Source: Halalkalibacter oceani (GTDB taxonomy: Bacteria; Bacillota; Bacilli; Bacillales; Bacillaceae_D). Taken from it: a stretch of DNA of 64,000 nucleotides. The position numbers were made by a program, and so were the translations under genes. A model generated the notes under the pieces. It ran no database searches and was not told the origin of the DNA. It was given only the letters and a program-made list of their open reading frames with translations. Below, one piece after another: positions 1 through 64,000 of this stretch. The first letter of the stretch is position 1. Every line of letters begins with the position of its first letter. The stretch is from assembly GCF_023715605.1 (NCBI RefSeq), contig NZ_JAMBOL010000009.1, positions 1 through 64,000 on the forward strand. Reading direction: 5' to 3'.

Positions 1-204
1 TCCCGAAAATTATCCGGTATTAGCACCGATTTCTCGATGTTATCCCAGTCTGAGGGGCAGGTTGCCCACGTGTTACTCACCCGTCCGCCGCTGAATCCCC
101 TGACGTCATCCCGAAGGAATCAATCAGGTTCATCCGCTCGACTTGCATGTATTAGGCACGCCGCCAGCGTTCGTCCTGAGCCAGGATCAAACTCTCCATA
201 AAAA
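1..204 (-). rRNA. 16S ribosomal RNA, 5' part (runs off the left edge)
   Basis: The reverse complement contains the universal 5' 16S sequence GAGAGTTTGATCCTGGCTCA followed by the conserved GAACGCTGGCGGCGTGCC block. Only about the first 200 nt lie in the window; the rest continues leftward beyond base 1. The exact mature 5' end is an estimate by alignment to the Bacillus 16S start. Confidence 0.98.
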
Positions 205-364
205 TGGTGAGCTGATTAAGCTCTTACGTTAATAATTTGACAGTCGCTTCACGCTGCATCCTGTGCAGGCTCCGCTGACTTTTTTACGGTGACATTCGTC
301 ACCTTTTTCGCTTGGCTTTTGTTCAGTTTTCAAAGAACTCGTTGTCGTTTATGGCGACTTTATA
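205..364 (-). other. rrn leader (pre-16S) with boxA-like site
   Basis: Untranslated leader between the rrn promoter and 16S. It contains the TTCTTTGAAAACTGAACA block (about 322-339, minus strand), which resembles the boxA antitermination and processing region seen upstream of Bacillus 16S genes. No gene is seen in it. Confidence 0.75.
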
Positions 365-393
365 ATAATACAAGCCTCCCACCAAAAAATCAA
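365..393 (-). promoter_or_regulatory. rrn promoter, sigma-A type
   Basis: Minus strand reads TTGATT (388-393), a 17-bp spacer, then TATTAT (365-370). It lies between the 3' end of tRNA-Ile and the rrn leader, so the rRNA operon has its own promoter and can also be read through from the upstream tRNAs; no terminator is visible between them. Confidence 0.75.
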
Positions 394-414
394 GAACTTT
401 TTCAAGTTATTTTC

Positions 415-491
<77 letters not shown>

Positions 492-532
492 TAAAAAAGG
501 CATAAAAAAAGCACCTTGCTTTTATTTCATAT

Positions 533-606
533 TGGAGCGGGTGATGAGAATCGAACTCACGACATCAGCTTGGAAGGCTGAGGTTTTACCACTAAACTAC
601 ACCCGC
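533..606 (-). tRNA. tRNA-Gly (TCC)
   Basis: Acceptor GCGGGTG/CACCCGC, anticodon loop CTTCCAA, T-arm GAGTTCGATTCTC, encoded CCA. Its 5' half is duplicated twice upstream (see the tandem repeat at 576-913). Confidence 0.97.
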
Positions 607-686
607 ATGACAATTCATAATACTACACTTTTCTGAACACGCTACTTTATGCCTCTTCCTCTACTCGTGATTCAATGAAGTTCAAT

Positions 687-706
687 GCGTCGAGGCAACT
701 CGATGC
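687..706 (-). repeat. tRNA-leader hairpin, copy 1
   Basis: Minus strand reads GCATCGAG-TTGC-CTCGACGC, an 8-bp stem with one mismatch, about 80 nt upstream of tRNA-Gly. Equivalent hairpins sit at 840-859 and 4210-4232. Confidence 0.6.
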
Positions 707-839
707 TTTTTCTTGGATGTATGGCTCGTGGCTGAGGTTTTACCACTAAACTACACCCGCATGACAATTCATATACTATACTTTGCTGAACACGTTACTT
801 TATGCCTCTTCCTCTGCTCGTGATTCAATGAAGTTCAAT

Positions 840-859
840 GCGTCGAGGCAACTCGATGC
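840..859 (-). repeat. tRNA-leader hairpin, copy 2
   Basis: Same sequence as the hairpin at 687-706, here about 80 nt upstream of the first tRNA-Gly half. Confidence 0.6.
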
Positions 860-932
860 TTTTTCTTGGATGTATGGCTCGTGGCTGAGGCTTTACCACT
901 AAACTACACCCACATTCACACTAATTCAGAGA

Positions 933-1009
933 TGGTCGGGAAGACAGGATTTGAACCTGCGACCCCCTGGTCCCAAACCAGGTGCTCTACCAAGCTGAGC
1001 CACTTCCCG
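933..1009 (-). tRNA. tRNA-Pro (TGG)
   Basis: Acceptor CGGGAAG/CTTCCCG, anticodon loop TTTGGGA, T-arm AGGTTCAAATCCT, encoded CCA. First gene of the Pro-Gly-Ile-rrn run. Confidence 0.97.
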
Positions 1010-1058
1010 TTTCGATTTTCCAGTTGCTATCCAGCACATTATTCTTTCGACAAGAATT

Positions 1059-1088
1059 AATATAGCACGCTTCCCGCTCGAGATGCAA
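1059..1088 (-). promoter_or_regulatory. Promoter of the tRNA-Pro/Gly/Ile run
   Basis: Minus strand TTGCAT (1083-1088), 18-bp spacer, TATATT (1059-1064), about 50 bp upstream of tRNA-Pro. Fits sigma-A. Confidence 0.6.
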
Positions 1089-1151
1089 GCTTTTTTTTAT
1101 TTAAATTAAAATCGATTTTGTTGCGCCGCTCAAAAGACTTGCCTGGCGCTT

Positions 1152-1203
1152 ATTAAAAAGCAAGAAAGTGTATGAAAGACAGCTGCCATTCATACACTTC
1201 TTG
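1152..1203 (-). terminator. Terminator of the ABC exporter operon
   Basis: Long stem formed by AGTGTATGAA and TTCATACACT (1161-1203), followed on the minus strand by CTTTTTAAT. It sits directly after the permease stop codon. Confidence 0.7.
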
Positions 1204-1207
1204 TCAG

Positions 1208-2053
1208 CTATTTCTTATTCCTATAAAGATACATCGTCAGTGGCGCAAATAAAATAATCAGCACAGCCGAAGCTAGCAGCACCCAGCTAATATCCTGCAG
1301 CGTAGCCGTCCCATGCATCGAACCACGAACAGCATCGACCAACAGTGAAATCGGATTGATAGAAACAAAGCCCTGCAGCCAGCCTGGTAACGTCTCCGGC
1401 TCCACGAATACATTGCTGACAAACGTTAAAGGAAAGAGGACCATCATGCTCGCCATCATCAACGATTTTTCCGAGCGCATCACGATCCCGAGAGTCGTCC
1501 AGATCCAAGAAAGGCTGAAGCAGAAAACAATGATGAGGGCGATCGCTCCCAACACGCCAACGATCCCCCCTTCAGGCCGAAATCCCAGAATCAGCCCGAG
1601 AACAATCATGATTGATGATGCCATAATATAGCGGACGGAATCAACGAGCAACGACCCTGCCAATGCAGACGGGAGCCAGATTGGCAACGTCCGAAAACGG
1701 TCAAATATTCCTTTGCGAATATCATTATTAAGGTCAACACCTGTGTACATTGTAATTTGACAAACCGTCATGGCGAGGATACCCGGAAGCAAAAACTGCA
1801 GGTAATCACTAGTCGATCCGGCAATCGCACCTCCAAATAAATACGTAAACATTAGTAAAAAAATGATCGGAAAAGCGGTAACGTCAAATAGCTGTTCTGG
1901 AATATGCTTGATCCGCAACAATGCTCTGGTTGCAAACGCCATTGTTGAAGCAGCCGGGTTTGGCGGACTTGGTCGCTTACCTGATGCGATTGCCTTATGC
2001 AGCTTTACGCTGTCGACACGATCCTGCAAAGGAGCAGTAGTCGGTTTGTTCAA
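1208..2053 (-). CDS. ABC-2 type exporter permease (DrrB-like)
   Basis: 281 residues. After a ~45-residue cytoplasmic N-terminus there are about six hydrophobic segments (for example around residues 60-80, 94-112, 140-160, 166-188, 228-245 and 255-275). The layout is that of the ABC-2 permease family, daunorubicin-resistance DrrB type. It would form the membrane channel for the ATPase encoded just upstream; the start codon overlaps that gene's stop codon by 4 bp (ATGA), indicating translational coupling. The substrate cannot be read from the sequence; relatives export hydrophobic drugs or polyketides. A hairpin terminator follows the stop codon. Confidence 0.85.
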
Positions 2054-3051
2054 TTTGACCCCTCCTCATTTGAGCGCTCAGCCTGAAGGACTGATTCTCC
2101 AGTTAAGGTTAGAAAAACCTCATCAAGGCTTGGCTGTCCTAATGAAAAATCACTTACTCCAATATTTTCGCGAATCAAATCATTCAGTGCTTCCGCGGCA
2201 AGAGAAGGTTCATCAAGCTGTGCAAGCAATGCCGACGCGTCCGCTGTCTCGTGAAGCGTCGTGCCGAGACGTTTTTCTAAAATCGCAGCAGCGCGATCCC
2301 GCTCTGATGAATCAAGCAACCGGACATGCAATGTTCCGGAACCGACAGACGCTTTTAATTCTCCACTCGTTCCTTCAGCAATGATTTTTCCTTTGTTGAT
2401 GACTGCAATCCGATCGGCAAGTTGATCGGCCTCTTCCAAATACTGCGTAGTCAATAGCACGGTCGTTCCAACCTGCGTCAGCGCCCGGACGATATCCCAC
2501 ACTTGGTTGCGGCTGCGAGGGTCAAGCCCGGTCGTCGGTTCATCGAGAAACAACAAGTCCGGAGTGACAACAATACTGGCAGCAATATCAATCCTTCGTC
2601 TCATTCCGCCAGAGTAGTTTTTCACCTGGCGTCTGGCAGCCTCCGTTAAATTGAAAGCCGAAAGCAATTCACGCGCCCGCGCTTTCGCTTCACGACGTGG
2701 ATAACCCATTAGCCGCGAAATCAAGACCAAATTCTCCATGCCCGTTAAATCTTCATCAATAGAAGCATATTGGCCGGTCAAACTGATTCGGCTGCGAATG
2801 GCTGCGGTCTCCGTCGCAAGATCATGGCCAAAAATCCGCGCGCTTCCTCCATCTGGGGTCAGCAACGTAGCCAGCATCCGGATTGTTGTCGTTTTACCAG
2901 CGCCATTCGGTCCTAAAAACCCGTATACTGATCCTTTTCGAATCTTTAAATCAACTCCGTCCACCGCCTTAAAATTACCGAATATTTTGACAAGTCCTTT
3001 TGCTTCTACCGCCCATTCTTCTGCCAGGTTTCTTGCTTGGTTAGTCGTCAT
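2050..3051 (-). CDS. ABC exporter ATP-binding protein (DrrA-like)
   Basis: 333 residues. It has the full set of ABC ATPase motifs: Walker [10 protein letters not shown] (about residues 48-56), signature YSGGMRRR, Walker [13 protein letters not shown] and the H-loop region. A ~100-residue C-terminal extension is typical of the DrrA subfamily. It powers the permease whose gene overlaps its 3' end. The start chosen (MTTNQARN) has only a distant AAGGG ribosome binding site, so the start is moderately certain. A palindrome at 3136-3153 overlaps the presumed -35 region and suggests repressor control. Confidence 0.9.
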
Positions 3052-3113
3052 CCTTCATCACCCTTCACTTTGACATTCGCCCACGATGATGGCCTTTCCT
3101 TTCATCAAGCAGC

Positions 3114-3153
3114 ATAATACACTCGCACCAAAAGTCAGAAACCGCGGTTTCTG
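3114..3153 (-). promoter_or_regulatory. Promoter and 18-bp palindromic operator of the ABC exporter operon
   Basis: The perfect palindrome CAGAAACCGCGGTTTCTG occupies 3136-3153. On the minus strand it ends at a plausible -35 (TTTCTG, 16 bp) before a -10 TATTAT (3114-3119). This is the usual arrangement for a TetR- or MarR-type repressor, but no such gene adjoins. The rest of 3052-3400 holds no gene; an extra hairpin (GATCCGC..CGGATC then CTTTTT, about 3222-3246, minus strand) may be a second terminator for the tRNA operon. Confidence 0.55.
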
Positions 3154-3401
3154 TTTGTCGAAGAGACATTAAGCAAACACGTCAGATCGCCCCATTCACC
3201 CTTTCTTCCCTGCTATATTAAAAAGGGATCCGTCAACTTTGCGGATCATCTTCCGCAACCCACTTCCCCATTATAAAATTTAACACTGAACCGAATCAAT
3301 GAGAGATGGTCATTTCACACATCTTCTTTACATTCCGCCTATATTTGAGCCAATTACAGGCATCCCAATCCTAAGTCATCTGCCATACTCTATGCAGACG
3401 A

Positions 3402-3432
3402 CAAAAAATACCAACGCTCAGAAAGCGTTGGT
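3402..3432 (-). terminator. Terminator of the seven-gene tRNA operon
   Basis: Minus strand ACCAACGCT-TTCTG-AGCGTTGGT followed by ATTTTTTG. Perfect 9-bp stem and T run, 20 bp after the last tRNA. Confidence 0.9.
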
Positions 3433-3452
3433 ATAAATTCTTAAAAAGATGA

Positions 3453-3537
<85 letters not shown>

Positions 3538-3565
3538 TTATTCAATTCAAAAAACTAAAAACAAG

Positions 3566-3648
3566 TGCGGGTGAAGGGACTTGAACCCCCACGTCACAAG
3601 GACACTAGATCCTAAGTCTAGCGCGTCTGCCAATTCCGCCACACCCGC
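3566..3648 (-). tRNA. tRNA-Leu (TAG)
   Basis: Acceptor GCGGGTG/CACCCGC, anticodon loop CTTAGGA, class-II variable arm; CCA not encoded. Confidence 0.96.
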
Positions 3649-3656
3649 AAAAGTGT

Positions 3657-3733
3657 TGGCGGTCCGGACGGGACTCGAACCCGCGACCTCCTGCGTGACA
3701 GGCAGGCATTCTAACCAACTGAACTACCGGACC
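3657..3733 (-). tRNA. tRNA-Asp (GTC)
   Basis: Acceptor GGTCCGG/CCGGACC, anticodon loop CTGTCAC, T-arm GGGTTCGAGTCCC, encoded CCA. Confidence 0.97.
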
Positions 3734-3738
3734 AAATA

Positions 3739-3814
3739 TGGTGGAGGATGACGGGATCGAACCGCCGACCCCCTGCTTGTAAGGCAGGTGCTCTCCCAGC
3801 TGAGCTAATCCTCC
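3739..3814 (-). tRNA. tRNA-Val (TAC)
   Basis: Acceptor GGAGGAT/ATCCTCC, anticodon loop CTTACAA, T-loop TTCGATC, encoded CCA. Confidence 0.97.
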
Positions 3815-3881
3815 ATCTACTTTTCAAGGCTTGTCTCTCTAAACGTTTTGCTTATTTCTTAGCCGATCTAAAAAATGCAAA

Positions 3882-3953
3882 TGACCCGTACGGGATTCGA
3901 ACCCGTGTTACCGCCGTGAAAGGGCGGTGTCTTAACCGCTTGACCAACGGGCC
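3882..3953 (-). tRNA. tRNA-Glu (TTC)
   Basis: Acceptor GGCCCGT/ACGGGTC with one G-T pair, anticodon loop CTTTCAC, T-arm GGGTTCGAATCCC; CCA not encoded. Confidence 0.96.
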
Positions 3954-3967
3954 AGATTTTTTAAAAG

Positions 3968-4058
3968 TGGCGGAGAAGGAGGGATTTGAACCCTCGCGCC
4001 GCTCGCGCGACCTACACCCTTAGCAGGGGCGCCCCTTCAGCCACTTGGGTACTTCTCC
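3968..4058 (-). tRNA. tRNA-Ser (GCT)
   Basis: Acceptor GGAGAAG/CTTCTCC, anticodon loop CTGCTAA, long variable arm, encoded CCA. Confidence 0.97.
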
Positions 4059-4059
4059 G

Positions 4060-4134
4060 TGGCTCCACAGGTAGGACTCGAACCTACGACCGATCGGTTA
4101 ACAGCCGATTGCTCTACCACTGAGCTACTGTGGA
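4060..4134 (-). tRNA. tRNA-Asn (GTT)
   Basis: Acceptor TCCACAG/CTGTGGA, anticodon loop CTGTTAA, encoded CCA. First gene of the operon. Confidence 0.97.
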
Positions 4135-4209
4135 ATATATCATTGAAGTTGTTCATTCATGCGCTTGTGGTTCCTGTCTCTTCCTCTTGACAGTCTCGCT
4201 CCGATGCTA

Positions 4210-4232
4210 GCTGCGTCGAGACAACTCGTAGC
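4210..4232 (-). repeat. tRNA-leader hairpin, copy 3
   Basis: Minus strand GCTACGAG-TTGT-CTCGACGCAGC with a CGAG/CTCG core, 76 nt upstream of tRNA-Asn and downstream of the operon promoter, so it is transcribed in the leader. It resembles the hairpins at 687 and 840. The nearby AGAGGAAGAGRCA block is also shared. Confidence 0.55.
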
Positions 4233-4287
4233 CTCTCCAAACGAGGTTTCCCTTATCACCTAGAAAGTCCAAATATCGACTTTATGT

Positions 4288-4316
4288 ATTATATAAAATC
4301 AGTAGAAACAAGTCAA
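4288..4316 (-). promoter_or_regulatory. Promoter of the seven-gene tRNA operon
   Basis: Minus strand TTGACT (4311-4316), 17-bp spacer, TATAAT (4288-4293). Near-consensus sigma-A promoter about 155 bp upstream of tRNA-Asn. Confidence 0.9.
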
Positions 4317-4386
4317 CTATTTCTTCTCTCCGTTCAGCGACTTCTATAATATAGCATAGGCGTATCAAAATAGGCAATAGGTTTTT

Positions 4387-4857
4387 TTATATTTTTTTCA
4401 GCTTGCTGCGACATCTCCCACACACATATTTTTGTAAATTTATCCGTCGTTTCCGTTCAAAAACAAGCTCACATTTCGTGCATTGATAAATATGAGTCGT
4501 TTGCTTCTTGTTAAGAGTACCGGGGATCACCTGACAATAGCGAGGTGCTCCAACCTTCTCCAATAACTGTTTAAATTCAGGATCGCGATGCTGATAGCCC
4601 TTCCCTTGCAAATGGAGATGATAATGGCACAGTTCATGCTTGATGATCCCAATCACTTCAGCCAATCCAAAATGTTTCAGCTGCTTCGGGTTAATCTCGA
4701 TATTATGACTTTTCAGCATATATCGCCCCCCTGTCGTTCGGAGCCTGTTATTAAAGAAGGCCCGGTGCACAAAAGGAAGGCCGAAGTACTCCAATGATAG
4801 TTCCTCCACTAATGCTTGAAGCTGTTCATTCTCTAAATGCAAAAAATTTTTATCCAT
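4387..4857 (-). CDS. SprT-like zinc metalloprotease-fold protein (YdcK family)
   Basis: About 156 residues. It has the SprT-like zinc-metalloprotease signature HELCHYH in the middle and a C-terminal zinc ribbon of two cysteine pairs (CTKC..CGRC). In Bacillus the orthologue lies next to cmpA and tex, as here. Its biochemical role is not well established; eukaryotic relatives cleave DNA-protein crosslinks. I place the start at the ATG at 4857, 8 nt after a GGTG; an in-frame GTG three codons upstream (4866) is possible but leaves no ribosome binding site. Confidence 0.85.
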
Positions 4858-4940
4858 AATTTTCACCGTTTCTTCAACTTTGACAAACCTTGCTTCATAT
4901 ACTAACGAAAATAAGGCATGTTATAAGGAGATGGACGCTT

Positions 4941-5093
4941 ATGCCTACTTGGCTAAGACAACAATTGAAACGTGCATACCTCCAAAAAGACAGCTACCAA
5001 ATCAAAATTTTGAATCAATGCTGGTTTTATTACAAGCAAAAGTACACCCACACAAACACAAACACCAACAATAAAAATAAAGCCGGGAGATGA
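4941..5093 (+). CDS. cmpA: Cortex morphogenetic protein CmpA, C-terminally extended
   Basis: 50 residues starting MPTWLRQQLKRAYLQKD with AAGGAG 10 nt upstream. The N-terminal ~35 residues, including the LNQCWFYY core, match CmpA, the small sporulation protein that (with ClpXP) controls degradation of SpoIVA in cells that assemble the coat badly. Position between tex and the SprT-like gene is that of B. subtilis cmpA. CmpA is usually about 37 residues; here a hydrophilic THTNTNTNNKNK tail is added. A CATATACT at 4896-4903 could be a sigma-E -10 element. Transcription runs opposite to both neighbours. Confidence 0.85.
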   Translation: MPTWLRQQLKRAYLQKDSYQIKILNQCWFYYKQKYTHTNTNTNNKNKAGR

Positions 5094-5230
5094 CTCAAAA
5101 ATCACCCTTTCACGCGAAAAATCCCTGCCAGGTCATCTTCCGGTGAGGAAGCAGGCAGGAATTAGAGGCCTGCTCTGCTTGCTTTGCGCCTGTCTTTTGA
5201 GCCAACCCGAACGGCTTCCTTTACTAGAGA

Positions 5231-7399
5231 CTACGATGACTGCTTCATTGTCAGGGCTATTCTCCCCTTTTGTACATCGACCTGTTCCACCCAGACCGTG
5301 ACAATTTCTCCAACAGCGACGACCTCAAGCGGATGCTTCACAAAACGATTCGTCAGCTTTGAAATATGCACGAGGCCATCCTGTTTGACGCCGATATCAA
5401 CAAAAGCGCCAAAATCAACAACATTACGAACCGTCCCTTGCAGTTCCATGCCAACTTGCAGATCCTCAAGCTGAAGCACTCCTTGCTTTAACAGCGGCTT
5501 GGCTGCTTCATCACGTGGGTCGCGCGAAGGACGGATCAGGGAATCAATGATATCCTTTAATGTTGGAACGCCAATCTCCAGCTTCTCTGCCATCTCCCTG
5601 ATGTTGACCTTTTGCAGCTTTTCTTTCAACTGGTCCGTGCCGAGTTCCTTGACCGAAGAGCCGATCTCCTCCAGCAGCCGTTTTGTATCCTGATAGCTTT
5701 CCGGGTGGATCGCTGTCGCATCAAGCGGCTGACTTCCATCCAATATCCGGAGGAAACCAATCGCCTGTTCATACGTTTTCGCCCCAAGGCGCGGAACTTT
5801 CTTTAGTTGGGCACGGCTCGTCAACCTTCCCTCTTCTTCCCGGCGCTTTACGATATTTGTCGCGACCGTTTTCGAGAGCCCTGCTACATACTGCAATAAA
5901 GCGACAGAAGCCGTATTCACATTAACACCGACCTGGTTAACGACCGTTTCGACGACAAAGGTCAACGACTCATTTAAACGCTTTTGGGACACATCATGCT
6001 GATATTGACCGACTCCGACAGACTTCGGATCAATCTTCACCAGTTCCGCTAATGGGTCCTGCAGCCGTCTCGCAATCGAAGCAGCGCTTCTTTCCTCCAC
6101 CTGAAGATCCGGAAATTCCTCCCGTCCTAATTCCGAGGCTGAATACACACTGGCTCCCGCTTCATTAACAATAAGATAATAAATCGAGCTGTCCAGTTCC
6201 TTCATTAGATCAGCGATAAATTGTTCTGTCTCTCTTGAGGCTGTCCCATTGCCGATTGCAATCATTTCGACGCCGTGTTTCTTGATTAACCCTTTTATCG
6301 TCGTCGCTGCTTTTTCCTTCTCATTGCGGGGAGGCGTCGGATAGACTACTGCAATATCCAATACTTTTCCGGTTTCATCAACGACTGCCAGCTTGCATCC
6401 AGTTCGGTACGCCGGGTCAACGCCGAGGACGACCTTGTCCTTCATCGGCGGCTGGAGCAATAAATGGCGTAAATTCTCCGAAAAAATATGAATCGCCTGC
6501 TCTTCTGCTTTCTCAGTCAGTTCATTGCGAATCTCCCGTTCAATCGAAGGTTCAATCAGACGCTTATAGCCTTCCTCGATCGCCTCCTTCACGATGGACG
6601 CAGCAGGGGAATGGGGCACTGATATGTACCTTCTTTCGATTTCACTAAGAATACGATCGACTGGAAAGCTGAGGCTGACACGCAAAACCCCTTCCTTTTC
6701 TCCACGATTCATCGCCAAAACCCGGTGGGGGACAATTGCTTTGATCGCTTCTTCGTATTCATAGTACATTTCAAAAACGCCTTTTTCATCCTGTTCCTTT
6801 TCCTTAACGGCCGTTTTCACTTTTCCTTCCTTGACACCAGTTAAACGAATCATTTTGCGAATGTCGGCATCATCGGAAACCCATTCAGCGATAATATCCT
6901 TCGCTCCTTGAATAACCGACTCCACATCCGGCAGCTCGTATTCTTCCGAAAGATATGCCTCAGCTTCTTTTTCAACCCTGCTTTCGAGCGGGAATGTAAT
7001 CAGCCACTCAGCAAAAGGCTCCAACCCTTTTTCTTTGGCAATCGTTGCTCTTGTTCTTCTTTTTTGTTTGTACGGCCGGTATAAGTCCTCAATTTCCTGC
7101 AGCTTTTGCGCCTGCTCAATCGCCTGGCGCAGCTCAGGCGTTAACTTTCCTTGCTCATCAATTAACCGAAGCACCTCCTGCTGTCTCGTATACAGCTGGT
7201 TTGCGTACTCCCACTTCTCCATAATGGCGCGGATTTGCACTTCATCCAGTCCACCAGTCATCTCTTTCCGGTAACGGGCAATAAAAGGAACCGTATTCCC
7301 TTCCGCCACCAGTTGAATAAGCTGCTTTATGTATGTTTCCTTTATCGTAAGCTCGTCAGCAATCATTTTTACAGTCTTGCTCTCCAATTGGCTATCCAT
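5231..7399 (-). CDS. tex: Tex-like RNA-binding protein (YdcI)
   Basis: 722 residues, normal for Tex. N-terminal helical region, YqgF/RuvC-like domain (VVLGVDPAYRTGCKLAVVD around residue 325), helix-hairpin-helix segments (VNTASVALLQYVAGLSKT), and a C-terminal S1 domain (ELQGTVRNVVDFGAFVDIGV) with the typical PSRDPRDE linker before it. Tex proteins bind RNA and associate with transcription or ribosomes; a precise role in Bacillus is not established. A hairpin at 7446-7472 lies just upstream. It occupies the conserved place after the sigB operon. Confidence 0.95.
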   Translation of the reverse strand: MDSQLESKTVKMIADELTIKETYIKQLIQLVAEGNTVPFIARYRKEMTGGLDEVQIRAIMEKWEYANQLYTRQQEVLRLIDEQGKLTPELRQAIEQAQKLQEIEDLYRPYKQKRRTRATIAKEKGLEPFAEWLITFPLESRVEKEAEAYLSEEYELPDVESVIQGAKDIIAEWVSDDADIRKMIRLTGVKEGKVKTAVKEKEQDEKGVFEMYYEYEEAIKAIVPHRVLAMNRGEKEGVLRVSLSFPVDRILSEIERRYISVPHSPAASIVKEAIEEGYKRLIEPSIEREIRNELTEKAEEQAIHIFSENLRHLLLQPPMKDKVVLGVDPAYRTGCKLAVVDETGKVLDIAVVYPTPPRNEKEKAATTIKGLIKKHGVEMIAIGNGTASRETEQFIADLMKELDSSIYYLIVNEAGASVYSASELGREEFPDLQVEERSAASIARRLQDPLAELVKIDPKSVGVGQYQHDVSQKRLNESLTFVVETVVNQVGVNVNTASVALLQYVAGLSKTVATNIVKRREEEGRLTSRAQLKKVPRLGAKTYEQAIGFLRILDGSQPLDATAIHPESYQDTKRLLEEIGSSVKELGTDQLKEKLQKVNIREMAEKLEIGVPTLKDIIDSLIRPSRDPRDEAAKPLLKQGVLQLEDLQVGMELQGTVRNVVDFGAFVDIGVKQDGLVHISKLTNRFVKHPLEVVAVGEIVTVWVEQVDVQKGRIALTMKQSS

Positions 7400-7445
7400 C
7401 TTCCCACACCTCTTTTAAACGGAATAAATCTATCATAGCACACAA

Positions 7446-7472
7446 TAAGAAAGCCGCGCAGCGGCTTTCTTA
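7446..7472. repeat. Perfect 12-bp hairpin between sigB operon and tex
   Basis: TAAGAAAGCCGC, 3-nt loop, GCGGCTTTCTTA. A close relative lies at 12590-12621, at the opposite end of the sigB operon. It could act as a terminator, though the T run is interrupted. Confidence 0.6.
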
Positions 7473-7611
7473 GAAGCGACGGGTGGTGCCGTTACAAGCT
7501 TGTGGAGGAGGGATGGGAGGGCCACTCCTGCAGGGGGGGAAGGGCAGGTTGAAATCCACCAGCGTGCCCCCATCCGGGAGTGAGGTCGAAGAGTCGAACC
7601 CTGACTACTAA
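7473..7611. other. G-rich intergenic stretch without recognised gene
   Basis: About 140 bp unusually rich in runs of three or more G on the plus strand (around 7511-7550). No ORF with a ribosome binding site and no recognised RNA family is seen. Confidence 0.4.
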
Positions 7612-7669
7612 ACAAAAAAAGAGTTTGTCTCAAAAGGAAGATGCCAGCGTCCCTTTGAGACAAACTCAC
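7612..7669 (-). terminator. Terminator of the sigB operon
   Basis: GAGTTTGTCTCAAAGGG and CCTTTTGAGACAAACTC form a long stem (7621-7669) followed on the minus strand by TTTTTTTGTTTAG. It starts immediately at the rsbX stop codon. Confidence 0.85.
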
Positions 7670-7670
7670 C

Positions 7671-8267
7671 TTATAATTTCCCAACAAGCAATGTAACATC
7701 GTCAATCGCGTATCCGTCGGCCGGAAACAGCTCATTTGCCACCTTTTTTGGAGAAGCCATTTTCAACAGAAGATGTTTCGGCGGGGGATTTTGAATTCCG
7801 TCCGAAAACAAGAGGAAAGCACTTCCTTTTTGATACTTGAAGCACTGACTTTTTATCGTTTGCTTCTTGCCTGACAAATACCCTCGTGACGGGATCGGCT
7901 GAATGGTTTTTCCATCTGGAAAATGAAAGATAAACCCTATATTCCCGACATTGCTATAGCAAATTTCAGACTGGACGTAATCCACTTTTATAATCGTCAT
8001 AACCGCTCCTCTCATAAAAAGGAGCGACTCGTTACAGGCTTCCATCATTTCTTCGACAGTAGCATGATGATTCATCTCAATCGTCTCAATTGCCGCTTTT
8101 GCCGACTGCAGGGCCCCTTCCCCGCTGCCAAGTCCGTCGGCGACAGCACACACTGTGTAATCCTCCGTATGAATCACAGTATGCGCATCTCCGCAGCAGG
8201 TCTTCCCCGGCTTGGCTTGCTCTAAAATAGCGACTTCAATTTTCCCATCATCGTAATAGCTAATCAT
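7671..8267 (-). CDS. rsbX: RsbX, PP2C-type serine phosphatase
   Basis: 198 residues. PP2C/SpoIIE-type phosphatase fold with metal-binding acidic motifs: VADGLGSGEGA near residue 43, the SNVGN strand, and FLLFSDGIQ near residue 152. In the sigma-B pathway RsbX dephosphorylates RsbS (and RsbR), resetting the stressosome after stress. It is the last gene of the operon and its first codon overlaps the sigB stop codon. A strong terminator follows. Gene order and size match B. subtilis rsbX. Confidence 0.93.
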   Translation of the reverse strand: MISYYDDGKIEVAILEQAKPGKTCCGDAHTVIHTEDYTVCAVADGLGSGEGALQSAKAAIETIEMNHHATVEEMMEACNESLLFMRGAVMTIIKVDYVQSEICYSNVGNIGFIFHFPDGKTIQPIPSRGYLSGKKQTIKSQCFKYQKGSAFLLFSDGIQNPPPKHLLLKMASPKKVANELFPADGYAIDDVTLLVGKL

Positions 8268-9052
8268 TATAATATCTCCGTCGGTTCCATTCGAATCGAC
8301 TCTCTCAGCTTTTCCAGCGCTCTTCGCTGCAGGCGGGAGACGTGCATTTGCGAGATTCCAAGCTTTTCTCCCGTTTCCTTTTGACTAAGATTGTCGAAAT
8401 ACGTCAAATAGAGAATCTGCTTTTCTCTTTCATTTAAAATCTGAAAAGCTTTTTCCAATAGAATTTTACGATCGGTCATTTCATATCCGGATTCTTCTTT
8501 TCCAACGAGGTCGAGCAATGTTACTTCCCCGCCCTCCTGATCCGCTTCTAAAGATCGATCAACAGATAGCGCTTGATAACTCTTGCTCATTTCCATCGTT
8601 TCGAGGACATCTTCCTCGGAAACATCTAAATAAGTCGCAATTTCATGCACTAAAGGGGAACGCTGATACTCGACCGTCAATGCTTCGACCGCTTTCTTTA
8701 TTTTCGGTCCTAGTTCTTTTATCCTCCGCGGGACATGCACGCTCCATGTCTTATCGCGAATAAATCGTTTAATCTCCCCGACAATCGTCGGAACAGCAAA
8801 AGACTCAAAGCTGCGGCCAAAGGTTTCATCATACCTTTCCAGAGCAGCCAGCAACCCGACCATCCCGACTTGGAACATATCCTCATCGTACTCTCTTCCT
8901 TTGGAAAACTTACGGGCCAGCGAGCGTACTAATGCTTCATAGTGCTTTACTAAATAATATTGGGCATCTTCGTCCTTCGTATCCTGGTAACGCTTAATCC
9001 ATTCATAGATTTGTTCATTGTTCTGGCTGTGCTGAAGAGACTCCGCTGACAT
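8267..9052 (-). CDS. sigB: General stress sigma factor SigB
   Basis: About 261 residues. Sigma-70 family, region 2 (YDEDMFQVGMVGLLAALERYD and IKRFIRDKTWSVHVPRR), region 3, and region 4 (LTYFDNLSQKETGEKLGISQMHVSRLQRRAL). It directs transcription of the general stress regulon and is held inactive by RsbW. I use the ATG at 9052 (MSAESLQ), 7 nt after GAGGTGG; the ATG 5 codons upstream has no proper spacing. The start lies inside rsbW (38-bp overlap) and the stop overlaps rsbX. Confidence 0.96.
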   Translation of the reverse strand: MSAESLQHSQNNEQIYEWIKRYQDTKDEDAQYYLVKHYEALVRSLARKFSKGREYDEDMFQVGMVGLLAALERYDETFGRSFESFAVPTIVGEIKRFIRDKTWSVHVPRRIKELGPKIKKAVEALTVEYQRSPLVHEIATYLDVSEEDVLETMEMSKSYQALSVDRSLEADQEGGEVTLLDLVGKEESGYEMTDRKILLEKAFQILNEREKQILYLTYFDNLSQKETGEKLGISQMHVSRLQRRALEKLRESIRMEPTEIL

Positions 9053-9500
9053 TATGTTCCACCTCATCTCCTTGTAGGAACTTCGTCATCATTAGGACCA
9101 CACCTGACTCATCATTAATCTCCACTTTATCCATGAGAGTATTAATGAGAAACAAACCGAGCCCCCCCTCTTTTAAATCCCCGACAGGCTTTGTCGAGTC
9201 TACCGGTCCTAAACGATCACGCAAGTTGTCTACATCAAAGCTTTGCCCACGATCAGCTACAACAATCTCCATTCTGTCAGGATAGAGATAAAAAGAGACA
9301 TTCATCGTCCCGCCCTCTTGATAAGCATGGTCGACAACGTTCGTACATGCCTCGGCGACAGCGATCTTCATATCTTCAATATCGTCATAGGAAAACCCGA
9401 GACGATTCGCCACTCCAGAAACAGTCAAACGAACAACACCTACATACTCAGGTTTAGCAGGAATGCTCATCTGGATGTGATCGGCTTCGTGCTGCTTCAT
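9015..9500 (-). CDS. rsbW: Anti-sigma-B factor / serine kinase RsbW
   Basis: 161 residues. GHKL-type ATPase: N box EACTNVVDHAY near residue 51, G1 box VADRGQSFD, and the GGLGLFLI lid motif. RsbW binds SigB or phosphorylates the anti-anti-sigma factor RsbV. Its start overlaps the rsbV stop codon (ATGA) and its end overlaps sigB, so the three partners are translationally coupled and made in balance. Confidence 0.96.
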   Translation of the reverse strand: MKQHEADHIQMSIPAKPEYVGVVRLTVSGVANRLGFSYDDIEDMKIAVAEACTNVVDHAYQEGGTMNVSFYLYPDRMEIVVADRGQSFDVDNLRDRLGPVDSTKPVGDLKEGGLGLFLINTLMDKVEINDESGVVLMMTKFLQGDEVEHNVSGVSSAQPEQ

Positions 9501-9829
9501 TTCATTTCCTCCTCTTCAACCTTTTCAATAGCAATGACTTCATCTAAACCCGTTATTGTAAAAAGGCGCTGCACACGCTCTGACATGCCTGTTAGTTTCA
9601 ATGTTCCGTTATGGTTATGAGTCGCTTTCAACGCGCCGATAAAAATGCCAAGCCCCGTACTGTCGATATAACCGACGTCAGATAAGTCGACTGTAATATG
9701 CTGTCCCGGCTGTTCTGCCAGCGGGATAAGCGCCTCACGTAGTTTTGGCGCTGTATAGGCATCTATTTCTCCCTCTAAAAACAAAATACTGAGCCCCTCT
9801 TTATCTTCATGACGTATAGATAAATTCAT
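9497..9829 (-). CDS. rsbV: Anti-anti-sigma factor RsbV
   Basis: About 110 residues, STAS domain. The phosphorylatable serine is in GYIDSTGLGIF. Unphosphorylated RsbV sequesters RsbW and frees SigB. Start chosen is the second of two adjacent ATGs, MNLSIRHED, 7 nt after AAGGGAG; longer upstream readings lack a ribosome binding site. The gene lies just after the sigma-B promoter at 9868-9893, so rsbV-rsbW-sigB-rsbX are autoregulated. Confidence 0.95.
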   Translation of the reverse strand: MNLSIRHEDKEGLSILFLEGEIDAYTAPKLREALIPLAEQPGQHITVDLSDVGYIDSTGLGIFIGALKATHNHNGTLKLTGMSERVQRLFTITGLDEVIAIEKVEEEEMK

Positions 9830-9867
9830 CATCGATCTCCCTTCTTGCGACCTTAATATAATGAACA

Positions 9868-9893
9868 ATACCACAATAAGCCGTAAACTAAAC
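9868..9893 (-). promoter_or_regulatory. Sigma-B-dependent promoter upstream of rsbV
   Basis: Minus strand GTTTAG (9888-9893), 14-bp spacer, TGGTAT (9868-9873), against a consensus of GTTTAA-N12-14-GGGTAT. The last three bases of the -35, TAG, are the rsbU stop codon. Same location as the autoregulatory promoter in B. subtilis. Confidence 0.85.
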
Positions 9894-10901
9894 GTCTCTT
9901 CGCATGATCATCAGCGTAAAATCATCTCTCAGAATGAAGCCTTGCAGCTTAACCAGCTCCTGATACACATTTTCAACAAGCTGCTGGGCCGATAAGTGCA
10001 TATACTTGCGAATTAAGGAAATAATTTCACTGCGTTCAATAAAATTATCCCCAACCCGGCATTCGGTTACGCCATCGGACAGAAAAATAATAAAGTCCCC
10101 TTTTTGGACTTGTACGTGATATTCAGTAAATTTTGTTTTCCGTGATACACCGAGCACAAGACCTTTCGCACGAAGCTCCTCAAATTCGTCGCGATCAGCG
10201 TGATAGAAAAAGCCCGGCTCGTGTCCCGCTCCCGAATAGCGGAATTCATGGGTACGCGGATCATAGGACCCGTACATCATCGTAATAAACATGCTATCGT
10301 CAACATTCTGCTCAACGACACGGTTTAAATTCTCTAATAATGCCCCTGGCTGCAAACGCTGCTCAGGAAGGCTGTCCATCGCATATTTAATCATCGACAT
10401 ACATAAAGCTGCCGGCACACCTTTGCCGATAATGTCGGCAATCGCCACTCCGAGGCAGCCATGATCATCAAGGATATAGTTATAATAATCTCCGCTCATC
10501 TTATTTGCCGGCACACTGATGACGCCAATGTCAAGCGAATCAATGTCCGGGATAGCGGCCGGCAGTAATGTCTGCTGCATATTGGCAGCTACATCAATCT
10601 CGGATTCCAGTTCCCGCTGTCTGTTTCGCAAACTTTGATGCTCTCGGTAAGCCAAGCCGTAGCCCATCATCACTTCAAGCAATAAATCAAATGAATCAAT
10701 CACTTTATCCGGGACGGTTGGAAACAGCTCCTCCAACACGGCCCGATGGATGCTGACGAATTCTTCTGGTGAAATTTGATGTTCAAGAAGCACTTTGCTA
10801 AATTGTTGAGCTTGATATAAACCTTGCTCCGTTTTGCGATGAAGAAAGGTTTCTAATATATGTTTATATGCTTGTTCGAGATTTTGAACAGTCTGCTTCA
10901 C
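9888..10901 (-). CDS. rsbU: RsbU, PP2C-type RsbV phosphatase
   Basis: 337 residues. An N-terminal helical domain of about 110 residues binds RsbT in the family. The C-terminal SpoIIE/PP2C domain carries VPANKMSGDYYNY, ADIIGKGVPAAL and IIFLSDGVTE. RsbU dephosphorylates RsbV-P in response to environmental stress. Start is GTG, 5 nt after AAAGGAGGG. The stop codon is embedded in the -35 of the sigma-B promoter. Confidence 0.96.
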   Translation of the reverse strand: MKQTVQNLEQAYKHILETFLHRKTEQGLYQAQQFSKVLLEHQISPEEFVSIHRAVLEELFPTVPDKVIDSFDLLLEVMMGYGLAYREHQSLRNRQRELESEIDVAANMQQTLLPAAIPDIDSLDIGVISVPANKMSGDYYNYILDDHGCLGVAIADIIGKGVPAALCMSMIKYAMDSLPEQRLQPGALLENLNRVVEQNVDDSMFITMMYGSYDPRTHEFRYSGAGHEPGFFYHADRDEFEELRAKGLVLGVSRKTKFTEYHVQVQKGDFIIFLSDGVTECRVGDNFIERSEIISLIRKYMHLSAQQLVENVYQELVKLQGFILRDDFTLMIMRRDV

Positions 10902-10913
10902 AGAAGCCCTCCT

Positions 10914-11327
10914 TTATCGGAGCCATTTTGTTGCGGTGACGGTTGTACCTTCACCGGTCTTTGAGTCAATCGTAAATTCATCCATTAATCGCTTTACACC
11001 TGGCAGTCCTGCTCCCATTCCTCCAGATGTCGTAAATCCGTCAATCATCACCTGTCTAATGTCTGGAATACCAGGCCCCCGGTCACGCGCGACAATTTGT
11101 ATCCCTTTTTTCAATCCTGTTTTTGTTGTCTTTTCTACGACTTCTAAACAGATTTCCCCAGGCTTTGCGTATAAATAAATATTACGCGCCAGTTCTGAAA
11201 TTGCTGTGGTAATCCGGGCCTGGTCTACACTTCCAAAGCCAATTTCTTTTGATAACGTCCGCCCGGCTTGTCTCGCCGCAACAATTCCCCATTCATTCTT
11301 CACTTCTACACAGGATTGGGTCTCCAT
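10914..11327 (-). CDS. rsbT: RsbT serine kinase / switch protein
   Basis: 137 residues, GHKL kinase: N box ISELARNIYLYA, G1 box DRGPGIPD, G2 GGMGAGLPG. It phosphorylates RsbR and RsbS in the stressosome and, once released, activates RsbU. Small intergenic gaps on both sides place it in the rsbRSTU unit. Confidence 0.96.
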   Translation of the reverse strand: METQSCVEVKNEWGIVAARQAGRTLSKEIGFGSVDQARITTAISELARNIYLYAKPGEICLEVVEKTTKTGLKKGIQIVARDRGPGIPDIRQVMIDGFTTSGGMGAGLPGVKRLMDEFTIDSKTGEGTTVTATKWLR

Positions 11328-11329
11328 GT

Positions 11330-11686
11330 TTATCCCTCCAATTCCTGTTGTAGCTTCTCTAATCCCTGCTCTAAATCCAACGCTGTTGGCACTGAATCAA
11401 GTTTGATACCCATATCAATAAGCGTGATTGCCACAGCTGGCTGAATCCCAGTCAGAACAACTTTCGCCCCCATCAAGTTTGACATATCAACAACATCGCC
11501 CAGTACCTTGGCAATAAACGAATCAATCATATCGACAGAAGTCAGGTCAATCACAACCCCCGAAGAGCCCTCCACATGAATTTTCTGCAGAAGATCCTCC
11601 TGAAACTCCAAGGCGGTCTGATCATCTAATTCAACTTGAATACTGATCAACAAATATTGATTTAATTTCAAAATTGGAATTCTCAT
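11330..11686 (-). CDS. rsbS: RsbS, stressosome STAS scaffold
   Basis: 118 residues, single STAS domain. The phosphoserine (Ser59 in B. subtilis) is at about residue 56 here, in MIDSFIAK. RsbS is the core antagonist that holds RsbT. Two bases separate it from rsbT. Confidence 0.95.
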
Positions 11687-11701
11687 TTTTTTCCCTCCAA
11701 A

Positions 11702-12520
11702 CTACAAATCCACCATTTTTTTATTCGTCATCTCCAACGCCGATTCAATTCCCTTTTTCAATGTGCTCTTTGTCGGAAACTTGCTCAGATCAATTCCCAG
11801 ATTGACGATCGTCTGGGCAATTTCCGGACGAATTCCAACAAGGATGCACGTCGCACCGACAAGCCTGACAGCCTCCGAAGCCTGGATAATATGATGAGCG
11901 ACCATCGTATCAACGACAGGCACACCGGTAATGTCAATTAACACGACTTGTGAGCGGTGCTTGATGACGCCATCCAGTAAATTTTCCATAATAAGCTTTG
12001 CACGCTGGGTATCAATCGTACCGATCAGCGGCATGACTGTTACCCCCTGAAAAACCGGGATGAGCGGCGCCGACAACTCCAAGAGCGACAATTTTTGCAT
12101 TTCAAAAATATCTTCCCAGGATCCCGTGTAATCGTACACGAGTTGATTAATCACGCCATCAATCCAATTTTCCAGTTCACTGAAGGTTTTAACAAGCTCG
12201 CTTACCTCGCTCTCATTCTCTGAAAGAGCGACGAGAAGGACCCGGCGAAAAGCTTGCAAGCCCTTTGTGAAGTAGGCAAGCGGCCAGCCGCTCTGAATAT
12301 AGCGGTCTGCAAATGCACTCAACCGTTCCTTGGCCTGCTCTTGATCCATTTCTATGATTTCTATAATAAACTGCATAAAATCATGGCTCGTATTTTCAAA
12401 GACAGATTCAGAAACGGAGCCCAGGTAATTCTCGTCCCGGACAGCCCCCAGCTCTTCTTCCCAGCGCTCAATCAAGGTTTGACGGTTCTTTAAAATAAAA
12501 GAGACGATATAAGGTTGCAT
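11702..12520 (-). CDS. rsbR: RsbR (RsbRA-type) stressosome sensor
   Basis: 272 residues: N-terminal non-heme globin-like sensor (1-~135), linker helix, C-terminal STAS domain. The two known phosphothreonines fall at exactly residues 171 (TIDTQRAK) and 205 (PVVDTMVA), the same numbering as B. subtilis RsbRA. It forms the stressosome with RsbS and RsbT. First gene of the operon, with a GGAGG 10 nt before the ATG; no clear -35/-10 pair is visible upstream. Confidence 0.95.
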   Translation of the reverse strand: MQPYIVSFILKNRQTLIERWEEELGAVRDENYLGSVSESVFENTSHDFMQFIIEIIEMDQEQAKERLSAFADRYIQSGWPLAYFTKGLQAFRRVLLVALSENESEVSELVKTFSELENWIDGVINQLVYDYTGSWEDIFEMQKLSLLELSAPLIPVFQGVTVMPLIGTIDTQRAKLIMENLLDGVIKHRSQVVLIDITGVPVVDTMVAHHIIQASEAVRLVGATCILVGIRPEIAQTIVNLGIDLSKFPTKSTLKKGIESALEMTNKKMVDL

Positions 12521-12589
12521 GCGTTTTTTTCCTCCAATTTAATCTTCTTCTATTATTATTTCATGAGTAATTTACAGTTGCAAAGATTA

Positions 12590-12621
12590 TTTAAGAAAAC
12601 CGCGCGGCGGCTTTTCTTAAA
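12590..12621. repeat. Hairpin related to the one at 7446-7472
   Basis: Arms TTTAAGAAAA and TTTTCTTAAA with a GC-rich core (CCGCGCGGCGGC). It lies between ndoA and rsbR. The remainder of 12521-12888 holds no gene. Confidence 0.6.
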
Positions 12622-12761
12622 TGCACTAGCTGAACAGGCATTCTCGCTCCTTCTTGCCCCCAGTAAAGAGTCGAGTATACTTTATCCATTCTTATTATCT
12701 TAAAAAATGACTGCATCCTTACTCATTACCCTTTATCAGTCTGCTAAAAACCACATATAGC

Positions 12762-12805
12762 AAAGAGGATGTCCAAAAAGCTAAGGCTTTTTGGACATCC
12801 TCTTT
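12762..12805 (-). terminator. Long-stem hairpin after ndoA
   Basis: AAAGAGGATGTCCAAAAAG, 6-nt loop, CTTTTTGGACATCCTCTTT: a perfect 19-bp stem. Downstream of ndoA in its reading direction. There is no long T tail, so termination strength is uncertain. Confidence 0.65.
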
Positions 12806-12888
12806 GTCATGCACGGAGCCGTGAGCGAAGGGCCGCTGTTTTGCCGAAAGCAGAAATCTTCCGGCAAAACACGTTAACGACGACTCCA

Positions 12889-13239
12889 CTAAAAATCGAT
12901 CAATCCCAAGCTAATGAACAAGGCATCATTCACTCGGTTCATCATATCATCATCCAAGTGAGTGATCTTATCGGTTAATCTTTGTTTGTCAATCGTTCGT
13001 ACCTGTTCAAGCAAAATAACTGAATCACGATCAAATCCATAACGCTTTGCATTGATTTCAACATGAGTCGGTAATTTTGCTTTTTGAATTTGCGCAGTGA
13101 TCGCTGCGACAATCACAGTCGGACTAAAGCGGTTGCCAATATCATTTTGAATAATGAGGACTGGCCTCACACCGCCCTGCTCAGAGCCAACCACAGGAGA
13201 GAGGTCGGCAAAATAGACATCGCCTCTTTTGACAATCAA
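12889..13239 (-). CDS. ndoA: Endoribonuclease toxin NdoA (EndoA, MazF family)
   Basis: 116 residues, MazF/PemK fold beginning [20 protein letters not shown] and containing RPVLIIQND. The B. subtilis protein cleaves RNA at UACAU sites. Start codon is TTG, preceded by GGGGTG. The antitoxin gene ends 3 bp upstream, so this is the second gene of a toxin-antitoxin operon at its conserved chromosomal site between alr and rsbR. Confidence 0.95.
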
Positions 13240-13242
13240 AGG

Positions 13243-13521
13243 CTACACCCCGCTCACTAAGCGATCGAGGGTATTCTCTGCTTCCTCCTCGGCAAGAAAA
13301 GATTCTGAGGCAATGTTCAGGTTGATTTTTGCCATCTCCATATAGCCTTGCTGCATCGTTTCGCGAATATGACGTCTTTTTCGTTCACGTAAATACATCT
13401 TTGTTGCCTGTGAAATAAACTCACTCCGATTGACGTTTTCCTGTTTGATCACACCGTCCACCTCGTTCAACAAATGTTGTGGCAAATTTACTACAATGCG
13501 CTTAGTGCCTTGCTCCGTCAC
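13243..13521 (-). CDS. ndoAI: Antitoxin NdoAI (EndoAI, MazE-like)
   Basis: About 92 residues, ribbon-helix-helix protein: RIVVNLPQHLLNEVDGVIKQENVNRSEFISQATKMYLRER. The C-terminal tail binds and blocks NdoA in the family; the RHH domain probably autoregulates. I favour the GTG at 13521 (MTEQGTK), 6 nt after GGGGGTGG, over an ATG two codons upstream. Confidence 0.92.
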   Translation of the reverse strand: MTEQGTKRIVVNLPQHLLNEVDGVIKQENVNRSEFISQATKMYLRERKRRHIRETMQQGYMEMAKINLNIASESFLAEEEAENTLDRLVSGV

Positions 13522-13736
13522 ACACATCCACCCCCAGCATCAACCATGAAATCTCTCGTTAGTCGCTTTGTATTGCTTACTAAATACAACTCTTATATCC
13601 ACCATTAATCATAGCATTTGCAACCCTCAATTGCAAAGGGCTTTTCAGCGTTCGGGATCATTATTTTTTTACTGTTCCAAAGCTTTGGCCGACACTCGTT
13701 TTTTGCCGCAAAATGAACCGCCTTTTTCATCCTTTA

Positions 13737-14864
13737 TCATATATATATTCGCGGCACCCGTTCACTAATGACACATGGAATTTCATAATTGATCGTCTCC
13801 AGCCGTGCCGCTACTTCATCCATCGTAATCTCGTCATCGCCGTCTTTGCCGATTAACGTCACGACAGTTCCCTCTTCCACCGGTCCGGGCAGCCGAATCA
13901 TGCATTGATCCATGCAAATGCGCCCGACAAACGGCGCTCTCTTGCCGTTGACAAGAACTTCACCGACGCGTTGACTATGGTAGCGCAGCCAGCCATCTGC
14001 ATATCCGATCGGAAGGGTGCCGATCCACTCTTCTCCCGTCGTCCGGTATGTCGCGCCATAGCTGATCGCTTCTCCGGCTGGAAGCTTTTTCACCTGCACA
14101 AGCCGGCATTTCAGCGAAAAGGCGGGCTTTAACTCGACCGGCAGCTGTGCTTTAATCGCCGGCGAAGGCGTCAAACCGTACATTGAAATCCCGAGACGGA
14201 ATAAGTCAAATGCCTTCTCCGGAAAACGCATGCCCGCCGCGCTATTGCCGGTATGCAAAAGAGGCGGCGGAACATTCCACTCCTCCAGCCAGCTTACCAT
14301 TTCACAAAACCGTTTATGCTGTTGCTCATAATAGCCAAGGTCGAGTTCATCCGCCGTCGCAAAATGGGTGTAAATTCCTTCTATAGTAATTGCCTTTTGT
14401 TCCTTCGCGTATTCAAAGAAGGCGGCTGCCTCCTCCTTCGTCCGCATCCCGATCCGGCCCATTCCTGTATCAAATTTCACATGAATCGAAATCGTCCTGT
14501 TCGGTCCGATATAGGACGGCGCCTCTTCAAGCCATTCCTTTTGAAACACAGTAAGGCTGATCTTTTGCTCGGCTGCCAGGCCGGCATATTTAGGGCTGAC
14601 CCGGCCAAGCACTAAAATCGGCGCCTTAATCCCCGCTTCTCTCAGCTGAATGGCCTCTTCAAGCAAGGCAACCGCCAAATAAGACGCACCGGCCTGTAAC
14701 GCTGTTTCAGCGACCTGTAACGCCCCATGACCATAGCCGTTCGCCTTTACGACCGCAATAACCTCTACTTTTTTTTTGTCGTAGAGACGCTTAACTGCTT
14801 GTACATTATGAGCAATCGCCGCAAGAGACACTTCTGCCCATGTATCACGAAAATGCTGCTCCAT
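13737..14864 (-). CDS. alr: Alanine racemase
   Basis: About 375 residues, fold-type III PLP enzyme. The PLP lysine is in VVKANGYGHGA near residue 40; the catalytic tyrosine region (SYGATYRT, about residue 264) and the IGRICMDQCM motif (about 310) are present. Makes D-alanine for peptidoglycan and functions in spore germination control in relatives. I use ATG 14864 (MEQHFRDTW), 9 nt after GAAGGG; an ATG three codons upstream is possible. Confidence 0.94.
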   Translation of the reverse strand: MEQHFRDTWAEVSLAAIAHNVQAVKRLYDKKKVEVIAVVKANGYGHGALQVAETALQAGASYLAVALLEEAIQLREAGIKAPILVLGRVSPKYAGLAAEQKISLTVFQKEWLEEAPSYIGPNRTISIHVKFDTGMGRIGMRTKEEAAAFFEYAKEQKAITIEGIYTHFATADELDLGYYEQQHKRFCEMVSWLEEWNVPPPLLHTGNSAAGMRFPEKAFDLFRLGISMYGLTPSPAIKAQLPVELKPAFSLKCRLVQVKKLPAGEAISYGATYRTTGEEWIGTLPIGYADGWLRYHSQRVGEVLVNGKRAPFVGRICMDQCMIRLPGPVEEGTVVTLIGKDGDDEITMDEVAARLETINYEIPCVISERVPRIYI

Positions 14865-14964
14865 CTCATTCATCCCTTCACTCTCACTCCACCGATTACC
14901 TCTCTTATTTTAGCACACCACCAGAGCGGATGATATGGGACGGACCACCTTGAAAGCAAGAAAA

Positions 14965-15001
14965 GGATGGACAAAAAGGTCTTCTCCCTTTTGACACATC
15001 C
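14965..15001 (-). terminator. Terminator of the acpS-lipoprotein unit
   Basis: Minus strand GGATGTGTCAAAAGG / CCTTTTTGTCCATCC with a TTTTCTTG tail. A member of the dispersed hairpin family. Confidence 0.7.
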
Positions 15002-15027
15002 TCCACAAAACGTTGCATGAAGATACA

Positions 15028-16047
15028 TTATTTTTCCTGCGTACCGTAAACTGAACGGGCAATCGCCATCATCTCATCCTCATTTAAAGCGGCGGATGCC
15101 AATAAGAAGTCGACTCCATTATAGGACCAGCTTAACGATTCTTCGGTCATCACGCCGATCGTAAAGCCAAGATCCACCGGCTCTCCTTCATTTACGCTCA
15201 TTGGCGTCGAAACGGTCGAGGCAGGGACGACCTGGCTCTGTTCCTGAATTAAAGTAAACGGCTGCTCTCCCATATATTGCAGCACAACGCGCTGTCCGGT
15301 TTCAGCTTCAATCGTCTGGGAGGAATCAAACTCTGTTCCATCCGGAGTATACATCGGATAATGAACAGTCAACGCCTCGGACGGCTCAGCCATCGCCGGC
15401 TCTTCCGTCATCTGCGCTCCCGTCATATTCCGTTCCATATCGAAATCACCCTCATTGAAGCTTGTGTTCCATTCAAAGCTGTTGAAATCAAGCTGGACAA
15501 GCACTTCCAAATCAGTATTCATGATTTTCACTTGCACCGGAGAGAGATCCTTTTTATTCAACGTAATTTCCTGGGTGCTTAAATTCTTGTTTTGATAGTT
15601 GGTGTTTGTTTGAAAAACATAGTGATCATCCGTCGCCTGGAAGGAGCGTTCGGGATCCATTAAAATATCCTGGATGAGCGATTCATACAAATAGACTTGG
15701 CTGCTGTTTGTCGGCCAATCACTTTGAAAACGGAAACTCTTGTTTAAAGCGGGTGTTAACACGAAAACCCCGTCATCGTTTCGTAATATGATCTGGCTTT
15801 GGTCTTTTTCCTGGTTTTGCAAGGCAACGCGATAATAGTTTTTCGCCTGATACCACACCTCCACTTCATATGTCTGTGATTCATTCCCCGTTTCCAGCGT
15901 CATCGTGGAATTCGTCTTATACCCAGTCATTTCGGTAAGCTTTCCATCTAGGTCACTCATAATGTCTTCCTGTGATTTTTCACCGCAGCCTACGAGCATA
16001 ATGGCCAATATAAGCGTAAGAGCGGCTACCCATCCTGCTTTTTTCAT
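15028..16047 (-). CDS. LolA-like outer-leaflet lipoprotein (YdcC family)
   Basis: About 339 residues. Lipoprotein signal MKKAGWVAALTLILAIMLVGC with the lipidated Cys at about residue 21, followed by the LolA/DUF4367-like beta-sheet domain (residues ~60-200) and a C-terminal domain. B. subtilis YdcC sits in the same place between acpS and alr; its role is not settled. Start at ATG 16047 with AAAGGGGTG 6 nt upstream; a longer reading adds 7 residues that would spoil the signal peptide. Confidence 0.85.
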   Translation of the reverse strand: MKKAGWVAALTLILAIMLVGCGEKSQEDIMSDLDGKLTEMTGYKTNSTMTLETGNESQTYEVEVWYQAKNYYRVALQNQEKDQSQIILRNDDGVFVLTPALNKSFRFQSDWPTNSSQVYLYESLIQDILMDPERSFQATDDHYVFQTNTNYQNKNLSTQEITLNKKDLSPVQVKIMNTDLEVLVQLDFNSFEWNTSFNEGDFDMERNMTGAQMTEEPAMAEPSEALTVHYPMYTPDGTEFDSSQTIEAETGQRVVLQYMGEQPFTLIQEQSQVVPASTVSTPMSVNEGEPVDLGFTIGVMTEESLSWSYNGVDFLLASAALNEDEMMAIARSVYGTQEK

Positions 16048-16230
16048 GCTTTCACCCCTTTGTCTCATTTGACGCCAAAGAAGAGAGCGAACTCATTTGA
16101 AAAGAGTATCAGAGTAACAGGGCAAGCAAACAGACTGGGGAGTTTGCCAACCGCCACCTCCTCTTCTCAAATGGGAAGCCTCTCTTATTCGCACTACAAC
16201 TATATGAGACAACCTGGGGCAATATGCAGA

Positions 16231-16593
16231 CTAGCTTTCCAAGCTTTCAATGATGACCTGGGCGATCGCCTGCGTCTTACTATGAGAAATAGACAAATGT
16301 ACCTTTTGATCATAGTTCCTGGCAACGAGATACGGTTTGCCCGTCTCTTCCTTTCTCACTTCAAGATCAAGCCAGCTAAACGTTGCTGAAATTCCCGTGC
16401 CTATCGCCTTGACAAAGGCTTCCTTGGCGGCAAAACGTCCAGCGAGAAACTCTGTTTTTCTGCCTGCTGACAGCAGCGCATATTCTTTCTGTTCCGCTTC
16501 GGTCAAAACCCGGGTAATGAAACGCGGCTGACGTTCTGCCAGCTGTTGAATTCGTGCTAGTTCAACAAGATCGATCCCCGTGCCAATGATCAT
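16231..16593 (-). CDS. acpS: Holo-[acyl-carrier-protein] synthase
   Basis: 120 residues, 4'-phosphopantetheinyl transferase: MIIGTGIDLVELARI at the N-terminus and FAAKEAFVKAIGTG, the Mg/CoA binding motif. Transfers the phosphopantetheine arm from CoA to apo-ACP for fatty-acid synthesis. Strong AAAGGAGG upstream. The order acpS-lipoprotein-alr is conserved with B. subtilis. Confidence 0.96.
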   Translation of the reverse strand: MIIGTGIDLVELARIQQLAERQPRFITRVLTEAEQKEYALLSAGRKTEFLAGRFAAKEAFVKAIGTGISATFSWLDLEVRKEETGKPYLVARNYDQKVHLSISHSKTQAIAQVIIESLES

Positions 16594-16673
16594 AAGTTAA
16601 GACCTCCTTTGCCGTCATGTTTTTCTATATCGTTCATAGGTTTTCTAAAAAAGGAAAAACGGCGATTCTCTGT

Positions 16674-16679
16674 TATAAT
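16674..16679 (+). promoter_or_regulatory. -10 element of the rhomboid gene
   Basis: Consensus TATAAT 26 bp before the rhomboid ATG, with no good -35. Tentative. Confidence 0.4.
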
Positions 16680-16704
16680 AGCAAATATTGAAGGAGGGTG
16701 AAGC

Positions 16705-17454
16705 ATGTTTATCCGAAATGAAAGCTTCTATTCATTTAGAAAGCAATATCCTGTTATTACAATTCTTGTGGCCATCCATCTGATTCTCTTCGTTTGGATG
16801 AACTTTTTGCCATTTGGCGATCTCATCCTGGCATACGGAATCGGATTTAATCTTGATGTAGCGAATGGAGAATACTGGCGGCTTGTTACGCCAATCTTTA
16901 TGCATATCGGTATGGGCCATGTGCTATTCAATTCTTTTTCCCTCGTTATTTTTGGACCGGCTTTGGAACAGATGCTTGGCCGGTTTAAGTTTATTCTTAC
17001 CTATTTACTGACAGGGATTGCCGCCAATGTGGCAACTTTTTGGGTTGGCGGTTTAATGTATGGTCCACACCTCGGTGCTTCGGGAGCGATTTTCGGGCTG
17101 TTTGGGCTCTATGTCTACATTGTTCTTTTCCGGAAAGAGCTGATTGATCAGGCAAATGCCCAGCTCGTTCTGACGATTATCGCGCTCGGCTTAGTCATGA
17201 CCTTCCTCGGAACGAATATTAATATTTTCGCCCATTTGTTTGGATTAATTGCCGGGGCGGCCCTCGGGCCGATTATTTTAACCGGCGTTCGCCCCTATTC
17301 CGCCTATCGGCAGCGTGTATATGATGAAGGAGAAGTTGCCTTTGATCCAACCCGCTGGCAAAAGAGGCAAAACATGCGAAAGCGCCTTAAGCCGGTCATT
17401 TGGTCCATTCTCATTCTGCTCGTCGTCATCGGCCTTGCCTCCCGGCTGTTTTAA
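16705..17454 (+). CDS. Rhomboid family intramembrane serine protease
   Basis: 249 residues with about six membrane segments. Catalytic serine in GASGAIFGLFG (about residue 131) and histidine in the last rhomboid helix (NIFAHLFGLIAGAALG, about 178). The HxxxN region in TM2 is HIGMGHVLFNSFS. The C-terminal ~50 residues are basic with one more hydrophobic stretch. Rhomboids cut membrane-anchored substrates; the target is unknown. It corresponds in position and orientation to B. subtilis ydcA, divergent from acpS. AGGAGGG precedes the ATG. Confidence 0.93.
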   Translation: MFIRNESFYSFRKQYPVITILVAIHLILFVWMNFLPFGDLILAYGIGFNLDVANGEYWRLVTPIFMHIGMGHVLFNSFSLVIFGPALEQMLGRFKFILTYLLTGIAANVATFWVGGLMYGPHLGASGAIFGLFGLYVYIVLFRKELIDQANAQLVLTIIALGLVMTFLGTNINIFAHLFGLIAGAALGPIILTGVRPYSAYRQRVYDEGEVAFDPTRWQKRQNMRKRLKPVIWSILILLVVIGLASRLF

Positions 17455-17465
17455 AAAAGAGCTTG

Positions 17466-17624
17466 AGACAAAACTAGCTTTGGACCTACTGGCAATGGCT
17501 TCACACGCCACAAGCCCGTTATGAGAAACCCACTCACAACGGGCTTTAAAAGATCGTGGCGGTTCCGCTCATTGCTTAGAGAGGCTGGGAAAAAGGTAAA
17601 AAAACAACCTTTTGACCAGTCTCT
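17466..17624. repeat. Compound intergenic repeat, copy A (two hairpins)
   Basis: Order: GAGACAAAACTAG, hairpin AAGCCCGTT..AACGGGCTT (17512-17546), GCGGTTCCGCTCATTGCTTAGA, hairpin AGAGAGGCTGGGAAAAAGGT..ACCTTTTGACCAGTCTCT (17578-17624). A copy of the whole arrangement lies inverted at 31700-31851. It starts 12 bp after the rhomboid stop codon and probably acts as 3'UTR/terminator between convergent genes. Confidence 0.85.
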
Positions 17625-17681
17625 TTGTGCAGAACGGAACCACTGCCATTTTTTATGGCAAGCTCAGCTTCTGACCCATTC

Positions 17682-18020
17682 TTACGTTTTGCCAGCTTTT
17701 GAAGCGAACTGGCATTGCTCTTTGTTCATACAATTATATTCACAATTGCCAATTGCCTGATAAATCGAACACCACGAGCGCTTCGCGTAACATATCGGAA
17801 TGTCTTGTTCAGCCGCTTTCTTTTTCAGCACAGATGTCAAATTATGATTGATAAAATCTGTCAGAACAAGAATTAAATCAATATGAGCGGGAATTTCCTT
17901 CTTTACCATTTGCACCTTTCTTCCACTAACATGATTAATCTCACTAAAACCCATTTGCTCCAGTTTTTTAGGAATCGATCCTAGCCGATCTGCGCCAACA
18001 ATTAATAGTGATGAAGACAT
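17682..18020 (-). CDS. DUF2325 protein, probably iron-regulated
   Basis: 112 residues. Rossmann-like start SSSLLIVGADRLGSIPKKLEQMG, then VLTDFINHNLTSVLKKKA, and a C-terminal cluster of five cysteines (ICYAKRSWCS, NCEYNCMNKEQC), which could bind a metal or Fe-S. DUF2325 proteins have no established function. ATG at 18020 follows AAGGAG by 9 nt. The promoter TTGACA-18-TACAAT (18063-18092) carries two Fur-like boxes, so repression by iron is expected. Convergent with the rhomboid gene. Confidence 0.8.
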   Translation of the reverse strand: MSSSLLIVGADRLGSIPKKLEQMGFSEINHVSGRKVQMVKKEIPAHIDLILVLTDFINHNLTSVLKKKAAEQDIPICYAKRSWCSIYQAIGNCEYNCMNKEQCQFASKAGKT

Positions 18021-18038
18021 CCATAACAGCTCCTTATA

Positions 18039-18061
18039 TTGATAATAATTCTCATTATCAA
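18039..18061 (-). promoter_or_regulatory. Fur-like box 1 upstream of the DUF2325 gene
   Basis: TTGATAAT-AATTCTC-ATTATCAA, perfect 8-bp arms; the inner 19 bp agree with GATAATGATAATCATTATC at 16 positions. It covers the expected transcription start. Confidence 0.8.
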
Positions 18062-18062
18062 T

Positions 18063-18092
18063 ATTGTAATTGAAATTCATTCTCAATGTCAA
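18063..18092 (-). promoter_or_regulatory. Promoter of the DUF2325 gene with Fur-like box 2
   Basis: Minus strand TTGACA (18087-18092), 18-bp spacer, TACAAT (18063-18068). A second, weaker Fur-like box (GAAATTCATTCTCAATGTC, 18072-18090) fills the spacer. Confidence 0.7.
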
Positions 18093-18240
18093 TGCTATTT
18101 CAACGATTCGTTCCACTCTGATTCCATTCACCTCTTCTTTCCTATTTCTCAAGAGGCAAAATCTTTAAAAAAAGAACATTTTACTTAGTCGGATTTTTTT
18201 TGTAAAGTGGTAGAGGATGATCAGAAATGAGGTGAACGAG

Positions 18241-19605
18241 ATGATTGCCAATATGACAGAAGACCAATTGCTTGTATTAGTCATTAAGTATATAAAAGAA
18301 GCAAAAAGAGGAGCCTTGCAGCAGCTTTTAGATGAACTTCATCCTTATGATTTTGCGCAAATCTATCGGGGATTGCCGGAGAAGCATCATCATAAATTCT
18401 TAACTTTTTTAACCCCGGGGCAAATCGCCGATCTCATTCAGGAATTGGAGTACGACGTCCAGCTGGAAATTCTTCAGCAGCTGGGAATTGAACGTTCCTC
18501 AAAAGTTATGGACTTGATGGATAATGATGACTTGGCCGATTTATTAAACGAGCTGTCAGTCGATAAAATAAAAGAGTTTCTTGATGTCATGAAGAAAGAA
18601 GACTCGCAAAACATCCAGTCTTTAATGAGCTACCCAGCCGAAACAGCCGGTGGTCTCATGACCAACCAATTTGTCTGGATTCACGCCGATCAAACCGTTC
18701 GCCAAGCCGTTGACAAATTAAAGGCTTACGCGAGTTTTTCCGAAAACATTTATTATTTATATGTGATTAACCATGAAAAAAAACTTGTCGGCGTTGTTTC
18801 CTATCGCGACCTGTTGATCGCCGAAATCGATGATAAAATTGAAGATTTAATGTTTAACCGGGTCGTCGCCGTCCATGTTGACGCCGACCAGGAAGAGGTC
18901 GCCCGGACGATTGAACGCTATGACTTCATCGCGGTGCCGGTCGTCAATGATGATAACGTCCTTCTCGGGATTATTACAGTCGATGATGCCCTTGATGTTG
19001 TAATTCGTGAGGCCAATGAGGATATTGAAAAGCTATCGGCTTCCGGTAAGGACATCGACTTTAACACAAAGGCATTAACGGCTTCATTCCGGCGGTTGCC
19101 GTGGCTTATTCTTCTGTTGTTTATCGGGCTTGTTTCAGGCAGTATTATTAGTGGATTTGAAGAAACATTGGATCAGGTCGTCGCTCTTATTTTCTTTATG
19201 CCTATGATTGCAGGAATGACCGGTAATACCGGAACTCAATCGCTTGCTGTGGTCGTGCGCGGGATTATTTCTCATCACATCGACCGCCGGACGGTCATCA
19301 GTCTCGTTTTTCGCGAGCTGCGGGTCGGACTGATTATCGGCCTCACTTGCGGACTGTTGATTATGCTGATCGCCTTTGTTTGGCAGGACAATCTCATTCT
19401 CGGACTTACAGTGGGGATCTCCTTATTGATTACGCTAATTGTCGGAACGTTGGCAGGGACTGTTATCCCGTTGCTGTTATACCGTTTGGGAGTTGATCCG
19501 GCCGTCGCTTCCGGGCCGCTCATTACAACAATTAATGACATTTTTTCCTTAATGATTTATTTTGGAATTGCTACAATGTTTTTGTCCCGGTTAACCGGTT
19601 TGTAA
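18241..19605 (+). CDS. mgtE: Magnesium transporter MgtE
   Basis: 454 residues. N domain (superhelical, residues ~1-125), two CBS domains (~130-255), then five membrane segments in the C-terminal ~185 residues with the pore signature PMIAGMTGNTGTQSLAVVVRG. MgtE is a Mg2+ channel gated by Mg2+ binding to its cytosolic domains. ATG at 18241 follows GAGGTGA by 5 nt; an ATG 8 codons upstream is less well placed. No Mg riboswitch is visible in the ~220-bp upstream region. Confidence 0.95.
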   Translation: MIANMTEDQLLVLVIKYIKEAKRGALQQLLDELHPYDFAQIYRGLPEKHHHKFLTFLTPGQIADLIQELEYDVQLEILQQLGIERSSKVMDLMDNDDLADLLNELSVDKIKEFLDVMKKEDSQNIQSLMSYPAETAGGLMTNQFVWIHADQTVRQAVDKLKAYASFSENIYYLYVINHEKKLVGVVSYRDLLIAEIDDKIEDLMFNRVVAVHVDADQEEVARTIERYDFIAVPVVNDDNVLLGIITVDDALDVVIREANEDIEKLSASGKDIDFNTKALTASFRRLPWLILLLFIGLVSGSIISGFEETLDQVVALIFFMPMIAGMTGNTGTQSLAVVVRGIISHHIDRRTVISLVFRELRVGLIIGLTCGLLIMLIAFVWQDNLILGLTVGISLLITLIVGTLAGTVIPLLLYRLGVDPAVASGPLITTINDIFSLMIYFGIATMFLSRLTGL

Positions 19606-19638
19606 ATGTAAGGCCTATTTCCCCGGAAATAGAAAATG

Positions 19639-19676
19639 GCTGTCCAAAAATGTCGATTAACACATTTTTGGACAGC
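19639..19676 (+). terminator. Hairpin after mgtE
   Basis: GCTGTCCAAAAATGT / ACATTTTTGGACAGC, 15-bp stem. Member of the dispersed long-stem hairpin family. Confidence 0.65.
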
Positions 19677-19723
19677 TCACATCCTCGAATCATGACAGGT
19701 ACTTCCCCATCCTTTTTCTTCTA

Positions 19724-19822
19724 TCACGTTGTAACAAAGTGCCCAATTATCCAAAATGCAAGTCCGTAAATGATCGTAATCAAGGCAATAAGTGCGAATA
19801 ATTTTTTATTCGATAACTTCAT
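19724..19822 (-). CDS. Small membrane protein, 32 residues
   Basis: Starts MKLSNKKLFALIALITIIYG and ends FWIIGHFVTT: short basic N-terminus, then a single hydrophobic helix. AAAGGTGG lies 9 nt before the ATG. I do not recognise the family and assign no function. It lies alone between mgtE (convergent) and uspA (upstream on the same strand). Confidence 0.65.
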   Translation of the reverse strand: MKLSNKKLFALIALITIIYGLAFWIIGHFVTT

Positions 19823-19906
19823 TATTTAGCCCACCTTTTCTCATCTTCCTCATTAGTATACTACATTTGCAGAAAGATAAGCCTTGACACTCTCTTGAAC
19901 AAACGT

Positions 19907-20323
19907 TTACTTAATCACGAGAACTGGGCAGAAAGCGCGCTTCACTACTTTATGACTGACGCTGCCAAGAACCATTTGCTGAAGCGGGTTTAGCCCGCGG
20001 CTGCCGATTACGATTAAATCCGCTTCGGCTTCTTTGGCAAATTTGACAATCGAGGCCGCCGGCTCCCCGCGGACAATTTTCACTTCATATTGAATGCCTT
20101 CCGCTTCCGCCCACTTTTCCACCTGTTTCAGTTTCTCCATCCGTTTTTCCATGATTCCCTGCACGTTCCAAGTGCTGATAATATCGGATTTACTCGTCGT
20201 TCCATCAACGACATAAACGACAAATACATACGACTTATATTTTTTTGCCAGCTCGATCGTTTGCTCTGCTGCCTTAAGTGATTGCTCCGAACCGTCCGCT
20301 GCGATGACAATTTTTGCAAACAT
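19907..20323 (-). CDS. Universal stress protein, UspA family
   Basis: 138 residues. Begins KIVIAADGSEQSLKAAE and ends with the nucleotide-binding motif GSRGLNPLQQMVLGSVSHKV and PVLVIK, as in ATP-binding Usp proteins. Cytoplasmic stress protein; specific role unknown. AGGAGG lies 7 nt before the ATG. Confidence 0.93.
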   Translation of the reverse strand: MFAKIVIAADGSEQSLKAAEQTIELAKKYKSYVFVVYVVDGTTSKSDIISTWNVQGIMEKRMEKLKQVEKWAEAEGIQYEVKIVRGEPAASIVKFAKEAEADLIVIGSRGLNPLQQMVLGSVSHKVVKRAFCPVLVIK

Positions 20324-20512
20324 GCTATCTCCTCCCGACCTTTACTATTACTATTTTATCATTATTGTCTAAACTTGTTACGCTAAACAACGAGATTCCC
20401 AAAAAGGTACCGCTTGCCGCAGTTTTTGAGCTCTCATTTCGACAATCCATAAGGCTCATCTACTTTCTGCCCGAGCATTATGGTAAACTTAAATGTGAAC
20501 GAGGTGAGAAAA

Positions 20513-20821
20513 ATGGATTACAGTACAATGTGCCCTAAGTATGAGCAGGCCATCGACTTACTTGGGAAAAAGTGGACTGGCTTAATTATTCGTGTTTTAT
20601 TAGATGGCCCGAAGCGTTTCAAAGATATAAAGGCTCAAATTCCAGATATGAGTGATCGTATTTTAACTGAACGTATGAAAGAACTTGAGCAGTTGCAGGT
20701 CGTACGCCGGACGGTTTACCCGGAAAAACCGACGCGGATCGAATATTCTTTAACAGAAAAAGGCCTTGCTCTTGAACCGGTGATTGAATCGATTCAAGCT
20801 TGGGGTGAGAAATGGACTTGA
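20513..20821 (+). CDS. HxlR-family winged-helix regulator
   Basis: 102 residues. Typical HxlR pattern: CPKYEQAIDLLGKKWTGLIIRVLLDGPKRF near the N-terminus, RILTERMKELEQLQVVRR and a final LTEKGLALEPVI. The Cys at residue 6 is in the position used for redox or electrophile sensing by YodB/HypR-type members. The target gene is unknown. ATG follows GAGGTGA by 5 nt; a reading 11 codons longer lacks support. Convergent with nirD across a shared hairpin. Confidence 0.9.
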   Translation: MDYSTMCPKYEQAIDLLGKKWTGLIIRVLLDGPKRFKDIKAQIPDMSDRILTERMKELEQLQVVRRTVYPEKPTRIEYSLTEKGLALEPVIESIQAWGEKWT

Positions 20822-20841
20822 CGGCCCGAAATGGACAAAGA

Positions 20842-20886
20842 AGAGGCTTGGCAAAAGGTTGGTTTTTTACCTTTTGCCAAGCCTCT
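20842..20886. terminator. Bidirectional hairpin between hxlR-type gene and nirD
   Basis: AGAGGCTTGGCAAAAGGT / ACCTTTTGCCAAGCCTCT, a perfect 18-bp stem, followed by CGTAATGAGGAAGCCATTGC, the conserved block of the dispersed family. Confidence 0.75.
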
Positions 20887-20950
20887 ACGTAATGAGGAAG
20901 CCATTGCCTTTGTCTCAAGCTCCCTAAATCAACAAAGACGCAGTTTTTTC

Positions 20951-21277
20951 TTAAAAAAACCTTATATAAATATCTTCCCCCACAATGTCTACTTCATAGC
21001 GTTTGACGCAGCCCTCATCCGGCGCCTGAACGATGCCATCCCGAACATTAACCTTCCAGTCATGAAGGGGACAAAAAACATGCTCCCCACTGACAATTCC
21101 TTCTGATAGCGGCCCACCCTTGTGAGGACAACGGTTTTGAATCGCATGAACGCCTTGGTCCTCCTGCTTAAATAGCGCGATTTCTTCACCGGCGATTTCG
21201 ACTTTTTTTCCGAGGCCGATCGATAATTCATCAAGGCGGGCCACCTTGACTTTTTTTACACTATTTGCTGTTTTCAT
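20951..21277 (-). CDS. nirD: Nitrite reductase [NAD(P)H] small subunit
   Basis: 108 residues, Rieske-like domain with the [2Fe-2S] ligand pattern CPHKGGPLSEG and CPLHDWKV. Partner of the large subunit NirB in assimilatory reduction of nitrite to ammonium (nasE in B. subtilis naming). 15 bp after nirB; last gene of the sumT-nirB-nirD unit. Confidence 0.94.
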   Translation of the reverse strand: MKTANSVKKVKVARLDELSIGLGKKVEIAGEEIALFKQEDQGVHAIQNRCPHKGGPLSEGIVSGEHVFCPLHDWKVNVRDGIVQAPDEGCVKRYEVDIVGEDIYIRFF

Positions 21278-21292
21278 TGCTTCCGCCTCCTC

Positions 21293-23722
21293 TTATACCA
21301 ATGATTCCACTTGCTTCTTCTCGAACAGCTCTTTGCGCTTTTCCTCGCTTTCAATAATTTCCTTCCAAGGGTCCTTTCCGGTTGATAAGGCAACCTCCAA
21401 ACGTTCAACTAATTCCTTTCGTCTCTTTGAATCATCAAGAACGACCTTCTTCATATGATCCAGACCGACGCGTTCGACAAAATGAGACGTCCTTTCTAAA
21501 TAGCGGGCGTTCTCCCGGTAATATTGCAAAAATGCGCTAATAATCTCAATAATCTCTTCTTTTGTTTTCACCTTGCAGAACAGGTCGCCCGCACGCAGGT
21601 CGACGCCGCCGTTTCCTCCGACATAAAGCTCCCACGCTCCTTCCACGCCAACGACTCCGAAGTCTTTAATGCCTGATTCAGCACAGTTACGCGGACATGC
21701 CGAGACGGCCATTTTTACTTTATGAGGTGTATTAATGTATTCAAATTTCTTTTCCAGTTCAATGCCAAGGCCAATTGAATCCTGGGTTCCGAAGCGGCAG
21801 AACTGCTCCCCGACACATGTTTTTACAGTGCGTAACGCTTTCGCATACGCGGAGCCGGATCGCATGCCAAGCTCCTCCCACACTTTCGGCAGGTCCTCTT
21901 TTTCAACACCGAACATATCAATCCGCTGCCCGCCGGTCACCTTCAGCAATGGAATGTTATATTTATCGGCGACATCGGCAATTTGCCGAAGCTGGGCCGG
22001 ATTGGTTACGCCGCCGTACATTCGCGGTACGACGGAAAAGGTGCCGTCGTTTTGAATATTGCCGTGAGCGCGTTCATTAATAAAGCGTGACGTATGGTCA
22101 TCTTTATTTTTAAGTGGATCCACCATTCCTAAATAGTAGTTGATCGCCGGGCGGCACTTCGAACATCCTTCCTCCGTCCGCCAATGTAAAACATTCATCA
22201 CTTCACGCGGATAGGATAAACCGAGCTCGCGAATGTTGGCCACGACTTCTTCATGCGTATAGTCGGTACAGCCACACATCGGTTCCTTCGAGGTATCGGC
22301 CTGCTCTCCTGTTGTCAATGCCAGAAGGTCAGCCACTAAAGGCTTGCAGCCGCCGCAAGAGCGTGAGGCGTTCGTACACTGCTTAATCTCCTCAACCGAC
22401 GTTAATCCTTGATTCGTAATCGCCGCCACGATTTCTCCTTTCGAGACGCCATTACAGCCGCAAATCGTTTCATCCTCAGCCATCAGCAGGACAGGGCTTT
22501 CCTTTTCACCGGCTGACTGCTCCGTCGGCAAAATCGCCACTTTGCTCATTTCTGAAATATCCTGCTCTTTTTTCATCATGTCGAGAATGCGTGGTGAATC
22601 GCCGGTATCTCCGAACAATACAGCGCCGATGACTTTATTGTCCTGGACGACGACCTTTTTATAGATTCCCTCAAATTCATCATGCACGCGAATCGCTTTC
22701 GTTTCCTTGCTATCCTGAAATTTCCCGGCCGAAAACACATCAACGCCTGATACTTTCAGCTGCGTATAAACTATTGATCCCTGGTAGCCGGAAACCGCCG
22801 CTTTGTCTTCCGCGCAAATATGTTCAGCCAATACTTTTCCTTGCTCATACAGCGGTGCGACAAGCCCGTAAGCGATGCCCCGGTGCTCTGCACATTCTCC
22901 GACGGCGTAAATATTTTTTTTGCTCGTCTGCATATAATCATCGACGATGATCGCCCGATTTATTTCCAGGCCGCTCTCTTTCGCCAGCTCGACATTCGGC
23001 CGAATGCCGACGGCCATCACGACTAAATCAGCTTTTGTGCTCGTACCGTCCTTAAAGCGCAGCCCTTTCACCCGTGTATCACCGGTAATCTGCTCCGTCT
23101 GCTTGTTTAACAGGAAATTCATCCCCTGCTTCTCCAGCTCCTCACGCAGCATCGAGCCTGCCTGTTCATCCAGCTGACGCTCCATTAAATAATCGGCAAT
23201 ATGGACGACATCGACCTCCATATTCAAGTTAAGCAGACCGCGGGCTGCTTCAAGTCCAAGCAAGCCGCCGCCGATGACAACAGCCTTTTTGTAGTGCCTT
23301 GACGCTTCAATCATCGTCTCGCAATCTTTAATGTTACGGAAAGCGATCACGCCTTCTTTATCCGCTCCAGGCAAAGGCAGCATGAACGGATTAGAACCTG
23401 TCGCAAAAATCAATTTATCATAGCTGCACGTCCGTCCCTGCTCACTAATAACAAGCTGTTTTGACTCATCTACTTTCACGACCGGGTCCCCCGTGTGCAG
23501 CGTAATCCCGTTGCTTTCATACCAGTCATAATCATTCAGGACAATGTCGTTCACATTGGCGTCTCCCTGCAGTACAGAAGAGAGCATGATCCGGTTATAA
23601 TTTGGATGCGGCTCTTCTCCAAAGACGGTGATAGCGTAGCGTTCTGGATCTCTTTTTAAAATCTCTTCCAACGTCCGGATACCAGCCATCCCATTTCCGA
23701 TCAATACTAGTTTCTCTCGCAC
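21293..23722 (-). CDS. nirB: Nitrite reductase [NAD(P)H] large subunit
   Basis: 809 residues. FAD domain (LVLIGNGMAG, residues 5-14), NAD domain (VVIGGGLLGLEAA), two BFD-type [2Fe-2S] domains (CGCNGVSKGE..CGGC and CGCTDYTHEE..CSKC), then the siroheme/[4Fe-4S] domain with intact ligands TCVGEQFC and ACPRNC. Reduces nitrite to ammonium in the cytoplasm (NasD in B. subtilis). GTG start, 8 nt after AAGGAG. Confidence 0.96.
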   Translation of the reverse strand: MREKLVLIGNGMAGIRTLEEILKRDPERYAITVFGEEPHPNYNRIMLSSVLQGDANVNDIVLNDYDWYESNGITLHTGDPVVKVDESKQLVISEQGRTCSYDKLIFATGSNPFMLPLPGADKEGVIAFRNIKDCETMIEASRHYKKAVVIGGGLLGLEAARGLLNLNMEVDVVHIADYLMERQLDEQAGSMLREELEKQGMNFLLNKQTEQITGDTRVKGLRFKDGTSTKADLVVMAVGIRPNVELAKESGLEINRAIIVDDYMQTSKKNIYAVGECAEHRGIAYGLVAPLYEQGKVLAEHICAEDKAAVSGYQGSIVYTQLKVSGVDVFSAGKFQDSKETKAIRVHDEFEGIYKKVVVQDNKVIGAVLFGDTGDSPRILDMMKKEQDISEMSKVAILPTEQSAGEKESPVLLMAEDETICGCNGVSKGEIVAAITNQGLTSVEEIKQCTNASRSCGGCKPLVADLLALTTGEQADTSKEPMCGCTDYTHEEVVANIRELGLSYPREVMNVLHWRTEEGCSKCRPAINYYLGMVDPLKNKDDHTSRFINERAHGNIQNDGTFSVVPRMYGGVTNPAQLRQIADVADKYNIPLLKVTGGQRIDMFGVEKEDLPKVWEELGMRSGSAYAKALRTVKTCVGEQFCRFGTQDSIGLGIELEKKFEYINTPHKVKMAVSACPRNCAESGIKDFGVVGVEGAWELYVGGNGGVDLRAGDLFCKVKTKEEIIEIISAFLQYYRENARYLERTSHFVERVGLDHMKKVVLDDSKRRKELVERLEVALSTGKDPWKEIIESEEKRKELFEKKQVESLV

Positions 23723-23766
23723 ATGTATCGCTCCTTTTTCACGAAGTTCGTTTCTCTCGATTCGCT

Positions 23767-25242
23767 TTACCCTTCCATCACAATGCGCTCTTCTATATCA
23801 AAAATATCGAGAAGCCCCACCAGTTCATCGCCTTCGATCAAACTTTGCACCGCGATCTTCTGCGACTCGAGCAAAAGCTTCACATCTTTTCCTTTGCAAA
23901 TCAGCTGCAAGCCGTTACAAATCTCAGCTTCGATACCGCTCAACGTTAAAAACGTCAGCAATTGCATCGCCTCGACTCGGCTCGTAATGAGCAGAGCATT
24001 TACATGTTGCTCTCTGATTAACCGTTGAAACGCCTCGATGTTTTTTTGGCTCACCTGTTGCTTTGTTAAAATCAGTTCCTCCGCCGGGCGCTCGTACTGA
24101 TGCCTCATGCTTTCGACCTCTGCTTCTTTACCGATGAAGACCGGGAGCTCGAGACGCGAATCCTCCAGCAATTCAGCTTGAATGCCGACCGAGCGCAAAG
24201 TCTGCCTGACGGACGGGTCGACGGCATAGATTGGGGAGTGGACGTGCCGGAAATCTAGCTTATGTTCGCCGAACGCCTGTAAACATAACTGAACACTTTC
24301 TGCTGAAAGGAAGACGAGCTCTCTCGGTTTATTGCTTCCAAGCAAGCCCGCCAATTGATGGCGGTCGGCCGTTGCTCGCTCGGTCAAAAGCGGAAAGGCG
24401 AATACATCGGCACCTTGCTGTTTTACTTGATCGATAAGCTTAAGGTGCTTTTTCTCCGGACCAGGTATGAGAATACTTCGGCCCGACAGGCGTCTATTGT
24501 CATACCAGGCCAGCTTCGACCTTAAAGCAACGACCTCACCAACGACGATAATTGCCGGATTCGTTACCCCTGCCTGGGCCACTTTACGGGCAATGTTGGC
24601 AAGCGTTCCTTCTATCGTTCTTTGTTTGCTGTACGTTCCCCACTGAACGACGAGCACCGGCGTTTCGCTTACTTTCCCCCGGCTCATCAACTCAGCTGCG
24701 ATTGTTTTTAGATGCTTGATCCCCATATAAAACACGATCGTTTTGACCCCTTTTGAGAGGGCCTGCCAATTGATTTCCGGCGTACCACTCTTTTTGCTGC
24801 CGTGTCCTGTGACGACTGCAAATGAATCCGAATGAACCCGGTGAGTAAGCGGCACACCGGCATAGGCTGTTGCGGCGATGCCCGCCGTGATGCCGGGCAC
24901 TATTTCATACGGAATATGATGCTCCGCCAACAGTTCAGCCTCTTCACCAACCCTGCCAAATACCGCCGGATCACCTCCCTTAAGCCGGACGACGGTTTTG
25001 CCCTTCCTGGCATGAATCAAGATTTCCTTTTGAATATCCTCCTGCCGCAACGTATGGCGGCACGGCTGTTTGCCACAGTAAATGAGCTTGGCATCTTCCT
25101 TCGCATACGTTAGCAAAAAGGGATTGATCAATCGATCAAAAATGACGACCTCCGCCTGCTGTAAAGCCCTTTTTCCTTTAAGGGAAATCAGCTCTGCATC
25201 CCCCGGGCCTGCTCCTACCAAGTAGACCATTCCCCTTTTCAT
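23767..25242 (-). CDS. Fused uroporphyrinogen-III C-methyltransferase / uroporphyrinogen-III synthase
   Basis: 491 residues. N-terminal SUMT (CobA) domain, residues 1-~245, with VYLVGAGPGDAELISLKG, VVRLKGGDPAVFGR and GVTNPAIIVVGEVV; C-terminal HemD-like domain, ~260-490. SUMT makes precorrin-2 for siroheme, the cofactor of NirB, which explains its place 44 bp upstream of nirB. B. subtilis NasF is a SUMT without the HemD part; CobA-HemD fusions are known in Firmicutes. First gene of a unit behind a TnrA/GlnR-type box. Confidence 0.93.
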   Translation of the reverse strand: MKRGMVYLVGAGPGDAELISLKGKRALQQAEVVIFDRLINPFLLTYAKEDAKLIYCGKQPCRHTLRQEDIQKEILIHARKGKTVVRLKGGDPAVFGRVGEEAELLAEHHIPYEIVPGITAGIAATAYAGVPLTHRVHSDSFAVVTGHGSKKSGTPEINWQALSKGVKTIVFYMGIKHLKTIAAELMSRGKVSETPVLVVQWGTYSKQRTIEGTLANIARKVAQAGVTNPAIIVVGEVVALRSKLAWYDNRRLSGRSILIPGPEKKHLKLIDQVKQQGADVFAFPLLTERATADRHQLAGLLGSNKPRELVFLSAESVQLCLQAFGEHKLDFRHVHSPIYAVDPSVRQTLRSVGIQAELLEDSRLELPVFIGKEAEVESMRHQYERPAEELILTKQQVSQKNIEAFQRLIREQHVNALLITSRVEAMQLLTFLTLSGIEAEICNGLQLICKGKDVKLLLESQKIAVQSLIEGDELVGLLDIFDIEERIVMEG

Positions 25243-25293
25243 TCCTCACTCCCCCTTTTGCTTCTGCAAAACCATGATTTTAAATGTAGGTTA

Positions 25294-25345
25294 ATCGTAA
25301 ACTATGATTTGAAATACATGTTATCTTGTGTCATTTTATCTGACA
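25294..25345 (-). promoter_or_regulatory. TnrA/GlnR-type box and -10 of the sumT-nirB-nirD unit
   Basis: Box TGTCAGATAAAATGACA (25329-25345, minus-strand reading) fits TGTNA-N7-TNACA perfectly. The -10 TACGAT (25294-25299) has its centre 40.5 bp from the box centre, as in the other two nas promoters. The rest of 25243-25564 holds the narK terminator and no gene. Confidence 0.8.
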
Positions 25346-25423
25346 TGGTTTTTCCGGACTGGTGAAAAAAAGCGGGGTTCCCTTTTTTGCAGCTTCTACA
25401 TTATGTGCCCAGCCGTGACAAAT

Positions 25424-25463
25424 TTTAAAAAGCCTTGCCACGAGGAACCACTCGTAGCAAGGC
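25424..25463 (-). terminator. Terminator of the nitrate transporter gene
   Basis: Minus strand GCCTTGCTACGAG / CTCGTGGCAAGGC followed by TTTTTAAAATT. Confidence 0.9.
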
Positions 25464-25564
25464 CACAAAATGTACGAAACGCTCACTCTACCCTTGGATT
25501 CGTCTTTCGGCTTTGAGAGGACGCCGTGAGTTCGTTTAGTGCTTCGATCATCCATCGCTTCCTC

Positions 25565-26770
25565 TTAAATCCGTACCTGCTTGCCCGATACGGACCATTC
25601 CTTTCTCCATCCAGCCTGGGCATAGAGCAAAATCGCAAAAGCGACTAAAGCAACGATTGAGCATGTAATAAAGCCGGTTGCATACGTGCCTGTTATGTCT
25701 TTTAATGAGCCGAGCACATTCGGCAGGACAAAGCCGCCGATTCCGCCGGCTGCTCCAACAATCCCTGTCACCATGCCAATCTCATTTTGAAAACGTTGCG
25801 GAACCAGCTGGAAGATCGCCCCATTTCCCATACCGAGACAACCCATGCCGACAAAGAGTATCGTTACGACGAGTGCCAGTGGCGGCAACAGGCTGACCGC
25901 GAACATGCAGAGCGCCACGCCCAAAAATAAAAATTGCAGCAGCTTTACTCCGCCGATTTTATCTGAGATCAGCCCGCCAACCGGACGGAGGAAGCTGCCC
26001 GAGGCGACGATGAGCGTCACAATGTCTCCAGCCCGTACTCCCGATACGCCATATTGACTGACGAAAAAGTAGCTCAGAAAACTGGTCAACCCGACGAAAC
26101 CGCCGAACGTCACACTGTACAGCAGACAGAAATACCATGTATCTTTTTCTTTGAAAACGGAGAAATACTGCTTTAACGGTTTCGGGGCCGGCTGATTTGG
26201 CGGCTCCTTCGCCATGAAAATGTATAAGCAGAGGACGATGCTCAACGGGATCAGCGCCAGCCCCATGACCCCGTTCCAGCCGACAACTTCAGCGAGACGC
26301 GGGCCAAACAAGGTCGCCAGCAGCGTTCCGCTGTTTCCGGCACCGGCAATCCCCATCGCAACACCTTGAAGATGGGGGGGATACCAGCGGCTCGCCATCG
26401 GCAGCGCCGCGGCAAAGCTTGCGCCGGCAACCCCAAGTAAAATTCCGATCATATAGAGCTCACTCAGTGTATAGCCAAATAACCAGCCCCATAATAGAGG
26501 AACCATCGTTACGATCATTCCGCCGATCGCTGTCTTTTTTGGCCCGAAACGATCTGTCAACACGCCCATAATGACCCGGAACAGCGATCCGGCTAAAATC
26601 GGGATGGCGACAATCATCCCGACTTGGCCGGCTGACAGATCAAAGTCAGCAGTCAAATAAACGCCCAGCGCCCCTAGTAACACCCAGATCATAAAGCTAA
26701 TATCAAAATATAAAAAAGCCGAGAAGAGCGATGGAGCATGCCCACTTTTTTTCAATTCAGAAAGCTTCAT
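25565..26770 (-). CDS. Nitrate/nitrite transporter, MFS NarK/NasA family
   Basis: About 401 residues with 12 predicted membrane helices. Family features: [15 protein letters not shown] in the loop 2-3 region, and the Gly-rich helices [23 protein letters not shown] and [18 protein letters not shown], the nitrate signatures of NarK proteins. Imports nitrate for the reductases encoded alongside. ATG at 26770 lies 8 nt after AAAGGAG. It has its own TnrA/GlnR-type promoter and terminator. Confidence 0.93.
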
Positions 26771-26801
26771 TTCAAACACTCCTTTTCTTTATCATAGGCC
26801 C

Positions 26802-26853
26802 ATTATGCCAAAGCTTCTGGAGAATAACAGGATCCGTGTAACAATTTCTGACA
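26802..26853 (-). promoter_or_regulatory. TnrA/GlnR-type box and -10 of the nitrate transporter gene
   Basis: Box TGTCAGAAATTGTTACA (26837-26853, minus reading), a perfect TGTNA-N7-TNACA, and -10 CATAAT (26802-26807), 40.5 bp centre to centre. A weak -35, as usual for TnrA-activated promoters. Confidence 0.82.
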
Positions 26854-26895
26854 GTCTTTTCCTATATTTAAAATACTTCTTTTCAACCTGAAAAG

Positions 26896-26929
26896 AGAGG
26901 TTACCCCAAAAGGTATTGGAACAACCTCT
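26896..26929 (-). terminator. Hairpin after nasC
   Basis: AGAGGTTGTTCC / GGGGTAACCTCT with a CTTTTC tail on the minus strand, 26 bp past the nasC stop codon. Confidence 0.55.
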
Positions 26930-26954
26930 ATCGAGTTCCGGGATGCTGCCGGTA

Positions 26955-29093
26955 CTACTGATCGACCGCTGATATCTTCACCGCACTTACTTTAAAGCCC
27001 GGCATCCCACAGGACGGGTCAAGAGTGCCGGCTACCAGACGGTTGACATTTTGCGACTCCGTCCAATGCAAAGGCACAAAGACCGTATCCTTGCGAATGG
27101 TTTGCGACCATTTGCTTCTGACGACAATGCTGCCCCGCTCCGATTCGACCTTGACCAGGCTTTGATCGTTTATCTGAAATTTTTTGGCCGTCGCAGGATG
27201 GATTTCCATATACGATTCAAATTCACGCGCAGCCAGAGTCGCGCTTTTTCTCGTCTGCACGCCGGTTAAATAATGCGACATGATCCGGCCCGTCGTCAGG
27301 AAGAGCGGATACGTTTCCGATGTTTTCTCCTTGGCGATTTTCGCTGTATTGGACACCGGCACCATCCGCGCCTTTTTATCTGGATGAGCAAAACCAGCTT
27401 CAAATAAGCGCTCGGTTCCGGGATGCGTTTCGTCCGGACACGGCCATAGCAGACCTTTTTCCCGGCGCAACCGCTCATAGCTCATGCCGGAATAGTCGGC
27501 AATGCCACCACGCGACGCCACACATAGCTCATGAAAGACCTCCTCCGGTGACGAAAAGGAGAAATATTCGCCTTTACCGAGAGCGTCGGCGACTTCACAA
27601 ATAATCTTCCAATCATGCTTGACCTCGCCGCGTACCGGAAAGCTTGCTTCACGCAATAGGACCCGCCCTTCGACATTGGTCATTGTCCCTTCCGTTTCCA
27701 AATAAGAGGTCGTTGGCAAAATCAAATCGGCTAATTGCGCTGTTTCGGAAATAAACATATCGACCGCCACGAGGAAATCGAGCTTAGCCAATGCCTGTTT
27801 GACAAACTCGGCGCGCGGATGGGAGACAATCGGATTCGAGCACATCAGGAACATCGCCTTAATCTCTCCCTGATCGACCTTCTGTATCATTTCAAAAGCC
27901 GATACCCCTTTGCGTGGCAACTCATTGACATCAACTTTCCACACATCGGCGATATACTGGCGATCAGCTTCATTTTCAATCGAGCGGTAGCCTGGCAGCT
28001 GATCGGCTTTTTGCCCATGCTCTCTTGCCCCTTGTCCGTTTCCTTGCCCGGTCACCGCGCCGTAGCCGGAGTATTTCTTGCCGATCTTCCCTGTCGCTAA
28101 AAGAATATTAAGAAAATTGCGCACCGCACTTGAACCGTCCGTTTGCTGCTCCACTCCCCGAGCTGTAAAGATCATCCCCGACTCTTCTCTGGCAAAGACG
28201 GAAGCGGCCTTTCTGATTTGACTGAGCGGCACCCCTGTCATTTCAGCAATTTCATTAAGGTCGAGCGCCGAAACATACTCCCGTACTTCCTCAAAGCCGA
28301 CAACATGGCGCGCCAGAAAGTCTTCATCGATTAAATCTTCATCAAGGATCACCTTCAGAAAGCCGTTCGCCAATGCTGCATCCATTCCCGGCCTTACTTT
28401 CAAATGAAGGTCGGCCAGCTTTGTCGTCGCTGTTTCCCGCGGGTCGATGGCAATGATAAAGGCTCCGTTTTCTTTCGCTTTTTCAAAATACGGCATAATC
28501 GTCGGCTGACATTCCGCCATATTCGTCCCGGCCAAAATCAGGCATCTGGAATGGGGAATTTCCTGAATCGTATTCGTAAAGCCGCGGTCCATGCCAAATG
28601 TCTTCGCGGCAGCAGAGGCTGCGGCCGACATACATAAGCGGCCATTGTAATCTATATACCTCGTCCCGAGCGCGACACGGGCAAATTTCCCGAGTAAATA
28701 CGCCTCTTCATTCGTGATCGTCGCGCTGCCATAGACTGATAACGCATCTTTGCCATGTTGCGCCTGAATCGCCGTGAATTTTTCGCGAATCAGCTCCAGC
28801 GCTTCTTCCCAGGAAATCCGGACAAACTCACCGTTCACTTTGCGCAGCGGGTATTTGAGCCGCTCGGAATGAAGGGCGTGCTGATGGGCATGCATCCCTT
28901 TAATACACAGCCGGCCTTCTGACGTTGGATTATCGACACCGACTGTTTTGTATTTCTTACGTGTCACCGTCACCTGCTCGATTAGCTGCATTTTACACTG
29001 CATGCTGCAAAAAGGGCATTGCGATGGATAGACGGTTTCCTTTTCCACTTCCTGCTGCTTCGTTCGAAAATACCTTAATAGCATCTCAGTCAT
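26955..29093 (-). CDS. nasC: Assimilatory nitrate reductase catalytic subunit
   Basis: 712 residues. N-terminal [4Fe-4S] motif CPFCSMQC and GRLCIKG (residues ~25-65), molybdopterin oxidoreductase domain (SWEEALELIREKF, YGSATITNEEAYL), and C-terminal dinucleotide-binding domain (LTTGRIMSHYLTG, FVPLHWTESQNVNRL). Reduces nitrate to nitrite with Mo-bis-MGD. Partner electron-transfer gene nasB lies 41 bp upstream. ATG follows AAAGGATGAG. Confidence 0.95.
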   Translation of the reverse strand: MTEMLLRYFRTKQQEVEKETVYPSQCPFCSMQCKMQLIEQVTVTRKKYKTVGVDNPTSEGRLCIKGMHAHQHALHSERLKYPLRKVNGEFVRISWEEALELIREKFTAIQAQHGKDALSVYGSATITNEEAYLLGKFARVALGTRYIDYNGRLCMSAAASAAAKTFGMDRGFTNTIQEIPHSRCLILAGTNMAECQPTIMPYFEKAKENGAFIIAIDPRETATTKLADLHLKVRPGMDAALANGFLKVILDEDLIDEDFLARHVVGFEEVREYVSALDLNEIAEMTGVPLSQIRKAASVFAREESGMIFTARGVEQQTDGSSAVRNFLNILLATGKIGKKYSGYGAVTGQGNGQGAREHGQKADQLPGYRSIENEADRQYIADVWKVDVNELPRKGVSAFEMIQKVDQGEIKAMFLMCSNPIVSHPRAEFVKQALAKLDFLVAVDMFISETAQLADLILPTTSYLETEGTMTNVEGRVLLREASFPVRGEVKHDWKIICEVADALGKGEYFSFSSPEEVFHELCVASRGGIADYSGMSYERLRREKGLLWPCPDETHPGTERLFEAGFAHPDKKARMVPVSNTAKIAKEKTSETYPLFLTTGRIMSHYLTGVQTRKSATLAAREFESYMEIHPATAKKFQINDQSLVKVESERGSIVVRSKWSQTIRKDTVFVPLHWTESQNVNRLVAGTLDPSCGMPGFKVSAVKISAVDQ

Positions 29094-29133
29094 CGTCTCT
29101 CATCCTTTACTACGTATTTGTCTCTCCGACATC

Positions 29134-31485
29134 CTAGAAGGTTTTCGCCAATCTCGCTTTGATCTGTAAAGCATCCTGCTCCAAATTTCCGCTTAGCTGC
29201 TGCCTTAATTCCGGGGCAAACAGGACCTCACGAATGTGGAGCAAATTGACCCGGTTGATCCAATCCCAGGTCCGCTCGCCATACTTGGCCGTTTCCCGGT
29301 AATATTGAACGAAGGCAATCACCAGCTCGCAAGCTTCCTCTGCCGTCTCCACGACAGAAAGCAGCTGCCCCTGGCGGACATGTCTCCCGCTGCTGCCGCC
29401 GACATAGAGTTCCCAGCCGCGGGCGAATTGGATGATCCCTACATCTTTCGTAGTAGAACCGGCTCCGTTATGACTGCAAGCTGACACGCCTACTTTCAGC
29501 CGGTGGGGCGCCGGCACTGAATCCATTTTCTTCTCAATCTCGACCGCCAGCTCCAGCGCCCGTTCCTTTTCACACGTACAAGCTGTTTCCCCAAGGCAGG
29601 TTTTTATCGTATGCCCCCTGTTGCCGGCTGCGCTTCTCAATGGCAAGTCCAGCTCACGCCAAATAGCCTCCAGCTGTTCTTTCGGAATGCCGTACAAATG
29701 AATTCGCTGCTCACTCGTCACGGCAACGTTCGGAATGCGGTGCTTCTCAGCAATATCAGCGATTCTTCGCAGCTCATCAGCATTTGTTATCCCCCCGTAC
29801 ATTTGCGGCGTGATCGCATAGGTGCCATCGCTCTGCACAACCGCATTCATCCTCTCATTCAGGAAAAGCGCTTCCTGCTCTGCTTCATATTCGGGATAAA
29901 TCATCCCAAGGTAATAATGCAATGCCGGCACACATGTCCGGCAACCGTCTTTCGTTTTCCAGCCAAGCTGCTCGATCACGTCATGAACAGAGCTTAGTCT
30001 ACGGATCTGCATCTCTTGGACAATCTCTTCATCAGTCAGCGTTGTACAGGCGCACATCGCCTCTTTTTCGACGACTTCATCAAAGTCCTCACTTTGGATA
30101 TAAGACAGCAGCTCGGAGACAAGCAGTTTACAGCCCCCGCATGCACTGGACGCCTTTGTACAGTTTTTAATTTCTTCGACACTCGCCAGCTCATGCGACT
30201 GACAGGCTTCAATAATTGCGCCCTTTGACACGGCATTACACTGACAGATCAGCTCCGTCTGCTCCATCGTCACTACTTCCGGTTCCGCGCCAGTGCTTTG
30301 CAAAAGCAGCTGCTTTTCTTCATCGGTGATCACTTTCTGCTTGGCTATCATATCCAACAGCTTATTGCTCGCCTTCGTATCGCCGAACATGACGGCGCCG
30401 ATCACTTTCTCATCGCGCAGAACAATTTTTTTGTATGTCTGGGCCAGTTCATCAACGCTCATCATCGTTTTTGCCGGCGCATCGGCCTGAAAATTCCCGG
30501 CCGAAAAGACATTCACCCCTGATATCTTCAATTGTGTTGCAAGAGTACTTCCTTCGTATCCGGCTGTCTCTTTGGCGCATAGATGGGCGGCCAACACTCT
30601 TCCCTGTTCATAAAGCGGCTTAACAAGGCCGTACACCATTCCGCGATGCTCGACACATTCTCCAACGGCATAAACATCAGGCACGCTCGTCTGCAAGTAA
30701 TCATTGACGAGGATCGCCCGGTTCGTTTCAATCCCGCTTTCTTTTGCCAGCTGGACGTTAGGACGGACGCCAACTGCCATAACGACCATATCTGCTTCCA
30801 GCGCTGTGCCATCGGTAAATCGAAGCCCTTCCACCCGTCTGGCGCCGATGATCTCTTCCGTCGTCTTCTCCAACAAAAACTTCATCCCCTGGCTTTTCAG
30901 CTCCTGTTCAAGCATTAGCGCGGCGGTTGGATCAAGCTGTCTTTCCATCAAATGATTGGCGATATGAACGACATTGACCTCCATCCCGAGATTCAGCAAC
31001 CCTCTGGCGGCCTCCAAACCGAGCAGCCCTCCACCGATGACAGCCGCTTTTTGATAATTGCCGGCGATCTCGATCATCTTTTGACAGTCCTCAATCGTCC
31101 GAAAGCTGACAACTCCTTCCTTGTCAGCTCCGGGAATCGGCAGCATAAACGGAACGGAGCCTGTCGCGATAATCAGCTTGTCATAAGAAACCTTTCTGTT
31201 GCGATCCGCGCTCACTGTTTTTTCGACCGTGTCGACCTGAATGACCGTTTCCCCCGCATAAAGACGAATATCGTTGCGCTCATACCAGGCGCGGTCATGC
31301 AAGGTAATATCATCAACCTTCGTATCTCCTTGTAAAACGGTCGATAGCATAATGCGGTTATAATTATAATGAGGCTCACTGCCGAATACAGTCATCTCAT
31401 ACAAAGATGGGTTTACCTTCAGGATTTCCTCCATGCAATTTATCCCTGCCATGCCATTTCCTATTAAGACCAGCTTTTGTTTCAT
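29134..31485 (-). CDS. nasB: Assimilatory nitrate reductase electron-transfer subunit
   Basis: 783 residues. Same plan as NirB (FAD domain LVLIGNGMAG, NAD domain AVIGGGLLGLEAA, two BFD [2Fe-2S] domains, nitrite/sulfite-reductase-like C-terminus), but the siroheme domain is degenerate: TCLGETAC is kept while ACPRNC has become ACSHNG, losing the ligand Cys. This fits NasB, which passes NAD(P)H electrons to NasC rather than reducing nitrite. First gene of nasB-nasC; SD GAGGGGG upstream. Confidence 0.92.
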   Translation of the reverse strand: MKQKLVLIGNGMAGINCMEEILKVNPSLYEMTVFGSEPHYNYNRIMLSTVLQGDTKVDDITLHDRAWYERNDIRLYAGETVIQVDTVEKTVSADRNRKVSYDKLIIATGSVPFMLPIPGADKEGVVSFRTIEDCQKMIEIAGNYQKAAVIGGGLLGLEAARGLLNLGMEVNVVHIANHLMERQLDPTAALMLEQELKSQGMKFLLEKTTEEIIGARRVEGLRFTDGTALEADMVVMAVGVRPNVQLAKESGIETNRAILVNDYLQTSVPDVYAVGECVEHRGMVYGLVKPLYEQGRVLAAHLCAKETAGYEGSTLATQLKISGVNVFSAGNFQADAPAKTMMSVDELAQTYKKIVLRDEKVIGAVMFGDTKASNKLLDMIAKQKVITDEEKQLLLQSTGAEPEVVTMEQTELICQCNAVSKGAIIEACQSHELASVEEIKNCTKASSACGGCKLLVSELLSYIQSEDFDEVVEKEAMCACTTLTDEEIVQEMQIRRLSSVHDVIEQLGWKTKDGCRTCVPALHYYLGMIYPEYEAEQEALFLNERMNAVVQSDGTYAITPQMYGGITNADELRRIADIAEKHRIPNVAVTSEQRIHLYGIPKEQLEAIWRELDLPLRSAAGNRGHTIKTCLGETACTCEKERALELAVEIEKKMDSVPAPHRLKVGVSACSHNGAGSTTKDVGIIQFARGWELYVGGSSGRHVRQGQLLSVVETAEEACELVIAFVQYYRETAKYGERTWDWINRVNLLHIREVLFAPELRQQLSGNLEQDALQIKARLAKTF

Positions 31486-31618
31486 TTATAAACCCCCTCA
31501 TCATCGAAGCTGCTGAAAAAGAAAGTTTTTTCAGTGGCCTCTCATCCTCTGGGCTGATTATCAGCTCTGCCACGTCAATTAAAGTCATATTAAAATTACT
31601 TCTTATCTAGTCATTTTC

Positions 31619-31670
31619 ATTTTAGTAATAATAACGGTTCAATTCCTTAACCATGTCAGATGTGCTGACA
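31619..31670 (-). promoter_or_regulatory. TnrA/GlnR-type box and -10 of nasB-nasC
   Basis: Box TGTCAGCACATCTGACA (31654-31670, minus reading), perfect match and itself a near-palindrome. The -10 TAAAAT (31619-31624) has its centre 40.5 bp from the box centre. The leader to nasB (31486-31618) contains no gene, but has a short hairpin-like CTGAAAAAAC..GTTTTTTCAG-type stretch near 31509-31533. Confidence 0.82.
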
Positions 31671-31699
31671 AAGAATTCTTTGAAACCGCAACAAAAACA

Positions 31700-31851
31700 G
31701 GGCTGGAAAAAAGGTTGTTTTTTCACCTTTTTCCCAGCCCCTAAGCAATGAACGGAACGGCCCCAATCTATTAAAGCCCGCTATGAGTCGCTTTCTCACA
31801 ACGGGCTTTTGGCGAGTGACGCTATGGCAAGCTAACTAGTTTTGTCTCTTC
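31700..31851. repeat. Compound intergenic repeat, copy B (inverted relative to copy A)
   Basis: Reading the minus strand it has the same order as 17466-17624: GAGACAAAACTAG, hairpin AAGCCCG..CGGGCTT (31773-31809), CCGTTCCGTTCATTGCTTAG, hairpin GGGCTGGGAAAAAGGT..ACCTTTTTTCCAGCCC (31700-31740). The first block contains the stop codon of the LysM gene. Confidence 0.85.
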
Positions 31852-32384
31852 CTCTTAACGCCAATCGGATTCTCCATTTTTTTATGGAGACATCGGGGAA
31901 GGAGTAACGCATAGCCCGGATAAATCACGTCACCCGAGAAGCTATGCCTGTTTGCATTCGCATGCAGCAGCGCCGACACAGGAAGATCGCGTCTCTCGGC
32001 AATCCGCCATAAGGAATCCCCTTCTTCCACGATTTCAATTTGCACCGGCAATTCCAGCAATTGATTGGCGACGATTTTGTTTATATCGCTCAATTGCGGA
32101 TTAAGCGCCTCCACTGCCTGAAGATCAAGACCGAACGAACCTGCGATCGAAGGAAGGGTTTCACCCGGCTGGACAAAATAAAGTACCTGTGCCTGCGGGG
32201 TAAAGGAATAAGGTACGATCAGCTGTCTTCCCTCATACAGAAGCTCTGGATCTGTAAAGGGAGGATAAAGGGAATTCAGCTGCTCTATTTCGTCAACCGT
32301 ACTTCGAAGCATCGTCGCAATACCAAATACCGTATCATTTATCTTCACTGTATAAACAAAGTAAGTTCCTTCGTTTGCCAGCAC
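31836..32384 (-). CDS. Triple-LysM protein without signal peptide
   Basis: 182 residues made of three consecutive LysM repeats: YTVKINDTVFGIATMLRS (~11-57), YFVQPGETLPSIAGSFGL (~69-113) and EIVEEGDSLWRIAERRDL (~116-160). No signal peptide or membrane segment is visible; LysM proteins of this kind in spore formers are often spore-coat or cortex associated, which is inference here. GTG start after GAGGGGGA. The last six codons are part of the compound repeat copy B, so the C-terminal KRKRQN may have been acquired with it. Confidence 0.8.
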   Translation of the reverse strand: MLANEGTYFVYTVKINDTVFGIATMLRSTVDEIEQLNSLYPPFTDPELLYEGRQLIVPYSFTPQAQVLYFVQPGETLPSIAGSFGLDLQAVEALNPQLSDINKIVANQLLELPVQIEIVEEGDSLWRIAERRDLPVSALLHANANRHSFSGDVIYPGYALLLPRCLHKKMENPIGVKRKRQN

Positions 32385-32453
32385 ATCACTTCCCCCTCGT
32401 ACCCGAATAACCCCTCTTGTATACTATTGGCCGAGGCGAAAAGATGTGCCTAC

Positions 32454-34586
32454 CTATATCTGATCGCTGTTCTTTTTTCGATTCAGCAGGCGCAAGCCAT
32501 TCCCTGTCACAAGCAAGGTCGCCCCCATGTCGGCCAGAATCGCGATCCAGAGAGTCAGCCAGCCCGGAACGACCAGCAGCAGCGCGAGCAGCTTCAACCC
32601 GAGTGAAAAGGCGATATTCTGCTTAATAATTCGCAATGCTTTCCGGCTAAGAGAAATCAAGTAAGGCAGCTGCTTCAAATCATCACTCATCAAGGCGACA
32701 TCCGCTGTTTCGAGCGCCGTATCGGTACCAGCTCCCCCCATCGCGATTCCGACCGTCGAAGCGGCCAATGCCGGCGCATCATTTACCCCGTCACCGATCA
32801 TCGCGACTCGCTCATGCTCATTTCTTAATTGCTTCATATAGGCCAGCTTATCTTCAGGTAAAAGCTCGGCTTGAATCTCCTTCACACCAACCTGCCTGCC
32901 GACCGCTTCAGCCGTAAGCCAATTATCCCCCGTAAGCATCACGGTCCGTGATATTCCAAGCTGATGCAGGCGCTCAACTACTGTTTTGCTTAGCTCCCTC
33001 ACTTCATCAGCGACCGCAAATAGAGCAAATACTTCTTTCTCCGTTCCGAAGAGCATCACGGTTTTCCCCTGTCTCTGAAGCCGGAAGACTTCCTCTTTTA
33101 TTTCAGCACTGGCCTCAGGAAACAGCAGAAGATTTCCAATCTGGTATGTCACTCCGTCAATGCTGCCTTTAATCCCTTTTCCGGTCAAAGAGACAAAGTC
33201 ATTGACCTCCACTTCATGATATGGAACCTGCTCCTCATCCGCCTTGCGGATGACTGCTGATGCAAGCGGATGAGCGGAGCGTGACTCCAAGGCGGCGATG
33301 GCAGCCAGAGCTTCTTTGTCCGTATAATCTTTGTCGCAGGTAATCAAATCCGTCACATGCGGGCTGCCTTTCGTTAACGTTCCCGTCTTGTCAAAAGCAA
33401 TGGCCTTTAAGCCACCCAGCTCCTCTAAATAAACTCCGCCTTTGATCAATACTCCATTCCTCGCCGCATTGCCGATTGCCGTCACAATCGCCACCGGAGT
33501 GGAAATAACGAGCGCGCATGGACAGCCAACGACAAGGACGGCCAATCCTTGATAAATCCATGTCTCCCAGCTTGCTTGGAAAAACAATGGCGGGATCAGC
33601 GCAATGAACAAAGCAACGAGCATAATCGCCGGTGTATAATATTTGGCGAATTTATCAATAAAAGCTTGAGATGGAGCGCGCTCGGCCTGCGCTTCTTCAA
33701 CGAGATGGATGATCTTTGAAATCGTCGTATCCTCGACGCGCTTTGTCACCTCTACTTCAAGCAGTCCTTCCTCATTTAACGTTCCGGCAAACACTTCATC
33801 CGCTGCGTGCTTTTCCACAGGAACGGATTCTCCGGTAATGGCTGCCTGATTGACCGAGGAACGGCCGCTAACGACGGTTCCATCCATAGCGATTTTCTGT
33901 CCGGGGCGCACGATCATCCGATCGCCAATTTGAATGTCGTCAACAGACACCAGCACCGTCTCCCCGTTCCGCTGAATCAATGCTTCTTTTGGCGCGATGT
34001 CCATCAACGAACGGATCGATTGCCGCGCCTGATCCATGGAAAACCGTTCCAACGCTTCACTGATCGCAAACAGGATGACGACAATCGCTCCTTCCGTCCA
34101 TTCACCGATAATCGCCGCTCCAATAACCGCGATCGTCATCAATGTTTTCATATCAAATTGTGCTTTCATTAAATTCGCCAGGCCGACTTTAAAAAGCGAA
34201 TAGCCGCCGACGACAATCGCTACGAGAAAAGCGGCGATAACCGCTCCGTTTCCTTCTCCAAGCATTGATTGGCCGATGATGCCAAGCACAAGGAAGATCG
34301 CTGAAATAAACACATGAATATGCTTTTTGAGGAAGGAAAGAGGTGTTGTCCGTTCTACTTCTGCTCTTGTTTCGTGCTCTGGCGTCAGCTTCAGCTGTTC
34401 AAACGCGCCGGCTTTTTCGAGCTGCTCAAGCGTTGCCTCTCCATAGACGGATATTTTCGCAGCGCCGAAATTCACCCTCGCCTCGTGTACGCCCTCAAGC
34501 TCCTTGACATTGCGCTCAAACTTGCCGGCGCAATTTATACATGTAAAGCCTTCTACCCGGTACACTTTCTTTTCCGCTTCATTCAC
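32454..34586 (-). CDS. cadA: P1B-type heavy-metal ATPase (CadA family)
   Basis: About 710 residues. N-terminal metal-binding domain [12 protein letters not shown], phosphatase TGES, ion site CPC in [11 protein letters not shown], phosphorylation [16 protein letters not shown] and [10 protein letters not shown]. Exports Cd2+, Zn2+ or Pb2+ in characterised CadA proteins. I start at GTG 34586 ([11 protein letters not shown]), which follows GAGGTGGGG and overlaps the cadC 3' end; a longer reading to 34769 would run through cadC and lacks support. Confidence 0.92.
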
Positions 34587-34959
34587 GCACCCCCACCTCT
34601 CTTCCATGTACGACAGCTGTCGTGACAAGCATTTCGACATGGTCATCATCCAGCGAATAAAAAACAAGCTTGCCTTCCCTTCGGCTTTTGCAAATGCCGA
34701 GGCTGCGCAAATGCCGTAAATGATGGGAGACGGTCGCCACCGTCGCTCCAATAATCGTCGCGACATCACAAACGCACAGTTCCTCCTCCTGACAGAGGGC
34801 GTAGGCGATTTTCAAACGGGTTTCATCAGCCAGAGCTTTAAAAATCCCGGCAACCGGGCTAAGATTCTCCGCTTCTATCATAGAGGAGACTCGTGTCACC
34901 TTCTCCTCGTCATAGCAAAACACATCACATGTATCTACCTGATTCTTCACTTTCGTCAT
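34579..34959 (-). CDS. cadC: ArsR/SmtB-family metal repressor CadC
   Basis: 126 residues. Strongly like CadC: N-terminal [13 protein letters not shown] provides the two Cys of the alpha3N site, ELCVCD gives the next pair, and [14 protein letters not shown] is the recognition helix. Represses cadCA until Cd/Pb/Zn binds. Its 3' end overlaps cadA by 8 bp. The operator is at 34974-34989. Confidence 0.94.
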
Positions 34960-34973
34960 TCTTCATCCCTCAT

Positions 34974-34994
34974 TCAAATGATCATTTGATTATA
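34974..34994 (-). promoter_or_regulatory. cadCA promoter -10 and CadC operator
   Basis: Perfect palindrome TCAAATGATCATTTGA (34974-34989), like known cadO (TCAAATA-n-TATTTGA), abutting the -10 TATAAT (34989-34994). Confidence 0.82.
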
Positions 34995-35160
34995 GTCTAT
35001 GCCAGCAATCGAAAAACGTCAATCAACATCCGGTAAAAGGGCTCTGCGTGAGGGGCAGCAACTGGAGAAGGATAATGGCTCTGCATACTGCACACATTGC
35101 TTCAGGATTGTTCTGAAATTTCGGGACAAGCCTGCAAAAATTTAAAAGACAATATTTCGC

Positions 35161-35189
35161 TTGCATTGCTACTTATGTTAAGTTATAAG
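35161..35189 (+). promoter_or_regulatory. Promoter of ppaC
   Basis: TTGCAT (35161-35166), 17-bp spacer, TATAAG (35184-35189), 31 bp before the ATG. Confidence 0.7.
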
Positions 35190-35219
35190 ATGTAGAAGTT
35201 TACATAAAGGAGTGTTATT

Positions 35220-36143
35220 ATGGAAAAAGTTCTCGTATTCGGTCACAAAAATCCCGATACAGATTCAATTTGCTCTGCTATTGCTTACGCTCACTTAAAA
35301 ACAAAGGTGAACATCCCCGCTGAGCCGGTCCGTTTAGGCGACATTAACGGCGAAACACAGTACGCACTCGATTATTTCCAGGTGAACGCACCACGCTTGA
35401 CAGAATCAGTTGCCGAAGCAAAAGAGGTCATTCTCGTCGACCATAATGAGCGCCAGCAAAGCGCCTCTGACCTCGATCAGGTTCGCGTCATTGAGGTCAT
35501 TGACCATCACCGGATCGCCAACTTTGAGACAAGCGACCCGCTTTATTACCGGGCTGAACCGGTAGGCTGCACAGCGACAATTCTTTATAAGCTATTCAAA
35601 GAAAATGAAGTTGACATTCCAAAGGAGATTGCCGGACTGATGCTTTCCGCGATTATCTCTGATTCATTGCTGTTCAAATCACCAACATGTACGGAAGAAG
35701 ATGTGGTGACGGCAAAGAAGCTTGCCGAGATTGCCGGGGTTGACAGCGAGGAGTACGGTCTTGCGATGCTTAAAGCCGGAGCCGATGTCAGTGATAAATC
35801 GGCGAAAGATCTACTCAGTCTCGACGCGAAGGAATTCCAAATGGGACAGCATAAAGTCGAAATTGCCCAAGTGAATACGGTCGATGTGGAGGAAGTGTTT
35901 GCAAAGCAAACAGAATTAGAAGCGGAAATCGAAGCCGTCATCGCCGAAAAAAGCCTCGATCTCTTCCTGCTCGTTGTAACAGACATTTTAAACAACGACT
36001 CGAAAGTTCTCGCCCTCGGCTCACAGGCTGAAGCAGTCAATAAGGCCTTCCAGGTCACACTTGACGGGAAGACAGCTCTGCTAAAAGGCGTCGTATCACG
36101 CAAGAAACAGGTCGTTCCTCAGCTTACAGAAGCACTAAAGTAA
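35220..36143 (+). CDS. ppaC: Manganese-dependent inorganic pyrophosphatase
   Basis: 307 residues, DHH family II pyrophosphatase. Motifs [15 protein letters not shown] (residues 6-20), LVDHNERQQ (~74), [10 protein letters not shown] (~96) bind Mn2+; C-terminal DHHA2 domain with [10 protein letters not shown]. Hydrolyses pyrophosphate from biosynthesis. AAAGGAG 7 nt before ATG. Single gene with a terminator at 36204-36246. Confidence 0.97.
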
Positions 36144-36203
36144 CAATCACAATGGCGTAGCTCTATGCCCGGGCAAAAGGAAAAAATCAACCTTTTATCC
36201 AAG

Positions 36204-36246
36204 GCTGCTGAAAAAGTACAATTTTCACTTTTTCAGCAGCTTTTTC
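36204..36246 (+). terminator. Terminator of ppaC
   Basis: GCTGCTGAAAAAGT / ACTTTTTCAGCAGC followed by TTTTTC, then the conserved CGTAATGAGCGAAGCCGTTGCC block of the dispersed family. Confidence 0.88.
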
Positions 36247-36378
36247 GTAATGAGCGAAGCCGTTGCCTGATTTTGAAAGCCTGGCGCAACGCGTGGAGCC
36301 ATTACTCTTCTTCGAGTTACGAAAAAGGAAGGTTTTTCAGTGGGCTCTTTTTTCCATGCTATGAAAGGGGAGGTACTC

Positions 36379-36836
36379 TTGAAAAGAAATTTGTTGATGA
36401 CAACTTTATTGATGCTGACCGTTCTTCTTTTAAGCGCGTGCACCACGGAACGGTTTCAGCATATTGAAGTGTTTGTAGCAGAGACATCCGAAAAAAACGA
36501 GGATGGTTTTTATGAGCCAACCGGCTATAAGAAGATAAACGCGATTACGACTGTCGAAGAAGGGGAACATCATGTAGCCACCGATGTGAAAGCGATTGAG
36601 GACTTTTTCGATACAGATGGCAACTACATAAAGACGGAAATCATCCATTCAGCGTTTAGCAGATCAAAAGTAACGAATACAGAGGATGGAGACGAACATA
36701 AAAAAAGCTGCAGGAACCGGCAACAATCCTCATCCCGGCTGAAGCACGAGATCCCTTTCACTTGGAAAAAATGACGGAGGAAGAAAGGGAAAGAGTCAAG
36801 CAGCATGTATTATCGTTTACCGACACACTCGGCTAA
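36379..36836 (+). pseudogene. Lipoprotein gene interrupted by a frameshift at an A7 run
   Basis: TTG start 5 nt after AAAGGGGAGG. Lipoprotein signal MKRNLLMTTLLMLTVLLLSAC, then an acidic domain (ERFQHIEVFVAETSEKNED...). At the A7 run 36700-36706 the frame that follows gives a basic unrelated tail ending at 36774. The -1 frame continues sensibly (KLQEPATILIPAEARDPFHLEKMTEEERE..VLSFTDTLG) to TAA at 36834-36836. So the intact product would be about 152 residues. Cause may be mutation, sequence error or slippage. Family not recognised. Confidence 0.7.
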
Positions 36837-36856
36837 CGCGTAAAAAACGTAAAAAG

Positions 36857-36889
36857 GCTGGACAAAGGTTCATTCCCCTTTTGTCCAGC
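36857..36889. terminator. Hairpin between the lipoprotein gene and hemAT
   Basis: GCTGGACAAAGG / CCTTTTGTCCAGC, followed by CTACACAATGAGCGCAACCGCC, the family block. Between convergent genes, so possibly bidirectional. Confidence 0.7.
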
Positions 36890-36953
36890 TTCTACACAAT
36901 GAGCGCAACCGCCTACTCAAGCTTCTGGCCTTTTACCGGATAAAACAGACCTT

Positions 36954-38249
36954 TTAGCCTTTCATCATTTCTGTCAGCTGGTCAGCTGTTGCTGAAAGCT
37001 GGGCTGCCGCTTGATTAATTTCTTCTGTCACGCGGGAAATATGCTCCATTTCTTTTTCAACGCTGACATTTTGAAGATTGCTTTTTTCTGTTGATTCGAC
37101 AATTTCATCAAAGAAATCACTCGTTTCCTTCATCCCTGATGACGTCTCTTTGATTAGATCGTTTATGTTGGCGATGTAACTTGACATGACACCAATTTGA
37201 TCATTGGTACGGATAATCAAATCAGATACTTTGCTGACTGAGTTTTGCGTTTGATCGGAAAGCTTGCGAACTTCCTCTGCTACAACAGCAAACCCTTTTC
37301 CAGCTTCTCCTGCCCGGGCCGACTCAATCGCTGCATTTAGTGCAAGCAAATTGGTTTGCGCCGCAATCGATTGAACAAGGCCGACAATTTCATTAATCTG
37401 TTCCGCATTTCCTCTCAGAATTCCCATTTCTTCGGAAATTTTGCCGATCGTGCCATCTATTTCGCTCATTTGCGCAGACTGAGCCTGCAGCTTCTCGGCG
37501 CCATCCTTTGAAATCTCTTCCACCTTCTGGGAATGCTTAGACACGGTATGTGTGTAGGCGAGGATTTCATCCGACCTCGACTTCAGCTCATCTGTTGAGG
37601 CACTTGTTTCCCCGGAAACAGCCGCCAATTCTTCCACTGTGGCGCTAACCAGTTTGACGAGCTCATTTTGTTTTTCCTGATTTTGTTGAATGATCCGTTC
37701 TATTTCTCTTTCATAGGCTTCCAGAACGAGCTGCTGCTCCAAATTAAACATCTTGGCTACTGCTTTTATGTACATTCTGCAAGACTTGTTATCTTCATAA
37801 TGCTCATAAATTAAATCAATCATCGACTCTAACAAATCCTGAAAAGCACCGACATACCATTTGGAGTCGAGACCGATCCGCACGTGTGTATGGGCAATCC
37901 GGATTCGCTGTTCAATGTAAGCGCCATCTATCGTCCCGTTAAATATCTCTTTTATATGCTGCCTCAATGTTACCCGCAATCGCTCGACAGCGCTATTCGT
38001 ATCAATAATTGTTTTCAGCTCACTGTTTTTTTCAAGGTTTTCATAAAACCGCTTGACGATTTCATCTACATGCTTTTCCACCAAAGGCTGAAGCTCTTTC
38101 ACGGCAATTAAATCAGCCGTCGTTAAATGAATCATCGCAAGCTGCTTTTGCACCGCCGGTGAGACACGAATGGCAACATTATGTACTGGCTGCTGGGCCT
38201 TAATTGTGGAAGGAGCTTCCTTCCGCTTCGTCCGAAACCTTAATTTCAT
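36954..38249 (-). CDS. hemAT: HemAT-type globin-coupled chemoreceptor
   Basis: 431 residues, no membrane segments. N-terminal protoglobin sensor (~25-190) with the [19 protein letters not shown] block that carries the heme-binding His; C-terminal methyl-accepting signalling domain with the conserved hairpin tip [38 protein letters not shown]. Soluble O2 sensor for aerotaxis that signals to CheA. ATG at 38249 follows AAGGGGGA; length matches B. subtilis HemAT. Confidence 0.93.
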
Positions 38250-38364
38250 TGAAATCCCCCTTATCTCGTCACACGATGATTTAACACCATTGTCGCATGA
38301 TAAATAACCTATTTTACATGTTATCACAGAAACAGGAAGGGAGTTCAATTAATTTTATTAAACA

Positions 38365-39213
38365 TTAGTTTTCTTGCATAATAGTATCGGCAAAGTCTTT
38401 CAGCTCCTGATTAAATCTCTGTTCCTGTTCCCAAAAAGGCATATGTCCCGTCTCCTCATACGAGGAAAGCGCAGCATGCGTCAGCTGGTTCCTGTTATAT
38501 ACCGCATGCGACGGCAGAACGACCTGATCTTCTTTTCCATGGGTAATTAAAAACGGGGTACTGAGCTTTGTCATGATGTCCTCGTTCGACAGAGTACGCT
38601 TCATTAAAGCCTGTCGGACATATGGAGGAATCATCGCATTGAACCCAAGAAAATAGTAATACTCTTCTGGTGGAAGCCGTCGTTTGCTGCACAGTGCCAG
38701 AAAGGTCGCAATCCCCTCGAGTGCAGCCGTCATCTCATTTGCCAGCAGCTTCGGTTTCAGCGCATGATAGTCTTCCCCCGTCTCTGCCGCAGCCTCCGTC
38801 GTCCCAATCCGCGAGCGTGCCCCTACCAAATTGACGCCGCCGATCGCTTTCTCCCCGATAAAACGCAAATAGTCAAAAACAACTAATCCGCCGTATGACC
38901 AGCCAATCAGAATCGGCTTCTTCACTTGCAATTCAGTCAGCACCGCATCCAGGTCTTTTGCCCACCATTCTGACTCCTGATACGCTTCAACCGGCTTCTC
39001 CGACCAGCCATGACCGCGATTATCGAAGGCAATGAGTCGGAAGTCCTGCAGCAATTCAGACTGAAATTGCTTAGCCCATACGTAGCGGCTCTGGTTGAAG
39101 CCATGAATAAAGACGAGCGGCTGGCCGTCAGGATTCCCGCCTTCCTCGACATACAATTTCGTTCCTCCGCCTCCCGTAACGATATAGCTCTTAGCAGCCC
39201 GAAGTCCCTTCAT
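38365..39213 (-). CDS. Alpha/beta hydrolase
   Basis: About 282 residues. Oxyanion region FIHGFNQSRYVWAKQ, FDNRGHGWSEKP, nucleophile elbow GWSYGG (Ser near 112), acid in THGKEDQVV, and His in EETGHMPFWEQ. Substrate not identifiable. ATG at 39213 lies 8 nt after AAGGAGGG. It starts 21 bp past the dehydrogenase gene, third gene of the GntR-controlled operon. Confidence 0.88.
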   Translation of the reverse strand: MKGLRAAKSYIVTGGGGTKLYVEEGGNPDGQPLVFIHGFNQSRYVWAKQFQSELLQDFRLIAFDNRGHGWSEKPVEAYQESEWWAKDLDAVLTELQVKKPILIGWSYGGLVVFDYLRFIGEKAIGGVNLVGARSRIGTTEAAAETGEDYHALKPKLLANEMTAALEGIATFLALCSKRRLPPEEYYYFLGFNAMIPPYVRQALMKRTLSNEDIMTKLSTPFLITHGKEDQVVLPSHAVYNRNQLTHAALSSYEETGHMPFWEQEQRFNQELKDFADTIMQEN

Positions 39214-39233
39214 GCCTCTTTCCCTCCTTACCA

Positions 39234-40289
39234 TCAATCTTGCAGAACGACTTCCTTCAAAGAAACACCAAGCTCATCTGAAAGCTGATAGAGCTCCTGT
39301 AAAACGTTCTCTTCCATCGCGATTCCCGACTCCTTGTTCTTTCTCTCTCGTTCAAATTCAATTTCTCCCGGCATATAAAGGTCATCGACACCTGGCGCCT
39401 TTTTTGACTCCTTGACGAATGACGTCAATGTTTTGATCCGATTGCCGTATTCCTCTCCGCTGACAAACTGTGATAAATCAATCGCCAGCATAAAATGGGA
39501 AATCGACTGCTTTTCTTTCATGTCGTACATCGACGGAATCGATTTTGAAAACTGGCTTCCGGTCAGGATTCCTGTTAAAATTTCCGCGAAAATCGCGAGA
39601 CCGAATCCTTTTGGGCCGGCGACCGGAGAAAGAAACCCTCCATCCAGTACTTGAGCCGGATCAGTTGTTGCTTCGCCGTTTTTATCAACACCCCACCCTT
39701 TCGGAATCTCCTTTCCCTGCGCCTGGGCAAACAGAATTTTCCCAAGCGGGGCATTGCTTAAAGCCATATCAAGCACGATTGGATCCCCTTCTGCCGTTGG
39801 GCTGGCAAAGGCGATCGGGTTGTTGCCAATTACTTTTTCCGCTCCGCCGATAGCCGGCATCAATGGCTCCACATTGCTCATCACGATGCCAAGCATATTC
39901 TGCTCAGCCGCCATGAGCGCATAGTGGGCGGCAATGCCGAAATGATTGCTATGCTTGGCAGTCGCCATGCCGATCCCGTGATTTCGAGCCAACTCCATCG
40001 CCTTTTCCATCGTTTTCTTTCCAACAACCTGCCCTGCTGAATAATGACCGTCCAACAAAGCCATCGCTTCTGTTTCCATTTCTACCGTTACCTTGGATGG
40101 AACCTGAATAAAGTTTTTCTTTATTCGTTTGACATAGATCGGCAAGCGTAAAAATCCATGACTATGGATCCCCCGGTAATCCGCTTCAAGCATTGTCGTT
40201 GTCACCGTATCGGCATCCTCTTCACTCATCCCCAGCTTCGTGAAGCTCTCTCTTGAAAAACGGCTGATTTTAGCAGCATCTACGATCAT
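39234..40289 (-). CDS. Malate/L-lactate dehydrogenase family (Ldh2/YlbC type)
   Basis: 351 residues of the LDH2 NAD(P)-dependent oxidoreductase family: DYRGIHSHGFLRLPIYVKRI, the HSNHFGIAAHYALMAAE nucleotide-binding block, VIGNNPIAFASPT, and GPKGFGLAIFAEILTGILTG. Family members oxidise malate, sulfolactate, ureidoglycolate or similar 2-hydroxy acids; the substrate is not clear. Starts 20 bp after the GntR regulator gene, AAGGAG before ATG. Confidence 0.9.
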   Translation of the reverse strand: MIVDAAKISRFSRESFTKLGMSEEDADTVTTTMLEADYRGIHSHGFLRLPIYVKRIKKNFIQVPSKVTVEMETEAMALLDGHYSAGQVVGKKTMEKAMELARNHGIGMATAKHSNHFGIAAHYALMAAEQNMLGIVMSNVEPLMPAIGGAEKVIGNNPIAFASPTAEGDPIVLDMALSNAPLGKILFAQAQGKEIPKGWGVDKNGEATTDPAQVLDGGFLSPVAGPKGFGLAIFAEILTGILTGSQFSKSIPSMYDMKEKQSISHFMLAIDLSQFVSGEEYGNRIKTLTSFVKESKKAPGVDDLYMPGEIEFERERKNKESGIAMEENVLQELYQLSDELGVSLKEVVLQD

Positions 40290-40309
40290 GGCTACACTCT
40301 CCTTCTGTC

Positions 40310-41038
40310 CTATTCAAAGGTTTTTTCTGTTATCTCCCTGAAATTCGTCAACGATTGCAGCCTCTTTTGCACATCAACCAAATGGCTTTCCATCGTCTTT
40401 TGCGCAAGCTCGTCCTCTTTCGCCACCAGCAGCTGATAAATTTGTTGATGGTAGTCATGCGAGGCCGCCAAAACCGTACTGTCATAAGCGACCTGCTTTT
40501 GCACCTTGAAAATCAAGTGGGAAATCGTATTGTACACATACATCAGTACTGAATTTCTCGCCGCTTTGGCAATCATCTGGTGAAACTCCATATCCGCCTT
40601 CACAAATAAGCGCTTATCATTTTGTTCCACCGCCTCACGCAAAGTGGCCAGCTGCTCCTCCATCGCCTGTAAATCCTCGTCCGTTCGCCGCTGCGCTGCA
40701 AGGGCGGTCAGCTCCTTTTCCAGTGCCAGCCGCGTCTCCTGTACTTCATCGAACGTCGCTTCGTTTAACAGAATTTGCATCGTTAACGAATCCTCAATTA
40801 CTTTAGAAAATTCAGCCGTCACATACGTTCCCGACGTGATCCGGGTAATCAGACCTTGCTGGGCAAGGACCTTTAACCCTTCACGCAAGGAAGATCGGCT
40901 CACTCCAAGCAGCGTGCATAATTCTCTTTCATTTGGCAGCTTATCACCGATTTTGAGCTTGCCCTTTACAATGAGATCCTTTAATTGAAGAATGACATCG
41001 TCTCCTAGGTTCGTTTTCTTAATTGGTTTAAAATCCAT
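40310..41038 (-). CDS. GntR/FadR-family transcriptional regulator
   Basis: About 242 residues. N-terminal winged helix (LKDLIVKGKLKIGDKLPNERELCTLLGVSRSSLREGLKVLAQQGLI) and helical C-terminal FCD ligand domain with metal-binding His residues (DMEFHQMIAKAARN, ASHDYHQQIY, MESHLVDVQ). Probably controls its own operon with the dehydrogenase and hydrolase through the TGGTCTGACCA operator at 41098-41110. ATG 41038 follows GAAAGG. Confidence 0.92.
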   Translation of the reverse strand: MDFKPIKKTNLGDDVILQLKDLIVKGKLKIGDKLPNERELCTLLGVSRSSLREGLKVLAQQGLITRITSGTYVTAEFSKVIEDSLTMQILLNEATFDEVQETRLALEKELTALAAQRRTDEDLQAMEEQLATLREAVEQNDKRLFVKADMEFHQMIAKAARNSVLMYVYNTISHLIFKVQKQVAYDSTVLAASHDYHQQIYQLLVAKEDELAQKTMESHLVDVQKRLQSLTNFREITEKTFE

Positions 41039-41065
41039 TCTCTGTACCTTTCTCATTCATTTTTT

Positions 41066-41079
41066 TGTTAGCGCTTACA
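41066..41079 (-). promoter_or_regulatory. cre site (CcpA) in the gntR-ldh leader
   Basis: TGTAAGCGCTAACA, a full match to the cre pattern TGNNANCGNTNNCA, about 36 bp downstream of the predicted start, where CcpA would block elongation. Confidence 0.8.
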
Positions 41080-41097
41080 TTTTTACTTAATGGAATG

Positions 41098-41150
41098 ATG
41101 GTCTGACCATACACTGCTTTTATTATACAGATTACCGCGCGAGAAATCAA
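41098..41150 (-). promoter_or_regulatory. Promoter and GntR operator of the gntR-ldh-hydrolase operon
   Basis: Minus strand TTGATT (41145-41150), 17 bp, TATAAT (41122-41127); palindrome ATGGTCAGACCAT (41098-41110) just after the expected start, of the TGGTnnnACCA type bound by FadR-subfamily regulators. Confidence 0.85.
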
Positions 41151-41256
41151 TGAGTATTTGCAACAGTCTGATTTTTTGAAAGATTCGTCGCGATATGAGG
41201 CTTGAGGAAACCTCTTCATGCTGTCTAGGTCCCGGTGTCAGAGGTTCCATCGTCTC

Positions 41257-41922
41257 CTAATCCTTACAGCCAATATATACATAATCAGGTGGCAGCTGAG
41301 AAGTGGCTGAGACTTTCACTGGGTACTCATATACTCGATCAAATTTCTCCTTCAACAGTTGGAAAAAAGCTTGAGAGCGGGACGCACTCCAAAAAGAAAC
41401 GGCTCCTCCCTGCGTCACTCGATGATAAAGCAAATCAAGGCCTTCATTCCGGTACAGTTTGGCGTTACGATCGGCTACTATCCAGTCTGGCCCATTATCG
41501 GTATCGAGGCAGATCAAATCGTAGCAAAGAGGGTTCCGTTCCAGCCAGAAGCCAATATCGGCAATGATCAACGAAGCTCCCTCGCGCTGCAATATCCCGT
41601 TGGAGAATGGATAAAGATATTTATATTGCCACTCCACAATTTTCGGTTCAATCTCAACAATATGAACATTTGCGTCATCCCCCTCACGCAACACCTGATC
41701 GGCCGTGTGCCCCACGCCAAGACCTCCGACCAATACACGATGAGGGTTCCGCTTCATAACGGCCTTCGCTTTCTTTACCATTTCCCGTTCCGATTGTCCA
41801 TTTTCCGTTGACATCAGAAAAACGCCATTGCTAATAATCTCAAAGTCTTGTTCGCGTTGCTGCAGCTGGATTTCGTCACCAAACACACTTTTTCCCCGCT
41901 CAAGCACGACGACCTTTTTCAT
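41257..41922 (-). CDS. Spermidine-synthase-like methyltransferase-fold protein
   Basis: 221 residues. Rossmann core VLVGGLGVGHTADQVLREGD, VHIVEIEPKIVEWQYKYL, ASLIIADIGFWLER and YDLICLDTDNGPDWIV, as in spermine/spermidine-synthase-related proteins. It is shorter than true spermidine synthase (~275) and lacks its N-terminal beta domain, so polyamine synthesis is doubtful. Starts 21 bp after the DsbA-family gene; GAGGTG before ATG. Confidence 0.8.
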   Translation of the reverse strand: MKKVVVLERGKSVFGDEIQLQQREQDFEIISNGVFLMSTENGQSEREMVKKAKAVMKRNPHRVLVGGLGVGHTADQVLREGDDANVHIVEIEPKIVEWQYKYLYPFSNGILQREGASLIIADIGFWLERNPLCYDLICLDTDNGPDWIVADRNAKLYRNEGLDLLYHRVTQGGAVSFWSASRSQAFFQLLKEKFDRVYEYPVKVSATSQLPPDYVYIGCKD

Positions 41923-41943
41923 TTGCTACACCTCTTTTCCTGT

Positions 41944-42576
41944 TTACCGTTCTTCCGCCGCCTTATGCAATGCCTGCAAAAACGCTTCACTCGGTTGAGC
42001 GCCGGAGACCGCATATTTTTCATTAAACAAAAAGAACGGAACTCCTCTTATTCCATACTTTGCCGCCTGTTCGATATCGCTCTTGACCTCGGCTCCGTAG
42101 TCATCGCCCGCAAGCACTTGCTCAGCAGCCGCTTTTTCAAGTCCGACTTCTTCTGCCAGTTCAAGCAGTCTCGCCTTGTCGCCGATATTGATTGAGTCGG
42201 AAAAATGAGCCTGTAACAGGCGCTCGGCCAGCTCTTTTTCCTTCCCCATTTTAGCAGCAAAGTGATGTAAACGATGGGCATGAAACGTATTGGCGGAAAC
42301 GGCGGTATCAAAATGGAACGTTAAGCCGGCTTCCTTCGCCTGACCCGCTACACGCTCGCACATGTCCCGCGCTTGCTGAATCGTCGTGCCGTATTTCAAG
42401 GCAAGACCTTCATACACCGTTTGCTTTGATCCCGGCGGAACATCAGGATCAAGCTGAAAGCTGCGGAAATGAACCTCAACCTGCTCTCTTTCCGGAAACA
42501 GCTTTAATGCCTGTTCAAATCGCCGTTTGCCAATGTAACAAAAAGGACAGACAAAATCAGACCATATTTCGACTTT
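41944..42576 (-). CDS. DsbA-family thiol oxidoreductase (FrnE-like)
   Basis: About 210 residues starting MKVEIWSDFVCPFCYIGKRR: thioredoxin-fold with CPFC active site, helical insertion, and RGVPFFLFNEKYAVSGAQP with the cis-Pro loop. No signal peptide, so cytoplasmic. FrnE-type proteins act in oxidative stress or polyketide pathways. ATG 42576 follows GGAGG. Forms a two-gene unit with the spermidine-synthase-like gene. Confidence 0.9.
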   Translation of the reverse strand, partial: KVEIWSDFVCPFCYIGKRRFEQALKLFPEREQVEVHFRSFQLDPDVPPGSKQTVYEGLALKYGTTIQQARDMCERVAGQAKEAGLTFHFDTAVSANTFHAHRLHHFAAKMGKEKELAERLLQAHFSDSINIGDKARLLELAEEVGLEKAAAEQVLAGDDYGAEVKSDIEQAAKYGIRGVPFFLFNEKYAVSGAQPSEAFLQALHKAAEER

Positions 42577-42688
42577 CATTCTCTTCCTCCATTCGCTCAT
42601 TTGTTAGATCCTACCATTACTATACCACATTTGCTCCATTGTCCGGTCATTTGAAACGGCGGCCTCCTGTCTCCTTTTAGAAAACCGC

Positions 42689-43453
42689 TTATGTAAATAC
42701 AAGTAAGTTCACAGCCGCCAGAAACACAATGCACATGGCAAACAGTTTGATCTTCTCCTGCGGCAGCTTTTCAAACAGCTTCATCCCGACATTGGCTCCG
42801 ACAAACACACTGACAAGTCCGACGGCAAAATAAAGGAGGAACGAAGAATCAAAGTCACCATGCAAGCCATGCAAAAACATGCTAAACAAGCTTGTAACGG
42901 CAAATGTCGTTTGAAGATTGGCGTTATAACGATGCTTCTCCTTGTAAATCATTAAAAAATAGAACACAAAAAAAGGACCGCCCACCGCGAAAATCCCGCC
43001 AATCAATCCGCCGATAAAGCCAAAGGTGATCGGAAAGATCGGCTTCAGCAAAAGCTTCGACGGCTCTCCCTTTTTTTTCGTTAAAAGATAAATAACCATG
43101 CCAATTAAAAAGAAGCCAAGCACCTTCTTGAGAATGTCCATCTCTCCATAAGAGGTTAAGAAGAAGAAAGAGACCACTCTTCCCGATAAAGCAGCACATA
43201 AAATAACAAGGAATCCTTTCAATTCAATATAACGATAAATACGAAAAACAATCGTAAGCGAAATAAATAACGTTAAGGAGAGGACAAGCAATGTGCTGTC
43301 CTTCAATGTAAACATTAGCGGCAAAAAGCCCATCGCAAACAAGCCAAAGCCAAAACCGCTTACCCCCTGAATAAAACTGCCAACCAAAAAGATCAGAAAA
43401 ATAAAAAGAAATTCTATCGGCATAACCATCAACCCTTCCCGCTGCTTATCCAT
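42689..43453 (-). CDS. TauE/SafE-family sulfite/organic anion permease
   Basis: Up to 254 residues with 7-8 membrane helices. Repeated family motifs: VGSFIQGVSGFGFGLFAMGFLPL near the N-terminus and GFIGGLIGGIFAVGGPFFVFYFL in the middle. TauE/SafE proteins export sulfite, sulfoacetate or similar anions; substrate unknown here. The start is uncertain between ATG 43453 and the ATG ten codons in (MPIEFLF). Confidence 0.88.
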   Translation of the reverse strand: MDKQREGLMVMPIEFLFIFLIFLVGSFIQGVSGFGFGLFAMGFLPLMFTLKDSTLLVLSLTLFISLTIVFRIYRYIELKGFLVILCAALSGRVVSFFFLTSYGEMDILKKVLGFFLIGMVIYLLTKKKGEPSKLLLKPIFPITFGFIGGLIGGIFAVGGPFFVFYFLMIYKEKHRYNANLQTTFAVTSLFSMFLHGLHGDFDSSFLLYFAVGLVSVFVGANVGMKLFEKLPQEKIKLFAMCIVFLAAVNLLVFT

Positions 43454-43499
43454 GCACTCTTTCTTATTATAACATGCCTGAGAGAAGGGGCGTTCTTGA

Positions 43500-44594
43500 T
43501 CAAGCCCTTGCTTTCTTTCGGATCAAGCCGACGATATAGAGCAAGAGCGGAACAAACAAGCCGAGAAAGAGAGAAACGGGAATCCAGGTTTCCCCCGCAA
43601 ATTCCCGAATGGAGCCGGTATTAACCGGAATCGCATGAGACAGCGCCAGGACAATAAACGACATCGGCACGACAAAAATATGATAGCGTTGCAAATTGGC
43701 AAGCTGCTTAAACAGAAAGAGGGAAATATACATCAAGATCGCAATCTTGACGAATGATGTAATAATCCATTGGACGGCGATCACCGCTTCGATTCTTTGT
43801 AAAAAGTCCCCCAGTCTGATTTTCTTGGCGGCAAAAAAACTTGGAAAGTTGAGCGCGGCAGACAAATTGGCGCCGATCGTTAACAACGTCACCATCGCAA
43901 TCGTAAAAATAATCAAACCGCCGACCAAAACACCAGCTATGAAATAGGTTCTTTTTTTCTTCGTTTTATTGACGACGGGCAAGAGCGGAAGAAATAAAAC
44001 AAGCTCCAAAAAGGGAATCGACAGCATTAGCAGAGAACCGTCGACAACTTGACGTGGGCCATTGCCGAGAAACGGCTTTAAATGGGAAAAGTCGATATTA
44101 TTAGCCGTTAACAGAACAGGGGCGATCACGACAAGCACGACGATCGGAAAGAAGATCTCCGCCCCCCTGGCCATCGTTTCAATGCCGTACAGCAGGGCGA
44201 CAATAACAGCGGCGAGAAGTAAAATTTGCAGCGCGTACATCGGTGTCTCAGGCATCATTTGCGTTTGGAGGAAATCACTCGTATCGCGCAGCACCATGCT
44301 CGTTAATAAGATCGAAAACAGAAAGTACACGATAGCAAGGAAGGTTCCGAGCCACGTCCCGAGTATGCTTTTTATCATGTCGACAAACATAAGCTGAGGA
44401 TACAGTTCATGCAGCTTAAGATAGAGGTACACAAGCAGAAGGCTACAGCTAATCGCGATCACCCCGGCAAGCCAGGCATCCTGCTTTGCATATTCGGCAA
44501 GAGCGGATGGCAGCACCAAAATCGTGCTGCCCATAATAAACAGAGCGACGAGAACGGTAAATTGATAGCCATCTATCTTTTCTGTCTGCTTCAT
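43500..44594 (-). CDS. Spore germinant receptor B subunit (GerAB/GerKB family)
   Basis: About 364 residues, ten hydrophobic segments, amino-acid-permease-like fold of the spore germination B family (DGYQFTVLVALFIMGSTILVLPSALAEYAKQDAWLAG at the N-terminus). The B subunit binds the germinant in the inner spore membrane. ATG 44594 (MKQTEKIDG) lies 8 nt after AAAGGA; readings further upstream are less supported. Last gene of the operon. Confidence 0.92.
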   Translation of the reverse strand: MKQTEKIDGYQFTVLVALFIMGSTILVLPSALAEYAKQDAWLAGVIAISCSLLLVYLYLKLHELYPQLMFVDMIKSILGTWLGTFLAIVYFLFSILLTSMVLRDTSDFLQTQMMPETPMYALQILLLAAVIVALLYGIETMARGAEIFFPIVVLVVIAPVLLTANNIDFSHLKPFLGNGPRQVVDGSLLMLSIPFLELVLFLPLLPVVNKTKKKRTYFIAGVLVGGLIIFTIAMVTLLTIGANLSAALNFPSFFAAKKIRLGDFLQRIEAVIAVQWIITSFVKIAILMYISLFLFKQLANLQRYHIFVVPMSFIVLALSHAIPVNTGSIREFAGETWIPVSLFLGLFVPLLLYIVGLIRKKARA

Positions 44595-44608
44595 GATCAT
44601 TTCCTTTC

Positions 44609-44824
44609 TCAATTGAACAAGTGTACTAGCCATTCAAGTCCTTTTAACGGATCAGGCAGCTTCCCCTGTAGACTAAGGATTAGATTAAGGCTTATCCCGC
44701 CAACGGCCAGCAGGCCAAACAGAACCCATTCTTTTTTCGTGAACTTGTTTTTCACCATATAAGGGATAGAAGCACCAACCATCATAATCGCCAGCGTGAT
44801 TACCATTGCGAGCGGCCACAGCAT
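44609..44824 (-). CDS. Germinant receptor D-type small membrane protein
   Basis: 71 residues with two membrane helices (residues ~1-22 and ~34-52). Small two-helix D subunits occur in many ger operons and modulate receptor activity. Its start overlaps the C-subunit stop (TAATG), and it is followed 14 bp later by the B-subunit gene, supporting a real coding function. Confidence 0.8.
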   Translation of the reverse strand: MLWPLAMVITLAIMMVGASIPYMVKNKFTKKEWVLFGLLAVGGISLNLILSLQGKLPDPLKGLEWLVHLFN

Positions 44825-46032
44825 TATTCTTCCTCCATAAGTTTTTTCACCGATTGATTCGTGTTTCCGGTTCCGATCAGCGTCACTTCAACATCCACCT
44901 CAACATCCATCGTCGCAAAACGCTCATTCCAATCGCTTTCGACGCTTTTCCATTCCTTTGGCCGCTGCTGATACAATTCCTTACCAAATCCAAAAACATC
45001 AGCCTTCAGCTCCTGTGCTTTGGCGATTGATTGTTCGACCTCCGTTGCAATTTGCTCTGATGTTCGCTTTTCGATTTCAGCCAGGCTATGTCCTGTAGCT
45101 GTATCGATACTGCATTGAACGTTGCCAAGTTGTGCTTCCGCCTTGATCGTCACCGTTCCGCTTGGATGGCCATTATTCATGTCGGTACGAAGCTTCGCTT
45201 TCGTACGAAGCAATTCAACGCCGATAAAGGAGTCTTCCGCGGTCGGACAGGCGACATTCACGATTGTGCTCGTTATATTATTCTGGGCATAATTTAACCC
45301 GATGCTTTCCCGCTCATTTAACCAGCCAATCAGCCTGTCCCGGGAAAAAACCGCCATTTGCTTAAACGAAAGCAATGCAGGAAGCTCACTTTCCTCCAGA
45401 GCTTCAAGCTCCCCGCCGACATCCGGATCTCCTTCAATGATGACTCCCGTGATCGCTGCCTCGATTCCTTTGCCGGCGAGCTCGGTTAGCAGTTGATCAA
45501 TTTCAATTGTTTTCGATGCTCCCCATGAGCTTTGCGACGCCTTTAATGACTGGTGCATCTCATTGGCCGGCAGCTTATCAATAACGGTCAGCACTTCCAG
45601 CACATCACTCGGTCTGGCATTTCTCGCTATTAAAAAATAAAAATCCGTCCGAAATTCATGATCTCGAACCAGGAAATCAAGCGCTTCAATAATGCCTTCC
45701 TTAGCCAGCTCCTCATCGATCACAACAACCTGGGTGTAGGATTCATATATTTTACGCGGAACCGTCATCGTTAATCTGCGCAACGCTTCAAACATCGTCA
45801 TGCCCGTCTCTGAATAAACGACAACCGGGGTATACGTTCCGGTACCCGGCTCCTGCATCGCAATCGCGGAAGGATTAATGACTTGGACGGTCACCCGGAA
45901 TTCCCCGGCTTCCGTTTTTTCAATTCCCATTGCATGCGAGATCGCAAGTTCATTTAGCTCGCGGCGATTCCAGCAACCAGACAGAATGACGAGTAAAATC
46001 AGAAGAAGAATCATCATCCGTTTTTTCTTCAT
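44824..46032 (-). CDS. Spore germinant receptor C subunit, Ger(x)C lipoprotein
   Basis: 402 residues. Lipoprotein signal MKKKRMMILLLILLVILSGC, then NRRELNELAISHAMGIEKTEAG, the hallmark of Ger(x)C proteins; three alpha/beta domains follow. Anchored in the outer leaflet of the inner spore membrane. Start overlaps the A-subunit stop by 4 bp (ATGA). Confidence 0.94.
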   Translation of the reverse strand: MKKKRMMILLLILLVILSGCWNRRELNELAISHAMGIEKTEAGEFRVTVQVINPSAIAMQEPGTGTYTPVVVYSETGMTMFEALRRLTMTVPRKIYESYTQVVVIDEELAKEGIIEALDFLVRDHEFRTDFYFLIARNARPSDVLEVLTVIDKLPANEMHQSLKASQSSWGASKTIEIDQLLTELAGKGIEAAITGVIIEGDPDVGGELEALEESELPALLSFKQMAVFSRDRLIGWLNERESIGLNYAQNNITSTIVNVACPTAEDSFIGVELLRTKAKLRTDMNNGHPSGTVTIKAEAQLGNVQCSIDTATGHSLAEIEKRTSEQIATEVEQSIAKAQELKADVFGFGKELYQQRPKEWKSVESDWNERFATMDVEVDVEVTLIGTGNTNQSVKKLMEEE

Positions 46033-47579
46033 GTCTCTGGGTCACTTTCTCTAATTTTGTCGGCATGGTTTAACAGCTTCGGCCGCCTGATCATATCCCA
46101 CATCGGAACACGCAATAAATTATCTTTCTGATCGTTTATGTTAAACGGCGCCATCGGCGACATATACGGAACTCCGAATGAGCGCAGGCTGCACAAATGT
46201 AACGACAGGACGATACAGCCAATCGTTACGCCGAACAAGCCGAAGCTCGCCGCCAAACCCATCATCGGAAAACGCAAAATCCGAAATGCGACTCCCATAT
46301 TAAAAGCAGGAATGACAAAACTGGAAATCGCCGTAATTGCGACGATAATTACCATCGCTGCTGAAACGAGCCCTGCTTCTACAGCGGCTAATCCAACGAC
46401 CAGTGTGCCGACGATCGACACGGCCTGTCCTATCGCCCGCGGCATTCGCAATCCGGCTTCCCGAATAATTTCAAACGCCACTTCCATAATCAACGCTTCC
46501 ACAAAAGCCGGGAAAGGAACACCTTCACGTTGCGCATACAAGCTAATAAGCAATGTCGGCGGCAGCATCTCGTGATGGTATGTCGTAATGGCAATGTACA
46601 AGGAAGGGCCGAGCAAAGAAATCAGTAACGTCAGCAATCGCAAAATACGTAGTAGCGTAATATAATCAGAACGCTGATAATAATCCTCCGGTACTTGATA
46701 AAACTCCGTAAACAACGAAGGAACAACTAAAGCAAATGGCGTCCCGTTGATCAGAATCGCCACTCTGCCTTCCAGAAGCTTCCCGGCAACGGCATCAGGC
46801 CGTTCAGTACTTGAAACGGTTGGAAACGGTGTAAATGTCTCGTCCTGAATCAGTTCTTCGACATACCCGCTTTCTAAAATAGAGTCAACTTCAATCTTTT
46901 TTAGTCTTTCAAATACTTCTTTTACAATTTGCTTCTCAGCGAGATGGTCAATATAGACTACTGCGATATCGGTATTCGTTCTCGTTCCGATTTCCATGGA
47001 AACGATCCGCAGATCGGTCGTGCGCAGCCGCTGGCGGATTAATGCCGTGTTCGTCCGCAAAACCTCCGTAAACGCATCGCGTGGACCACGAACAAGCACC
47101 TCCGTCTGTGATTCCGTAATCCCCCGCTCCTGGTAAGACTTTGAATGAAGCGCGAGCCCTTCAGCGACTCCGTCTATTAACAGAAGCGTATTTCCGGCCA
47201 GCAAAGAGCGGTAACAGCTTTCAAAATCTCGAACAGCCGTGACGTTACTGCTTGCCAGCCTCCCCTTGACCTCACCCAGCGGAGACTGCGGCTCCCTGTC
47301 TTTCTTCTGTTCAAGCAGCGGAGTTATCATCGACTCTTCAATAAGCTCAGTATTGGTCAGCCCCTCGATATACATCAGCATCACCGGAATTGAAGTGGAA
47401 GCGGTCATCATTATTTTCCGGAACACAACATCACTGTCATGACGAAACGTCTCCCTGACCTGAGCTACATCCGCTTCCAGATTGCCCGTCAAGGCCTGAG
47501 GAAGCTGTTCCGCGCGCTCAGCAGGCCCGTGGGCTGTTTTTAACGTATTTGTTCGCTTTTTTTTCGAAAACAGCCGCAC
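46029..47579 (-). CDS. Spore germinant receptor A subunit (GerA family)
   Basis: About 516 residues. Cytoplasmic N-terminal domain, then 5-6 membrane segments with the GerA signatures SLYAQREGVPFPAFVEALIMEVAFEIIREAGLRMPRAIGQ and VPMWDMIRRPK at the C-terminus. GerA subunits form the oligomeric ion channel of the receptor. GTG 47579 lies 9 nt after AAGGAGG; ATG 47588 directly abuts the SD and is less likely. First gene of the A-C-D-B operon. Confidence 0.93.
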   Translation of the reverse strand: MRLFSKKKRTNTLKTAHGPAERAEQLPQALTGNLEADVAQVRETFRHDSDVVFRKIMMTASTSIPVMLMYIEGLTNTELIEESMITPLLEQKKDREPQSPLGEVKGRLASSNVTAVRDFESCYRSLLAGNTLLLIDGVAEGLALHSKSYQERGITESQTEVLVRGPRDAFTEVLRTNTALIRQRLRTTDLRIVSMEIGTRTNTDIAVVYIDHLAEKQIVKEVFERLKKIEVDSILESGYVEELIQDETFTPFPTVSSTERPDAVAGKLLEGRVAILINGTPFALVVPSLFTEFYQVPEDYYQRSDYITLLRILRLLTLLISLLGPSLYIAITTYHHEMLPPTLLISLYAQREGVPFPAFVEALIMEVAFEIIREAGLRMPRAIGQAVSIVGTLVVGLAAVEAGLVSAAMVIIVAITAISSFVIPAFNMGVAFRILRFPMMGLAASFGLFGVTIGCIVLSLHLCSLRSFGVPYMSPMAPFNINDQKDNLLRVPMWDMIRRPKLLNHADKIRESDPET

Positions 47580-47614
47580 GCTTCTCATCCTCCTTCGCAC
47601 AAGTTCCGTGACCG

Positions 47615-47645
47615 TAGTTTGTTCTTATACATACTAAATTATTCC
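47615..47645 (-). promoter_or_regulatory. Sigma-G-like promoter of the ger operon
   Basis: Minus strand GGAATA (47640-47645), 18-bp spacer, CAAACTA (47615-47621), against the forespore consensus TGAATA-N17/18-CATACTA. Confidence 0.7.
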
Positions 47646-47654
47646 TTTCCAGCA

Positions 47655-47704
47655 CAAAAAAAGATGCGTTTAAAAAGAAGAAAAAAATTCTTTTTGAACG
47701 CATC
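47655..47704 (-). terminator. Terminator of the polysaccharide deacetylase gene
   Basis: Minus strand GATGCGTTCAAAAAG / CTTTTTAAACGCATC followed by TTTTTTTG. Strong. Confidence 0.9.
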
Positions 47705-47715
47705 GTTACGTACGG

Positions 47716-48993
47716 TTAATGCAATGTGACAAGCTTTATATTATTCGATTTGAAGTAATCGATGATGTCCGGTAGTGCTTCCAATGTATGCGACCGTTCA
47801 TGCAACAAGAAAATACCACCAGAAAGTTCAGCATCGCGAAAATACTGCAATACTTCCTCCGCGCTCTCTTTCTGCCAATCCCGCGGATCGCGGTTCCACA
47901 TCACAAGATTAAGCCCCGCCTCTTGCGCATTTTTTTGTAAAGCTTCATCAATATTTCCATATGGCGGGCGGAACAACCCGACGTTCTCTTTTAAAATTGA
48001 GGTCACCACTTCGTTTGTCGCGATAAAGTCTTTCATTTGATTATCACTTGATAATGTCGTCAAATCTTCATGAGACCAGGAATGCACGCCGATTGCCATG
48101 TCATGCTCCTTCACATATGTAACACTGTCAGAAAATCGTAAAGCGTTTCGACCGACAAAGAAAAAAGTCGCTTTCACCCCGTGCTCCTGTAATACATTGA
48201 CAATTTCCTTTGTATACGCGGAAGGGCCGTCATCAAATGTAAGCGCCGCATAGCCTTCAGGAAGACCGTAAACAATGTCAGATTGAATATGGAATTTTTC
48301 CGTTTTTGCTTCCGCCTGTTCGGCTACTTTTTCTTCTTCACTTGTTTCCTTACCTGCTGTATTGGTCCCCTCTTCAGGTTCCTGGGCATGAGCCGAGTTA
48401 GCCTGTTTCTGTATTTCCGAACTAACATCGACAATCGGCTTTTCATGCTCTGAATTTGTAAACACATTTATGTTAATGAATATATTATTCATAGAGAGAA
48501 ATAAAAGTAGAATAACGCTGGCAATCGCTACGACCGGTTTCATAAACTTAGAGGACATTCGCTGAGGAAATACGGATGAAAGTGTCCGTCTTTCTTTCTT
48601 TTTGTTTCCTTGTTTATCCAGTTGATGGATATAAGTCAAACTTTTGAAATCACTTTTCTTTATTGTATGGATCGTATTCAACTGCTCTAATACTTCTACA
48701 TATTTCTTAGAACAGACAAAGTCATAAGACGTCAGGCTTGTCCCTTCACTCCTGGTGATCGTACTTAAATATTCTCGCCGGAACGGATCCCACATCGCTT
48801 GTAATGAAAGCCGGTAGCGAGCGTTTTTCCCGCGCTGAACAATTTGATTCATATGCCGGTATGTCTCCTCATCAATTTCCAGCTCCAAATAAACCATTGT
48901 TTTTTTCATCATCGTTCGTACTTTCACAAAGTAAGTGCTTTTTTCATCCTGCAGGTCAAGGAATTCAATTAATTTATGTGAAACATGATCCAC
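47716..48993 (-). CDS. Membrane-anchored polysaccharide deacetylase with extra N-terminal domain
   Basis: About 425 residues. C-terminal NodB domain (~240-425) with catalytic motifs TFDDGPS, HSWSHEDLT, RPPYGN, and the His motif ILLHERSHT; one membrane helix (~155-173, AIASVILLLFLSMNNIF); and an uncommon ~150-residue cytoplasmic N-terminal domain of unknown type. The enzyme faces outside and probably deacetylates peptidoglycan or surface polysaccharide. GTG at 48993 follows AGAGGGGG by 9 nt; ATG 49020 has no ribosome binding site. Confidence 0.85.
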   Translation of the reverse strand: MDHVSHKLIEFLDLQDEKSTYFVKVRTMMKKTMVYLELEIDEETYRHMNQIVQRGKNARYRLSLQAMWDPFRREYLSTITRSEGTSLTSYDFVCSKKYVEVLEQLNTIHTIKKSDFKSLTYIHQLDKQGNKKKERRTLSSVFPQRMSSKFMKPVVAIASVILLLFLSMNNIFININVFTNSEHEKPIVDVSSEIQKQANSAHAQEPEEGTNTAGKETSEEEKVAEQAEAKTEKFHIQSDIVYGLPEGYAALTFDDGPSAYTKEIVNVLQEHGVKATFFFVGRNALRFSDSVTYVKEHDMAIGVHSWSHEDLTTLSSDNQMKDFIATNEVVTSILKENVGLFRPPYGNIDEALQKNAQEAGLNLVMWNRDPRDWQKESAEEVLQYFRDAELSGGIFLLHERSHTLEALPDIIDYFKSNNIKLVTLH

Positions 48994-49035
48994 GTCAATC
49001 TTCCCCCTCTCATTCTGCATCAATTACTCTAGTAT

Positions 49036-49764
49036 TTAACGCTCATCAGCTTCATTTTCATAATCTAAAAAAGGTGCAGACATACGGCTCGTGAAGTCCT
49101 TGACCATTTTCAGCAGATATCTATTTTCTTTTTTAATTTGATCATTTCTTTCTATTAGATTTGTATTTTCTGACTCGAGTGCAACAATCCGATCTTCGCG
49201 CTGCTTGACTTTGTTTAGCCAGTCCACCATTTCATTTTCATATTGCTCATTTAAAGCAGCGAACTTCTTCTGTTCCACCGTTATGATGTTTTTCAACTCG
49301 TCAATTTCATTCGTCAAATGAGATTTTAATTCATTATAGTCTTCTGCCAGTTGATCAAACTTTAAATTTTTATCGGTGATTTTTGTTTCGAGCACGGCAA
49401 TGTTATCATTTTTTTGATTGATCGTACGCTGCAATCTATTAATTTCTTTTCGCTGCTCCTCCAGTTGATCAGATAAATGCCGCGTGCGGTCCTGCTCCTG
49501 ATTCAGTTTATGCTCGGTTAACTGATATTGGTGGGCAACCTGCTCTACAGCAACAATCAAATTCATGATCTCTTTGCTGCTATTTTTAATGCTGCTGGAA
49601 ACGTGAAATAAAGCGCCAGAATCCTCCTCTTCTTTTCTGTCTCTTTCGCTTTCGCTTTCTTCAGCTTCCATGCTTGACTCCTGTTGATACTCATCTTGTT
49701 TAGACATTTCCTCTACTTGCGTCCCGGTCTCTTTCTTTATTAACATCTGAAACTTGTTAAGCAT
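49036..49764 (-). CDS. Coiled-coil protein of unknown function
   Basis: 242 residues, highly charged. Acidic segment (~25-50), then heptad-rich coiled coil from ~60 to ~215 (for example LSDQLEEQRKEINRLQRT). No signal peptide or membrane segment. AGGAGGG precedes the ATG. It lies 42 bp upstream of the deacetylase gene, so the two are probably cotranscribed and its coil might interact with that enzyme's cytoplasmic domain (inference). Confidence 0.75.
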   Translation of the reverse strand: MLNKFQMLIKKETGTQVEEMSKQDEYQQESSMEAEESESERDRKEEEDSGALFHVSSSIKNSSKEIMNLIVAVEQVAHQYQLTEHKLNQEQDRTRHLSDQLEEQRKEINRLQRTINQKNDNIAVLETKITDKNLKFDQLAEDYNELKSHLTNEIDELKNIITVEQKKFAALNEQYENEMVDWLNKVKQREDRIVALESENTNLIERNDQIKKENRYLLKMVKDFTSRMSAPFLDYENEADER

Positions 49765-49922
49765 GTGCCTTCCCTCCTGTACTGATCGTTACTAAGGAAT
49801 CTATTTAAAGGAAATTTGCGTATTCTTTTTTTCTTACTGGTTTCAATTTTTTATACTATCATTTCGACATATACAGCTTCTATACAAGGAGCTGCCGCAC
49901 ATTTCTTTTGCTGATTACAAAA

Positions 49923-49959
49923 GACTGAGCGCAAGGCTTGCATGCTCTTGCGCTCAGTC
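49923..49959 (-). terminator. Terminator of the S-layer-type gene
   Basis: GACTGAGCGCAAG / CTTGCGCTCAGTC followed on the minus strand by TTTTG. Confidence 0.85.
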
Positions 49960-49965
49960 TTTCTA

Positions 49966-52900
49966 TTACTCTACAATCTGTTCGTGCCCATCCTCATCCA
50001 GCAGGTAATAATGTGTTCGCGCTGCTTCCTCAATATGAGCAAATGCCCAATGACTGTTTGCCACATCAGGAAAACTCGAATCATTAATACCATAAAGTGG
50101 ACCGCGTTCAAACATACCATTTATCATCACGACCGCTTCTGCTCGTGTTAATCCCCCGTTTGGCTTAAAGCTGCCGTCCTGATACCCATTGATGATCCCC
50201 GCTGTGCGGTTAGCCTCAATGATATCTGCGGCCCAATGCCCGGCCGTATCGCTAAAGCTGATGCTGCTACCACGTTCAATTGCTAACTGACGATAATTGG
50301 CAACAACCGTCGCCATTTCCGCACGTGTTACGCGGTCATTGGCACGGAAATCACCATGCTGGTCTCCGGTCATGATCCCCTTTTCATGAACAAAGGCAAT
50401 TTCTCCAGCAGCGTAATGCCAGTCCGGCACATCCTCATACGGCATCAAGCCTGTCCATTCTCTTTCGTCATAATCAAGATTTCTGGCAATCATCACTGCC
50501 AGCTGTGCTCGGGTCACCTGTCTTGATGGCTTGAACTCACCATCCTGGAAGCCTTGAATATAAGCGTGGTGAAGCCCCTCAGCAGCTTCATCGCTCAAGA
50601 AATGAATAATCGTAAACGTACTGAACTTTTCTACTGAAAACTGTAAACCGAGCGTTCCATCCTGCATTGTTACCGGCGTTCCTCTAACTACTTCCTTATC
50701 ACCATCGGAATGCTCGATGAAAATTCCCAATTGCTGTAGGAATACCGCACGTTCGGCTTCGTCCTCAGGAAGTTCAACATCCCTCAATGGTAATGTTAAA
50801 ACAACCGGGCGGCTCGAGAGGTTCGTCTCAATTGTCTTCGGGCGGGCGACAACCTCAATGTTCCTGTCTCCTGCCACAGCACGAACAACCTGTTCCACCC
50901 GTGCTCGTTCTTCTATTTCCTCCCGCTCGTCTCTATCTTTCACCGGTACTAAACGGAAAAAGAAATCTTCGTCTATCCCTTCCAGCGATGTATGAGGAAG
51001 TTGAATCGTTGCATTCTCTGTAAAGATCTCCAAGTCGATTCCATTTTCTTGCAGCAACGCTACAGTTGCTCTTGGCACATCAACAAGGACTTCACTGACT
51101 TCGTCATTTTGGTCAGGAATCACAATGCGCACGATCTGCTCTTCCGCCTCGATTGCCTTCTCGATCGCTTCTTCCGCTTTTTCTTCCGTAAATGTTACGT
51201 GATCCGAGATCGTCCCATCTCGATGAGTTGTCCGCTCAATTGGCGCCTTCGTGATATCAACCTCATTATCGCCGCCAATGATGACATCAACTTCAATAAT
51301 TTCGGTAACCGGACCTGGGGTGCCACCGCCATTTCCGCCACCTGAACCTCCGCTTCCGCCGGAGCCGCCGTTACCTCCACCGGAGCTGCTGCCGGCTCTT
51401 GTCACAATAACTTCATAATAACCGAGTAAAACATGCGGGTTCTCCTTGTCATAAATCCCGACCGTAATGACATTTTCACCGACTCGCAATGGAAGACGGT
51501 CGAAATCATCGACTGTCGTGCCGTTCACCTGCACGACTACAATCGACTCTTCTTCATTTACGGCTTCTGGCGACAGACTGATACTGCTTACGGAATGCGG
51601 TACACGTGCCGAATAGCCGCCCGGAATCGTCGCTGTAAACTCAGCCGGCTCAACCTCAATTGGATCGGCTCCATTCATGAGTCCAAATCCGGCATTTGTT
51701 AACCGTCCTCCTGGATTAACAAATGGTACTGCAAACGCATCTGCCTCAGTAAACGGCTGAAGCTTGTTAGCACCGTTACCGACCTCTTTAATATTACCTG
51801 GCGAATAGGTCAGCACATCTCCCGGCTGGTAGTCCACCGGCAATGCAACAGTCAGCATATTGCCATTCACTTCATAAGGTTTAAGCACAGGCGCACCACC
51901 AAGCTGTAAACCTGACAGATCCAAGTCGTCACCTGAAGCGACCTCCTTATTAAAGATGACCTTTAACTTGCCGTCCTGTATATATGTCGTCACTACTTCT
52001 AACGGAATAATCTCGTTTTCCTTCGTGATTCCGCTTTGATCAGCTGCCGAAATCGGCCCTAATTCATTTGTCGGATCATCCGCAGCTACGATCGATCCCG
52101 CCTCATCATCATATTCAACAACTAACGGAGCTTCAGGCGCAAACGGCTCTGCAAACCTTACAACAACCTCACGACCATTAATGCTTTTCACTTCTGTTAC
52201 CTGCTTGCCATCAATGACGAAGCCGATAAAATCATTTACATCCAAATCACCAGCTACTACTTGATTAAACGTTAACGTCGCTTCATTCGGCGTACGATCA
52301 GCGACGCTGACATGTTCAAGACGTAATGGTCCACCAACGATCACGGTAAAATCATCTACCGCCACCCCGTTTGTCCCTTTAACATTTCCTAACCCGTCAT
52401 AACTGATCGTAACTTCTTTTCCTGTCGCGTCCGTTCCAGCTGGCAATTTCACCAAAAGCTTCGCCGGATCAGCAGGATCGCTTTCAACCGTTGCTCCTGT
52501 AATCTCTGTTCCATCTACAGTCACAGTAAAGCCTTCAGTATCTACCACAGTCACTTCACGATCAAAGGTAATCGCAATTTCGTCCGCCTCCTGAAGCACC
52601 GACCCCGTTTGTGCCGGCACAGGAGCAGCAAATGTAAAGTAGCGTCCATCTGTCAAAATGCTGCTATTAATCGTTACTTCACCGTCCGTCAACGGATAAA
52701 AGTTGTTGCCAGAGGCAAATGACGATCCATTGTTCACGACTAAATATTGCGGTCCTGTTGTTGCCCCTTCCAGAGCATCTGCCTGGAGCGTAATTTGTGT
52801 ATCTGCCCAATTATTCGTTTTTTCTACTTTAAAAACACGGTCAAGCCGTTTTACATTTTCGTCATCCTTATTAATAGCTGTATTATATTCAGCTGCGCCA

Positions 52901-54864
52901 TTATCATCACTAAATGTAAAAAATGATAAGTCTCTTGCAATGTTATTGGTATTAGCTGAATTCGATAGCGCGATCTCGTCGCCTAAAGCAACGGTTACAA
53001 GCGCACCAGTCTCCTGTGATTGCGACTGCTTCTGCACAAGACCGCTGGCATCATCGCGGCCAATCCCGGTAATCCGGTGACCATAACCGACATTCTCATT
53101 TTTCGTCCACATCGTTGTAGAGCCATCACTAGCAACATAATCGTCCGGCAACGTCAGTCCATATTTAAGCGCCAAATAACTATTGACCTGCTGCCGTTCT
53201 TCATCCTCAAGCACGCGGTTAAACAAAATGACTTCTGAGATGGAGCCATCAAACCGTTGATAATGGCCTCCACCAATATAATACATACTACTAGAAGAGC
53301 TTGTATTTGTTGTTACTTCATTGCTGGGATATTCCTCCAATGTTTGTCCATCAAGCGCAAGAGACCAGTGGTTTGTAGCGCTTTGGATATTTAATACACG
53401 GCTTTTAAATAGATCGTAGCCGTCAACAGAAACGTCTCTAACTTCCGTTGAGGAAAAACCTGCACGGATGTGCTGTTCTCCGTCAATGTCTACTCCATAT
53501 TGATGATTGCGATCAGCATCTATTCCTCCAAAATTCCATGGATATCCCGATCTGTCTGGATTCGTCCTCGCCTGTACAGAGAAAATTTCTCTTGCCTCAT
53601 CCTCGTGTCCAAATCGGTTGGTCTCATAGAAACCTGTTGCTGCTGTAATCGTCACGCCAGGATTAAAGTTAATGGTGTTCGCTTCATATCTTTGCTCTGG
53701 TGGACTCACACGCGAACTCCAGACTCTCTCATCAGCCAAATCATCCAAGTCTGTTACAATTCCATCGATAACATTCGCACTCTTTTCCACCTCGACCCAT
53801 GACGTTAATCCGTCCGAAATACCGCCGGGACTTTGAACATTGGCCGGTGCTTCAACCTCAATTGTCTTCGTTGCGGATAGGGTGACGACCGGATCATCAT
53901 CTGCCCCACCGTATTCCACAATGTATCCTGTAACACTGTTGTCAATAGGGAAATCATTCCAATATCCATGATTGGTAGTACCCGGACCATAAATATGGGC
54001 GACATATTCCCTTCCGCTGGAATCATTTGGCTCACCCGTTGCCCAATTGTTATAGGCACCAGGAACAGGACCAGCTTCTGCTTCCCCATCGTAGCCAAGA
54101 TAGAATGGGGTTCCCTTCCCGTCATCCGCTTCGCCTTCCGGACCTGTCACCCAGCGCCAATCGCCGCGCTCAGCTTCGGCAACCGCATCATCGCCACGGG
54201 AAATATCCTTTGCACCGATCCAGCCGAGACCTTGTGTCTTTCCTTTGATAAATTCATTTTCATCCTCATCCGTGATCGTCACGAGATAGCCTTGCAGCCC
54301 AAAGTAGTCACTTTCGCTTGCTGCATCTCTTGCTTGATACCACGTTAAAGATGAACCATTATCCACAAATTCATAAAAATGACCGTTCTCACTAAATGGC
54401 AGGGCACTACCAAGACCAAACGTAATCGTCCGTTCACCGGCGTGTTCGGAATCCGTAGAGAACGTGACACTTTGTAAGGCGGCTTCAAATTGTTCCGCTG
54501 TCGGCACTGTTGCCCCATTTCCTGTAATCGTCAGAATGGCGGAGCTCGGATCATAGTGTCCTGTAAATAAGCTACTACTATCGTCAAAATCCAGCGTATC
54601 CCCCGCTTGAGCGTTATCGATGCTGACCGTCACCGCTTCCAATGTACCTGTCTCTATATTCAGTGACACTTCTTCATCAATGATGACCGGAGCATTGTCT
54701 ATTACATAGTTAGTAGCTCCTGTTGAAGTCGAGATCCCTGTCACTCCATCCGCTGCCGCCACCGGTCCTGCGGCAGCAAAAAAACCGCTCGCTACTAGCA
54801 GCGCGCTCATGGTGGCTGCAAACTTTTGCTTCAACCATTTCTTTTGCCTGCTTCGTATTTTCAT
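49966..54864 (-). CDS. Giant SLH-anchored surface protein with C-type-lectin-like and LamG-like domains
   Basis: 1632 residues. Signal peptide (~1-38, ends AAGPVAAADG). C-type-lectin-like domain ~161-320 (YEFVDNGSSLTWYQARDAA, GWIGAKD, NNWATGEPND, YWNDFP, GYIVEYGG); LamG/concanavalin-like region ~380-580; three SwmB-like beta repeats ~750-1050; cadherin-like beta domain ~1060-1150; Gly/Ser linker ~1160-1182; three SLH repeats ~1425-1610 that bind pyruvylated cell-wall polymer. Probably a carbohydrate-binding adhesin or S-layer-associated protein. GGAGGG lies before the ATG, which overlaps the stop of a 38-codon ORF. Confidence 0.9.
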   Translation of the reverse strand: MKIRSRQKKWLKQKFAATMSALLVASGFFAAAGPVAAADGVTGISTSTGATNYVIDNAPVIIDEEVSLNIETGTLEAVTVSIDNAQAGDTLDFDDSSSLFTGHYDPSSAILTITGNGATVPTAEQFEAALQSVTFSTDSEHAGERTITFGLGSALPFSENGHFYEFVDNGSSLTWYQARDAASESDYFGLQGYLVTITDEDENEFIKGKTQGLGWIGAKDISRGDDAVAEAERGDWRWVTGPEGEADDGKGTPFYLGYDGEAEAGPVPGAYNNWATGEPNDSSGREYVAHIYGPGTTNHGYWNDFPIDNSVTGYIVEYGGADDDPVVTLSATKTIEVEAPANVQSPGGISDGLTSWVEVEKSANVIDGIVTDLDDLADERVWSSRVSPPEQRYEANTINFNPGVTITAATGFYETNRFGHEDEAREIFSVQARTNPDRSGYPWNFGGIDADRNHQYGVDIDGEQHIRAGFSSTEVRDVSVDGYDLFKSRVLNIQSATNHWSLALDGQTLEEYPSNEVTTNTSSSSSMYYIGGGHYQRFDGSISEVILFNRVLEDEERQQVNSYLALKYGLTLPDDYVASDGSTTMWTKNENVGYGHRITGIGRDDASGLVQKQSQSQETGALVTVALGDEIALSNSANTNNIARDLSFFTFSDDNGAAEYNTAINKDDENVKRLDRVFKVEKTNNWADTQITLQADALEGATTGPQYLVVNNGSSFASGNNFYPLTDGEVTINSSILTDGRYFTFAAPVPAQTGSVLQEADEIAITFDREVTVVDTEGFTVTVDGTEITGATVESDPADPAKLLVKLPAGTDATGKEVTISYDGLGNVKGTNGVAVDDFTVIVGGPLRLEHVSVADRTPNEATLTFNQVVAGDLDVNDFIGFVIDGKQVTEVKSINGREVVVRFAEPFAPEAPLVVEYDDEAGSIVAADDPTNELGPISAADQSGITKENEIIPLEVVTTYIQDGKLKVIFNKEVASGDDLDLSGLQLGGAPVLKPYEVNGNMLTVALPVDYQPGDVLTYSPGNIKEVGNGANKLQPFTEADAFAVPFVNPGGRLTNAGFGLMNGADPIEVEPAEFTATIPGGYSARVPHSVSSISLSPEAVNEEESIVVVQVNGTTVDDFDRLPLRVGENVITVGIYDKENPHVLLGYYEVIVTRAGSSSGGGNGGSGGSGGSGGGNGGGTPGPVTEIIEVDVIIGGDNEVDITKAPIERTTHRDGTISDHVTFTEEKAEEAIEKAIEAEEQIVRIVIPDQNDEVSEVLVDVPRATVALLQENGIDLEIFTENATIQLPHTSLEGIDEDFFFRLVPVKDRDEREEIEERARVEQVVRAVAGDRNIEVVARPKTIETNLSSRPVVLTLPLRDVELPEDEAERAVFLQQLGIFIEHSDGDKEVVRGTPVTMQDGTLGLQFSVEKFSTFTIIHFLSDEAAEGLHHAYIQGFQDGEFKPSRQVTRAQLAVMIARNLDYDEREWTGLMPYEDVPDWHYAAGEIAFVHEKGIMTGDQHGDFRANDRVTRAEMATVVANYRQLAIERGSSISFSDTAGHWAADIIEANRTAGIINGYQDGSFKPNGGLTRAEAVVMINGMFERGPLYGINDSSFPDVANSHWAFAHIEEAARTHYYLLDEDGHEQIVE

Positions 54865-54977
54865 GTTCTCCCTCCATCCATTACTAGTGTTTCGAATTGT
54901 TCCTTATCGACATTTCCTTTCCTTGCTTTATCCGCTTCCTCCACCTCCTTGTCCATCCGCCTGCCAAAATCAGACAT
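54861..54977 (-). CDS. 38-residue leader ORF coupled to the surface-protein gene
   Basis: Starts MSDFGRRMDKEVEEADKARK, then GNVDKEQFETLVMDGGRT; charged, no membrane segment. AAGGGGG lies 7 nt before the ATG. Its TGA overlaps the ATG of the 1632-residue gene (ATGA), so ribosomes finishing it could restart there. Family not recognised. The ribosome binding site is part of a 15-bp sequence shared with the leader of the response-regulator gene. Confidence 0.55.
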   Translation of the reverse strand: MSDFGRRMDKEVEEADKARKGNVDKEQFETLVMDGGRT

Positions 54978-54982
54978 TTTCT

Positions 54983-54997
54983 ACCCCCTTAATTCAC
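54983..54997 (-). repeat. Shared 15-bp leader sequence, copy 1
   Basis: Minus strand GTGAATTAAGGGGGT, directly before the leader ORF of the surface-protein gene. The same 15 bases occur at 56619-56633. The rest of the 54865-55217 gap holds the regulator terminator and nothing else recognised. Confidence 0.7.
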
Positions 54998-55130
54998 GCA
55001 TAAGTATAAAGAGCGGACCTTTACATTATCTATACACCGAACTTATAGACCTGGGACTTTACTCCTTCCACAGCTCCCTCTTACTATTCCAGCAAAGAGG
55101 AATCTCTTTCTCGGCCCCTGTAAAATCAAA

Positions 55131-55166
55131 AAACCCGAAAAATGGCCATCTCCATTTTTCGGGTTT
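55131..55166 (-). terminator. Terminator of the BTAD response regulator gene
   Basis: AAACCCGAAAAATGG / CCATTTTTCGGGTTT followed on the minus strand by TTTGATTTT. Confidence 0.92.
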
Positions 55167-55217
55167 CGAGCGGTGATTTCTCGAAAACAATTAGTTAGAC
55201 CTATTTCGTAAGGCCCT

Positions 55218-56369
55218 CTATCTGGTGTTTGATTGTCTTATTTGCTTCCACTGCTTATACCAAACTAGAACGACTTCACTCGGCTGTAATTCGAGCTCCC
55301 GCTTAAATCTTGATAATAAAAGCTGGTATTGTTCTTCGACATCTGTTTCGGAGCCAACCGCATCATAACATCGCATCAGCTCGAAATAACTGTCCTCCTC
55401 TAACGGAAACAGCTCCTGCATCCGTTCTGCAAGTGGAATGGCGGCTTCATAATCGCCTTTTTCCTCGTAGTATCTTATCATTTTTTCATAATTTTGGCGC
55501 CACAAACGTCGCAGTTTTTCCCGCTTTGCCTCCGCCCACATATAATCGTAGACACCAAGATAATCCTCCTCGTAGGCAAAAAGCAGCTTTTCATAGTCTC
55601 TAATTGTGTGAGGAGCAGGCTCTTTGATACGTTTAAGCTGTTCTTCCCATTCAAGGTAATCAAGTTGAATGCTTCCTCCCAGCTCCAGTCTGTAACTGCC
55701 ACCCAATTCTCTCCCGCTCCTAATCGTAATTTCCGTTAACCCGGCTTGTTGCAAAGCCTGGCGAATATGGTAAACCGTCGTATACAATTGCTGAAGTGCT
55801 CTATCCACATCAAAATCCGGCCATAATAAGTCAAGCAATGTCCCTCTTTCCACATACTTACCATGATGGTGAAGGAGGAAGGCAAACAACTCCTGCGCCT
55901 TTGCCGTCCGCCATTTCATCTGCTTACGCTCTTGACCTGGCGCTTGTACCGTGAGCGGCCCGAAGCAACGAAGCATGACTCCTTCCTTCTGCTGTTCAGG
56001 GCTCGTTTCTATCTTCTGTCGCAAACGTTGGATCGTCTTCTTCAAACGGGGTAATCGCAATGGTTTCAATAAATAGTCAAAAGCAAATAGTTCAAATGCT
56101 TCTATCGCATAACGATCATAGCCTGTGACAAATACAATTTCCACCGCCGGATGGACTTCCTGGATATGGGCGGCAAGCTCAAGACCGTTGATTTCAGGCA
56201 TATGTATGTCCAGAAACACGCTATCCGGGTTAAGTGTACTTACTTCTTCAAGTGCCTGATGAACATTTAAATACGTTTTGAGCACGTTAATTCCCTCAAA
56301 CTCTGACTCCAGCATTTTTTTTAATTGCCTAAGTGGTAAATGTTCATCATCAATTAAAATCACATCCAC
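55218..56369 (-). CDS. Response regulator with DNA-binding and BTAD domains (SARP-like)
   Basis: 383 residues. Receiver domain 1-~120 with acidic pair DD (7-8), phospho-Asp at 54 (VFLDIHMPEI) and KPLRLP; winged-helix DNA-binding domain ~140-235 (RGTLLDLLWPDFDVDRALQQLYTTVYHIRQAL); bacterial transcriptional activation domain ~245-375. GTG start, 6 nt after AAAGGAGGAAGG. Divergent from the double-kinase gene and most likely its partner; the surface-protein gene just downstream is the obvious target candidate. Confidence 0.9.
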   Translation of the reverse strand: MDVILIDDEHLPLRQLKKMLESEFEGINVLKTYLNVHQALEEVSTLNPDSVFLDIHMPEINGLELAAHIQEVHPAVEIVFVTGYDRYAIEAFELFAFDYLLKPLRLPRLKKTIQRLRQKIETSPEQQKEGVMLRCFGPLTVQAPGQERKQMKWRTAKAQELFAFLLHHHGKYVERGTLLDLLWPDFDVDRALQQLYTTVYHIRQALQQAGLTEITIRSGRELGGSYRLELGGSIQLDYLEWEEQLKRIKEPAPHTIRDYEKLLFAYEEDYLGVYDYMWAEAKREKLRRLWRQNYEKMIRYYEEKGDYEAAIPLAERMQELFPLEEDSYFELMRCYDAVGSETDVEEQYQLLLSRFKRELELQPSEVVLVWYKQWKQIRQSNTR

Positions 56370-56432
56370 TCGTGTCCTTCCTCCTTTCTTAATCCTCGTA
56401 TCCTCCTACGCTAACTTAACTATATGTAACAT

Positions 56433-56470
56433 ATCATATAAGCAAAATGAATTATTTGACAAGTCAAATA
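56433..56470 (-). promoter_or_regulatory. Regulator promoter with inverted repeat
   Basis: Inverted repeat TATTTGAC-AA-GTCAAATA (56453-56470) overlaps a minus-strand -35 TTGTCA (56457-56462), 18 bp before TATGAT (56433-56438). Suggests autoregulation of the response regulator. Confidence 0.5.
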
Positions 56471-56569
56471 GCACACTCCTCTAAGAGAGTAGTATCGATA
56501 TTTTTCAATGTCATTGTTTAAATTAATGAAACAAGGTTCAAATTCTTTATTTATCCAAAATAAATCTCT

Positions 56570-56598
56570 TTGACACTTATGTTAAAATGGGTTACTTT
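56570..56598 (+). promoter_or_regulatory. Candidate promoter of the double-kinase gene
   Basis: TTGACA (56570-56575), 17 bp, TTACTT (56593-56598). Good -35, poor -10. Confidence 0.4.
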
Positions 56599-56618
56599 TC
56601 ATAACAGACATCATTTTC

Positions 56619-56633
56619 ACCCCCTTAATTCAC
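56619..56633 (-). repeat. Shared 15-bp leader sequence, copy 2
   Basis: Minus strand GTGAATTAAGGGGGT, followed by GAAAATGATGTCTG; the match to copy 1 at 54983-54997 continues as AAAATG..TCTG. It lies upstream of the regulator gene in the same orientation as copy 1 lies to the surface-protein gene. A 10-codon ORF (MMSVMKSNPF, 56582-56614) follows it. Confidence 0.65.
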
Positions 56634-56657
56634 ATTTTCAAGAAATTGGGTGAAATG

Positions 56658-59600
56658 ATGAAAAAAAAGAAAATCTTCCTGGTAATCAGTTTATTCCTTG
56701 TTTTTCTCACATGTATACGTTTACTGTGGTTATCATTTATCGCGATCCCTGAACATTATTACGCTGTAGATGGCGTGATAGACTTCCGCACCAACGCGTT
56801 ACCGAAAGCTAGCACGCTCATCCTTGGTGGTGAGTGGAACTTTATATCTGCACAACTGCTCAGTCATCAAGGTGATCCTTTGCTCCCTACTAGGCGTGAA
56901 CTTGTTCCGGGTGAATGGACAAAGCGTGACACAACTGACTCTTTTCAATACGGCACGTACCATTTGCAATTGATACTTGCTGAAGAAGATTTATATAAAA
57001 CGTATGGTATGCGTATTCCTTCTATCCGCTCGTCTTCCCAAGTCTTCATCAATGGCCAATTACTTGGTAGCTCCGGCGTGCCAGCCGATAGTCCAAGCTC
57101 ATATATGGCCAGCAACGTTCCCTATTCCGTCTCCTTCTATGCCGATCAGCCGGAAATAAATATATTCATCCAGGTTGCTCACAGTTCTCTGGACCCTAGA
57201 CCCGGCGCAATTCAACAAAGCATTACATTCGGTTCAATGGAGGCCATTAATCAGGAAAGCATGATCAAAACCGGCAGTGAAATTACGGTTGCTGTCATCT
57301 TTCTGATTCATGCCTTTTACGCCGGCATTCTTTACCTGCTCGGAGCAAGACAAAAAGTCTTGATTTACTTTATGCTGCTTACATTAGCTGCCACACTTAT
57401 GATATTTGTTAGTGACAGTAAACTCTTTTTTTCTTTTTTTGACGTTAGCTATCCGTGGCAAATTAAAATTGTTTTTCTTACGTATACGTGCGTTGCTTTG
57501 TTCTTACTGTTATTTTTTAAACATTTGCTGCCCAACTTTACAAATCATTGGGTCTTTTTCGCCATTCCTCTGCTTTGGATGCTCTATCTTTTGTACATCC
57601 TTTTCGCACCATTAGAATCTATTTTACGCTTCAGTTTCATCTTATTATTTATTTTGCTCATCCCGGCTTTCGTGATAATGCACCAGCTTATCCGGACCAT
57701 TATGTATAATTTGGAGGATTGCCTTCTCCTGCTTCTCGGTACAGTGGCGATTATTAATAATGTTGCCTGGGCCTCGTTAAAGCATCGAACAGAGATTGAG
57801 TTTCCGTTTTATCCATTTGATTTATTGTTTGTAATCATTTTCTTCTCAGCGTTCTGGTTCAAGCGCTATTTTCGTGCTGCAGAACAAACGGTAAAATTAT
57901 CTGAAGAACTGCAAAAAGCTAATCAGCAAAAGGATGAATTCTTGGCTGCAACATCACATGAACTGCGAAACCCTTTACACAGCATCGTCATGATTGCCGA
58001 GCATTTATTGAATTCAGAAAAAAATCTAAGCCCAGATAGTAAGCAGAACGTAAATATCCTGCTTAAAGTGAGCCGGAGAATGACACTCCTTTTGGATGAT
58101 TTACTGGACTTCACCAGATTAAAGAATAAACAACTTAAGCTCCAATTAAGTCCGGTAGAGGTCGCTCCTGTTGTAACAGGTGTTCTAGATATGCTGCGCA
58201 TTATCGCTGACGGAAAGACCATTCACTTTGTTTCTCAAATCGATGACCGTTTTCCTCCTGTTAAAGCTGACGAACACCGCCTTGTACAAATTTTGTTTAA
58301 CCTCGTTCATAATGCGGTGAAATATACCGATCAGGGAACAATTACGATTTCCGCTTCCGTAGTAGGAGATTACGCTTACATTAACGTAAAAGACACAGGT
58401 ACCGGAATTGATGAGACGGTGCAAACAAAGATGTTCAATCCTTATGAACAGGGAGATGCCAGCTCTGCTTTGGCTGCCGAAGGAATAGGACTTGGCCTGA
58501 CAATTTGCCAACAATTAGTGGAATTACATGGGGGGGAGCTAACAGTTATTTCAGAGAAAGGACAGGGCTCGCTCTTCACTTTTTCTTTACCGTTAGCAGG
58601 GCAACATGAAGCTGACATCAAAAACAGGACTCCCCGACCATCAGCAAGTGACGAAATTAGCGCTACAAAAGTGCAGGCTGAAAGATTAATGAAACCGTCA
58701 GCAACAAGTACTGCCCATATTCTAATTGTCGATGATGACCCGGTTAATTTACGAATTATGCAAAATACTCTTTCTTCCAATTCCGTTATAGCAGTGACTG
58801 CCCGAAGTGGAGAGGAAGCGCTTTCTTTGTTGGCAGAGCACAATTGGGATCTAATTATTAGTGATGTGATGATGCCACAAATGTCCGGTTATGAATTAAC
58901 AGCACTGATTCGAAAACGATTTACTGTATCCGAATTACCTGTGCTGCTTTTAACAGCCCGTACCCGCTCGGAAGATATCCATGCAGGCTTCCAAGCAGGG
59001 GCAAACGACTATTTGGCAAAGCCAGTCGACTCAGTAGAGCTGAAAGCGCGCGTTGACACTTTAGTTCGGATTAAACAGACAACCGCTGAGCATCTTCGGA
59101 TGGAAGCTGCCTGGTTACAGGCTCAAATTCAGCCTCATTTTCTTTTTAATACATTGAACACAATTTTGGCATTACTTGAATATGACAAGCCTAAAATGAA
59201 AGAGGTTTTCGAAGCTTTTATCCATTATTTACAAGCTGGCTTTGACTTTGAGAATTCAAAGCACGTTATTCCGCTTGAACAAGAGCTTGAAGTCGTCCGC
59301 TCATATTTATTTATCGAGCAGGTGCGTTTCGGTCATCGCCTGGAGATCGTTTGGGAGAGGGATGAGACTGTTAACGTTCTTGTGCCGCCACTTGCGATCC
59401 AGACACTTGTCGAAAATGCCTTGACTCACGGGATATTAAAGCAAATAAACGGAGGGTCTGTCCGAATTTCGATTATTCGTCAGGAAGATGAAGCCGTGAT
59501 CACAATCGCCGATAATGGGGTAGGCATCCCTGCCCATATTCTCGAGCAACAGTTAAGCGATAGAAGACCGGATAAAGGCGGAGTGGGCCTATATAATACT

Positions 59601-59702
59601 GACCGCCGCCTGAAGCAATTGTATGGACAAGGGCTCGCCATTCAAACTCAGCTAGGGGAAGGGACCACCGTCTCATTCCGGCTTCCGCTAGACGACGAGT
59701 GA
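56658..59702 (+). CDS. Hybrid sensor with two histidine-kinase modules and a receiver
   Basis: About 1014 residues. N-terminal helix, extracellular beta (7TMR-DISMED2-like) domain ~30-210, seven membrane helices ~215-405, HisKA with SHELRNPLHS (His near 434), HATPase ~540-650 (NAVKYT, DTGTGID, GIGLGLTI), receiver ~688-805 (ILIVDDDPVN, phospho-Asp near 735 in ISDVMMPQ), then a LytS-type His_kinase domain (WLQAQIQPHFLFNTLNT, ~817) and a second HATPase ~905-1014 (NALTHG, DNGVGIP, GGVGLYNTDRRL). ATG 56658 with GGGTGA upstream. Confidence 0.9.
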   Translation: MKKKKIFLVISLFLVFLTCIRLLWLSFIAIPEHYYAVDGVIDFRTNALPKASTLILGGEWNFISAQLLSHQGDPLLPTRRELVPGEWTKRDTTDSFQYGTYHLQLILAEEDLYKTYGMRIPSIRSSSQVFINGQLLGSSGVPADSPSSYMASNVPYSVSFYADQPEINIFIQVAHSSLDPRPGAIQQSITFGSMEAINQESMIKTGSEITVAVIFLIHAFYAGILYLLGARQKVLIYFMLLTLAATLMIFVSDSKLFFSFFDVSYPWQIKIVFLTYTCVALFLLLFFKHLLPNFTNHWVFFAIPLLWMLYLLYILFAPLESILRFSFILLFILLIPAFVIMHQLIRTIMYNLEDCLLLLLGTVAIINNVAWASLKHRTEIEFPFYPFDLLFVIIFFSAFWFKRYFRAAEQTVKLSEELQKANQQKDEFLAATSHELRNPLHSIVMIAEHLLNSEKNLSPDSKQNVNILLKVSRRMTLLLDDLLDFTRLKNKQLKLQLSPVEVAPVVTGVLDMLRIIADGKTIHFVSQIDDRFPPVKADEHRLVQILFNLVHNAVKYTDQGTITISASVVGDYAYINVKDTGTGIDETVQTKMFNPYEQGDASSALAAEGIGLGLTICQQLVELHGGELTVISEKGQGSLFTFSLPLAGQHEADIKNRTPRPSASDEISATKVQAERLMKPSATSTAHILIVDDDPVNLRIMQNTLSSNSVIAVTARSGEEALSLLAEHNWDLIISDVMMPQMSGYELTALIRKRFTVSELPVLLLTARTRSEDIHAGFQAGANDYLAKPVDSVELKARVDTLVRIKQTTAEHLRMEAAWLQAQIQPHFLFNTLNTILALLEYDKPKMKEVFEAFIHYLQAGFDFENSKHVIPLEQELEVVRSYLFIEQVRFGHRLEIVWERDETVNVLVPPLAIQTLVENALTHGILKQINGGSVRISIIRQEDEAVITIADNGVGIPAHILEQQLSDRRPDKGGVGLYNTDRRLKQLYGQGLAIQTQLGEGTTVSFRLPLDDE

Positions 59703-59710
59703 AAGAGAAA

Positions 59711-59752
59711 GCTTGAGACAAATAAAGGTTGACTTTTCCTTTTGTCTCAAGC
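59711..59752 (+). terminator. Terminator of the double-kinase gene
   Basis: GCTTGAGACAAA / TTTGTCTCAAGC stem 8 bp past the stop codon; family-type hairpin. The following 59753-59952 has no gene. Confidence 0.7.
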
Positions 59753-59952
59753 CTGTGGCTGCACATCCTGTCAAAAACCGTGGCAAGTTACGCAAAACTG
59801 GATGATAACACCAAAAGGATCAGGGATCATTCCATATCCTGAACTTAAAGAATTTGCTGCAAGGGTGAGTTTGTGAAACGAGGCTTGGGCGCCACTCTCA
59901 GCGGCACTCAAGCCTTAAAAAGGTCTAGACGCGAGAGCACACTCTCCTCCGC

Positions 59953-60804
59953 TCACGATTCTCCTTTTGCAACCGGATTGTCTTGATAGGAAATCCAGTC
60001 GCTCCAGCTTCCCGCATAAAGCTTTACATTCCTAAAACCGGCTTTTTTCAGGGCGAGCACATTGGGACAAGCGGAAATGCCCGATCCGCAGTAGACAACA
60101 ATTTCTTTTTCTGACGGCAATCCGGCAAAATGTGCCTTCAGCTCATCCTCTTTTTTCCACGTCCCGTCATCAGCTAATACCTCTTTCCAGAAATAGTTCA
60201 AAGCACCCGGGATATGGCCGGCAACCGGATCAATCGGCTCTTCCTCGCCCCGGTATCTTTTCGGCTCGCGCGAATCAATTAGCAAAACATCCTCATTCTC
60301 AAGCGCGGCTTTCACATAGTCGACATCGACGATTGGCCAATCTTCCGAATTTTGCTCAGCTTGAAACGGGCGCGCTGCCGGCTCAGAAATGTCTGTTGTC
60401 ACCTCATAGCCCGCTTCCTTCCACGCGGTAAAGCCGCCATCAAGGATTGCCGCATCCCGATGGCCAAGATGCTTAAGCATCCACCATACTCTCGAAGCCA
60501 TCATCCCACCCTGATCATCGTAAATGACAACCTTTTTATCAGCGGAAATTCCCGCCCCGCCAAATACTTTTTCCAGCTGTTCACGCTCAGGCATCGGATG
60601 ACGTCCGCCATGCTCCTTAGCAGGAGCCGCCAGCTCTTTGCCGAGATTAAGAAAAACAGCGCCGGGCAGATGTCCTTTTTCGTAGACACGCTTTCCTGCC
60701 TCACTGTCTGCCAAATCATATCGTGCATCAATCAGAACAAATTGATCTGCCTCTTCCTGTAAGCGGTCATTCAACCAGCTTGCCGTTACAATTTCCTCCA
60801 TCAT
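59953..60804 (-). CDS. 3-mercaptopyruvate/thiosulfate sulfurtransferase
   Basis: 283 residues, two rhodanese domains. N-terminal inactive-type domain with VLIDARYDLADSEAGKRVYEKGHLPGAVFL; C-terminal catalytic domain with LLIDSREPKRYRGEEEPIDPVAGHIPGALN and active-site loop YCGSGISAC. Transfers sulfane sulfur to cyanide or thiols. Start at one of two adjacent ATGs after AGAGGAGAG. Confidence 0.92.
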   Translation of the reverse strand: MMEEIVTASWLNDRLQEEADQFVLIDARYDLADSEAGKRVYEKGHLPGAVFLNLGKELAAPAKEHGGRHPMPEREQLEKVFGGAGISADKKVVIYDDQGGMMASRVWWMLKHLGHRDAAILDGGFTAWKEAGYEVTTDISEPAARPFQAEQNSEDWPIVDVDYVKAALENEDVLLIDSREPKRYRGEEEPIDPVAGHIPGALNYFWKEVLADDGTWKKEDELKAHFAGLPSEKEIVVYCGSGISACPNVLALKKAGFRNVKLYAGSWSDWISYQDNPVAKGES

Positions 60805-60989
60805 CTTTCACTCTCCTCTTCAGCTTATATGTGATAGTTCTCTTTTTCCTGCTTAATCTCCTTTTTCATTTCTTGTCATTTCTTATCGATTATAAGCTCA
60901 TCGCTTCCGCTGCTAAAAAGAAGTTGAAACATTCTCCACATTTGCAGCGTTGTATAAGAGAAGACGATAAATGCTACGGGAGGGGTACC

Positions 60990-61946
60990 ATGACTTACAA
61001 AAAAATCGTCGCAGCCGCTATATTAACTTCTACTTTCGCGTTGGCCGGCTGTGCGTCAGACAGTGGGACGGCAAACAGCGCAACGGAGGAAGAGCAGCTT
61101 CCAAACGGCAATGAGGCGGATTCCACCACGAACGAGACAGTGGAATCTGACATTGGCCAAACGTTTGACGACATGCTTCTTGCGGAGGCTCCCCCGTCTG
61201 AGGTCGCAGCCTACTTGCAGCAGCATCTTTCTGAAATTCCTGTGGAGACTGCTTCCGAGATCGTTTACAAATTCGAGCAGTATCAGCAGAAGTACCTGCC
61301 TCACTTAGAAGAGAAATTTCACGACAGTGAGATTCAAGTGAAAATTCAGGAGCAATTTGGCTTTACGCCACCAACGGATGAGCAGATAGAAGAGGTTGAA
61401 GACACGGAGCTAGCGGGGCTTCTTACCGAAATGAACGAGAATGGCTACAAGCTGGAAATGGCGGAAGGAATGTATTTTCCGATTATTGATTACCACTTTT
61501 ACCGTCCGTTTATGGAGGATACCGCCGCAGACGCTCAAGCCTATATCGAGCTGATGATGGCCGAGTCCGATCAAGTACCGGCAAAGGACGCAGCGCTCGT
61601 CATCGGCTGGGAGACGATTGTAGAACGGGCTGTTACCCAGGAAAAATTCCTAAAGGACTTTCCCCAGTCGGTCTTTGCGGGAGAGGCAGCCGATTTATAT
61701 GCGAAATACGTTACGTTTTTGCTATTCGGTTTAAATAACACTCCGCTCTTTGACTACGACGCGAATACGATCGACAGTGAGGCTCACGCCGCCTTCTTGT
61801 CCGCTGTTGAAAACGGTGAAGACAGCGAAACGATTACGCTATTAGATCAATACCTCACCATCATTGAAGCGAATGGCGGTCAGTTAACGGAAGAAGTCGA
61901 GGAGTTCCGCACGGATTATAGCGAAGCGTTGAAGGAAGGAATTTGA
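60990..61946 (+). CDS. Lipoprotein of unknown function
   Basis: 318 residues. Lipoprotein signal MTYKKIVAAAILTSTFALAGC (Cys ~21), an acidic low-complexity linker, then a largely helical acidic domain. I do not recognise the family. Start at ATG 60990 with GGGAGGGG 6 nt upstream; a longer open frame to 60723 has no signal or binding site. Single gene with a terminator at 62023-62061. Confidence 0.8.
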   Translation: MTYKKIVAAAILTSTFALAGCASDSGTANSATEEEQLPNGNEADSTTNETVESDIGQTFDDMLLAEAPPSEVAAYLQQHLSEIPVETASEIVYKFEQYQQKYLPHLEEKFHDSEIQVKIQEQFGFTPPTDEQIEEVEDTELAGLLTEMNENGYKLEMAEGMYFPIIDYHFYRPFMEDTAADAQAYIELMMAESDQVPAKDAALVIGWETIVERAVTQEKFLKDFPQSVFAGEAADLYAKYVTFLLFGLNNTPLFDYDANTIDSEAHAAFLSAVENGEDSETITLLDQYLTIIEANGGQLTEEVEEFRTDYSEALKEGI

Positions 61947-62022
61947 ATCAATACGCAGAGCTGTTAGAGGTTTTGTCAGCGAAGATACAGAATTAGTAGC
62001 GATGGCTTTTTTCGCTACGCAC

Positions 62023-62061
62023 GCCCGGCGAGGAGAATGTTATGCCTCTCCGGGCTTTATT
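62023..62061 (+). terminator. Terminator of the lipoprotein gene
   Basis: GCCCGGCGAGG / CCTCTCCGGGC followed by TTTATTT. Confidence 0.85.
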
Positions 62062-62104
62062 TAGAGTAGCACATCTACGCCCCATGCTGTATCCGCTTCC
62101 AAAT

Positions 62105-62386
62105 TTACGTAGCGGCCCGCCTCTTCGTAATAGCTGAAGTGACCGCGATTCCAATCATGGCAGTAATAAATAAAAAAAGAGGTGCCTGCCAGCCGACAAC
62201 GACAAAAGCAAAGAGATACGTCACCATATTGAGCAACGTCGTCCCAAGAATATACTTGTTCTTTTTCTGCTGGTCAGATCCCGTGTATTCACAGTAATAC
62301 CCTTTTACAATAGAGGACACGGCAATGACTGTGAAAAACGGCCAAAACAGGCCTTCATATAAAATAGCAAGCATAAAATTAATCAA
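62105..62386 (-). CDS. Small membrane protein of unknown function
   Basis: 93 residues, three hydrophobic segments (~4-26, ~46-66, ~68-85) and a basic C-terminus. TTG start near AGGAGGAGG; an ATG four codons in is possible. No recognised family; convergent with the lipoprotein gene and downstream of spo0M. Confidence 0.7.
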   Translation of the reverse strand: MINFMLAILYEGLFWPFFTVIAVSSIVKGYYCEYTGSDQQKKNKYILGTTLLNMVTYLFAFVVVGWQAPLFLFITAMIGIAVTSAITKRRAAT

Positions 62387-62439
62387 GCCTCCTCCTCTCG
62401 TGCCTTTTGTTTCTGTATCATCGTAAAAATAATGGCTGT

Positions 62440-63132
62440 TTACTTTTCAAGTAATTCACGAAGCTTTTCCATTTGTTCACCGAGCTCTTTGTTGCGGTAA
62501 ACAGGGCAGTGGTGAACGAGCCCTTTATCATATACATAAATATGAAGATCCTCTTCATTTCCGACAAAATGAACTTTGACCCCATCCTGATTGACCAGTT
62601 GGAAGGTTTGCAGGCAATGGGTCGGGTTCGTTTCCGCCGTTCGCCGATGGCGGCACAACCCGCTTTTCGCCGTGTGGCTAAAGCCGAGTCCTTCAATATA
62701 GGAAAGCACGTTTTCAATCGTTTGATCGGTGACCGTCACATCATGATGATCGATCGGATGGTTAAGCAGGCTGATATCAACCTCGGTTTGAATCGTCACC
62801 TTTTGATCCCCGAATGTGACCGGCAAATAGTACGGCAAGTAGACAGTAAATGGAACGACTTTTTCTTCATTGGCCTTTACTGTCAGTTCATCGGTAATTT
62901 CTATTTCCAAAATCGGTTCGGTGATGTCCCGGAATTCCGTTGTATCATCTTCATCCTTATGAAATTCTGAATCGATATGAATATATATTTTGGAGATTTT
63001 CTGGTCTGTTTTCCCTCCAAATATATGGACTTCCCCTTTCATTTCTTTTCCGCGTTCAATCCGCTCTTCCAACAGCACTGTATTCACTTTTGCAGAACCA
63101 ACGCCGAAGCTTGACAATAATTTCTCAAACAT
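62440..63132 (-). CDS. spo0M: Sporulation control protein Spo0M
   Basis: 230 residues. Arrestin-like two-sheet fold family: MFEKLLSSFGVGSAKVNTVL and GGKTDQKISKIYIHIDSEF at the N-terminus, PFTVYLPYYLPVT in the middle. Modulates the sporulation phosphorelay and morphology in B. subtilis, mechanism unclear. ATG 63132 with GAGGAG upstream; a further upstream reading runs through low-quality sequence with no binding site. A little shorter than the B. subtilis protein. Confidence 0.9.
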   Translation of the reverse strand: MFEKLLSSFGVGSAKVNTVLLEERIERGKEMKGEVHIFGGKTDQKISKIYIHIDSEFHKDEDDTTEFRDITEPILEIEITDELTVKANEEKVVPFTVYLPYYLPVTFGDQKVTIQTEVDISLLNHPIDHHDVTVTDQTIENVLSYIEGLGFSHTAKSGLCRHRRTAETNPTHCLQTFQLVNQDGVKVHFVGNEEDLHIYVYDKGLVHHCPVYRNKELGEQMEKLRELLEK

Positions 63133-63264
63133 CTTTACTCCTCTCCCTCGCCTGTGACAAGTCAGCATTTTTTTGTCGCAACTCTCCCCGAATTTGTGAC
63201 AATAAAAGATCAATCCATTTTTACCCCTTGACTTTTTCGGTGGTTTGGACGTTCCTTCTGAACC

Positions 63265-63293
63265 ATTATACCCCATCTTCCTGATTGGATAAA
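63265..63293 (-). promoter_or_regulatory. Candidate sigma-A promoter of spo0M
   Basis: Minus strand TTTATC (63288-63293), 17 bp, TATAAT (63265-63270), about 130 bp upstream of the ATG. The other parts of 63133-63541 hold no gene. Confidence 0.45.
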
Positions 63294-63541
63294 GCCACTC
63301 TCTGACGAATACCCGCACTATTTTTGCATTTTCGAAAAAAGTGACCGAAACATGGCCTTGTCCCCACCTATCTGAGTAAAGTCCGCTCTCACGTCCTTTT
63401 GCGACAGCTCTCTTACATACTATGCCGGCTTAGTCCGACCTGTCTGGATGATTGGACCAGCATACAAATGGAGAAATCGGTTCAGGTTTGGCAGTTGATT
63501 CATATCTATAAGAATGAGAAAAGAAAGGAGAGATTAGAGCA

Positions 63542-64000
63542 GTGATTGTCATGAATGGGCAAGCCGTTGACATAAATCAAGTGCAGTTGGCAGGTGTCGA
63601 TAATCAGCAGCTTAACATTTTAGAACGTTTAGGGGCTTCAAGCAGCGTTTATCGCTATGATTCCTACGACCAGCTTGCGTTCGAATTGCATATGAGGGTA
63701 GCTACCGTGCAGGCTGCTCTTCTCCTTCAGGAAAGTAACGCCAGCTTCGCCACGTTTGAAACAGCCAGATGCAACGAGCAATATTGGCAACTGACGCGCC
63801 AAGGAGGCTTCCGACTGAAGCCGAATGTCCTGCCGCAAATCGGGATTGACGATATTTTTCTTCAAGGTCATCAGTACGCCTTTGAATGCGCCGTCGCGAT
63901 TGTCATTATTTTTTATAAGGCGACGTTAGGATCGATTGATAAATCACTATTTAATCTGCTTTTCGCCAACCTTTATTTGTTTTCCTGGCAATATGACGAA
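63542..64000 (+). CDS. tgl: Protein-glutamine gamma-glutamyltransferase (transglutaminase), 5' part
   Basis: 153 codons, open to the right edge. GTG start 8 nt after AAAGGAGA. The block FECAVAIVIIFYKATLG contains the catalytic Cys (Cys116 in B. subtilis Tgl), and NLYLFSWQYDE matches the following region. Tgl cross-links spore-coat proteins in the mother cell. The missing C-terminal ~90 residues lie beyond base 64000. Confidence 0.9.
   Translation, partial: MIVMNGQAVDINQVQLAGVDNQQLNILERLGASSSVYRYDSYDQLAFELHMRVATVQAALLLQESNASFATFETARCNEQYWQLTRQGGFRLKPNVLPQIGIDDIFLQGHQYAFECAVAIVIIFYKATLGSIDKSLFNLLFANLYLFSWQYDE

Follow-up and report, generated by a model that had tools for sequence, protein, structure and literature searches.

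Transcriptional activators of the SARP/BTAD class are known chiefly from the control of antibiotic production in Streptomyces. Members of the SARP/AfsR group combine a BTAD domain with an OmpR-type DNA-binding domain, and act at direct repeats of heptamers, separated by 4-nt spacers, within a box located just upstream of the −10 element. The afs box is 22 bp long and centred at −29.5 (PMC10936776, PMC5930380). We describe here a locus from Halalkalibacter oceani, contained in a 64,000-nucleotide stretch of DNA (hereafter ‘the window’), that shares this domain pair, the spaced heptamers and the placement of the box; the window's box is likewise centred at −29.5 (two 11-bp units, with a −10 element at −12 to −7). 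The locus differs from the SARP/AfsR systems in that its BTAD domain is fused to a receiver domain and is presumably worked by a kinase, that the hosts are Bacillota, that the linked targets are giant surface proteins rather than antibiotic clusters, and that the heptamer reads TGTWNAG. The distance to −10 is 10 bp by our own, uncertain heptamer limits, against 8 bp quoted for SARPs.

Two further groups of described proteins resemble parts of the locus. The 7TMR-DISM hybrid histidine kinases likewise consist of an extracellular beta domain, seven transmembrane helices and a cytoplasmic kinase, whereas the outer domain in the window is GH2-like and two unlike kinases surround a receiver in one chain. 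The sortase-anchored collagen-binding/SpaA adhesins and the SLH adhesins of Gram-positive bacteria are matched by the giant proteins linked to response regulators (RRs) of this family, which carry SpaA, Collagen_bind or SLH domains. A dedicated SARP-type two-component regulator for either kind of adhesin was not found described in open-access PubMed Central, a collection in which subscription journals are mostly uncovered. To judge by their titles, the open-access papers in which both terms, BTAD and response regulator, occur as whole words deal with actinobacteria, natural-product clusters or Ser/Thr kinases, and in two others (PMC12175726, PMC11557425) BTAD is just part of a DOI. What appears from the sequence to be new is that a two-component system whose sensor is sugar-binding-like has recruited SARP-type activation for the control of giant adhesins; a SARP machine and such a kinase appear together to decide when Bacillota display surface proteins of kilo-residue size.

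The original prediction placed three genes together at this locus, and our open reading frames (longest-ORF calls, with secretion assigned by a simple hydropathy rule) and Pfam matches agree with it: a 1632-residue, SLH-anchored surface protein, a putative adhesin (49966–54864, minus strand), a BTAD response regulator of 383 residues (55218–56369, minus strand) and a divergent multi-domain kinase of 1018 residues (56646–59702, plus strand). A strong terminator-like hairpin from the terminator scan (55130–55167, minus strand) separates the RR gene from the surface gene, which are therefore probably separate transcription units. Beyond the 3′ end of the surface gene, a 16-bp inverted repeat followed by TTTT (49920–49962, minus strand), absent from the terminator-scan list, may form a second terminator; given both elements, the units look separate and would be regulated in trans. 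Past this repeat, on the same strand, lie genes for a 242-residue protein with a coiled coil recognized by eye, a possible regulon member (49036–49764), and for a polysaccharide deacetylase (PF01522; 47716–49023) that is probably the second gene of the same operon.

The RR contains Response_reg, Trans_reg_C (36.2 bits, cut-off 26.2) and BTAD (43.3 bits, cut-off 22.1) domains by Pfam, with the OmpR-like DNA-binding domain preceding BTAD in the order typical of SARPs. The kinase chain runs from an outer domain through seven transmembrane helices to HisKA (H438), HATPase, a receiver (D740), a LytS-type His_kinase (H831) and a second HATPase. All phosphotransfer residues are in place, namely H438, D740 and H831 in the kinase and D54 in the RR. 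The extracellular part of the sensor had been predicted to be of DISM type and perhaps to read a carbohydrate related to the one bound by the lectin-like domain. The only seven-transmembrane match in Pfam, 7TMR-DISM_7TM, scores 25.6 bits against a cut-off of 29, so that the kinase can be called DISM-like only; the sugar-binding side of the proposal fared better, since the segment comprising residues 30–215 (56733–57290, plus strand) holds the outer domain, most of which matches the fold of a GH2 sugar-binding domain, a shared fold that in itself shows no function. A kinase paralogue, 59% identical, is encoded elsewhere in the Halalkalibacter oceani genome (L104:8500-11577), and no BTAD RR was found beside it in the 20 kb fetched.

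The domains expected of the surface protein were recovered to differing degrees. Three SLH repeats (50050–50604, minus strand, limits approximate) pass at 3.5e-30 in Pfam, together with one cadherin-like domain (residues 1071–1136; 51457–51654, minus strand). The LamG-like domain (residues 427–556; 53197–53586, minus strand) stays under threshold (Laminin_G_3, 21.6 bits, cut-off 27.6), as does the C-type-lectin-like domain (residues about 144–345; 53830–54435, minus strand), for which Lectin_C gives E 0.03 with the whole protein and 20.7 bits against a cut-off of 22.6 with the domain cut out. A region of an SLH protein from Anaerovorax odorimutans (locus L188), itself adjoining a BTAD RR, is 47% identical to this domain and reaches 2.6e-9 (38.2 bits); as the window's own score remains under the cut-off though its homologue passes, we call the domain lectin-like only. 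It contains GEPN and WND motifs. A structure predicted from the two-sequence alignment had a pLDDT of 34 and was unusable. The signal peptide appears typical by eye, yet was not called by our hydropathy rule.

If the three genes form a module, the surface gene should accompany the RR in relatives. The window RR was aligned with 13 relatives, and from at least 586 confirmed homologues the loci of the best 80 were fetched with flanks of up to 10 kb, and 75 of these contained an RR of at least 250 residues by simple ORF calling. A giant protein (at least 900 residues, and secreted, SLH or LPXTG) was encoded within two genes of the RR in 31 of the 75 loci, or 29 once L154 and L178, neither SLH nor LPXTG, were dropped; for genes of these loci at a distance of at least five places from the RR, the count was 2 of 284. 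A second set of relatives' loci, with the window included, gave 12 of 24 against 0 of 77. Kinases lay no more than four genes from the RR in 39 of the 75 loci, with kinase and surface gene both present in 17. The neighbouring proteins themselves are built differently: SLH domains occur in all 12 SLH-type giants scanned (window included) and cadherin-like domains in seven of them, alongside Big and lectin modules, while the 21 LPXTG-type giants contain SpaA (18) and Collagen_bind (16) domains. Linkage of RR and surface gene thus held across many genera and differently constructed surface proteins, as the module idea requires, and the arrangement, first thought to have no described equal, proves to be widespread, with this locus as one example. 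In two loci (L091 and L126) the presence of a sortase was confirmed by Pfam; a regular expression recovered one in only 1 of the 16 LPXTG loci and was set aside.

Reading of divergent RR/surface intergenic regions by eye revealed TGTnnAG repeated every 11 bp just ahead of −10. In the window, the proposed RR box and −10 of the surface-gene promoter occupy 55003–55036 (minus strand; TGTATAG-ataa-TGTAAAG-gtccgctctt-TATACT). With a matrix built from eight seed loci, picked by eye, the scores of 33 other surface genes were far higher than those of 208 control genes (Mann–Whitney p 9e-10), the 33 including L191 (the same locus as L102), the cut locus L089 and some loci seen beforehand. With L191 and L089 left out and the −10 element included, leave-one-out scores reached 12 or more for 29 of 39 surface genes (23.3 for the window's), as compared with 3 of 215 controls, a single one of the 45 RR genes and none of the 23 kinases. 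One of the three controls is the window's own second, weaker box, located ahead of the coiled-coil gene (49853–49886, minus strand; TGTATAG-aagc-TGTATAT-gtcgaaatga-TAGTAT) and deviating at one position. When whole groups (roughly genera, or single genomes) were left out, the yield stayed at 29 of the 39 surface genes, and 16 of the 22 groups contributed to it. The spacer between heptamers is strictly 4 nt (an 11-bp period), and the second heptamer stands 10 bp from TANNNT in 23 of 30 boxes, by our own heptamer limits, the limits of the units being uncertain. Matches to a −35 element number one to four of six positions across 29 boxes; the window's own promoter has four of six at 18 bp, and hence need not be activator-dependent. 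Kinase and RR promoters were also considered as sites of the box, which is absent from both in the window and rare in them elsewhere.

No box scoring 12 or more precedes 10 of the 39 surface genes, including both Clostridia loci (L173, L188) and L100. The latter, from the window's genome, and L101, from a relative of the same genus (G007), contain a second RR-linked LPXTG gene without the box, and their intergenic region displays by eye a different 11-bp-period repeat, TATAAG/TGTAAG. In Cohnella and Paenibacillus (L142, L145) a variant heptamer, TGGTTAG, occurs at unchanged spacings, which may represent a changed RR specificity; other RR branches may read other heptamers. Among 68 loci without a giant neighbour (the window's own locus added), 43 lack any box scoring at least 15.5. 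Where a box is found without such a neighbour, it sometimes precedes a sortase gene (L126), MHYT-GGDEF-EAL genes (L127, L159) or the RR itself (L159). The boxed MHYT-GGDEF-EAL genes (L127:11487-13541 and L159:11286-13328) adjoin BTAD RRs, a hint that these regulators may also control c-di-GMP.

Taken as associations in sequence, the BTAD RR family and the box accompany many giant surface genes in Bacillota, of SLH or LPXTG type and of varied construction, and we consider it quite probable that a two-component system encoded in the window acts as the switch of a giant adhesin on the cell surface. In such a switch, the GH2-like outer domain of the kinase would bind a saccharide or another wall or extracellular ligand, and the signal would reach D54 of the RR, judging by domain order, by way of the tandem kinase and the receiver. 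Geometry and association suggest that the pair of TGTWNAG heptamers, which lie on the same face of the DNA with an 11-bp offset and span about −40 to −23 of the promoter, would each be bound by one RR monomer, and that the two monomers would recruit RNA polymerase as SARP activators do, thereby switching on the SLH/lectin-like surface gene. Through the second, weaker box the RR may also switch on the coiled-coil and polysaccharide-deacetylase operon, and this operon could, more speculatively, tune the wall polymer that carries the surface protein. We also lean, with somewhat less assurance, towards a wider reading in which a Bacillota-wide family of SARP-type RRs would provide dedicated on-switches for giant adhesins whatever their anchor. 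These RRs would work through the box TGTWNAG-N4-TGTWNAG-N10-TANNNT, together with double kinases whose GH2-like heads sense sugars, and sortases and c-di-GMP enzymes would come under the control of some members as well.

The same switch might respond to wall damage or to the state of the S-layer, for example through wall-polymer sugars, rather than to an external glycan. We hold this to be possible, if doubtful: the GH2-like fold is compatible with self-glycans and the proposed regulon includes the polysaccharide deacetylase, of which a single homologue was found among the searched loci, two genes from the RR (L095, E 1.3e-25); the coiled-coil protein had none among the other fetched RR and box loci searched. 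For the adhesin switch, whichever its signal, the box makes the inducer question for giant surface proteins accessible to a simple reporter combined with a sugar screen.

PhoP and WalR, which are general in the order, recognize direct repeats of TGTWA type with an 11-bp period and require A at the fifth base. The TGTWNAG repeats could accordingly be sites of another OmpR-fold regulator of this kind, with the BTAD RR acting elsewhere; the period and the TGT core agree with that consensus, but among 29 boxes A occupies the fifth position of the first heptamer in just 1 and of the second heptamer in 4, and an order-wide search also makes this explanation unlikely. Across 397 genomes of the order, the exact box pattern was found at 81 sites in 60 genomes, compared with 26 sites for the reversed pattern, and the RR (E 1e-50 or better) likewise in 60 genomes. 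The two sets share 36 genomes, versus 9.1 expected (p 1.3e-19, a value that is only indicative since the genomes are related and partly seed sources). RR genomes average 0.93 sites each and the remaining genomes 0.074, the latter value being equal to the reversed-pattern rate there; 24 of the 60 box genomes have no detected RR, and sites occur there at background frequency. Conversely, 24 of the 60 RR genomes lack the exact box. In RR genomes, 34 of 56 sites fall within 10 kb of the RR.

Regions around 75 of the 81 sites were fetched anew, two of them on contigs in use before (L245 = L161, L258 = L170), and the other six were already in the locus set. Among 74 distinct sites with surroundings, the next ORF was a giant surface gene in 22, and an RR was present in 18 of those 22 regions; the boxes of L248 and L257 are identical to seeds, and without these two the seed-independent count of sites followed by such a gene is 20 of 72. 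Of the 1059 background ORFs, drawn in part from regions that overlap, 1025 are distinct proteins. A pattern with an N5 spacer had 11 sites in 199 genomes, against 20 for its reversed control and 45 for the N4 pattern there (hand count). The window's own genome, with up to one mismatch allowed, contains 6 box matches against 4 for the control and thus offers little power; a further exact match in this genome, on contig C51, stands before no obvious target. The box is a testable candidate binding site that helps to predict the regulon in other genomes and, if the switch is real, would make giant-adhesin regulons predictable from sequence alone.

The original prediction had also drawn attention to a 15-bp sequence common to the leaders of the surface and regulator genes. 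Both copies are exact, lie in those leaders and are the only two in the 4.47-Mb genome: copy 1 (54983–54997, minus strand) sits where the surface mRNA is predicted to begin, and copy 2 (56619–56633) in the gap between RR and kinase, at roughly 250 nt from the start of the RR gene but no more than 25 nt from that of the kinase gene. Both have counterparts in G007, one exact and one with 2 mismatches, and are therefore old. A role as a regulator site that the surface gene has in common with the regulator pair would fit their genomic rarity and the exact G007 copy, which lies inside a 53-bp identical block, and is nonetheless very improbable. Among the 317 fetched loci, exact copies are confined to those of the window's genome and of G007; within 29 other loci (24 with separate leaders comparable) no general long leader motif emerged and the longest exact word shared by the leaders is 13 bp; the second box has no copy; and the 15-mer lies downstream of −10, the surface promoter carrying a different element that other loci share. 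Nor is a repeat of this length remarkable by itself, with 24 repeated 15-mer runs in the window versus 2–11 in each of ten shuffles. Copy 1 includes a ribosome-site-like run, AAGGGGGT, in front of an ATG, offering a ribosome site for a 38-codon leader ORF. A small ORF following copy 2 is not kept in G007.

In G007, long aligned stretches around the locus are 81–91% identical in DNA. The surface gene and the coiled-coil gene are absent and the deacetylase gene is reduced to two short matches, while a relic of the surface promoter keeps the box, the −10 element and the 15-mer copy with 2 mismatches. The RR and kinase proteins are 84% and 79% identical to the window's, with one nonsense codon in each. 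That surface loci and RR genes lie together because both belong to one variable part of the genome, their proximity being a by-product without direct control, is barely credible, as the RR is indeed patchy (60 of 397 genomes) but the box stands ahead of surface genes and rarely of their neighbours, at a fixed spacing to −10, and the RR and kinase are broken in the relative that has lost the surface gene.

Several smaller features of the locus were also noted. The 53-bp block (56608–56660, minus strand), which spans 15-mer copy 2 and the start of the kinase gene and is identical in G007 amid surroundings about 80% identical, also has by eye an inverted TTTCACCC/GGGTGAAA pair. The leader ORF (54861–54977, minus strand) is preceded by a strong ribosome-site-like run, and its stop overlaps the surface-gene ATG (ATGA), making translational coupling to the surface gene possible. 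Directly downstream of the module, window positions 43500–47600 hold a three-gene operon that resembles a spore-germination receptor of GerA type.
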